Assembly: GCA_016866785.1 (NCBI GenBank)
Contig: VGLH01000036.1
Location: 1-33,466, forward strand
Direction of reading: 5' to 3'
DNA: 33,466 nucleotides
Source of the DNA: Candidatus Poribacteria bacterium
Lineage (GTDB): Bacteria; Poribacteria; WGA-4E; GCA-2687025
Below the pieces are notes generated by a model. The model had not been told where the DNA came from, searched no databases, and saw only the letters and a list, made by a program, of their open reading frames with translations. Below are positions 1-33,466 of this stretch, in pieces. The position numbers were made by a program, and so were the translations under genes. The number at the start of each line of letters is the position of its first letter. The stretch's first letter is position 1.

Positions 1-131
1 ACGACACACCGCAGTGTCCAAGCGAGTACGCGGTAACGCATGTCGTTGCCCTCCATCCGGTCGTCGAGCCTGTCGTTGCTTCGCCCATAGAGTGATGCCG
101 AAACCGATCAAGCGCAACGCACCATCGACGC

Positions 132-160
132 GTGCGGTCGAGGCGCATCGCCTGTATCAT
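132..160 (+). promoter_or_regulatory. Putative promoter of the first Gfo/Idh/MocA gene
   Basis: A GTGCGG box (132-137) lies 17 bp upstream of TATCAT (155-160), 48 bp before the ATG at 209. The -35 is not canonical TTGACA. The same GTGC or TTGC plus 17 bp plus TAnnnT arrangement recurs before several other genes in this window, which is the main support. The rest of positions 1-208 shows no recognisable gene. Confidence 0.35.
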
Positions 161-208
161 GGGAGCTGGGTCGCACGAGCTCTCACTCGAGCTAAGGAGT
201 CATCAGGA

Positions 209-1216
209 ATGGCTAAGATTCGTCTGGCGATGATCGGATGCGGCGGCAACTCCGGCGGACATGCGCGTGGGATGAAGGCTCACCCGGACGTCCAGGTCGT
301 CGCAGGCGTCGACGTGAACGCCGACATCGTCAACCGATACATCGCGAACCACCTGGCAGACGTCAGCCCGGCTCCGTCGGTCCACACGGACCTGGACGAG
401 ATGCTGCGTGCTGTCAAACCGGATGCTGTCCTCATCTCGACGCCTCACACGCTCCACTTCGAGCACGGGATGAAGTCGCTCGACGCCGGATGCCACGTGT
501 TCATGGAGAAGCCCATGGTCACGTCGTCCGACCACGCCTACATCCTGGCGGACAAGGTGAAGCGGACGGGCAAGGTGCTCGTGATCGGCTACAACACGCC
601 TTGTTCGGGCAACTTCTACTACCTGCGCGAGCAGATCCGCTCCAAGGGCTTGGGCAAGCTCGAGCTGGTGATGGGCTACATCAACCAGAACTGGAAGAAC
701 GCGACGAAGGGAGCCTGGCGTCAGGTTCCCGAGCTGTCCGGCGGCGGACAGGCGTACGACAGCGGCGCCCATCTCCTGAACAGCCTCTGCTGGTCGGTGG
801 AATCGCGCGTCGAGCAGGTCCACGCGTTCCTCGACAACTGCGAGACGCCCGTCGACATCAACTCGTCGATCAACGTCCGGTTCGAGAACGGCGTCATGGC
901 GAGCATCGTCGTCAGCGGGAACTGCCCGGCTCCCGACGGGACGTTCATGACGTTCATCTTCGACGGCGGCAGAATCGACATCGACGGCTGGGGCGGCGGG
1001 TGGATTCGCGTCTACGAGGGCGGCAAGCGAGTCGAGGAGCCGCCCATCACGCCGGAGATGAACGCAGGACGCTCGGACTACAACTTCATCGACGCGATCC
1101 AAGGCAAGGCGGAACCTCGAACGAGCCCGATGAATGGCATCATCCAGAGCGAACTGATGGACGCCATCTACGAATCGGGTCGAACGAGCATGCCGGCAAA
1201 GCCCACGCAGCGGTAG
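209..1216 (+). CDS. Gfo/Idh/MocA family NAD(P)-dependent oxidoreductase
   Basis: A 335-residue protein of the glucose-fructose/inositol dehydrogenase family, predicted to oxidise or reduce a sugar, inositol or related polyol in the cytoplasm. The N-terminal Rossmann fold has the dinucleotide loop GCGGNSGG (residues 10-17). The family EKP motif is at residues 100-102 (VFMEKPM); its Lys is the usual catalytic or nicotinamide-contacting residue. The C-terminal half is the beta-sheet substrate domain, and total length is normal. I chose the ATG at 209 because AAGGAG at 194-199 lies 9 bp upstream and translation there opens directly with the Rossmann strand. An in-frame extension toward position 14 encodes unlike, basic sequence. 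An aminotransferase follows 80 bp downstream on the same strand, so the pair could act on one amino-sugar or keto-sugar, but substrate cannot be read from the sequence. Confidence 0.9.
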   Translation: MAKIRLAMIGCGGNSGGHARGMKAHPDVQVVAGVDVNADIVNRYIANHLADVSPAPSVHTDLDEMLRAVKPDAVLISTPHTLHFEHGMKSLDAGCHVFMEKPMVTSSDHAYILADKVKRTGKVLVIGYNTPCSGNFYYLREQIRSKGLGKLELVMGYINQNWKNATKGAWRQVPELSGGGQAYDSGAHLLNSLCWSVESRVEQVHAFLDNCETPVDINSSINVRFENGVMASIVVSGNCPAPDGTFMTFIFDGGRIDIDGWGGGWIRVYEGGKRVEEPPITPEMNAGRSDYNFIDAIQGKAEPRTSPMNGIIQSELMDAIYESGRTSMPAKPTQR

Positions 1217-1296
1217 ATACCTCGACAACGGGTGGGCCCGTCCGCGCATCGCAGCGCGGATGGGCTCGCTTCATGAGGGATCACGAAAGGGACGAT

Positions 1297-2583
1297 ATGG
1301 CAGACCTCGACGCGCGCTGGCGCGGGCGTATCGCGGAACGAGTCGGCGGGCAGGCATTCGACGCGCCCGGCGGGGGTTATGCGTTCAGCGACGTCCTCGC
1401 CGAGGAGCGGGAGCTGTCGAAGGGGAACCGCGCGAACGATCCTTCCTCCGCCCTGCTCACGCTTTCCATCGCCGACCCGACGTGGAAGATGAGACCCGAA
1501 GCGATGGACGGCGGCCGTCGGTTCTACGAGGAATCGGCGGACGCGACGCGGTACACCGACAACTCGGGCGTCCGCGCGGGCGGTTCTTTTCCGAACACAC
1601 ACGACGCCATCGCTGCCTACCTGTCACGGCGCTATGGAGTGCGGAACCTCTCGTCGGACTGGGTGCAGTACTCCCCCGGCTCCATCAAGCGCTCGCTCGC
1701 CGAGTACGTGCCTGCGCTGCTGTTCGATTCGGACACGACGCTCGTGTTCCCGACGCCTGGCTATCCGGTCATCAAGAGCGCGATCAATCGCCACGAGGCG
1801 GAGGTACTCGACGTCCCGATGGCGTTCGACGGCGCGCGGTGGCGCATCGCGACCGACTTCGTGCTGCCGAAGTCGGGCAAGACCGTCCTTTACGCGAACC
1901 TGCCGCACAACCCCACCGGCAGCGGCTGCACGTGCGACGAGTGGGCGGAGCTTCTCGACTGGGCACGAGCGAACGGCGTCCTGGTCGTCGTGGACGAAGC
2001 CTACGTGGACCTACGCTACAACGAAGAGATGGCGAGCGTACTGACGATCCCCGGATGGGAGGAGTGCTGCCTCGTCCTGCAGAGCGTCAGCAAGGGATGG
2101 AACGCGACGGGGCTGCGGTTCGGCTGGGTCGTCGCGCATCCGACGGCGATCAGGGCGGTTCGCAAGGTGATGGACGTCAAGGACTCCGGGATGTTCGGAC
2201 CCAGTATCGCGGCGGGGCTGACCTGCCTGGCGCATCCGGAGTGGGCGGAGGAGACTCGCGCCAAGTACGAACGCCTGCATCGGCTCCTCAACGAGGGTTT
2301 GGCTGAGGCGGGGTTCCGGACCGTCATGCCGGATGCCGGGCTGTGCCAGTTCACTCCCGCACCCAAGTCGGCGAACGGCCGGACGTTCGCAAGCGCGGTC
2401 GAGTGTGGTCAGTGGTTCCGCAAGGACCTGCGCGTCTCGCTGATGCACTACACCGTCAACGAGGCGACGTGGCTGCGCTGGGCGGTGACACTGAAGCCGG
2501 TGCCCGACTGCGGCTTGCCGGACGAGGCGTCGGTGATCCGCGAAGTCGTCTCGCGGCTCAAATCCGTGGACTTCGCGTTCTGA
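1297..2583 (+). CDS. PLP-dependent class I/II aminotransferase
   Basis: A 428-residue fold-type I aminotransferase of the aspartate / LL-diaminopimelate aminotransferase superfamily, predicted cytoplasmic. Visible landmarks are PTPGYP (about 152-157), NPTG (205-208), DEAY (233-236) that includes the PLP-pyridine Asp, and SVSKGWNATGLRFG with the Schiff-base Lys at 266 and the family Arg at 274. Start ATG 1297 has AAAGGG at 1286-1291. An in-frame ATG at 1273 lacks a ribosome site. The N-terminal phrase SIADPTWKM (57-65) recurs, with 27 identical bases, in the chimeric relic near 20845-20871, showing that a paralogue once existed elsewhere in this window. The amino donor and acceptor are unknown. 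Confidence 0.9.
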   Translation: MADLDARWRGRIAERVGGQAFDAPGGGYAFSDVLAEERELSKGNRANDPSSALLTLSIADPTWKMRPEAMDGGRRFYEESADATRYTDNSGVRAGGSFPNTHDAIAAYLSRRYGVRNLSSDWVQYSPGSIKRSLAEYVPALLFDSDTTLVFPTPGYPVIKSAINRHEAEVLDVPMAFDGARWRIATDFVLPKSGKTVLYANLPHNPTGSGCTCDEWAELLDWARANGVLVVVDEAYVDLRYNEEMASVLTIPGWEECCLVLQSVSKGWNATGLRFGWVVAHPTAIRAVRKVMDVKDSGMFGPSIAAGLTCLAHPEWAEETRAKYERLHRLLNEGLAEAGFRTVMPDAGLCQFTPAPKSANGRTFASAVECGQWFRKDLRVSLMHYTVNEATWLRWAVTLKPVPDCGLPDEASVIREVVSRLKSVDFAF

Positions 2584-2634
2584 TGCGGCGGCGAGTGCCT
2601 TGAGCGCCCATCTTGGGGATGGTAGCCTTGGGCG

Positions 2635-3198
2635 ATGGGAGCCGAGAGGGCCGGGGTTCGAGTGTGTGGTCGAAGGCGAGTGCGACGCTGGGCGTCTGTG
2701 GGGTTCATCGCTCGCGGACGTCGTTCTTTACGTCATCTGGCGGAGGTCGTCGCGGGAGAGGCGTACCGCAGGCAGAGCGAGAGCGACCTGGAAGGCGCGG
2801 TACAACTCTACGAGCGGTCGGTACGCATCTATCCTACTGCCGAAGCGCGCACCTACCTCGGATGGGCGCTCAGTCTGCAGGGGAACCTGACCGGGGCGAT
2901 CCGAGAATGTGAGCGAGCCATCGTTCTCGATCCGTCGTTCGGCAATCCCTACAACGACATCGGAGCGTATCTGATCCAACTTGGCAAGTGGGACGAGGCG
3001 GTTCCGTGGCTGGAACGCGCCATCGAGTCCGAACGGTACGAGGCGCGTCACTACCCCTGCATGAACCTCGGCAGGTTCTATCAGCGTCGGATGGACTGGG
3101 CGCGCGCCAAGCAAGCCTACATGCAGGCGCTTAGCCTGTCGCCCGACTACATGCCTGCGCTACTGTCACTGAGGCGCATGCTGAGTAGGTTCAACTGA
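2635..3198 (+). CDS. Small TPR-repeat protein
   Basis: Up to 187 residues. From about residue 40 onward the chain is tetratricopeptide repeats: consecutive helical pairs of about 34 residues with TPR landmarks (G/A at the helix packing positions, Y/F, and terminal DP, ESER or SPD) starting near EGAVQLYERS, TYLGWALSLQG, YNDIGAYLIQLG and MNLGRFYQRR. TPRs are protein-interaction scaffolds; no partner or enzymatic domain is visible. The first 35 or so residues are Arg-rich and unlike the rest, so translation may instead begin at an in-frame GTG such as 2698. No strong ribosome site decides this. The stop lies 12 bp before the metallo-hydrolase start, consistent with co-transcription. Confidence 0.75.
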   Translation: MGAERAGVRVCGRRRVRRWASVGFIARGRRSLRHLAEVVAGEAYRRQSESDLEGAVQLYERSVRIYPTAEARTYLGWALSLQGNLTGAIRECERAIVLDPSFGNPYNDIGAYLIQLGKWDEAVPWLERAIESERYEARHYPCMNLGRFYQRRMDWARAKQAYMQALSLSPDYMPALLSLRRMLSRFN

Positions 3199-3210
3199 GG
3201 GTCGGCAGCG

Positions 3211-4029
3211 ATGTTGACACACGGAGAGCTCTTGGCAAGTGTCGATGGGACGACCTGCCCGCCCGGCGCGGTCGTCTTCTGGTGGATGGGTCAGCACAGC
3301 TTCATCGTGAAGTTGGGGAGGACTGTCGTCTACATCGACCCATACCTGTCTCCGAGCCGCGCACGGCGCACCTCGCCGCTGCTGCTGCCGGAGGAAGTGA
3401 CGAACGCCGGATATGTGCTCTGCACGCACGACCACGGCGATCACATCGATCCTGGAGCCATACCCGGCATCGCGACTGCGTCGCCGGAGGCGACCTTCGT
3501 TGCGCCTCGGACGGCTCGCCAACGCATGCTGTCGCTCCACGTCGATCCGAAGCGTCTCGTCAGCCTCGACGCTGGCGACGCCCTCCAGACACCCGATATT
3601 CACGTCACTGCCATCAAAGCCAAGCACGAGAAGTTCGATGTCGATCCGGACCTGGGTCACCCGTACCTGGGCTACGTGATCCAAGCCAACGGTGCGACGG
3701 TCTACCACGCCGGTGACACGATCCTCTACGAAGGCATGGTGACGACGCTCTCGGCATGGCGCTTCGACGTGCAGTTCCTGCCGATCAACGGAAGAGACGC
3801 CCGGCGGCTCCGATCCAACTGCCTCGGCAACCTGACGTTCCAGGAAGCCGTCGATCTCGCGGGTGACACGACCCCGCGGTACGCGATCCCGACGCACTAC
3901 GAGATGTTCGAGAGCAACTCCGCGAACCCGCGGGATTTTGTCGACTACCTGGCAGTGAAGTACCCCGAAATACGGACATGGGTGGGTGAACCCGGCGAAC
4001 CCGTCGTCATCACGGCGGCGTCGCGCTAG
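3211..4029 (+). CDS. UlaG-like metallo-beta-lactamase-fold hydrolase
   Basis: A 272-residue protein of the metallo-beta-lactamase superfamily, UlaG / L-ascorbate-6-phosphate-lactonase-like branch. The metal-binding THDHGDH motif is at residues 72-78, HAGDT at 166-170 supplies the next His and the bridging Asp, and THYEMF near 228-233 supplies the final His. No signal peptide is seen, so it should be cytoplasmic. UlaG-type enzymes hydrolyse phosphorylated sugar lactones and related esters. The exact substrate here is unknown, and several unrelated esterases share this fold. GAGG at 3197-3200 overlaps the TPR stop and precedes the ATG. The symporter starts 26 bp downstream. Confidence 0.85.
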   Translation: MLTHGELLASVDGTTCPPGAVVFWWMGQHSFIVKLGRTVVYIDPYLSPSRARRTSPLLLPEEVTNAGYVLCTHDHGDHIDPGAIPGIATASPEATFVAPRTARQRMLSLHVDPKRLVSLDAGDALQTPDIHVTAIKAKHEKFDVDPDLGHPYLGYVIQANGATVYHAGDTILYEGMVTTLSAWRFDVQFLPINGRDARRLRSNCLGNLTFQEAVDLAGDTTPRYAIPTHYEMFESNSANPRDFVDYLAVKYPEIRTWVGEPGEPVVITAASR

Positions 4030-4055
4030 CCACGCAACCGAGACGAGGTGACCTC

Positions 4056-5654
4056 GTGAATCAGTCAACACCCAAGCCGCAGAGCACGTCCGGACACACC
4101 CGTACTCTGATCGGCATCGTCGTCGCGATCATCGTCGGGGCGGCTATCGGCGGCTGGATGCCGGACGTGGCAGTCCGCACGGCGATTCTCGGCGAGGTCT
4201 TCCTGAACGCGTTGATGATGATCGTCGTCCCCTTGGTGATGCTCTCGATGATCGTCGGCATCACGGGGCTGGGCGATGTCCGGAACCTCGGCTCCATCGG
4301 CTGGCGAACGATCGTCTACTTCATGGTGACTACGGCGATGTCCGTGGCGCTGGGGCTCATCCTTGTCAACGTTATCCAGCCAGGTAAAGGCATCAAGCCC
4401 GGCGAGGAGCACAGCAGCTCTCCTTACGCCGTTGAGGGCGACTCCGGCAGGACGGTGCGCGTCCCGCCCGGTTCATGGGAGCGGGTCTCCTACGAGGGTT
4501 ACGTCGGCAAGTACGTATTGGTCCTGACGGATCAGAACGTGCAGGGTACGATCCAGGAGGTCGCTTCGGACAGCGTCACGGTTCGATTCTGGGAGTCCCT
4601 CGACGCCCAGGGCGTCACCTATGTCCGCGCCGACGATGGCACGAGGCTGCCGTTCCGCCGTATCGATGGGAAGCTCGTGTCGGCGGAACCTGAGATCGCC
4701 CCGAGCGGCGTCGGCTATCGCATCGCGCTGCCCATCGCCGAGCAGGTACGAGGCAAGGAAGAACGCGGCGTCGGGAACACAATCCGCGAAGTCGTAGTCA
4801 GCATGATTCCGCGCAACGTCTTCTCCGCGATGGCACACGCGGACGTGCTTCCGCTGATCGTCTTCTCTTTGTTGATCGGGGCTGTGCTCTCCGTCTTGGG
4901 GGAACGCGGTCGCCTGGTGATCGATGTGTTCTCCGTTCTGAACGACGCGGTCATGCGCCTGGTCGGATGGCTGATGGTCGTCGCTCCGGTTGGCATCTTT
5001 GGGCTCGTGGCGGCGCGGATCGGCAGGGCCGGCGGCTTCGAGGGGTTCCTACCGGAGCTGGCGGCTCTGGGTAAGTACTCGGGGACCGTCATCGTGGGTC
5101 TCGTGATCCATGGAGCCGTGACGCTGCCGCTCATCTTGTGGATCTTCGGCAAGCGACGTCCATGGCAGTTCGCCAGAGGCGTGGGCACGGCGTTGCTGAA
5201 CGCGTTCTCGACAGCCTCCAGCTCGGCGACATTGCCACTGACCATGCAGGGCGTCGAGGAGGACAACGGCATCTCGAACCGCACGGCGAGCTTCGTTCTG
5301 CCGCTGGGAGCGACGATCAACATGGATGGGACGGCGCTCTACGAAGCCGTCGCCGCCATGTTCATCGCTCAGGTCTATGGCATCACGCTGGGTCCCATTC
5401 AGCAGGTTGTCGTCTTTCTGACGGCGACATTGGCGGCGATCGGCGCGGCTGGCATCCCTGAAGCCGGTCTCGTGACGATGGTCATCGTGCTTCGAGCCGT
5501 GGGGCTGCCCATCGAAGGGATCGCGCTCATTCTCGCCGTCGATTGGCTGCTGGATCGGTTCCGCACGACGGTGAACGTCTGGGGCGATGCGGTCGGCGCT
5601 GGCGTCATCGAGACGTACGAGACACGCGACGAGGAACGCGCCGCCGCAGGATAG
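4056..5654 (+). CDS. Dicarboxylate/amino acid:cation symporter (DAACS) with a large extracytoplasmic insertion
   Basis: A 532-residue inner-membrane carrier of the GltP/GltPh/EAAT family, predicted to import glutamate, aspartate or a similar acidic solute with Na+ or H+. Signatures are the HP1 serine motif SSSATLP (388-394), NMDGT in TM7 (422-426), HP2 AIGAAGIPEAG (461-471), and in TM8 D500, R503, N507 and D511, which align with GltPh D394, R397, N401 and D405. The Arg at the R397 position indicates an acidic side chain. The D405 equivalent resembles Glu/Asp carriers more than DctA. Start is GTG 4056 with GAGGTG at 4045-4050. The protein is over 100 residues longer than usual because residues about 111-242, between TM3 and TM4, hold an extra segment. 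Confidence 0.92.
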   Translation: MNQSTPKPQSTSGHTRTLIGIVVAIIVGAAIGGWMPDVAVRTAILGEVFLNALMMIVVPLVMLSMIVGITGLGDVRNLGSIGWRTIVYFMVTTAMSVALGLILVNVIQPGKGIKPGEEHSSSPYAVEGDSGRTVRVPPGSWERVSYEGYVGKYVLVLTDQNVQGTIQEVASDSVTVRFWESLDAQGVTYVRADDGTRLPFRRIDGKLVSAEPEIAPSGVGYRIALPIAEQVRGKEERGVGNTIREVVVSMIPRNVFSAMAHADVLPLIVFSLLIGAVLSVLGERGRLVIDVFSVLNDAVMRLVGWLMVVAPVGIFGLVAARIGRAGGFEGFLPELAALGKYSGTVIVGLVIHGAVTLPLILWIFGKRRPWQFARGVGTALLNAFSTASSSATLPLTMQGVEEDNGISNRTASFVLPLGATINMDGTALYEAVAAMFIAQVYGITLGPIQQVVVFLTATLAAIGAAGIPEAGLVTMVIVLRAVGLPIEGIALILAVDWLLDRFRTTVNVWGDAVGAGVIETYETRDEERAAAG

Positions 5655-5661
5655 CGATCGC

Positions 5662-5690
5662 GTGCATGTGCTTGCGATGCGGGCTATCGT
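5662..5690 (+). promoter_or_regulatory. Putative promoter of the tandem VWA gene
   Basis: GTGCAT (5662-5667), a 17-bp spacer and TATCGT (5685-5690) lie in the 81-bp gap between the symporter and the VWA gene, 45 bp before the chosen ATG. The geometry matches other putative promoters in the window. The alternative is read-through from the upstream gene. Confidence 0.35.
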
Positions 5691-5735
5691 ACGGGGCGAA
5701 GGGTCAAGTGTCCACCCGGCTTGGAGGTCGCTCCG

Positions 5736-7562
5736 ATGGCGCGCCGACGTCGCAGTCGCGGGCCCGCTCTGATTTCGCTGGCAGTTCATCTGCTCGTCGC
5801 GCTCGGACTGTCCGTCTATCTCAGCATCGCCGTGCCTCCCCAGGCTCCCACCGAGGCAATAGGCGTCGAGTTCGTGTCGTTGCCTGAGGCGCCACGTACC
5901 CAACGGCGTCGAGTTCTGCCGCGCTTCGAGCGGATGACGGAGGCGACACAGCCCACCCCTGAGTGGCAGCAGATGACGACGCGCGTGCCCCAGGCGATCA
6001 TCCAGGGCCCGCGAGAGATCCTAGTCACGGCGAACCCGAACATGCCGACGATCAGCGCCAACCTCGCGACCGTCACGACGACAGCGCGACTGCCCAGCGA
6101 CGTCTCCGGCATCTCCGTCCTGCAGGGCTCCCCGAATCGACCTACGCCGGGACGCGGGCTCCTGACCGGCGTGCAGCGACCCAGCGGGAGCGGTTTCGGG
6201 CGGAACATCGTCAACTCGACGGGCGTTTCGGCGACCTCGTTGGTACCTGGGAACTCGACGCGCGTCACAAATCGGGGATCGCCGACCGGTTCGTCATCGC
6301 CCTTCGCGAACCCGCTTCGACGTATCGGGGAGAGCATCGCCGAGGGGAGCCCGAGCGGCAAAGCCGACGCCGTGTTCGTCATCGACACCAGCGGCAGCAT
6401 GGAGAACAACATCCGCCAGGTCGCGGATTCGCTGTTCGAGATGACGGATGCTCTGGAGCGCAACAGCATCGACTACCAGCTCGGAGTCGTCGAGTTCAAG
6501 GAGACGCAGTCGGGTGCGCACGTCCAGATGAGCGGCATGACCCGCGACGGCGAGCTCTTGCGACGGCGGCTCAACGCTCTCGGCGTCACCGGGAACGAGC
6601 GCGCACTCGACGCCCTCGCGCAGACGCTCAACCTGACCCAGTTCCGGGGCGATGCCGCCGTTCACCTCATCCTGGTCACTGACGAGCCCGCCACAACGCG
6701 CTGGACGGGCCCGAATGCCACCGTGGAGATTCGGCAGCGCATCCTCTCGCAGGCGAAGCAGCAAGACGTGCGCGTGCAAGTGCTGGGCTACAAGGAGCTC
6801 TTCCAGCGCCAGCTTGCCGCCCAGACCGGCGGCGTGTTCGAGGAGATTCCGGGAGGTCAGGCGCGCACCGGCGAGCTCGAAATCCCCGTCGATACGGTCG
6901 CGATGCGGAGCGACGCGCTGGCATCGACGTTTCGCACGATCGGGGCGAGCATCGTGCGAGCCGTGCGCCCCGAGGGGGAGAACTCCGGCGGCGTTGCGGA
7001 TATCGCCCTGTTCGTCGACTACAGCAAGAGCATGCAGGGACGTATGCGCGCCGTGTCGATGGGCGTCAGCGCAATGGCATCGCTGATGCAGATCTCGAAC
7101 GTGGACTTCACGGTGACGGTCGTGCGGTTCGCCGAATCGGCGGGACTGACGGGCAGCGGCGTCGGTGGCGTCGCGGTCTCGGCGATGCTGACGGATGTGC
7201 CGCAGATTCAGCAACAGCTTGCCTACCCAGCGGGAGGCGACGAACTCCTGCTGGACAGCGTCGCCAAGGGCATCTCCCAGGTGCGCGCGCGGCGGATCGC
7301 ATCGCGGATCGCGGTCGTCGTGACGGATGAGCCGTCGTCGGGCGAGGGCGTGTCGCCGGACGCGTTCGTCGAAGCGATTCGCTCGACCGGCTACCGAGTC
7401 TACGCGGTCTGTCCGATCCCGCGCGGCTACGCCGATGGGCCCGTGCCGCGTCAAGCGGTGGATAACACGGGACTGGACGCGCTCATCCGCGCCGTCGCGG
7501 CGACGGGCGGGGAAGTGTACCCGATGCCGGAAGCACTCGATATGCGCGTGCCCGATCAGTAA
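5736..7562 (+). CDS. Membrane-anchored protein with two von Willebrand factor A domains
   Basis: A 608-residue protein. A basic start (RRRRSR) and a hydrophobic helix at about 11-33 form a single N-terminal membrane anchor that resembles the start of TonB-type proteins. A Pro/Thr/Ser/Gly-rich linker runs to about residue 205. VWA domain 1 starts near 209 with the MIDAS motif D217-T-S-G-S, and VWA domain 2 starts near 420 with D428-Y-S-K-S; both keep the DxSxS metal-ion-dependent adhesion motif. VWA domains bind protein partners through a divalent metal, so a periplasmic or surface interaction role is likely; the partner is unknown. ATG 5736 is preceded by GGAGG at 5723-5727. An in-frame TTG at 5721 lies upstream but would overlap that ribosome site. 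It ends 7 bp before the convergent neighbour. Confidence 0.85.
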   Translation: MARRRRSRGPALISLAVHLLVALGLSVYLSIAVPPQAPTEAIGVEFVSLPEAPRTQRRRVLPRFERMTEATQPTPEWQQMTTRVPQAIIQGPREILVTANPNMPTISANLATVTTTARLPSDVSGISVLQGSPNRPTPGRGLLTGVQRPSGSGFGRNIVNSTGVSATSLVPGNSTRVTNRGSPTGSSSPFANPLRRIGESIAEGSPSGKADAVFVIDTSGSMENNIRQVADSLFEMTDALERNSIDYQLGVVEFKETQSGAHVQMSGMTRDGELLRRRLNALGVTGNERALDALAQTLNLTQFRGDAAVHLILVTDEPATTRWTGPNATVEIRQRILSQAKQQDVRVQVLGYKELFQRQLAAQTGGVFEEIPGGQARTGELEIPVDTVAMRSDALASTFRTIGASIVRAVRPEGENSGGVADIALFVDYSKSMQGRMRAVSMGVSAMASLMQISNVDFTVTVVRFAESAGLTGSGVGGVAVSAMLTDVPQIQQQLAYPAGGDELLLDSVAKGISQVRARRIASRIAVVVTDEPSSGEGVSPDAFVEAIRSTGYRVYAVCPIPRGYADGPVPRQAVDNTGLDALIRAVAATGGEVYPMPEALDMRVPDQ

Positions 7563-7569
7563 ACGGCTC

Positions 7570-8577
7570 CTACATCGGCAGATTCACGAGCTCGCCGCCC
7601 TGCTCGATAGACATATACGCCGCCTCGGCGACCTCGACCGCTGCCCTGCCATCCCACATCGTGATGGGCGTCTCGCGGCCCGCTAGGATCGCGTCGACGA
7701 ATGCCCGGATCTCTGCTCGAACCGGCGTCTCGACCTTCAGCTCCGCCATCGGGATGCGGTGGCTCTCGCCCTCGAACGGCTTGATCTCGATGGCGTCGTC
7801 CTTCCCGCCCCAGATGCGCGGGAAGCTGATCGTCCCGCCCGTCAGATCGACGCGCCCGCCGTACCCGCCGATCGCCGTCGCGTGGTTCGAGTGCAGGAAC
7901 CCGACCGCCCCCGACGCGAACTGCATCGACACGAGCGCGATGTCCGGATAGTCGAGCCCGCTGTCTGCGAACTTCCCGCCGACTGCCGAGACCGCCTTCA
8001 CGTCGCCGCAGACGAAGCGCATGAAGTCGATCTCGTGGGCGTTCACCTCCATGAGGATGCCGCCGCATTTCGCGCGCTCCCATCTCCACGATGGGTGTCC
8101 CTTGCCCCACGGACCCCCGATCCGGTGGACGAGCATCGCCGTCGGCGTTCCGTACTCGCCGCTGGCGACGAGCTCGCGCACCTTCGAGTGAGTCGCGTGG
8201 AACCGGCAGACGTGCCCGATCTGGAAGCGCACTCCCGCCGTCTGGATCGCGTCGATCATCGCGTCGCAGTCGGCGACGTAGGGAGCCATGGGCTTCTCGC
8301 AGAAGATATGCTTGCCCGCGCGCGCTGCCGACTCGACCATGGGCCGATGCAGGAACGGCGGCGACGCGATGAGGACGGCATCCACGTCTCTCTGGGCGAG
8401 GAGCGCGTCATAGTCGAGGAACACCTCGGCATCGAGCTCCTTGCCGAGTGCGTTCGCGCGTTCTTCGGACACGTCGCTCACAGCGACGACCTTCGCGTGT
8501 TCCAGTTGGCTGGCGTTCCGCGCCAAGTCGCTTCCCATGCCTCCGCAGCCGATCTGACCCAGTCGGATGGTCTTCAT
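7570..8577 (-). CDS. Gfo/Idh/MocA family oxidoreductase (second copy)
   Basis: A 335-residue NAD(P)-dependent oxidoreductase, the same length as the protein at 209-1216 but clearly diverged. The dinucleotide loop GCGGMGSD is at residues 10-17 and the EKP motif at 94-96 (FCEKPM). A conserved segment MEVNAHEIDF near the middle corresponds to the family substrate-site region with the catalytic His/Asp. Start ATG 8577 is preceded, on the minus strand, by TAGGAG with about 8 bp spacing. Upstream in-frame codons to 8655 are not supported by a ribosome site. It is a single gene transcribed divergently from the deacetylase. Substrate is unknown, most likely a sugar or cyclitol. Confidence 0.9.
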   Translation of the reverse strand: MKTIRLGQIGCGGMGSDLARNASQLEHAKVVAVSDVSEERANALGKELDAEVFLDYDALLAQRDVDAVLIASPPFLHRPMVESAARAGKHIFCEKPMAPYVADCDAMIDAIQTAGVRFQIGHVCRFHATHSKVRELVASGEYGTPTAMLVHRIGGPWGKGHPSWRWERAKCGGILMEVNAHEIDFMRFVCGDVKAVSAVGGKFADSGLDYPDIALVSMQFASGAVGFLHSNHATAIGGYGGRVDLTGGTISFPRIWGGKDDAIEIKPFEGESHRIPMAELKVETPVRAEIRAFVDAILAGRETPITMWDGRAAVEVAEAAYMSIEQGGELVNLPM

Positions 8578-8715
8578 TCTTAGGCTCCTACTCACGGATC
8601 GCCGAGCATTTGCGCGAGAGTACCACGCCATGGGCGTCGCCGTCGAGATCGCCATTCCGGGAGCCCGTCTCCGAGCGACGGACGACCGCAGAGAGCGCGT
8701 CCCGTTCGCGGCGAA

Positions 8716-8744
8716 TTGCTTCCCTGGGGGTCTGGAACTACAAT
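8716..8744 (+). promoter_or_regulatory. Putative promoter of the deacetylase-methyltransferase pair
   Basis: TTGCTT (8716-8721), a 17-bp spacer and TACAAT (8739-8744) form the most canonical sigma70-like site in the window, 93 bp upstream of the GTG at 8838. The rest of the 260-bp divergent region 8578-8837 holds no gene I can support. Confidence 0.5.
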
Positions 8745-8837
8745 GCCGCCGTCTTCCGCGTCAGCCTCATTGGGCTGGGTCAGTCAACTCGGCGCGTGCG
8801 GGTCGCGGCTGCCACGGCGGAGTGAGGATCGCTGCCT

Positions 8838-9704
8838 GTGGACCACGTGGTCGCGCCCGTCGTGAATGCGTTCTCTGTGGATGTCGAGGGCTTCGTCGAA
8901 GCCAATCTCGAAGGCTTTCCGGCAGAAGTCGCGCGTCGGCACACTCACCGCCCGCACGAGGACGACGAGATACGCGAGAACACGGATAGCGTTCTCCGGC
9001 TCCTGGAAGGCGCGAACATCCGGGCGACCTTCTTCTTCCTCGGTCGTATCGCCCGCGATGCGCCCGATGTCGTTCGTAGTGTCGCCGATACGGGACACGA
9101 GATAGCGTGCCATGGTGACGAACACCGCCGACTGACCGGCATGGATCCGTCGGCGCTTGACGAAGCCGTTCGGCGCGCCAAGGCGGGATTGGAGGAGGTG
9201 TCGGGTCAGGCAATCATCGGCTTCCGTGCGCCGGATTTCTCGATCACGCGTGATTCGCTCTGGGCATTCGATATCCTGCAGCAGGCGGGATTCCTCTATG
9301 ACTCAAGCGTCTATCCCATCGGCATTCACGATGTGTACGGAATCGCGGGGGCGGAAGCGGGCGTACACCGTCTTGCCAACGGGCTCGTCGAGTTCCCGCT
9401 CTCGACAGCGACGGTTTTCGGCCGCCGGATTCCGTTCGGCGGCGGAGGCTACTTCCGGTTCTATCCGATGGCACTCACGCGACGCCTGATACGGCACGCC
9501 AATGCCGAAGGGCGACCCGTGATGTTCTACATTCATCCCTACGAAGCGGGTCCCGTGGTTCCCGAAGTCGCCGAGCTTCCGTGGCTTCGGCGATTGCGTC
9601 ACTACTATCGATCTGGTCGAGGCGGCGAACGGCTGGCGTCTCTTGTCCGAACGTCGCGGTTCGCCCCAGTAGCCGAGGTCTTGCGCCTGCACCATGCGCT
9701 CTAA
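8838..9704 (+). CDS. NodB-type polysaccharide deacetylase, XrtA/PEP-CTERM-associated-like
   Basis: A 288-residue carbohydrate esterase 4 (NodB homology) enzyme, predicted to remove acetyl groups from an N-acetylated polysaccharide. Motif 1 is SVDVEGF with D15 and E17. Motif 2 is H92-G-D-E-H96, the metal His pair. Motif 3 is FRAP (129-132). A late FYIHPYE (about 230-236) provides the final His. The SVDVE start and the FGGGGYFRFYP segment near 200-210 match the exopolysaccharide-system deacetylases linked to exosortase loci rather than peptidoglycan deacetylases. There is no obvious signal peptide. Start is GTG 8838 with GAGG at 8824-8827; a plain ATG start is not available nearby. Its last 11 bp overlap the methyltransferase, so the two are probably co-translated. 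Confidence 0.88.
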   Translation: MDHVVAPVVNAFSVDVEGFVEANLEGFPAEVARRHTHRPHEDDEIRENTDSVLRLLEGANIRATFFFLGRIARDAPDVVRSVADTGHEIACHGDEHRRLTGMDPSALDEAVRRAKAGLEEVSGQAIIGFRAPDFSITRDSLWAFDILQQAGFLYDSSVYPIGIHDVYGIAGAEAGVHRLANGLVEFPLSTATVFGRRIPFGGGGYFRFYPMALTRRLIRHANAEGRPVMFYIHPYEAGPVVPEVAELPWLRRLRHYYRSGRGGERLASLVRTSRFAPVAEVLRLHHAL

Positions 9705-10371
9705 CGACGGCGGCGATGACTCTGGCCGCGTTCACGACTACTTCTCCCGCTCCGCAGAGCTCTTCGACTCCCTCTACGCCGACGGGAAGTCGAATCCGAT
9801 CATGCGGCTCATCAATCGGGTGTTTCGGCGCGACATGTACATCCGCTACCTGTGGACACTCGAGCATATCCACCGCACAGGCGCGGAGTCCGCACTCGAC
9901 GTCGGCTGCGGCTCCGGGCGCTACCTTCGCGCGATGGCGGACGCCAACGTCAGGCGACTCGTTGGCGTGGACTGCAGCGCGAGGATGCTTGAGCTCGCCG
10001 AAGCGCACACCGCGACCGCCCCGGATTCGGTTCGCATCGACCTCATCTGCTGCGACTTCTCGCAGTTCGAGACCAGCGAACGGTTCGACGTCATCGTGGC
10101 GATGGGGTTGTTCGACTACGTGGCTGATCCGGTTCCCGTTCTGATCAAGATGCGCTCGTTGGCGCGGCATTCGGTGATCGCGAGTTTCCCGAGCATCTCG
10201 CTCTACCGCACGCCGATCCGTCAGGCACGGTATTGGCTCAAAGATTGTCCGGTCTATTTCTATCGTCGGAACCGCATCGCGGCGCTTGGCGCATCCGCCG
10301 GATACTCGACGTGCGAAGTGCGCAAGATCCGCGGATCGGGTCAGGATTACGTCGCCACGTTCATTCCGTGA
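9694..10371 (+). CDS. Class I SAM-dependent methyltransferase
   Basis: A 225-residue soluble methyltransferase with the Rossmann-like SAM site: motif I ALDVGCGSGRYL (DVGCGSG at 69-75), motif II acidic loop VGVDCS about 20 residues later, and a post-motif region ending in VAMGLFDYV. The acceptor is unknown. It starts inside the last 11 bp of the deacetylase gene, so it is likely translationally coupled and may modify the same glycan, lipid carrier or an associated metabolite. No methyltransferase subfamily is evident. Confidence 0.85.
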   Translation: MRSNDGGDDSGRVHDYFSRSAELFDSLYADGKSNPIMRLINRVFRRDMYIRYLWTLEHIHRTGAESALDVGCGSGRYLRAMADANVRRLVGVDCSARMLELAEAHTATAPDSVRIDLICCDFSQFETSERFDVIVAMGLFDYVADPVPVLIKMRSLARHSVIASFPSISLYRTPIRQARYWLKDCPVYFYRRNRIAALGASAGYSTCEVRKIRGSGQDYVATFIP

Positions 10372-10450
10372 TTCGGAACGCACTCGTAGTCCATTCGTCC
10401 GGGGAGCGCCATCCGAACGGAGCGCGCGCTTCGAGGCAGCGGGTTGCGCA

Positions 10451-11818
10451 CTAGGCGCTTCGGACGGCGGCTCCTGCGCCATCCAGGTTCGTCAGGTACA
10501 TCTCGGAGTACTTGCGCGACAGGACGACGCCCTGGGCTCCGGCTTCGAGCGCAGCGCGGACGGCGGCTCCTGTGCCGTCCGGCGTGCATCGCGCGTCGTT
10601 GGGACCAGTCGGGATGTCGATGTCGATGCCGGGCCAGATGTCGCACCGCTCTCGGACACCTGCGAGCGCGCGAAGCGTCTCGCGGCGGACGTACTCGGCG
10701 TTGAACCTGACCTGAGCTATGTCGCCGAACGGCGGCTGCGTGTCGTCATAGCCCAACACAGCGCATAGCCAGGCGTAGTTCGACTCCGCGCCGCTGTCCG
10801 CGAGCAGCGCCTTCGAGATGCCGTTCACGTAGCCCTGGAACCTGGGTCCCGCGCAGTTGTGGTACATCACGACCTTGATGAAGTCGGAGTAGCCCGCGAG
10901 GTCCCCATAGTCCTGCGTCGCGCGATAGAACGGGTTGAAGGAGTTCGCGTGATGGATGTGCCATCCGACCTGGACTCCGTGCTTGATCGCCTTCGCGCCG
11001 CCGTAGATCTCGCGGTAGAGCGAACGCTGGCTCTCCGCCCAGTGGCGCTCCCAACCCAGCACGTCGGGATGGTCGAGAAGCACTCGCCATGCGGCGACGA
11101 ACGCTCCGTCGGATGGGATGCCATCCCGACGGAAGAGCTCTGAGAGAGCCCGAACGCCACGACGCGCTCGCTCGACATCGACGCCGCGCTCTCGCGCCAG
11201 CTGTCGGCAGTGGTCACAGAAACATCCGCCTCCGCCTCCTCCGCCGCTGAGGACCGTCGCCAGCGGACCTGTTCGCTCGCTGCAGAACGCGAGTCCGTCA
11301 AGCTCGTAGTGACGGCAGTAGTCCTCGACGATGGACAACCACCAAGCGCGGTAGTCGGGATGGTTCATGCAGGAGTTGCCGGTTCGTCTGCCCTGCGCAT
11401 CGATCTCCGCGACCTGGACGAAGCTCGGCATGTTGCGGACGTGGGCGTAGTAGCTTTCCTCCATCCACGCGTAGCTCTTCATCCCGCGTTTGCGCGCCGC
11501 TGGAATGACCGCCTCGAAGAGGTCCCAGTCGCCATGTTCGGCGGCGCGCCCGGCGGCTCCCAAGGCTGTCGTCCGATAGTATTGCTCGTGAACCGTCGCG
11601 TAGTTGCCGCCAACCCAGTCGTGGTCGTATTCCTGGACGCCGTGGTCGGGCAGCGGATGGCCTGGTACCTGTCGTCCGCCGGTTCCGCGCGTCCACGTCG
11701 GCGATGCGAGGAACAGAGCGTTGACCGCTCCGCGCGCCTCGAGGATGTCCAGTGTCGACTCGATGCCTTCGTCCTGAAACGACACGGCTCCGATCTGAAT
11801 CGCGATCGTACGGCTCAT
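10451..11818 (-). CDS. Putative TIM-barrel glycosidase-like protein with a CFCxxC motif
   Basis: A 455-residue protein with no signal peptide. The pattern suggests a glycoside-hydrolase-like (beta/alpha)8 barrel: strand-helix alternation, AVIPAARKRGMKSYAWMEE at about 103-121, DGLAFCSERTGP at about 174-185, and a Cys cluster C199-F-C201-D-H-C204 preceded by seven consecutive Gly (192-198). Barrel enzymes related to GH42 and GHL families carry similar Cys-ligand clusters after the strand bearing the acid/base residue, so E181 is a candidate. I cannot assign a CAZy family. Start ATG 11818 overlaps the stop of the aldo/keto reductase by 4 bp (ATGA), with AGGAG about 8 bp upstream, so the two are translationally coupled. 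It may process a sugar that the reductase uses. Confidence 0.65.
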   Translation of the reverse strand: MSRTIAIQIGAVSFQDEGIESTLDILEARGAVNALFLASPTWTRGTGGRQVPGHPLPDHGVQEYDHDWVGGNYATVHEQYYRTTALGAAGRAAEHGDWDLFEAVIPAARKRGMKSYAWMEESYYAHVRNMPSFVQVAEIDAQGRRTGNSCMNHPDYRAWWLSIVEDYCRHYELDGLAFCSERTGPLATVLSGGGGGGGCFCDHCRQLARERGVDVERARRGVRALSELFRRDGIPSDGAFVAAWRVLLDHPDVLGWERHWAESQRSLYREIYGGAKAIKHGVQVGWHIHHANSFNPFYRATQDYGDLAGYSDFIKVVMYHNCAGPRFQGYVNGISKALLADSGAESNYAWLCAVLGYDDTQPPFGDIAQVRFNAEYVRRETLRALAGVRERCDIWPGIDIDIPTGPNDARCTPDGTGAAVRAALEAGAQGVVLSRKYSEMYLTNLDGAGAAVRSA

Positions 11819-12717
11819 CGAGCGGCTCCTTCTCCGGCGGCATCAGCGTCCTCGGCGTCGTAGACGGCGCGCGTTCCGCGTGGGAAATCGGCGATATCGA
11901 ACGACGGCTCGAACTCGGCGACGATGCGGACGTTGCGCTCCACTTCGTGCTCCCAGCGCATGCCGATGTTCGGCGCGTGAACGCGCGAGTCGGACAGCAG
12001 GAACCGGAGAGCGACTTCCGAGACATCGCACGCTTCCTGCCACTCCGGGGACAGGTTCCGCACAAGACGTTGGAAGATGCCCGACGTGAGCGAGCGCATC
12101 GTCAGAACGCCGACGTTTGCGTCGCGTGCCTCGTCGAGCAGGTGGTGTGCTGCCGACTGGTAGATGAGGTTGTAGCGGACCTGGATCACGTCGAACCGGC
12201 CGTCTCGGACGAACTGCCGGAGCGTCCACGGCTCCTCCGACGTGACGCCGACGAACCGCACTTTGCCGCGCTTCTTCAGGTCGAGGAGCCCCTGGAGCAA
12301 CCCACCGTCCACGATGTGTTCGTAGTCCTCCGGCGTGAACATGCCGCCGTGGAACTGCACCAGGTCGAGAACGTCGGTCCGAAGGCAGCGGAGGCTCTCG
12401 TGGACGCTTTCCTGGACTGCCTCGCCAGTCATCGAGCGACCCCATCCGACCTTCGTCGCCAGGAAACACTCATCGCGTCGCGATGCCATGACCTCGCCGA
12501 TGATGCGTTCGCTGTGACGGTCGCCGTATCCAGGCGCAGTGTCGATGATGCTGATGCCCAGGTCGAGGGCGCGATGGATCGTGCGGATCGCCGTCCGCTT
12601 GCCCTCCGGCTCGAAGGGATTCCAGCCTTGGGCGTGGTTCACGCCGCCAAACGGGTAGCCTCCGAGGCTGATGCGCGAGACACGCGCCCCGGTTCTGCCT
12701 AGAACCGTGTATTTCAT
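11815..12717 (-). CDS. Aldo/keto reductase family protein
   Basis: A 300-residue NADP(H)-dependent aldo/keto reductase with a (beta/alpha)8 barrel. The full catalytic tetrad is visible: D59, Y64 (IDTAPGYGDRHSE), K89 (LATKVGWG) and H123 (VQFHGG). It most resembles the bacterial AKR branch that acts on sugars or aldehydes. I chose ATG 12717 because the signature MKYTVLGRTGARVSRISLGG starts there; the much longer upstream frame to 13293 lies antisense-like over the neighbouring gene. The only upstream ribosome-like sequence is a weak AGAGAGA. Its stop overlaps the next gene start by 4 bp. Confidence 0.9.
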   Translation of the reverse strand: MKYTVLGRTGARVSRISLGGYPFGGVNHAQGWNPFEPEGKRTAIRTIHRALDLGISIIDTAPGYGDRHSERIIGEVMASRRDECFLATKVGWGRSMTGEAVQESVHESLRCLRTDVLDLVQFHGGMFTPEDYEHIVDGGLLQGLLDLKKRGKVRFVGVTSEEPWTLRQFVRDGRFDVIQVRYNLIYQSAAHHLLDEARDANVGVLTMRSLTSGIFQRLVRNLSPEWQEACDVSEVALRFLLSDSRVHAPNIGMRWEHEVERNVRIVAEFEPSFDIADFPRGTRAVYDAEDADAAGEGAAR

Positions 12718-12758
12718 CGATGGATCTCTCTGGTTCGTCGTGGTCGCCGGATGGCGCG

Positions 12759-12787
12759 ATTGTATCAACGCCCGCGTGAGAGCGCAC
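12759..12787 (-). promoter_or_regulatory. Putative promoter of the aldo/keto reductase-glycosidase pair
   Basis: Reading the minus strand, GTGCGC (12787-12782), a 17-bp spacer and TACAAT (12764-12759) lie 41 bp upstream of the ATG at 12717. The -10 context GATACAATCGCGC is nearly the same as GATACAATGGCGC before the next gene (beta-propeller), which supports a shared promoter type. Confidence 0.4.
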
Positions 12788-12791
12788 ACGG

Positions 12792-13925
12792 TTAGCGGGA
12801 TGGAACCTGGATCCACCGTCCGAAGTCTGCCCCCATCTCGTTGCAGCCGCGCGAGAGGAATCGCTGGTTCGCGCCGTCGGCATCCATGACCCAGAGCTCG
12901 CTCGGCTCGCCGACAACCGCACGGCTGAAGACGATCTGCTCTCCGTCCGGCGACCATCCGGCGCGGAAGTCCCATCGGAGCGGGTCGCAGACGGTGAGCT
13001 GCCGCAGCTCTCCCGCGAAGGGGTCCAGGAGGCACAGCTCGGTTCCTCCTCGAGCCTGCTCCGGCAGGTAATCGCGATTGAAGTGGTCTGTGTCGGGTCG
13101 TTGGGGCTGGAACTGCCAAGCCGTGCGAGAGCCCGGCAGCGCTCGCGTGTACGTGAGCCACTTGCAGTCCGGCGACCACTGAGTCGTGTTCGAGCCGCCG
13201 CCTCGGGTTCTGGGGGAACCGTAGGACGTGCCGAACCAGTGGTTCATCTCGGTCACAACGCGATGCTCGGAGCCGTCGGGTCGCCCGATGCACAGAGCCG
13301 CCCAGTCATGCCCTGGGTCGGCGGCAGGGATGCAGTCGAGATAGGCGAGCCATTCCCCGTCCGGCGACCAGACGGGTCCGAAGTAGAGGTGCCCGGCGTC
13401 TGCGGCGACGACCGACCGACGGCTCCCGTCGAGGTCCATCGTCCATATCTGGTACGGAGTAATGTGGAACGCCAGCTTACCGCCATCCGGGCTCAGGCTG
13501 ATGCCGTACGCAAAGCCCTCGCCGGGTTGAGTCAGAGCGTGTGGTGCGGAGCCGTCGAGGTTCGCGGTGAAGACGCGCTGCTCGCCGTCGATGAGGGGGT
13601 TGATGACCATTCTCCCCTCGTCTTCGAGCAGCGCGGCGCAGACCGTGAAGGGCGCCAGCCGCCCCTCGGTCGCGATTTCCGTGAGCGCGCCTGACACGAA
13701 GTCGTAGACCCAGACATGGCTCTGGACGTTCCCTTGCCACGTCTTCTCGTCCTCGAAGCTGTGAACGATGATGCGGCTGCCATCGCGGAACCGGGGTCCG
13801 AACTGCCATGACGCCTGTCCAGCAATCGAGAAATCGAGATAGCGTTCCTCGGATCCGTCGGGACGGATCATGCCGATCCGCCGGTCGGACGTGAACGCGA
13901 GCATCGTTGTCGTGCCGTTCGCCAC
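12792..13925 (-). CDS. TolB-like beta-propeller (PD40/WD40-like) protein
   Basis: A 377-residue protein made of repeated blades with the PD40 pattern, such as SLSPDGGKLAFH, WSPDGEWLAYLD, WSPDCKWLTYTR and WSPDGEQIVFSR, each followed by a strand that ends in IWTMDLDGS, LCIGRPDGS or LWVMDADGA. This indicates a six- or seven-bladed propeller. No signal peptide is visible, unlike periplasmic TolB. Propellers of this shape include oligogalacturonate lyases (PL22) and peptidase-associated domains, so an enzymatic role on uronates is possible but no metal-binding His set could be confirmed. The start is probably GTG 13925, about 9 bp after an AGAGGA element on the minus strand. A separate promoter lies upstream. 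Confidence 0.75.
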   Translation of the reverse strand: MANGTTTMLAFTSDRRIGMIRPDGSEERYLDFSIAGQASWQFGPRFRDGSRIIVHSFEDEKTWQGNVQSHVWVYDFVSGALTEIATEGRLAPFTVCAALLEDEGRMVINPLIDGEQRVFTANLDGSAPHALTQPGEGFAYGISLSPDGGKLAFHITPYQIWTMDLDGSRRSVVAADAGHLYFGPVWSPDGEWLAYLDCIPAADPGHDWAALCIGRPDGSEHRVVTEMNHWFGTSYGSPRTRGGGSNTTQWSPDCKWLTYTRALPGSRTAWQFQPQRPDTDHFNRDYLPEQARGGTELCLLDPFAGELRQLTVCDPLRWDFRAGWSPDGEQIVFSRAVVGEPSELWVMDADGANQRFLSRGCNEMGADFGRWIQVPSR

Positions 13926-13953
13926 GCATCAGTCCTCTGGGTTCGGGCGCGCC

Positions 13954-13982
13954 ATTGTATCCACGCATGGGGTGGAACGCAC
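13954..13982 (-). promoter_or_regulatory. Putative promoter of the beta-propeller gene
   Basis: On the minus strand GTGCGT (13982-13977), 17 bp, then TACAAT (13959-13954), 28 bp before the GTG start. The -35-like box lies inside the first unit of a 16-bp tandem repeat (13973-14004), so the repeat supplies a second GTGCGT copy further upstream. Confidence 0.4.
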
Positions 13983-14004
13983 GCCTTGTGGAACGCACGC
14001 CTTG
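13973..14004. repeat. Perfect 16-bp tandem direct repeat in a divergent promoter region
   Basis: The unit TGGAACGCACGCCTTG occurs twice without a mismatch (13973-13988 and 13989-14004) between the beta-propeller gene and panD. It overlaps putative promoter elements of both genes. It could be a replication slip or a tandem operator for a regulator. Confidence 0.9.
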
Positions 14005-14029
14005 CGGACGATGAGGGCTTTCGTACGGT
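14002..14029 (+). promoter_or_regulatory. Weak putative promoter of panD
   Basis: TTGCGG (14002-14007), a 16-bp spacer and TACGGT (14024-14029) lie about 40 bp upstream of the panD start at 14070. The match to consensus is poor; support comes mainly from position and from similarity to the other TTGC/GTGC sites here. Confidence 0.25.
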
Positions 14030-14069
14030 ACCATGGTGAGAGATGCGAGCCCATTCGGAGCGACAGATC

Positions 14070-14420
14070 GTGTTGAGACACATGCTGAAGTCGAAGATCC
14101 ACCGTGCGACGGTCACCCAGGCTGACCTCCACTACGAGGGCAGCATCACGATCGATGCCGACCTTCTCGAAGCGGCGGATATCCTGCCCTTCGAGCGCGT
14201 CCAGGTTCTCAACGTCAACAACGGCGAACGCTTCGAGACTTACGCCATCGAAGGCGGGCCCGGCACGATCTGCGTGAACGGGGCGGCGGCGCGCCTCGTG
14301 CAGCCAGGCGATCTGGTGCTGATCCTGTCCTACCAGATGGTCGATGATACCGAAGCGCGGATGGCAGCGCCGCGAGTGCTCCATGTCGACGCGTCGAATT
14401 GGGTCGTCCGAACCAGCTAG
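14070..14420 (+). CDS. panD: Aspartate 1-decarboxylase (pyruvoyl enzyme)
   Basis: PanD converts L-aspartate to beta-alanine for pantothenate and CoA synthesis in the cytoplasm. The proenzyme self-cleaves between G24 and S25 (HYEGSITID), and Ser25 becomes the pyruvoyl cofactor. Numbered from GTG 14070, K9, H11, Y22, G24 and S25 fall at exactly the E. coli positions, and later family segments TYAIEGG and VNGAAARLV are present. GTG 14070 is preferred because GGAG at 14057-14060 lies 9 bp upstream and the N-terminus VLRHML then aligns with MIRTML of E. coli. An ATG at 14043 would add nine unlike residues. Length is 116 residues against 126 in E. coli. No panB, panC or panM lies nearby. The stop shares the bases CTAG with the convergent cytochrome gene. 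Confidence 0.97.
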
Positions 14421-15445
14421 AACCGCCGGGTGAGCGACGCCATCGATATCCACGAGCCCTTGGCGTGTCGGCGATAGAGGATGTTCACGCGGAGCAGCGA
14501 CCCACGCAGCTTGGCGGACGACACGGGCAGCGGGATGATCCGCGATTCCTCGGCGGCGATGCGGGGATCGCCAGCGTCCGGGTCGAGCGGCTTGCCATCC
14601 AGCCCAAGAGGATGCCGGTAGGTCGTCGTCCGGCTGTGGAGGATCGCACCGGCGGCGTCCGTGACCAGGATCCCGAGCCGCATCTCGCGGAGCGGCGCAG
14701 CCGGCAGGGAGTGCGCCGCAGCGTTGGTGACGTAGACCGACAAGCCTTCCTTCGTCTCTTCGGCGTCGAGGAGGAGCGTACTCCGCAGAAGACCCTGATC
14801 GCGCGAGCCGTACCACGTGTGCTCGCCGCCGCGCTTGGGCGACTCGCTCTTCCGGCTGGGCTTCCGCTGGACCTCCGGCATGTGGCATGTCTGGCAAGTT
14901 TCACCGCCCTTGAACGAGCGACTCGACTGATAGGGCGTCACCGTGTCATGTGCCGCCACGCTCGGCTGCCCGTGGCAGCTCGCGCAGAGCCGCAGCTCCA
15001 TCGTGTAGAGCGTCGGTTCCCGCTGCGTCTTGTGGAACGGCGACACGCCGTCGGTGGGTCCCCGCATCGACCCGTCGGGGGCTAGGTGGCATGTCAGGCA
15101 ATCGACGCCTCGGTCGCGGTCCTCGACGCGCACCTTCGGCATGTCGCCGATCCCGGTCATGTGCAGCGGCTGTGGCGCATGGCAGGGGTCGCACTCCTTG
15201 GGCGCGGCGAACTCCTTGCGGTAGGCTTGGTAAAGCGGGCTGGTCCAGGACTGCGCATGTCCCGCCTTCCCCCACTCGCGGGCGATGTCCGCGTGGCAGT
15301 CGGCGCACTCTCCCTTCACGAGATGAGAGCGCATGTCGGTCGCAGGCGGGTACCTCGCCGCTCCTGCGAGCACGAGCGCCGCAAGCGCAATGACGATGAT
15401 GCGAACGCCCGGTCTGCGCTTGCTATTGCCGAATCTCAGTGTCAT
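14417..15445 (-). CDS. Exported pentahaem c-type cytochrome (cytochrome c554-like)
   Basis: A 342-residue protein with a basic N-terminus and a hydrophobic signal sequence at about 14-30, so it is exported to the periplasm. Five CXXCH haem c sites are present: CADCH (47-51), CDPCH, CLTCH, CASCH and CQTCH, all in the first two thirds. Spacing resembles multihaem cytochromes of the c554/NrfA-NapC-like group used in periplasmic electron transfer. The last third lacks haem sites and looks beta-rich, possibly a partner- or membrane-binding domain. Start ATG 15445 is preceded by AAAGGGA; an upstream in-frame extension to 15733 would lack a signal peptide at its start. No reductase subunit lies next to it. 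The stop overlaps panD by 4 bp. Confidence 0.85.
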
Positions 15446-15526
15446 CGTCCCTTTGAGCCCGCCTTCGAGCCCGCGAGGCAGAGCACGCCCGGCGTGGCGT
15501 GACTGGGAGTTAGTACGGCTGTCAGC

Positions 15527-15913
15527 ATGTTGCATACAGCCGAGTTCATCGCCGTCAGTGCCGCCGAGAACCGACGCCGCCGGTATCGGATCGTTCTGAT
15601 GGTTCCGACCGAGCCGGGAGAACCGTACCGGATCGTGACCCAGTGGGGACGCATCGGCGGACGGCTGAGACGACGCGAAGAGCTGATCGCGACACGTGCC
15701 AGCGCACTCGACCGTCTGACCCAGCGCCTTCAAGAGCGACGCTCACGAGGCTACCTGCTGACCCAACTGTCCGACGGACACCCATTATCGAAATGGCTCG
15801 AGGAAACCGACTTCCCTTCCGCGCCGACCAACGGCGTCCGCCAACTGTCGCTCTTCGACGTCGCCGACGATGAGGAGCTCGGCGTCGGATCGCCTCAACT
15901 CACGTTGTTCTAG
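15527..15913 (+). CDS. Small WGR-domain protein with two beta-clamp-binding motifs
   Basis: A 128-residue protein. Residues about 5-80 form a WGR domain: two beta strands, then Q39-W40-G41-R42-I-G-G and a basic stretch RLRRREE, ending in RSRGYLL. WGR domains occur in PARP-family proteins and in bacterial MolR-type and stand-alone proteins, where they contact nucleic acid or DNA breaks. The tail holds QLSLF (106-110) and QLTLF (124-128, the extreme C-terminus). Both fit the canonical sliding-clamp-binding pentapeptide QL(S/D)LF, separated by an acidic linker. This suggests a replication- or repair-linked adaptor. The ATG at 15527 lacks a close ribosome site (GGGAG is about 17 bp away). The end overlaps the convergent flavoprotein gene by 14 bp. 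Confidence 0.75.
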   Translation: MLHTAEFIAVSAAENRRRRYRIVLMVPTEPGEPYRIVTQWGRIGGRLRRREELIATRASALDRLTQRLQERRSRGYLLTQLSDGHPLSKWLEETDFPSAPTNGVRQLSLFDVADDEELGVGSPQLTLF

Positions 15914-17249
15914 AGCCTCGACCCGCCACGTTCGCCGCGACGAGGAGCGGGTCCCACACCGGCGCGAACGGCGGAGCGTAGCTGAGGTCGAGTTGCACGA
16001 AGTCGTCGATGATCATTCGCGCCGTCAGTGCCGTTGCGACGACGTCGATCCGTTTGGCGACCGTGTCGTCCCCGAACAGTTGCGCCCCGAGCAGCCGTCG
16101 CGTCTTGCCGTCGTAGACGATCTTCACGTCGATCGTCTCCGGGCTGCCGTAGTACTCGGCTCGGGAACTCGCCGCGACAGTAGCAGACTTGGGTGCGAAC
16201 CCCGCTCGACGCGCCTGTTCCTCCGTCAGTCCGGTGCGCGCGAACGCCTTGCCAAACACCTTACAGACCGTCGTCCCGACGACCCCGGCGAACGTCGCGC
16301 TGCCTCCGGCGACGTTCTCCCCTGCTACCCGCCCTTGCTTGTTCGCCGTGGTCCCCAGCGGGATGTAGACGTTGCGGTCGAGAACGAGGTGGCGAGCTTC
16401 GGCGCAATCCCCGGCGGCGTAGACGTGGAACGCGCTCGTTCTCTGCGCGCTGTCCACGGCGATGGCTCCGCTGGCTCCGAGCGCGATCCCGGCGTTGCGC
16501 GCCAAATCGGCGTTCGGCGCGACGCCGGCTCCAACGACGATCATGTCGGCGGCAACGGTCGATCCATCCGACAACTGCGCGGACTCGACGCTCGCAGTTC
16601 CTTGCGCGGCGACGACCTCGCGTTCCGTATGGATCGCGACGCCCTGGCTGGACATGTACGCGGCGATGCGCTCGGACATGTCCGGGTCGAGCAGCTTGAG
16701 GATGCGCTCTCCATGTTCGACGAGCGTTACGGCGATTCCTCGACGCGTCAGCGCCTCAGACATCTCGACGCCGATGTAGCCGCCGCCGACGACGATGGCG
16801 CGGCGAACGCGTCCACGAGCGATGTGAGCCTGAATGCCGAGAGCGTCGGGGATCGTTTTGAGCGTAAAGACTCCGCCGCACGCGCCGTCGCAGAACGCTG
16901 GCTTCTTGGGCGACGCGCCGGTCGCGATGATCAGCTTGTCGTAGCCGATGGACTGAGCGCCATCCGCGCCTTCGGCGTTGACCGTCCTGCTTCGTGTGTC
17001 GATTGCAGTCGCGCGAGTGCGCGTCCGCACGTCGATGCCAGCCGCCCGGTGCTGCTCCGGCGTGCGCGCGACCAGATCGTCGGCGCTGTTGACGATCCCT
17101 TCGATCAGGTACGGCAATCCGCACGCGGCGTAGGACGTGTGCGCGCCCATCTCGAGGACGATGATGCGCGCGTTGGGATCGGTTCTGCGGGCTTTGCTGG
17201 CGGCGCTCATTCCAGCCGCGTCGCCGCCGATGACTACGATTGTGGACAT
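15900..17249 (-). CDS. CoA-disulfide reductase / NADH oxidase-like flavoprotein
   Basis: A 449-residue FAD- and NAD(P)H-dependent oxidoreductase of the pyridine nucleotide-disulfide family. The FAD loop GGDAAGMSAA is at 8-17. The single redox Cys is at C43 in SYAACGLPY, the position used in CoA-disulfide reductase and NADH oxidase. The NAD(P) loop IVVGGGYIGVE is in the middle, the FAD contact YAAGDCAEA follows, and the C-terminal segment DLSYAPPFAPVWDP is typical of the CoADR branch, which has no second redox Cys. It is expected to reduce CoA disulfide, persulfide or oxygen in the cytoplasm; which one is not decidable. No C-terminal rhodanese domain is present. ATG 17249 begins directly with the FAD-binding strand. 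Confidence 0.88.
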   Translation of the reverse strand: MSTIVVIGGDAAGMSAASKARRTDPNARIIVLEMGAHTSYAACGLPYLIEGIVNSADDLVARTPEQHRAAGIDVRTRTRATAIDTRSRTVNAEGADGAQSIGYDKLIIATGASPKKPAFCDGACGGVFTLKTIPDALGIQAHIARGRVRRAIVVGGGYIGVEMSEALTRRGIAVTLVEHGERILKLLDPDMSERIAAYMSSQGVAIHTEREVVAAQGTASVESAQLSDGSTVAADMIVVGAGVAPNADLARNAGIALGASGAIAVDSAQRTSAFHVYAAGDCAEARHLVLDRNVYIPLGTTANKQGRVAGENVAGGSATFAGVVGTTVCKVFGKAFARTGLTEEQARRAGFAPKSATVAASSRAEYYGSPETIDVKIVYDGKTRRLLGAQLFGDDTVAKRIDVVATALTARMIIDDFVQLDLSYAPPFAPVWDPLLVAANVAGRGSRTT

Positions 17250-17400
17250 GGGCAGCTCTGCCTCTCGGTTCCAGTTGTCTTTGCCCTCATCCTACATGAG
17301 GAACGCCGATCTCTGCACGCCGACTGTGAGACTTGCGCGGCGAGTGCTATTACTTAGCCCGTAGGGATGGGCGAACGTCGGATCGATGGAGGGAAGCTCG

Positions 17401-18465
17401 ATGACCAGCCGCGAACTGTGGCACGAGATCATGCACTACGGCTCCTACGACCGCATGCCGGTCATCCATTGGACGGGATGGCCCGAGCTGGAACGGGAGT
17501 GGGAGGAGCAGGGCTTGGAGCCCGGGCAGAGCCGTCACGAATACTTCAACGCCGAGGGGCTGCCCTGGGGCGTGCCGATCCACCTGGGGCTCCGACCTGG
17601 GTTCCCGGACGAGACGATTGAGGAGACGGACGAGTACCGCATCTTCCAGCAGTCCGACGGCGTCATCGCCCAGCACTGGAAGGGGCGGTCGTGCATCCCA
17701 CACTACATCGACTTCCGCCTCAAGGACCGTGGCGGTTGGGACGACTACAAGAAACGGCTCCAGCCAGATCCCGCGCGCATCCCTGGTAACATCGACGAGA
17801 CGGTCGAGCGCATGAAGGCGTCGGGAAGGCCGCTGAGCATCTCGTCCGCCAGCATGGTCGGGTGGCTGAGGGACTGGATGGGCGTCGTCAACTTCGGGTA
17901 CATCCAGTACGACGATCCCGAGCTTCTGGAGGAGATGGTCGATACGCTGTCGGACCTCGTGTGCTGGGGTATGGACCAGGTCCTGCCGAAGATCAAGGTG
18001 GACATGGCGTGGGGATGGGAGGACATCTGCGGGTCGAGCGGGCCGCTGGTCTCGCCGGACGTGTTCAACCGGTACGTCGTGCCGGGCTACCGTAAGATCG
18101 CCGACAAGCTGCACGAGTACGGAGTCGATCTCTACGCGGTCGACTCGGACGGGCTCATCGACGACCTCGTGCCGGGCTGGTTCGAGGGCGGCGTCAACGT
18201 GATGTTCCCCGTCCAGATTCAGCCGATGGGCGCCGACCCGATGGCGTTCCGCAAGCGCTACGGCAAGGAGCTCCGCATCTTCGGCGGGATCGACAAGCTC
18301 GCGCTCACAAAGGACAAGGCGACCATCGACGCGGAGATCGAACGGCGGCTGCCCTTGATGCGCGAGGGAGGGTTCATCCCGCTGCCCGACCATCTCATCG
18401 TGCCGGGCACGCCGCTGGAGAATTACGTCTACTACCTAAATCGCATCCGAGAGCTGCGCTTCTGA
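17401..18465 (+). CDS. Uroporphyrinogen decarboxylase-superfamily protein (non-haem type)
   Basis: A 354-residue (beta/alpha)8 protein of the UroD/MtaA/CmuA superfamily. Recognisable segments are WEDICGSSGPLVSP (about 200-213), DLYAVDSDG and IFGGIDKLAL, which match the UroD barrel strands. It is not a haem-biosynthetic HemE: the N-terminal HemE signature is absent, and the zinc ligands HxC...C of MtaA-type methyltransferases are also missing. The reaction is therefore unknown, possibly C1 or demethylation chemistry on a methylated compound. ATG 17401 is supported by GGAGGG at 17388-17393. An in-frame ATG at 17386 overlaps that ribosome site. A paralogue lies at 21649-22785. Confidence 0.8.
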   Translation: MTSRELWHEIMHYGSYDRMPVIHWTGWPELEREWEEQGLEPGQSRHEYFNAEGLPWGVPIHLGLRPGFPDETIEETDEYRIFQQSDGVIAQHWKGRSCIPHYIDFRLKDRGGWDDYKKRLQPDPARIPGNIDETVERMKASGRPLSISSASMVGWLRDWMGVVNFGYIQYDDPELLEEMVDTLSDLVCWGMDQVLPKIKVDMAWGWEDICGSSGPLVSPDVFNRYVVPGYRKIADKLHEYGVDLYAVDSDGLIDDLVPGWFEGGVNVMFPVQIQPMGADPMAFRKRYGKELRIFGGIDKLALTKDKATIDAEIERRLPLMREGGFIPLPDHLIVPGTPLENYVYYLNRIRELRF

Positions 18466-18478
18466 CCGACGCGTCGGT
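18465..18478. repeat. Perfect 14-bp palindrome
   Basis: ACCGACGCGTCGGT spans the end of the UroD-like stop codon and the following bases. It is a perfect inverted repeat with no loop, lying 14 bp before the terminator hairpin. It could be part of the termination region or a dimeric protein site. Confidence 0.6.
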
Positions 18479-18491
18479 TCCGACCATGAGA

Positions 18492-18518
18492 AAGCCCCTC
18501 CGTGCTGCGGAGGGGCTT
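18492..18518. terminator. Rho-independent-type bidirectional terminator
   Basis: A perfect 11-bp stem AAGCCCCTCCG / CGGAGGGGCTT with a 5-nt loop TGCTG sits between the convergent UroD-like gene (+) and ThuA gene (-). The T-tract is weak on both strands, but the GC-rich stem and position fit a shared terminator. Confidence 0.8.
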
Positions 18519-18542
18519 CATCGTTTCATCTCGCGTTGCTCG

Positions 18543-19220
18543 CTATGCCCACTTGGCGCACCAGCGAGTGGCGTTCTCCATGATGCGGAGAACTTCGGGC
18601 ATGTGGAAGATGGGATAGGTCTCGTGGCCCGGGCGCCAGTAGAAGACGCGTCCCTTGCCCACCGTCCAGGTCAAGCCGTCGCGAGCCACTTCGCGGTTGT
18701 CGGTGTAGACGCCGACGAACACGACGGAATCCGGCGGCGGAACCTCGTACGGCTCGCCGTACCATTCTTCGCGCGGGATCGTGAAGGGCTCGACACCCTG
18801 AGCGATGGGGTGCGACGGGTCGGCGACGAGAATCCTGCCGGGCTTGCCGTCCTCGACATAGGCGCGCCAGCCGCAGGGCGTTCCCATAAGCGCCTTGTAC
18901 GGTTTGGCGTAGTGCGTCGAGTGGAGGCCCAGGAACCCCATCCCGCGGTCCTTGACGTGCTTGACGATGCGCTCGACAGACTCGTCGGTGACCTGCCCGT
19001 GCTTCACGTGCCCAAACCACACCAGGACATCGGATTCGGCGAGCGCCGCCTCGCCCACGCCCTGGTCGGCGTCTGCAAGCGACGCCGTCGTCGCAACGAT
19101 GCTCCGCGACGTGGCGTTCAGGTGATCGGCGATGACGCCGTTGATGCCCTGCGGGTAGATGCTCTTGGGTTCCGTCAGCTCGGACCAGACGAGCGCCCGA
19201 AGCTTGCCGTCCTTCGTCAT
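18543..19220 (-). CDS. ThuA-domain protein (trehalose-utilisation type)
   Basis: A 225-residue protein of the ThuA family, a class I glutamine-amidotransferase-like fold. Landmarks are ALVWSELTEP at the start, DVLVWFGHVKHGQV (about 64-77), GMGFLGLHSTHY (about 92-103) and a late GKGRVFYWRPGHE. ThuA-like proteins accompany sugar oxidoreductases and 3-keto-sugar pathways; their molecular reaction remains poorly defined. It starts at ATG 19220, about 7 bp after AAAGGAAG, and lies 35 bp downstream of the dihaem lipoprotein, so they are probably one transcript. Confidence 0.88.
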   Translation of the reverse strand: MTKDGKLRALVWSELTEPKSIYPQGINGVIADHLNATSRSIVATTASLADADQGVGEAALAESDVLVWFGHVKHGQVTDESVERIVKHVKDRGMGFLGLHSTHYAKPYKALMGTPCGWRAYVEDGKPGRILVADPSHPIAQGVEPFTIPREEWYGEPYEVPPPDSVVFVGVYTDNREVARDGLTWTVGKGRVFYWRPGHETYPIFHMPEVLRIMENATRWCAKWA

Positions 19221-19255
19221 GTCGCGCTTCCTTTCCGGTTTCCTCGACAGCCGCG

Positions 19256-20524
19256 TTATCGCACCGAGGTGACGACCGTCATCCGATTGTAGCCGACGTG
19301 CCAGTCGGTCGCTACCTCGGCGGACCCGACTGCTCGCTCGGGCGCGTTGAGCTCAGCGCGCCAGTCCTTCTCCAGGTCTCCGTCGCGGTCGAGATAGAAC
19401 CGAAGAAGGTACTTTCCGCTGGGAAGCCGTCGCGTGGCGCGGAACGACTCCGCGAGCTCGGAGCCAGATGGAGCCATCAGGATGAGGTTGTGCTGCCATA
19501 GCTTGCCGGCTCCCCACACGCGTCGGTCGGATGTCGCCGTGGGTGTCTGCGAGAACCTGCCCGCCGCTTCGTCGTACGGGTAGACGAGCACGCCGAGTAC
19601 CTTGTCCGCCCATGCTTCCGGCGTCGGCGCGACATTGAGCCATATCTCGGAGCCGATGTACTCCACGTCCGACGGAGCTGGGAGGTCTTCGACGGAGGTG
19701 TAGGTCCCCCGCACAGACGCCACGTAGTCCTCGATCCAGGCTCGGAACTGCTTGTATCCGAGGTCGCCGATCTCCATCTTCTTGCCGCCGCCGTGCTCGA
19801 CCTGCATGGTCGGCTTGAGGAGCATCAGGCTCTCGGTCGGTCTGTCCGTGTGCACGAACCCGCTGTCGAGGATGTGCCGGAACGTCTGTTCGGAGGTGTC
19901 CTTGACCCATAGCACGCGGGGCCCGTACTTGGCGATGTTCTTCTCGATCTCGGGAGCCGTCTTTGCGTGGCAACCCGCGCAGCGCTCGATCTGCGCCCAG
20001 ACGCTCGCCATGAACGAGTGGAACACACGATCCTCGCGTGTGTGACGGATCACTTCGAGGGGAACACCGGGTCCTGCGAGCTCCTTCGCGGGCAGGGGCG
20101 GGGCGTTCAGGAGCGCAGGCGATCGGACGCTAGCCTGGAGCCAGGCGGCGAAGGCGTCGAGCTCGGCTTGGCGCGCCTGCTGGGTCAGTCGATCCGACTC
20201 CGGCTTGCTCATGCGGATCAGGTCGAGGATGCGCGACTTGGCGGGCTCGGCAGTGTTCACCAGCCCCTGGTCACGGAGCGACCTGAAGGTCCCCTCAGCC
20301 GTTGGGAGGATGTAGCCGCTCAGATCGACGCCGGACAGATGGCATTCGACACAGCTCGACGGATGGGGCGACCGCAGGATGGGCAGGATGCGCCGCTCGA
20401 AGACGGCGAGCGATTCGGCGTACGCGGCGTCCTGCGTCGGGCGGACGCGCGCGCAGCCCGTCATCGTGAGGACGATCGCGACAGCGCTGAGCGCGATACA
20501 GGCATGAAACAGTCGGATTCTCAC
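19256..20524 (-). CDS. Dihaem c-type cytochrome lipoprotein
   Basis: A 422-residue exported protein. The start VRIRLFHACIALSAVAIVLT is a signal peptide ending in TMTGC with Cys24 as the probable lipidated residue (a loose lipobox), which places it on a membrane facing the periplasm. CVECH (58-62) and CAGCH (182-186) are two haem c sites. The first follows a segment like planctomycete-type cytochrome domains (ILPILRSPHPSSC). The C-terminal 160 residues lack Cys and look beta-rich. Start GTG 20524 is preceded by AAGGGG with 6 bp spacing. ThuA follows. The partner oxidoreductase is unknown. Confidence 0.8.
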   Translation of the reverse strand: MRIRLFHACIALSAVAIVLTMTGCARVRPTQDAAYAESLAVFERRILPILRSPHPSSCVECHLSGVDLSGYILPTAEGTFRSLRDQGLVNTAEPAKSRILDLIRMSKPESDRLTQQARQAELDAFAAWLQASVRSPALLNAPPLPAKELAGPGVPLEVIRHTREDRVFHSFMASVWAQIERCAGCHAKTAPEIEKNIAKYGPRVLWVKDTSEQTFRHILDSGFVHTDRPTESLMLLKPTMQVEHGGGKKMEIGDLGYKQFRAWIEDYVASVRGTYTSVEDLPAPSDVEYIGSEIWLNVAPTPEAWADKVLGVLVYPYDEAAGRFSQTPTATSDRRVWGAGKLWQHNLILMAPSGSELAESFRATRRLPSGKYLLRFYLDRDGDLEKDWRAELNAPERAVGSAEVATDWHVGYNRMTVVTSVR

Positions 20525-20559
20525 ACCTCACCCCTTGGGTCTGGTCGGACTCGGCGCTC

Positions 20560-20588
20560 AGTATGCCCGTCGGTTGAGCCTGCCGCAA
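20560..20588 (-). promoter_or_regulatory. Putative promoter of the cytochrome lipoprotein-ThuA transcript
   Basis: On the minus strand TTGCGG (20588-20583), 17 bp, then CATACT (20565-20560), 36 bp before the GTG at 20524. The -35 box straddles the end of the duplicated segment (20585): the equivalent bases next to the other copy read CTGCAT, so the duplication junction may have created this promoter. Confidence 0.35.
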
Positions 20589-20848
20589 CGAGCCGAGTAC
20601 GCGCCGATCAGGTCCCCCATGCGCCAGTCAGGAGGCGTTCCTTCTGCTCCATGTAGTAGGCGAAGTTGTCCCAGGAGATGTCGGGCGGGAACGTGTGGTC
20701 GAGGGTTGGGATGAATCCGCCGTCTTCGATCATGGGGGCGAGCTCGCGCATGACGGCGTCGATGGCAGCAGGTCCCTTGGCGATCTCGCGCTTGTCGACG
20801 GCTCCCCAGAGGCGCAGGTCCTTGCCGAACTGCTTGCGCAGACGCATC
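20585..20848. repeat. Copy A of a 264-bp direct duplication (UroD-like 3' end)
   Basis: This segment matches 21626-21889 in the same orientation with four differences in 264 bp. It holds the last 79 codons of the UroD-like gene, its stop and about 22 bp beyond. Of three differences in the coding part, two are synonymous and one changes Arg to Lys. The offset between copies is 1041 bp. Confidence 0.95.
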
Positions 20849-20972
20849 TTCCACGTCGGGTCGGCGATGGAGAACGTCAGCAGGTCGTAGCCGGGTCCCT
20901 TGGCTCTCACCTCTGCGACCTGTTGCTGGAGCGCGGCTTCCGCGTCCTCGCGGACGGGTTCCGACGCGGCTA
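20608..20972 (-). pseudogene. Chimeric relic: aminotransferase-like N-terminal piece fused to UroD-like C-terminus
   Basis: Reading the minus strand from just after the hicA stop, one open frame encodes about 40 residues resembling an aminotransferase N-terminus (QQQVAEVRAKGPGYDLLTF, then SIADPTWKM), then switches at Met-Arg to the last 79 residues of the UroD-like protein. The SIADPTWKM phrase is the same as residues 57-65 of the aminotransferase at 1297-2583, with 27 identical bases (20845-20871 against 1465-1491). Neither half is a complete domain: no PLP site and no UroD barrel. A GTG at 20910 could start a 100-residue product, but no function is expected. It marks an illegitimate recombination event with ATGCG-like microhomology at the joint. 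Confidence 0.85.
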
Positions 20973-21191
20973 GAGCAGACGAATGAACTCCTCGACGCTC
21001 AATCCGGCTTGCCGTATGACCGAGCGAAGGGTTCCGCGATCCAACTCCTTGTGGTTCGGAATGACCACTTGGGCGAAGGGGTCATGCCGACGAAGGATCA
21101 TGTGACTTCCCTCTTGTCGTCTCAGATAGAACCCTCGCTTGGCGAGCGCCTTGACGCAGTCCGCGCCGGACACGCAGGGCAACCGAGTCAT
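20970..21191 (-). CDS. hicA: HicA-type mRNA interferase toxin
   Basis: A 73-residue dsRBD-like-fold toxin of the HicA (YcfA) family, which cleaves mRNA and inhibits translation. The N-terminal pattern SGADCVKALAKRGF, then QEGSHMILRR with the catalytic His at 30, and the end GTLRSVIRQAGLSVEEFI are all typical. Length is normal. The ATG at 21191 overlaps the hicB stop by 4 bp, so toxin synthesis depends on antitoxin translation. The order is antitoxin first (hicBA), the reverse of E. coli hicAB. The toxin appears intact. Confidence 0.93.
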   Translation of the reverse strand: MTRLPCVSGADCVKALAKRGFYLRRQEGSHMILRRHDPFAQVVIPNHKELDRGTLRSVIRQAGLSVEEFIRLL

Positions 21192-21394
21192 ACCGCGACG
21201 ACCAGCGCTTCAAAACGCTCTTCGGGAACGGGTAACCCGTCCTCTACCAGCGCGGCAACGTATCCGTTGATCGCCTCTTTGATGTTGGCGATGGCTTCTG
21301 TCTTCGTTTTCCCTTGACTCACGCAACCCGGCAGGCTCGGACACTCGACGACCCAGTAGCCGTCTTCTCCGGGATAGAGAATGATCTGTCGCAT
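21188..21394 (-). CDS. hicB: HicB-type antitoxin, short form
   Basis: A 68-residue antitoxin with the partial RNase H fold of HicB: YPGEDGYWVVECPSLPGCVSQGKT followed by the helix TEAIANIKEAINGYVAAL. It should bind and block HicA. The C-terminal ribbon-helix-helix or HTH DNA-binding domain found in longer HicB proteins is absent, so direct autoregulation is not expected from this chain alone. ATG 21394 is supported by GGAGAT about 9 bp upstream; a longer in-frame extension reads through non-coding-looking sequence and the duplicated UroD end. Region 21395-21625 upstream shows no gene I recognise. Confidence 0.93.
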   Translation of the reverse strand: MRQIILYPGEDGYWVVECPSLPGCVSQGKTKTEAIANIKEAINGYVAALVEDGLPVPEERFEALVVAV

Positions 21395-21625
21395 GACTCC
21401 ATCTCCGTCAGCGTGCAGCGCCGTCCGATGCGGGCAGCGCTCCGCGTCTAGTCGACAATGATCGCCAAATGGAGTCTCTGCTAGAAGCTTGTCGGACGCA
21501 AGGCGAATACGGTTGAACGACGCTCTGCCTCGCACAATGTGGTGACGTCCGAGACTCGCTTCTTCGTTACGCTCCTGGACAGACTGAATCGCACGACCGC
21601 CAAGCCGGGGACGGATGCGTCCGAT

Positions 21626-21889
21626 GCAGCGAGCCGAGTACGCGCCGATCAGGTTCCCCATGCGCCAGTCAGGAGGCGTTCCTTCTGCTCCATGTAGTAG
21701 GCGAAGTTGTCCCACGAGATGTCGGGCGGGAACGTGTGGTCGAGGGTTGGGATGAATCCGCCGTCTTCGATCATGGGGGCGAGCTCGCGCATGACGGCGT
21801 CGATGGCAGCAGGTCCCTTGGCGATCTCGCGCTTGTCGACGGCTCCCCAGAGGCGCAGGTCCTTGCCGAACTGCCTGCGCAGACGCATC
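21626..21889. repeat. Copy B of the 264-bp direct duplication (inside the intact UroD-like gene)
   Basis: Corresponds to 20585-20848 at 1041-bp offset with four mismatches. This copy is the native 3' end of the complete UroD-like gene: here the coding frame continues upstream without a joint. The right boundary is sharp at 21889, where copy A switches to aminotransferase-like sequence. Confidence 0.95.
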
Positions 21890-22785
21890 GGCTCCATGTC
21901 GGCCGCGCGTTCGACGGGCCAGTGGATGTCGACGCCCATCTCCATGAACTGGGGAATGAGCGGTTCCGTGTTCCCGTCGCTGTCGAGGCTGACGTAGCGG
22001 ACGCCGTGCTTCTTCAAGTGGTCGATCGCGCGTCGATAGTGGGGGAACACGTGTCGGCGCCAGCTAGTCGGGCTCACGAGCGGGCCCGACTTGAACGCGA
22101 GGTCCTCGAAGAAGTTGAAGTAGTCGAACTCGGCTGCGAGGAGCGTCGGCGTAGTCACCTCGATGACGAAGTCCGCGATGAACTCGAACATCTCGTCGCA
22201 GAGCGCGGGATCGTCGTGCCAGGCGAGCGACAGGTTCTCGGTTCCCATCCACGCCCGGGCGACGCCGTAGAACCCCGTGCAACAGTTCCGACCCAGGATG
22301 AGCACGTGCTCGCGGTCACGACATCTCGCGACGGAACCGCGCCAGTTGGCGGGTTGGCGCGCTGGATCGGACGCGACGTAGCGCTTCTTGAGCTCGCGGA
22401 GGTCTCGGACGTTCTCGACGGGGAACCTCAGATACTGATCCATCGACGTCCTGCCACCGCCGACGGTTCCTTCGATGAGCGCCTTCGTGACGACGCCGTT
22501 GCCGTGCTGGATAACCTCGTAGCGCTCCGTCCGTTCGAGCACCTTCGCTTCGAACCCCGGCGACATGCCCATATGCACCGGCACGAATTCGCGCTCGTCG
22601 AGCCCAAGCGTGTTCGCACGCCCAGCATCCACGCCGCTGAACCAGTCACCGAGGCGCTTCTCGTCCGGCATCCCTTCTCTGAGCCATCGCTGGAGCGTCT
22701 GGGGCCAGATGCCGAGCTCCCAGTTCGGCACGCGGTCCACGGGACGATACTCCATGACGGCGTGGAAACGTTCGCGGTGTGTCAT
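21649..22785 (-). CDS. Uroporphyrinogen decarboxylase-superfamily protein (second, intact)
   Basis: A 378-residue UroD-superfamily barrel, paralogous to the protein at 17401-18465. Shared segments are FKSGPLVSP (about 240-248), the strand YVSLDSDG, and LRLWGAVDKREIAKG in the C-terminal part. As in the paralogue, HemE active-site signatures and the HxC...C zinc site of corrinoid methyltransferases are absent, so substrate and reaction are unknown. ATG 22785 follows GAGGAC with about 8 bp spacing. Its last 79 residues are duplicated downstream as part of the chimeric relic. On the minus strand it precedes hicBA, the relic, the dihaem lipoprotein and ThuA. Confidence 0.82.
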   Translation of the reverse strand: MTHRERFHAVMEYRPVDRVPNWELGIWPQTLQRWLREGMPDEKRLGDWFSGVDAGRANTLGLDEREFVPVHMGMSPGFEAKVLERTERYEVIQHGNGVVTKALIEGTVGGGRTSMDQYLRFPVENVRDLRELKKRYVASDPARQPANWRGSVARCRDREHVLILGRNCCTGFYGVARAWMGTENLSLAWHDDPALCDEMFEFIADFVIEVTTPTLLAAEFDYFNFFEDLAFKSGPLVSPTSWRRHVFPHYRRAIDHLKKHGVRYVSLDSDGNTEPLIPQFMEMGVDIHWPVERAADMEPMRLRRQFGKDLRLWGAVDKREIAKGPAAIDAVMRELAPMIEDGGFIPTLDHTFPPDISWDNFAYYMEQKERLLTGAWGT

Positions 22786-22997
22786 CCGGCTGTCCTCGCA
22801 GAGGCGGAGTCACGAGCGCGTCTCGACCCACCGACAGACTAGCCCATGCCCGCCGCCGCCGCTAGGCGGGAGGCGTAGTCGCTCGTTCCCCGTCGCTGCC
22901 ATGTTGCACAGTTTCGTCATCAGTGGTTGCATGCGTGCGCGACGCGAAACGCGGCATCGTGGTCGGCAATGCACAAGGGAACAGCGGGGGAGACGGG

Positions 22998-24377
22998 ATG
23001 TCCAGCAGCGAACTCGCGGTGCGCGGAGGACCCAAGGCGGTTCCGGAGTACGAAGGTCGCGGAGAGCCCAAGATCGGACATGACGAGTTCTTGGAGATGG
23101 CGCGAACGTGGGGCTACTCCGACGATGCGGTGAAGCGGATCGCCGCAGCCGTGCAGGGGGAGAACATCGGCGGCGGGCCCTTCTTCGCGCGGTACAAGTC
23201 CGGCTCGAACGTCGAGACGATGGAGCGCGAGATCGAGGAGCGCTTCGGCGTCCGCCACGTGCTCGCCGTGAGCTCCGGGACGGCGGCGCTGCACACCGCG
23301 TACGTCGCCGCCGACATCGGCCGAGGCGACGAGGTGATCGTGCCGGGCTACACGTTCCTGGCGACGGCGATGGCGGTCGTGGTCGCTCGCGGCGTTCCCG
23401 TGTGGTGCGACATCGACGAGTCGATGACCATCGATCCGAAGGACGTCGAAGCGCGCATCACGTCCCTGACGAAAGCCATCGCGCCGGTTCACATGAACGG
23501 CTACGTGTGCGACATGGACGCCATCCGTGAGATCGCACAGCGGCACAACCTTCGGATCGTTGAGGACTGCGCCCAGGCGTACGGCGCCAGCTTCAGGGGA
23601 CGCCGCGTCGGCACGATCGGCGATCTGGGGTGCTTCAGCATCAGCTCCTACAAGACTACCGGCGGCGGCGAGGGCGGTCTCGTCATGTGCAACGACGACG
23701 CGCTGTTCGCGCGCGTTCAGGGCTGGGCGGAGGCCGGCGGGCTGTGGCGTCCCGACCGGTTCGCCAAGGCGCGCTGGGAAGGCGAGCTCTTCTGCGGACT
23801 CAACTACCGTATGTCGGAGCTCGAAGGGACCGTCGATCTCGTACAGACGCGCAAGGCGGATGCGCAGCTCGCGCGATGGCGAGCCAACAAGCGCCGCATC
23901 CTAGCCGGCCTCGGCTCCTACAGTGGCGTCACGCCGCAGCGGATCCACGACCTGGGCGGCGAGATGGGGCATTCCATCGGGTTCTTCTGCCCCACGGCTC
24001 AGGCTGCGGCCGATGCCGCTCACGCGCTGCGAGCGGAAGGCGTGTCTTCCGGAACGCGCGGACCCAGCGCCAACGAGGATTGGCACTACTACCAGCACAT
24101 GTGGCAGATCCTCGACCGAGTGCCGGCGACCTCGGACGGGTGTCCGTGGCACTGCCCGAATGCCGAGGAAGGTCCGAAGACCCGCTACTCGGCGGACATG
24201 TGCCGACGAACCGTCGAACTCACTAGCCGACACGTCTCCGTCCCCCTGAACCAGTGGTGGACGGAGCGCGACTGTGACGCCGTGGCGAGAGCCATCGACA
24301 AAGTGCTGGGAGCCCTCTACGGTCGGAATGCCGGCGGAGCGTCGTGGCTCGACGCGGCAACGGGAGGCGCGGCATGA
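22998..24377 (+). CDS. DegT/DnrJ/EryC1/StrS-family aminotransferase
   Basis: A 459-residue PLP enzyme of the family that transaminates keto-sugars (or forms 3-amino-5-hydroxybenzoate-type products). VSSGTAALHTAYVAADIG (91-108) and DEVIVPGYTFLATA (111-124) are the family signatures. D190 in VEDCAQAYGA is the PLP-pyridine Asp. K219 in SISSYKTTGGGEGG is the Schiff-base Lys. It is longer than most family members (about 370-400), with extra sequence at both ends. ATG 22998 has GGGGGAGA upstream. Its TGA stop overlaps the next ATG by 4 bp. The likely product is an amino-sugar or aminocyclitol; the pathway is not evident. Confidence 0.9.
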   Translation: MSSSELAVRGGPKAVPEYEGRGEPKIGHDEFLEMARTWGYSDDAVKRIAAAVQGENIGGGPFFARYKSGSNVETMEREIEERFGVRHVLAVSSGTAALHTAYVAADIGRGDEVIVPGYTFLATAMAVVVARGVPVWCDIDESMTIDPKDVEARITSLTKAIAPVHMNGYVCDMDAIREIAQRHNLRIVEDCAQAYGASFRGRRVGTIGDLGCFSISSYKTTGGGEGGLVMCNDDALFARVQGWAEAGGLWRPDRFAKARWEGELFCGLNYRMSELEGTVDLVQTRKADAQLARWRANKRRILAGLGSYSGVTPQRIHDLGGEMGHSIGFFCPTAQAAADAAHALRAEGVSSGTRGPSANEDWHYYQHMWQILDRVPATSDGCPWHCPNAEEGPKTRYSADMCRRTVELTSRHVSVPLNQWWTERDCDAVARAIDKVLGALYGRNAGGASWLDAATGGAA

Positions 24378-25195
24378 CGCGGTACATCGCCGCTTATGAC
24401 ACGGAATCCCCGGCGTGCCTTGGCGCCTGCCGACGGATCGTCGACGTGCACCGTCGATTCGGGATGCCTGCCACGTTCTTCGTGACGGGCAGGACGCTCG
24501 AAACGGACGCCGCGGAGTACCGCGATCTGTGGGACGATCCGCTCTTCGAGGTGGCGTCGCACACCTACTCGCATCGGATGCTGAGAGATCATCCGTTCTG
24601 CGGGCCCGCTGCGACCCCCGAGCAGCGCATCGAGGAGATTGTGCGAGGCAAGGACGTCGTGGAGCAGGTCATGGGGCGAGAGTGCGTCGGGCTCCGCCCT
24701 GGCTGAGGCTTCGTCGATGGCCTCCGCGGCGCGGCGGCAGAGCTCGAGTGCATCGCCGGAGCCGGATTCGGCTACGTCAGCAGCAGGTTGTGGGGACCTG
24801 ACTACTCGCTCCCGGCGTTGCTGCTCGAGCCGGAGACCTACGCCGCTGACGGGTTCCCGAGCCTATGGGAACTCCCTGGACACGGGTGGCACGAGAACCT
24901 GCTGAAAGACCACAATCGCTGGGGGCCCCGCCGCGTGACGCTGTGGCCTCCCTCCATGCCCGAAACCATCCCGCCAGGGTTCCTCAAGACGCCTGAGGAC
25001 GAGTTCGCGGTGAATCGGGTCTTCCTCAACTGCGCCAGAGCCGACGCCCTCATCTTCGTCTCGCTCATTTGGCATCCGTGGTCGCTGGCGCGGTTCGACC
25101 CACCGATGCGGATGCTCGAGCTGACGTTCGAGCACGCGACACGGCAGGGGTTCCAGCTCTCGACGTACGCCGACCTGTGGCGCTCGCTCGTCTGA
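24374..25195 (+). pseudogene. NodB-like deacetylase gene interrupted by an in-frame TGA
   Basis: One frame runs for 273 codons, translationally coupled (ATGA) to the aminotransferase, with a single TGA at codon 111 (24704-24706). Before it are DTES (9-12, motif 1 Asp), SHTYSH with the metal His pair H63/H67, and GLRPG (106-110). After it GFVDGLRG continues immediately, with a late WHPWSL supplying a final His. The TGA sits where motif 3 has an aromatic residue (R-P-x-Tyr/Trp-G), so a TGG to TGA change is the simplest cause. Either the gene is inactivated, or the codon is read through (Trp, or less likely selenocysteine). TGA is an ordinary stop in many other genes here, so code reassignment is unlikely. 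A sequence error is also possible. Confidence 0.8.
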
Positions 25196-25201
25196 CCGGC
25201 G

Positions 25202-27094
25202 TTACCAGTAGACGTAGGAGATCGTCCACTCGCGGAAGATGGTCCCGTAGAGGCTCCAGAGCCCGAGCATCGTCGCGTCGCCGAGCGTAACGCCGAGGAA
25301 TAAGGGCACCGTCTTGCGATGCCCGGCGATGCCAGCGAAACGCAGGAGTGTCCAGCGGACGGCCCACGCCAGGAAGATCGGGAACCAGAGATGGCGAAGC
25401 ATCCATTCGCCGCCCATGATGTAGCCCAGCGGGTGGAGCTGCCACCAGAAGAAGGTCCTGCCCAGGATGCCCAGTAGCAGGACCATCGCGCCTCCAATGA
25501 CGAAGTAGACGATGTAGGCGAGGTCTACGCCTGTCGGGCGGTACTGCAACTGCGAGGCGACCTGCGGGAATGCCCAGTCGCCCACCCACGTCTGAACCGA
25601 ATAGACGTAGCTCCGCTGTAGGTTCCCGACGAACCCGACGAGAGTGCCGATGACCAGCGCAGCGACGATCGCGGCGACGAACCTGCCCGCTGAACGGCTC
25701 TGCAGGCGGTCGCGCAGGTAGAGCGATTCGAGCACCTGCGGCATTGGCGTCCCGCGCTGACCGAAGTCCACGAAGCGGAAGACGGCGAACCCAGCGAGGC
25801 TCCCCGCCGGCAGTGACCGTACGCCCAGGAAGCTCGTCAGCATGCCCGACGCCGTGAAGGGCAGCTCATGCGTCGGCGGGCCCACCTGCGCGCGAAGCCG
25901 CGTCGTCACGATGGACATCACGAAGTAGGAGCCCAGAAAGAGCACGCCGACCCACACTGCCATCCCCGCGAACGCCAGGAACCCGACCAGGAACATCGCT
26001 GAGACCACGAATCCCACGACGGCGAAGCGGTACGGGCTGTCGTCGTCCGAGCTCCTTCGCCCTCGAAGAACGTCGCGCACGACGGCTCCGATGTGATGCC
26101 GCGCCCACCACAGGAACATGGCCCCCATGAGCATCATCCCGCCCATGCCCTGCGACCAGAATCCCGGGAACCCCGGGATTCGATGCAGCCCCGCCGCCCT
26201 CCCTGCGACGGCGATCACCTTCCAGAACCAGTAGAAGAACCAGATCGAAAACGATAGCTCGACGGGAATGAAGTAAGCGAGTCCGAAGACGAAGGGCAGG
26301 AACTCGACGTAGGCGGCGTCAATGGCGTTCCAGGGCGCTTCCGTGAAAAGGGCTCCCAGGTCGAACTTCCCGTAGGTGAGCCCCGGGACCGAGGGATAGA
26401 GCTGATGGAGCCCGTTCAGCAGACTGAGCGCGGCGGCTCCAGCGAAACCAATCCAAAACCGACCGGAGCCAAACACTTCGCCACCGGATCGCATGACTCC
26501 GAGCGGAATCTGCGCGACGGGGAACGCAAGCCGCTCACGGTCTGTCCACTGACGCCGCAGCAGCAGGTCGAGGCACACCATCGCGGTGTAGAGTGCGACG
26601 AGGAACGCCGACCAGTAGGCGAGCGGACGGACGAACGCGGCGATCGTGCGCCGTGCGAAGAAGGTCTCGCCGTTGTGGTAGAGCCCGGCGACAATGTTCT
26701 TGTCCCACACGAACAGCCACCTGGGCAGATGGCGAAAGAGAATCGTCTCCCATTCGTTCTCCGGCGAGGCGAAGTGGGCGGGATACCCGATGACTTGGGT
26801 GAGCATCTCGATCGTGTCGTGTCCCACGGCGGCGGTCGAAGCCGCGAGAACCGCGTAGATCAGGAGCAGCTCCCCCGGGCGCAGGGCTGCTTCTGGACTC
26901 CATCGGGCCACGAGCCGATTGGAGCCGGCTAGCACGAAGACGACGAAGATCGCGTTGATGAACAGCGACATGATCGTGAAGCCGTTCCACGTGCTGGCAA
27001 CCCAGTACTGGCTCGCCGGCGCGATGGCAAAGGCGATCACGAACGCGCGGGCTCGGATCGAGCCGTCGTCTGCCGTGGTCTTGATGCGGGGCAT
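25202..27094 (-). CDS. DUF6785/DUF6784-like polytopic membrane protein
   Basis: A 630-residue integral membrane protein with at least twelve hydrophobic segments and conserved soluble loops such as GHDTIEMLTQVIGYP (about 90-105), DRERLAFPVAQIPLG and YLRDRLQSRS. I recognise it from memory as the DUF6785/DUF6784 type found near sugar-catabolic genes in Poribacteria, Armatimonadetes and Planctomycetes, distantly like OPT oligopeptide transporters. A solute transport role is inferred, not shown. The ATG at 27094 has only a weak ribosome site. The gene ends 6 bp from the convergent deacetylase relic, and an enolase-superfamily gene precedes it on the same strand by 84 bp, so the two may be co-transcribed. 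Confidence 0.7.
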   Translation of the reverse strand: MPRIKTTADDGSIRARAFVIAFAIAPASQYWVASTWNGFTIMSLFINAIFVVFVLAGSNRLVARWSPEAALRPGELLLIYAVLAASTAAVGHDTIEMLTQVIGYPAHFASPENEWETILFRHLPRWLFVWDKNIVAGLYHNGETFFARRTIAAFVRPLAYWSAFLVALYTAMVCLDLLLRRQWTDRERLAFPVAQIPLGVMRSGGEVFGSGRFWIGFAGAAALSLLNGLHQLYPSVPGLTYGKFDLGALFTEAPWNAIDAAYVEFLPFVFGLAYFIPVELSFSIWFFYWFWKVIAVAGRAAGLHRIPGFPGFWSQGMGGMMLMGAMFLWWARHHIGAVVRDVLRGRRSSDDDSPYRFAVVGFVVSAMFLVGFLAFAGMAVWVGVLFLGSYFVMSIVTTRLRAQVGPPTHELPFTASGMLTSFLGVRSLPAGSLAGFAVFRFVDFGQRGTPMPQVLESLYLRDRLQSRSAGRFVAAIVAALVIGTLVGFVGNLQRSYVYSVQTWVGDWAFPQVASQLQYRPTGVDLAYIVYFVIGGAMVLLLGILGRTFFWWQLHPLGYIMGGEWMLRHLWFPIFLAWAVRWTLLRFAGIAGHRKTVPLFLGVTLGDATMLGLWSLYGTIFREWTISYVYW

Positions 27095-27178
27095 GGTTCA
27101 CGCATACGGGACGCAGGTCGATTGCGAACGTGTGGCCACGAGATTGGGCGAACCGATGACGTTGCGGACCGTGCGGCG

Positions 27179-28333
27179 TTAGCGCCGCCACCTCACCTGG
27201 ACGCCGTGGCGCTCCACGAAGGCGTCGTCGATCTCCATGCCCCATCCCGGGCGGTCCGGCACGTCCATGTGTCCGCCCTTGACCTCGGGATAGCCGGGAA
27301 ACAGATGGGGCCATGCGACATGCTGTTTGTCGTTCGGGAATGTCTCGACGACGAGACCGTTGGGTATGGCGGCGACAAGCTGGACGTGGAAGTGGGGTAC
27401 GTGATGCGGCGCGAACGGAATGCCGTGGGCGTGGCAGAACGAGGCGACCTTGAGGAACTCGGTGACGCCGCCGTTCTTGATCGCGTCGAACTGCATGAAC
27501 CGGATGCCGCCTCGCTCGACGAGACTACGGCATTCCGCAAGGTCGATGTGGTTCTCACCGGACGCGATGGGGATCGTCGTCGCGTGGGCGATCTCGCCGC
27601 AGGCGGTGTCTGGGTCGTACTCGTCCGTGCGCCGAACGGGAACGGGCTCTTCGAGCCAGTAGAGCTCGTACGGTTCCAGGCGCTTGCAGGTCTCGATGGC
27701 GGTAGGCACGTCCCACGCCTGGTTCACGTCTGCCATCAGCGTGATCGAGCTCCCGAACTCCCGTCGAAAGGCGCGGACGCGCGCTTCGCTGTCCTGCGGG
27801 GAACCTCGACCGATTCGGATCTTGAGCGCGTTGTACCCGCCTTGGCCCATCGACTCCTCGGCTTCGGCGACCATCGCTTCGAGAGACTGGTTCTCGATGT
27901 AGAAGCCCTCGGACAGGTAGGCGGGGATGGGGCGCGGTCTGCCGCCCAACAATCGGCAGATGGACAGGTCGGCTGCCTTTGCCTTGATGTCCCATAGGGC
28001 GAGATCGACGGCGGCGATCGCGGCGAGCACGGTCCGGCGGCTCCAGCGCGTCGTCGGCGCGTCCGGACCCAGCAGCGAACGCTCCATCCGAGACCAGTGA
28101 TACTCGGTCTCAGCCGCATGCTCGCCGATGAGCAGGTCTCGGAAAACGGAGTCGATGATCTCGCATACCTCCGCCAGGGGTCCGCCGCGCGATTCACCGA
28201 TACCCATCAGTCCGTCGGCTGTCGTGATGCGGCAGACGGCGTCGGTGCTCGACGTGATGGGTCCTCCGGACAGACCTCGCGGAACAGGCAGCGGGATGGA
28301 GACCCACGCGCATTCGACTTCGGCGATCCTCAT
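27179..28333 (-). CDS. Enolase-superfamily (mandelate racemase/muconate lactonizing type) enzyme
   Basis: A 384-residue enolase-superfamily enzyme, predicted acid-sugar dehydratase or racemase. The capping domain is about 1-120. The barrel carries K171-I-R173 (LKIRIG), metal ligands D202 (ADVNQAW), E228 (WLEEP) and E260 (ASGEN), then D283 (QFDAIKNGG) and H310/H311 (APHHVPH). The KxR Lys plus an Asp-His pair is the mandelate-racemase-subgroup pattern, where Lys and His act on opposite faces. ATG 28333 follows AGGAGG with 6 bp spacing. It is divergent from the GH42-like gene. Galactonate, gluconate or a related sugar acid is likely; the specific one cannot be read. Confidence 0.9.
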   Translation of the reverse strand: MRIAEVECAWVSIPLPVPRGLSGGPITSSTDAVCRITTADGLMGIGESRGGPLAEVCEIIDSVFRDLLIGEHAAETEYHWSRMERSLLGPDAPTTRWSRRTVLAAIAAVDLALWDIKAKAADLSICRLLGGRPRPIPAYLSEGFYIENQSLEAMVAEAEESMGQGGYNALKIRIGRGSPQDSEARVRAFRREFGSSITLMADVNQAWDVPTAIETCKRLEPYELYWLEEPVPVRRTDEYDPDTACGEIAHATTIPIASGENHIDLAECRSLVERGGIRFMQFDAIKNGGVTEFLKVASFCHAHGIPFAPHHVPHFHVQLVAAIPNGLVVETFPNDKQHVAWPHLFPGYPEVKGGHMDVPDRPGWGMEIDDAFVERHGVQVRWRR

Positions 28334-28390
28334 CGTTGCCTCCTCGATGTCCTGCCACGAGCGCGACTCGGCGCGGGGTGCTGCCTCAGC

Positions 28391-28396
28391 ACTATA
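28391..28396 (-). promoter_or_regulatory. Putative extended -10 for the enolase-superfamily gene
   Basis: On the minus strand TGGTATAGT gives a TATAGT -10 with an upstream TG, 57 bp before the ATG at 28333. No good -35 is seen, which fits an extended -10 promoter. The 147-bp divergent region 28334-28480 serves both genes. Confidence 0.35.
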
Positions 28397-28480
28397 CCAC
28401 GAACGACTGTCCGGTTGCCCTGCGCCCAACCATCGGCAAGAATCGAGTTCCAGACGGACTGGCAAGAAAGGGTTTCCGCG

Positions 28481-30568
28481 ATGCCGACACAGCACCTGCC
28501 CCGCTTCCCGTACGGCGCTGTCTACTTCCGCAAGTCCTACCCGCCGCGCGAGGACTGGGAGCGCGACTACCGTACCGCGTTCGAGGACGGTATGAACACC
28601 TTCCGGCACTGGTTCCTGTGGTCGGCGATCGAGATCGAGCCGGGAGTCTACGACTGGGACGACTACGACCGGCAGCTCGACCTCGCCGCCGAGAATGGCA
28701 TCGCGACGGTCATCGCGGAGATGATCACCGCAGCGCCCGAATGGGCATTCCGCCGGTTCGCGCACGCTCGGTTCCGCACAAAGGATGGCGCACCTGTGCG
28801 AAGCCATTGGGGCGGCAGCAGCGCGACCGGTGGGTTCCCCGGACTCTGTCTCGACAACGACGATTGGCGCGATTATGCCGAAGGCTTTCTGCGCGCGCTT
28901 GCCGAGCGCTACCGCTCCCATCCTGGTTTGGGCGGGTACGACATCTGGAACGAGTGTTTCCACTCGACGTCAGTCTGCTACTGTGACGCGACGCTCGCGA
29001 AGTTTCGCGACTGGCTTCGGCGGAAATACGGCGATCTGCGCACGCTCGGAGCCGCGTGGTACCGGCACAGCTTCGCCGAGTGGAAAGACATCGACGCGCC
29101 GCGCAACTGGGCGGGCAACGCGGAGTGCATGGACTGGCAGCAATTCCGCATCGAGAACGCGTACGAGCAGATGCGTTGGCGCGCGGACGTGATTCGGGGC
29201 GTCGATCCCGACCACGCGATCACGGCGCATGGCGTCGCGCAGACGCTGTCGGACATGCCGAGCTGCTGCGACGAGTGGCGTGCCGCGTCAGAGGTCGAGA
29301 GCTGGGGGTTCACGTGGATCGCCGCGCGGAAGGGCGACGAGCCCTGGAAGCAGTGGCACGCCGTCGACCTGGTCCGCGCTGGAGCCCGAGGAAAGCCGTT
29401 CTGGCATGCCGAGGCGCAGGCAGGTCCCTTGTGGATGCAGCCCCAAGTGCTGAACCGAACGCGCGATAGCGGGCGGATCGCGACGCCTGAAGACATCCGG
29501 TTGTGGAACCTGCTGTCGTTCGCTGGAGGAACGCGCGGCTGGCTGTGTCCGCGATGGCGGCCGCTGCTCGACGGACCCCTGTTCGGCGCGTTCGGCATGT
29601 ACGGGATGGACGGGTTGCGTACCGACAGGTCGGCGATGACCAGCCGCATCGCGAACTGGGCGAACTCGGACGAGACGGCGGCGCTCTGGCGATCTGTGCC
29701 AGTCCAGGGCGACATCGGCATCGTGGTCGTCCCCGAGTCGCAGTTGTTCGCGCAGGCGCAGCAGGGGGACACGGCGTACTACACGGAATCGGCGCGCGGA
29801 GCCTACCAGGGGTTCTTCGAAAACAACATCCAGGCGGACTGGGTACACATCGACCACATCCACGAGTACGACGCGCTCTACCTGCCGTACCCCGTCATGC
29901 TGCCACGAGAGGTCACCGACCGGCTCATCGACTGGGTCAAGCGAGGCGGATCGCTCATCTCGGAGGGATGCCCGGGCTACTTCGGCGATCGAGGTCGGGT
30001 CGGCACGCGACAGCCGAACCTCGGGCTCGACGCACTGTTCGGCGCTGTGGAGTCGTACGTCGAGTTCACCCCGGACATCCTGGGTGATCTGACGTTCCAG
30101 GTTGGAGATCTGCGCGTGCGCGGCGGCACGTTCCTGCAAGCCTTCGAGCCCACGTCGGGAACCATCGCCGGGCGGTACGCCGATGGGAAGATCGCCGTCG
30201 TGGACAACGTCTACGGCTCTGGCAGGACGCGGCTCATCGGAACCTTCCCCGGAGCCGGGATGTATCGCGCGCCGAACGACGATTCGAGGCGGTTCTACCG
30301 TGAGCTTCTGTCCTGGTGCGGCAGGGAGCCGCAGGTCACCGTATCGGACCAGCGTGTGACGGCGCGCATCCAAGACGGCGATGGCGGAACCTACCTGTGG
30401 GCCGTGAACCCGACATGCGAACGCGTCTCCGCTGACGTGCGGCTGAACGGCCGGTGGGCGGACCTGGGCCCGGCGGAGTCAATGTGGGGCGAGACGGCGT
30501 TCGGCGAGCCAGGCATCGTGAAGGTCAACGTCGGGGACCGGGACGCCTGCATTGCGCGGCTCGTTTGA
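28481..30568 (+). CDS. GH42-like beta-galactosidase-family glycoside hydrolase
   Basis: A 695-residue clan GH-A enzyme. The N-terminal barrel has FWLWSAIEIEPG-like GH42 features, the acid/base E158 in YDIWNEC, a Cys cluster CYCDATLAKFRDWL just after it (the zinc-cluster region of GH42), and the nucleophile candidate E311 in PFWHAEAQAG. A central trimerisation-type domain with QGDIGIVVVPESQ and YLPYPVMLP (about 400-520) and a small beta C-terminal domain follow. No signal peptide is seen, so it works inside the cell on small oligosaccharides. Start ATG 28481 follows AAAGGG; the frame open from 28097 is antisense to the enolase-superfamily gene. It leads into DUF1080 and a 2-hydroxyacid dehydrogenase. 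Confidence 0.82.
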   Translation: MPTQHLPRFPYGAVYFRKSYPPREDWERDYRTAFEDGMNTFRHWFLWSAIEIEPGVYDWDDYDRQLDLAAENGIATVIAEMITAAPEWAFRRFAHARFRTKDGAPVRSHWGGSSATGGFPGLCLDNDDWRDYAEGFLRALAERYRSHPGLGGYDIWNECFHSTSVCYCDATLAKFRDWLRRKYGDLRTLGAAWYRHSFAEWKDIDAPRNWAGNAECMDWQQFRIENAYEQMRWRADVIRGVDPDHAITAHGVAQTLSDMPSCCDEWRAASEVESWGFTWIAARKGDEPWKQWHAVDLVRAGARGKPFWHAEAQAGPLWMQPQVLNRTRDSGRIATPEDIRLWNLLSFAGGTRGWLCPRWRPLLDGPLFGAFGMYGMDGLRTDRSAMTSRIANWANSDETAALWRSVPVQGDIGIVVVPESQLFAQAQQGDTAYYTESARGAYQGFFENNIQADWVHIDHIHEYDALYLPYPVMLPREVTDRLIDWVKRGGSLISEGCPGYFGDRGRVGTRQPNLGLDALFGAVESYVEFTPDILGDLTFQVGDLRVRGGTFLQAFEPTSGTIAGRYADGKIAVVDNVYGSGRTRLIGTFPGAGMYRAPNDDSRRFYRELLSWCGREPQVTVSDQRVTARIQDGDGGTYLWAVNPTCERVSADVRLNGRWADLGPAESMWGETAFGEPGIVKVNVGDRDACIARLV

Positions 30569-30658
30569 CGCTTGCGCGCGTCGCGCTCCCTGCTGACAAT
30601 ACGTGTCGATGACACGCCCGGAGTCGCAGCGACGTGGTACTACCAGGAGGAAACGACG

Positions 30659-31417
30659 GTGGCACAGAAGAAGCGCCCGGCATCGGTTGGCTACGATGAC
30701 ACGCCGATGCTCCCCGACTCGAAGTGGCGAGTTCACGACGGCAAGCGTCCGCACCCGGTCATCGTCACGCCCGGAACGTCGAGCACTGCCCGCAAGGCGG
30801 GGACGGCTCCCGACGATGCCGCTGTCCTGTTTGACGGGACCGACCTCTCGAAGTGGGAGAGCGTCAAGGGAGGTCCCGCACAGTGGAAGGTATCGGGCGG
30901 CGCGATGACCGTGACGCGAACCGGCGACATCCAGACGAAGCAGCACTTCGGCGACTGCCAACTTCACCTGGAGTTCGCCACACCGAAGGTCGTCAAGGGC
31001 AACAGCCAGGGCAGGGGTAACAGCGGCGTATTCCTGATGGGTCGGTACGAGATCCAGGTCCTCGACGGCTACGACAACCCGACCTACGCGGACGGAACCA
31101 CGGCGGCGATCTACGGCCAGTATCCGCCGCTGGTGAGCGCCTGCCGCGCGCCCGGCGAATGGCAGACCTACGACATCGTCTTCCGCGCGCCGCGCTGGAA
31201 CGACGGCAAGCTGCGCGCTCCGGCGTACATCACCGTGCTCTACAACGGGATCGTCGTCCACAACCACACGGCGGCGATGGGTCCGACGGGGCATCGATCC
31301 GTGTCCAACTACGACACGCCGCATCCGGACAAGGGCCCGTTGCGCCTCCAGGACCACGGCGACAAGGTTCGGTTCCGCAACATCTGGATGCGCGAACTGA
31401 CCGACTACGACGCGTAG
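30659..31417 (+). CDS. DUF1080 (3-keto-disaccharide hydrolase type) protein
   Basis: A 252-residue protein whose main part is a concanavalin-like DUF1080 domain: AVLFDGTDLSKWESVKGG (near 57-74), then NSGVFLMGRYEIQVLDGY and EWQTYDIVFRAPRW. Some members hydrolyse 3-keto-glycosides such as 3-keto-trehalose or 3-keto-glucosides; others are binding modules. There is no signal peptide, in contrast to many exported members. GTG 30659 is fixed by a strong AGGAGG at 30645-30650, 8 bp upstream. A longer in-frame reading to 30572 is not supported. It lies 90 bp after the GH42-like gene. Confidence 0.88.
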   Translation: MAQKKRPASVGYDDTPMLPDSKWRVHDGKRPHPVIVTPGTSSTARKAGTAPDDAAVLFDGTDLSKWESVKGGPAQWKVSGGAMTVTRTGDIQTKQHFGDCQLHLEFATPKVVKGNSQGRGNSGVFLMGRYEIQVLDGYDNPTYADGTTAAIYGQYPPLVSACRAPGEWQTYDIVFRAPRWNDGKLRAPAYITVLYNGIVVHNHTAAMGPTGHRSVSNYDTPHPDKGPLRLQDHGDKVRFRNIWMRELTDYDA

Positions 31418-31450
31418 CGGCTCCCGCGTCGCGTCTCGATGGATCGAGCC

Positions 31451-31491
31451 CACGAGCCCGCACCCAGACGGAGCGTCGGTGTGGGCTCGTG
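31451..31491 (+). promoter_or_regulatory. Strong 41-nt RNA hairpin in the leader of the 2-hydroxyacid dehydrogenase gene
   Basis: A 14-bp stem (31451-31464 with 31478-31491, one G-U pair) encloses a CA bulge and an inner GACG/CGTC stem with a GAG loop. It ends 15 bases before the ribosome site of the dehydrogenase. No U-run follows, so it may be a factor-dependent terminator, an RNA-processing or stability element, or an attenuator for the last gene of the cluster. Confidence 0.6.
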
Positions 31492-31516
31492 TGGTGCTCG
31501 CCGAACGGAGGCAAGC

Positions 31517-32458
31517 ATGAAGTTCCTGGTGTTCCCGGCGGTCGATGATCGGACGCTCGCTGCCCTGCAGGCAGCCGCGCCGGACGCCATCATCGCCAAC
31601 GTGCGTACCGAGAGGGAGGCGGTCGAAGCGATCCGCAACGCCGACGGCATGTACGGGAACCTGACGCCGCGCCTGCTGGAGGCGGCGACGCGCCTGCGCT
31701 GGGTTCAGACGCCCATCGCCGGGCTCGAACACTACATGTTCCCAGCGCTCGCCGCGAGCGACGTGACGCTGACGAACATGCGGGGCATCTACAGCGATGC
31801 CATCGCGGATCAGGCGATGGGCTACGTCCTCATGTTCGCTCGCGGGCTCCACGTCTACGTGAGGAGGCAACTCAGGTCGGAGTGGCGTGGTGGCGTGCCG
31901 GTCGTTCCGCTCGCTGGAGCGACGATGGGCGTTGTCGGACTTGGGGGCATCGGAACCGAGGTCGCGCGTCGGGCGTCGGCATGTCAGATGCGCGTCGTCG
32001 CGACGAACGCTGTGCCCGTCGAGAAGCCCGATTTCGTCGATCAGCTATGGGACTCGTCGGGTCTGGACGAACTGCTCGCCGCGTCGGATTTCATCGTGAG
32101 CTGCGTGCCCCATACGCCCGACACGGTTCGGCTCTTCGACGCGGATCGGATCGCGCGGATGAAGCGGAGCGCGTTCCTCATCAACATCTCGCGGGGCGTC
32201 GTCGTGGACCTGGCGGCGCTCACGGAAGCGCTCACGGCGGGAACCATCGCGGGAGTAGCACTGGATGTCTTCGAGACGGAGCCGTTGCCGCCGGACCATC
32301 CGCTCTGGTCGATGGAGAACGCCATCCTCACGCCACACGTCGCCGGTGCGGACCCTGGCGTGGGCGGACGGCGACTTGCGGTCGTGTGCGAGAACTTGCG
32401 TCGCTTCGTGTCCGGGGAGTCGCTGACCAACGTTGTCGACAAGCGGCGGTGGTGCTAG
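31517..32458 (+). CDS. D-isomer-specific 2-hydroxyacid dehydrogenase
   Basis: A 313-residue NAD(P)-dependent dehydrogenase, predicted to interconvert a 2-keto acid and a D-2-hydroxy acid. The dinucleotide motif GLGGIG is at 141-146. The catalytic set is R226 (ISRGVVVD), E255 (DVFETEPLP) and H274 (LTPHVAG). It is typical in length. ATG 31517 is preceded by GGAGG at 31507-31511 with 5 bp spacing. In this cluster it could reduce a keto acid derived from sugar-acid dehydration, for example with the enolase-superfamily enzyme. Its stop shares CTAG with the convergent partial gene. Confidence 0.9.
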   Translation: MKFLVFPAVDDRTLAALQAAAPDAIIANVRTEREAVEAIRNADGMYGNLTPRLLEAATRLRWVQTPIAGLEHYMFPALAASDVTLTNMRGIYSDAIADQAMGYVLMFARGLHVYVRRQLRSEWRGGVPVVPLAGATMGVVGLGGIGTEVARRASACQMRVVATNAVPVEKPDFVDQLWDSSGLDELLAASDFIVSCVPHTPDTVRLFDADRIARMKRSAFLINISRGVVVDLAALTEALTAGTIAGVALDVFETEPLPPDHPLWSMENAILTPHVAGADPGVGGRRLAVVCENLRRFVSGESLTNVVDKRRWC

Positions 32459-33465
32459 TCGAGGGTCACGATCACATCGGTTCTGCCTACCGCCAAGTCG
32501 AACGCGAGGGCGGTCGTTGAGCCTTCCGCCAAGTAGGATCCCGCCCTGAACGCCTGCCGCGTGCCGGCTGAGCGCAGGTCGGAGCCGTCCACGCGGACGC
32601 GCCTCGCGGGAGCGTCGACCGAGAGCGTGAAGTCCGGCGTCGGGAACGCCGTCTCGATCGTCACGACAACCTCTCCACCAGAGGCTCCTTCAGCGACCGA
32701 CACGTTCGAGAGCTCGCGCGCCATCCAGTAGTGACCGATCTCGCTGTTCTTCATCCACAGCGTGCGCGTGCCGTCGGGGTCGTAGGCGTCGAGTCGGCGC
32801 TTCACGTCACGGAGCACTCCGAACCCAACCTGATCGTTCACGTAGAAGCAGGGCCAATGCCCGACCAGCACGCAGGGAGCTCCTGCTTCGAGGACTTCCG
32901 GCAGCCTGCCGCCGCGTAAGTCTTCCGTGATGAACCTGTCTGCGCTCGCCTCGTCGAACCCCGTCGCGCCGAACCAATCGCCTGCGCAGCCGACGATGCT
33001 GGCGACCGCCGTGCCCGCTGACTTGTCGGCATACCAGATGGGAACCGTCGGCATCTCCTTGTCGACCATGTGCAGGAAGTAGAATGGGCGATCGATCCCG
33101 TTGACCCGGCGCGCGCCGTCCAGCACAGCCTTCGCGTGGACGTCTTCCTTGCGCTTGGCGAACGCGCCGGGACTCGTCACGCCCTCGCAGACGATGCCGG
33201 CGTTCCTGAGAAGCTGCATCGCCGTCTCGACGTAACGCGGAAGCAGCTCTGCTGGCGGATCGACCCACTCTCCCTGCTCCCACTCCTCGGTGAGCTGCCA
33301 AGTATCCAGATCGACGACATGCGTGTGGGTGATCATCTCCGGCGTTAGGTCGAAGTGTGGCTGGATGACGTCACGGGCAACCCGTATCCACTCGGAAAGC
33401 TCCCGCTCCGGGAACCCGACGAACGTCTGGTCGATCCGCCCGACGCCTGCCGGGAACGGGATCAT
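32455..33465 (-). CDS. Partial protein, possibly deacetylase-like fold, cut by the window edge
   Basis: At least 336 residues ending at 32455, continuing beyond the right edge; the Met at 33465 may be internal. I do not recognise the family. The middle has EGVTSPGAFAKRKEDVHA and MITHTHVVDLDTWQL, which faintly recall NodB-type or polysaccharide-deacetylase-fold proteins, and the last 100 residues are beta-rich, resembling a carbohydrate- or jelly-roll-like domain. No signal peptide can be judged. It is convergent with the 2-hydroxyacid dehydrogenase and shares the 4 bp CTAG. Confidence 0.6.
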   Translation of the reverse strand: MIPFPAGVGRIDQTFVGFPERELSEWIRVARDVIQPHFDLTPEMITHTHVVDLDTWQLTEEWEQGEWVDPPAELLPRYVETAMQLLRNAGIVCEGVTSPGAFAKRKEDVHAKAVLDGARRVNGIDRPFYFLHMVDKEMPTVPIWYADKSAGTAVASIVGCAGDWFGATGFDEASADRFITEDLRGGRLPEVLEAGAPCVLVGHWPCFYVNDQVGFGVLRDVKRRLDAYDPDGTRTLWMKNSEIGHYWMARELSNVSVAEGASGGEVVVTIETAFPTPDFTLSVDAPARRVRVDGSDLRSAGTRQAFRAGSYLAEGSTTALAFDLAVGRTDVIVTLD

Positions 33466-33466
33466 G

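Follow-up and report, generated by a model that had tools for sequence, protein, structure and literature searches.

The window (the whole analyzed stretch of 33,466 nucleotides) contains a gene for a small WGR domain protein with two candidate clamp-binding pentapeptides in its C-terminal tail (Table 1). The ORF encodes 128 aa from an ATG start, with an in-frame stop a few codons upstream and an open frame of 136 aa. Its coding status is indicated by full-length alignment to homologues from other genomes, and its GC content at the three codon positions is 0.69/0.48/0.73. The gene stands by itself: a multihaem cytochrome gene lies upstream on the other strand, and on the other side a gene for a pyridine-nucleotide-disulphide oxidoreductase overlaps the WGR gene tail to tail by 14 bases. 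The WGR proteins had no match to defense systems (PADLOC) or to phage families.

Table 1. Coordinates of the window gene and its parts, and of the other loci discussed in the text.
Feature	Location	Strand	Basis or remark
Gene of the 128-aa WGR/clamp-motif protein	window 15527..15913	+	stop codon included
WGR domain, residues 9-77	window 15551..15757	+	Pfam PF05406 and predicted fold
Central WGR motif, W40-G41-R42	window 15644-15652	+	sequence
GHPLSKW segment, residues 84-90; short helix 88-93	window 15776..15796	+	alignment and AlphaFold2 model
Predicted disordered tail, residues 103-128 (26 residues)	window 15833..15910	+	pLDDT < 50 throughout
Candidate clamp-binding motif 1, QLSLF, residues 106-110	window 15842..15856	+	sequence; QLRLF and QPALF of relatives aligned there
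Acidic linker DVADDEELGVGSP, 13 residues, 111-123	window 15857..15895	+	sequence
Candidate clamp-binding motif 2, QLTLF, residues 124-128, C-terminus	window 15896..15910	+	sequence; QGFLF-R or QLSLF-stop in relatives
Divergent WGR-fold gene pair	L003 944-1411 and 1465-1881; L004 likewise	- and +	WGR intact plus two QxxLF in one gene; W and R missing and QLSLF-stop at the end in its partner
Helix-turn-helix and coiled-coil protein genes near WGR copies	L003 1878-2663; L004 521-1468; L022 8567-9289	-; +; -	simple-repeat-derived stretches
Type I-C cas5, csd1, cas7	L020 2631-5949		~0.7 kb from the G004 WGR pair
Y-family polymerase-like gene, then DnaE2-type error-prone polymerase gene	G000:C60:1-4510 (L106)		
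QLAFF-stop end of a large ORF	G000:C38:588-605 (L011); same end on G000:C176 (L013)	-	near clamp motif
Short WGR protein, second phylum	L109		QLLLPL
Short WGR protein, second phylum	L110		QLLLPF, C-terminal
Short WGR protein, second phylum	L114		QLTLSF
Short WGR protein, second phylum	L129		QMSLPF, C-terminal, in the next frame of a frameshifted copy

The Pfam WGR profile (PF05406) matches residues 9-77 with 29.9 bits, the curated cut-off being 22 bits, and the W-G-R motif is intact. In an AlphaFold2 model built from six related sequences, the block means of pLDDT are mostly 73-92 across residues 1-100. When this model was compared with PDB structures by Foldseek, ranks 1-18 were all occupied by WGR chains of PARP1, PARP2, and PARP3 (probability 0.98-1.00), with the best E-value just 5e-3. 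Because of these three results, the folded part of the protein is predicted to be a WGR domain, as the first-pass annotation had proposed, and the pentapeptides are placed in a flexible tail. Between the domain and the tail, the HPL..W residues of the GHPLSKW segment are invariant among family members.

The WGR domains of PARP1, PARP2, and PARP3 have the same fold and the W-G-R motif and form a DNA-break binding module; in PARP2 and PARP3 they are the elements responding to 5'-phosphorylated nicks and ends (PMC4081085, PMC8190142). Unlike these enzymes, to which it shows 12-19% identity in structural alignments, the window protein contains no catalytic or regulatory PARP domain and has a clamp-motif tail. 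WGR is the sole Pfam match in its 128 residues; with no ADP-ribosyltransferase catalytic domain, it is not a DNA-dependent PARP.

The established bacterial clamp motif is QL[S/D]LF or QxxLF, and QLSLPL is known as a tight-binding peptide (PMC12309361); clamp motifs are usually placed at the C-terminus (PMC4549789, PMC9690074). In the window protein, QLSLF and QLTLF stand exactly where they had been annotated, the latter forming the last five residues. Both lie in the segment predicted to be disordered, where they would be accessible to a clamp. Short linear motifs usually reside in flexible tails. The linker between the motifs had been described as acidic, which is correct for the window protein and does not extend to its relatives: in the WGR copies of genomes G004 and G005 the linker has the same length (13 residues) but is not acidic.

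The argument that two matches in one tail are unlikely by chance also held. In 200,000 shuffling trials of the 34-residue window tail with its own composition, at least one QLxLF appeared in 0.3%, two QLxLF in none, and two QxxLF at a frequency of 8.5e-5. The background set comprised 789 ORFs (307,185 residues) from about 1 Mb of the source genome, the window gene being left out because the overlap filter preferred a longer ORF on the opposite strand. This set contains three instances of QLxLF, with approximately 2.2 expected by composition, and one of the three belongs to a relative of the window protein on contig C137. No ORF of this set has QxxLF (including QLxLF) at most one residue from the C-terminus or two QxxLF among its last 45 residues. 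Genome-wide, the DNA pattern for Q-L-x-L/F-F-stop had five matches, with QLxLF-stop only in the window gene. The large ORF on contig C38 that ends in QLAFF-stop, with the same end on contig C176, looks like the C-terminal portion of a helicase of the UvrD/AddA type.

A profile search of 85 genomes of the phylum found the protein family in three genomes only, all from the window's own family of genomes. The six members are the window protein, the C137 paralogue, and a divergently transcribed pair in each of G004 and G005. The five relatives share 25-39% full-length identity with the window protein, and their tails barely align except at the motifs; thus, judging by the sequences, the motifs are what is retained in the family. 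All six members carry at least one QxxLF, and three carry two. The C137 paralogue has QLRLF. The WGR copies of G004 and G005 have QPALF and QGFLF, the latter one residue short of the C-terminus; the motif-initial Q residues are 18 residues apart in the window protein and equally in these copies from a second genus. In their partner copies, W and R of the WGR motif are gone, but the predicted structure is still a WGR fold, and QLSLF forms the last five residues. PF05406 does not match the two W-less copies and scores three relatives at 14.5-17.9, below the cut-off of 22. When G004 is compared with G005, the terminal eight residues KAEQLSLF differ by three silent codon substitutions without any replacement, and neither QPALF nor QGFLF differs. 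Conservation among homologues had been suggested as a check on the motifs: all five relatives keep a clamp-motif match, and retention of WGR with loss of the pentapeptides was not seen within the family. The two divergent genes of each pair could work together.

The cognate beta clamp DnaN is encoded on contig C66 of the same genome. Its alignment used clamp chain 6amq_A (366 residues), whose numbering is taken as that of E. coli. Among the residues that we take to line the peptide pocket, R152, L155, T172, L177, P242, and M362 are identical, and two positions carry the changes V247I and V360L. With most positions identical, the cognate pocket looks ordinary by alignment. Putative clamp binding by the window protein is well supported at the level of sequence. 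The genome itself provides no positive control for this motif, because neither the DnaE2-type polymerase on contig C60, the only PF07733 match of the assembly, nor the Y-family-like polymerase preceding it contains QxxLF. The first-pass annotation had further suggested that the two motifs fill both pockets of one clamp dimer. This is the weakest part of that reading, because half of the family has only one good motif, and the 13-residue linker, which presumably reaches at most about 50 Å, seems too short to connect the pockets of one ring.

Proteins outside the family provide a wider comparison. A PF05406 search in 291 genomes of another phylum yielded 23 WGR matches. The C-terminal tails of the long WGR proteins in these genomes are free of the clamp motif, but its hexapeptide form occurs in four short ones (Table 1). 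In all four, Y or F replaces W of WGR, as is common among the WGR domains of bacterial PARPs (PMC5966428). The hexapeptide arises by chance in 0.3-1.8% of shuffles per tail, and the four proteins are mutually related, so they do not represent four independent events. The frameshift in L129 lies inside the WGR domain, and the downstream frame still ends in QMSLPF-stop, which indicates recent decay or a sequencing error. A fifth short protein (L122) has a weaker match, QLPLLG.

The stand-alone WGR proteins of Ti-type and Nostoc plasmids are likewise short and located on mobile DNA, but the clamp-motif tail is absent from the three Nostoc and two alphaproteobacterial (rhizobial-type) plasmid proteins, none of which has a C-terminal QLxLF or hexapeptide. 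Because the second phylum has hexapeptides and yet these plasmid proteins are tailless, the clamp tail is, as far as can be read from the proteins themselves, a recurrent but not universal addition to WGR proteins. The tails of the two phyla reflect either common descent or convergence, and they may be convergent. The tailless rhizobial-type proteins (approximately 85 aa; L062 and L063, from Pelagibacterium and Agrobacterium plasmids) are encoded near traG and contain QPTLFGG in the WGR hairpin, just before the WGR motif. With its match to QxxLF, QPTLF might act as a clamp motif inside the protein or have a purely structural role.

The window protein itself has no match in phages and none on plasmids. 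The DNA pattern WGR.G-30-GY-tail-QLxLF gave one match in IMG/VR and 16 in GTDB contigs, none with a frame carrying both motifs; this pattern admits only pentapeptides and one spacing and misses known relatives, so absence is not implied. Two other viral patterns gave four and zero matches, the four again without a frame carrying both motifs. The single IMG/VR tblastn match looks like QueE and was discarded, as was a weak match in G085, which has stop codons within and for which a follow-up search was empty. There were no matches in 40 genomes of another phylum and no WGR match at all in 133 genomes of a further one.

Both the domain and the motif are known, and their combination is apparently undescribed. 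In a literature search outside which most subscription papers lie, no paper was found that contains both 'WGR domain' and 'beta clamp', and 'WGR domain' occurs together with 'sliding clamp' only in a cancer review on PARPs. This is in line with the first-pass annotation, which had named no described protein of this kind. MolR and the WGR-DUF4132 proteins share the WGR domain (PMC8533742) but are long and multidomain. The same QLxLF or QxxLF, often C-terminal, is found in PolC, transposases, and SocB; there it rides on a polymerase, a transposase, or a toxin, whereas the window protein has a WGR domain and two motifs 18 residues apart.

The explanation that we favor, with moderate confidence, is a small clamp-tethered adaptor that joins the beta clamp to a DNA nick, end, or primer junction. 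The N-terminal WGR domain would bind DNA, most likely such a site with a 5' phosphate, as the WGR domains of PARP2 and PARP3 do, and the flexible tail would dock through its QLxLF peptides into the hydrophobic pocket of the clamp. The adaptor would then keep the clamp, or a clamp-bound enzyme, at this site; alternatively, it may take the WGR domain to freshly replicated DNA with its many nicks. The second motif would raise the local concentration for re-binding or hold a second clamp rather than bridge one ring. As part of this explanation, the family was probably spread by mobile elements, and the window copy would then have settled in the chromosome; the relatives' contigs are short draft pieces. 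An adaptor had already been proposed in the first-pass annotation, and this proposal is supported in part; the filling of both pockets is not. The predicted WGR fold and tail disorder agree with it, as do the conservation of the motifs in six of six members despite the divergence of the domain, the identical 18-residue spacing, the ordinary cognate clamp, and the hexapeptide form in the second phylum, which in one case lies past a frameshift within the domain. From these data we infer clamp binding, DNA-end binding, and the pathway that they would serve. Several observations speak against the adaptor. The family is small, with six sequences in one family of genomes and four in another phylum; the tailless Nostoc and rhizobial plasmid proteins show that WGR proteins do not generally have this tail; one paralogue has retained the motif after losing W and R, which means that not every member requires DNA-end binding; and no conserved repair-gene neighbor was found across the family copies.

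The genomic setting of the relatives suggests another, rather unlikely scenario, in which the protein is an accessory of a plasmid or mobile element and recruits the host clamp for replication or maintenance of this element. A precedent is TrfA of RK2, whose contact with the clamp is needed at oriV (PMC4980987). TrfA likewise has a clamp motif on a plasmid DNA-binding protein, but it is the initiator itself and contains winged-helix domains in place of WGR. The C137 paralogue lies approximately 1.8 kb from a Rep_3 initiator without a visible QxxLF, on a contig that also encodes an integrase-family recombinase, a type I methylase, an Xre-like antitoxin-type protein, and a helix-turn-helix/coiled-coil protein. 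The G004 and G005 pairs adjoin an HTH_17/coiled-coil gene that is similarly built, although homology to the one on the C137 contig is not established. Tailless WGR proteins are encoded beside tra genes on rhizobial plasmids, and GC3 of the window gene is below that of its neighbors (0.81-0.90) and near that of the plasmid-like C137 copy (0.71). However, the pairing with Rep was seen once and is not tight, and the window copy has metabolic genes around it, no replicon being seen in its vicinity. The plasmid or mobile setting of the relatives, like the motif-bearing paralogue without W and R, was absent from the first reading. The coiled-coil proteins near the WGR copies hold stretches such as NERTSERT, SEVSSE, and TDRPTD (Table 1). 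Type I-C cas genes are located near the G004 pair, and a CRISPR array there was rejected, as no direct repeats were found between the pair and the cas genes.

It is very improbable that the protein blocks the clamp and slows replication like the toxin SocB, which occupies the same clamp pocket (PMC9690074), with WGR serving as a scaffold or regulator. The small size, the two motifs, the mobile setting of the relatives, and the Xre-like antitoxin-type gene near the C137 paralogue would fit an inhibitor. At the same time, the window copy has kept W-G-R, no antitoxin partner was seen adjoining the window gene, and the divergent partner in G004 and G005 also bears a clamp motif and so would not neutralize the first protein. 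The least probable explanation, that the pentapeptides are not clamp motifs and the tail binds some other partner through short hydrophobic peptides, is in line with QPALF and QGFLF fitting only the looser QxxLF but is opposed by the occurrence of both known clamp-motif forms in two phyla, the C-terminal placement, and the predicted disorder.

A broader form of the adaptor explanation can be put forward only tentatively. In at least two phyla, small adaptors may have recurrently coupled a PARP-type DNA-break reader to the clamp through tail peptides, resulting in a clamp-borne sensor of nicks or ends that does not rely on ADP-ribosylation; some genomes would encode it as a divergent pair in which one partner lacks W and R. 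WGR domains have been studied almost only in PARPs, best known from the human enzymes. For stand-alone bacterial ones, the clamp tail provides a concrete and cheaply testable partner. It would tie the recognition of nicks or ends to replication proteins with no need for ADP-ribosylation, and it would suggest a reason for the recurrence of WGR genes on plasmids.
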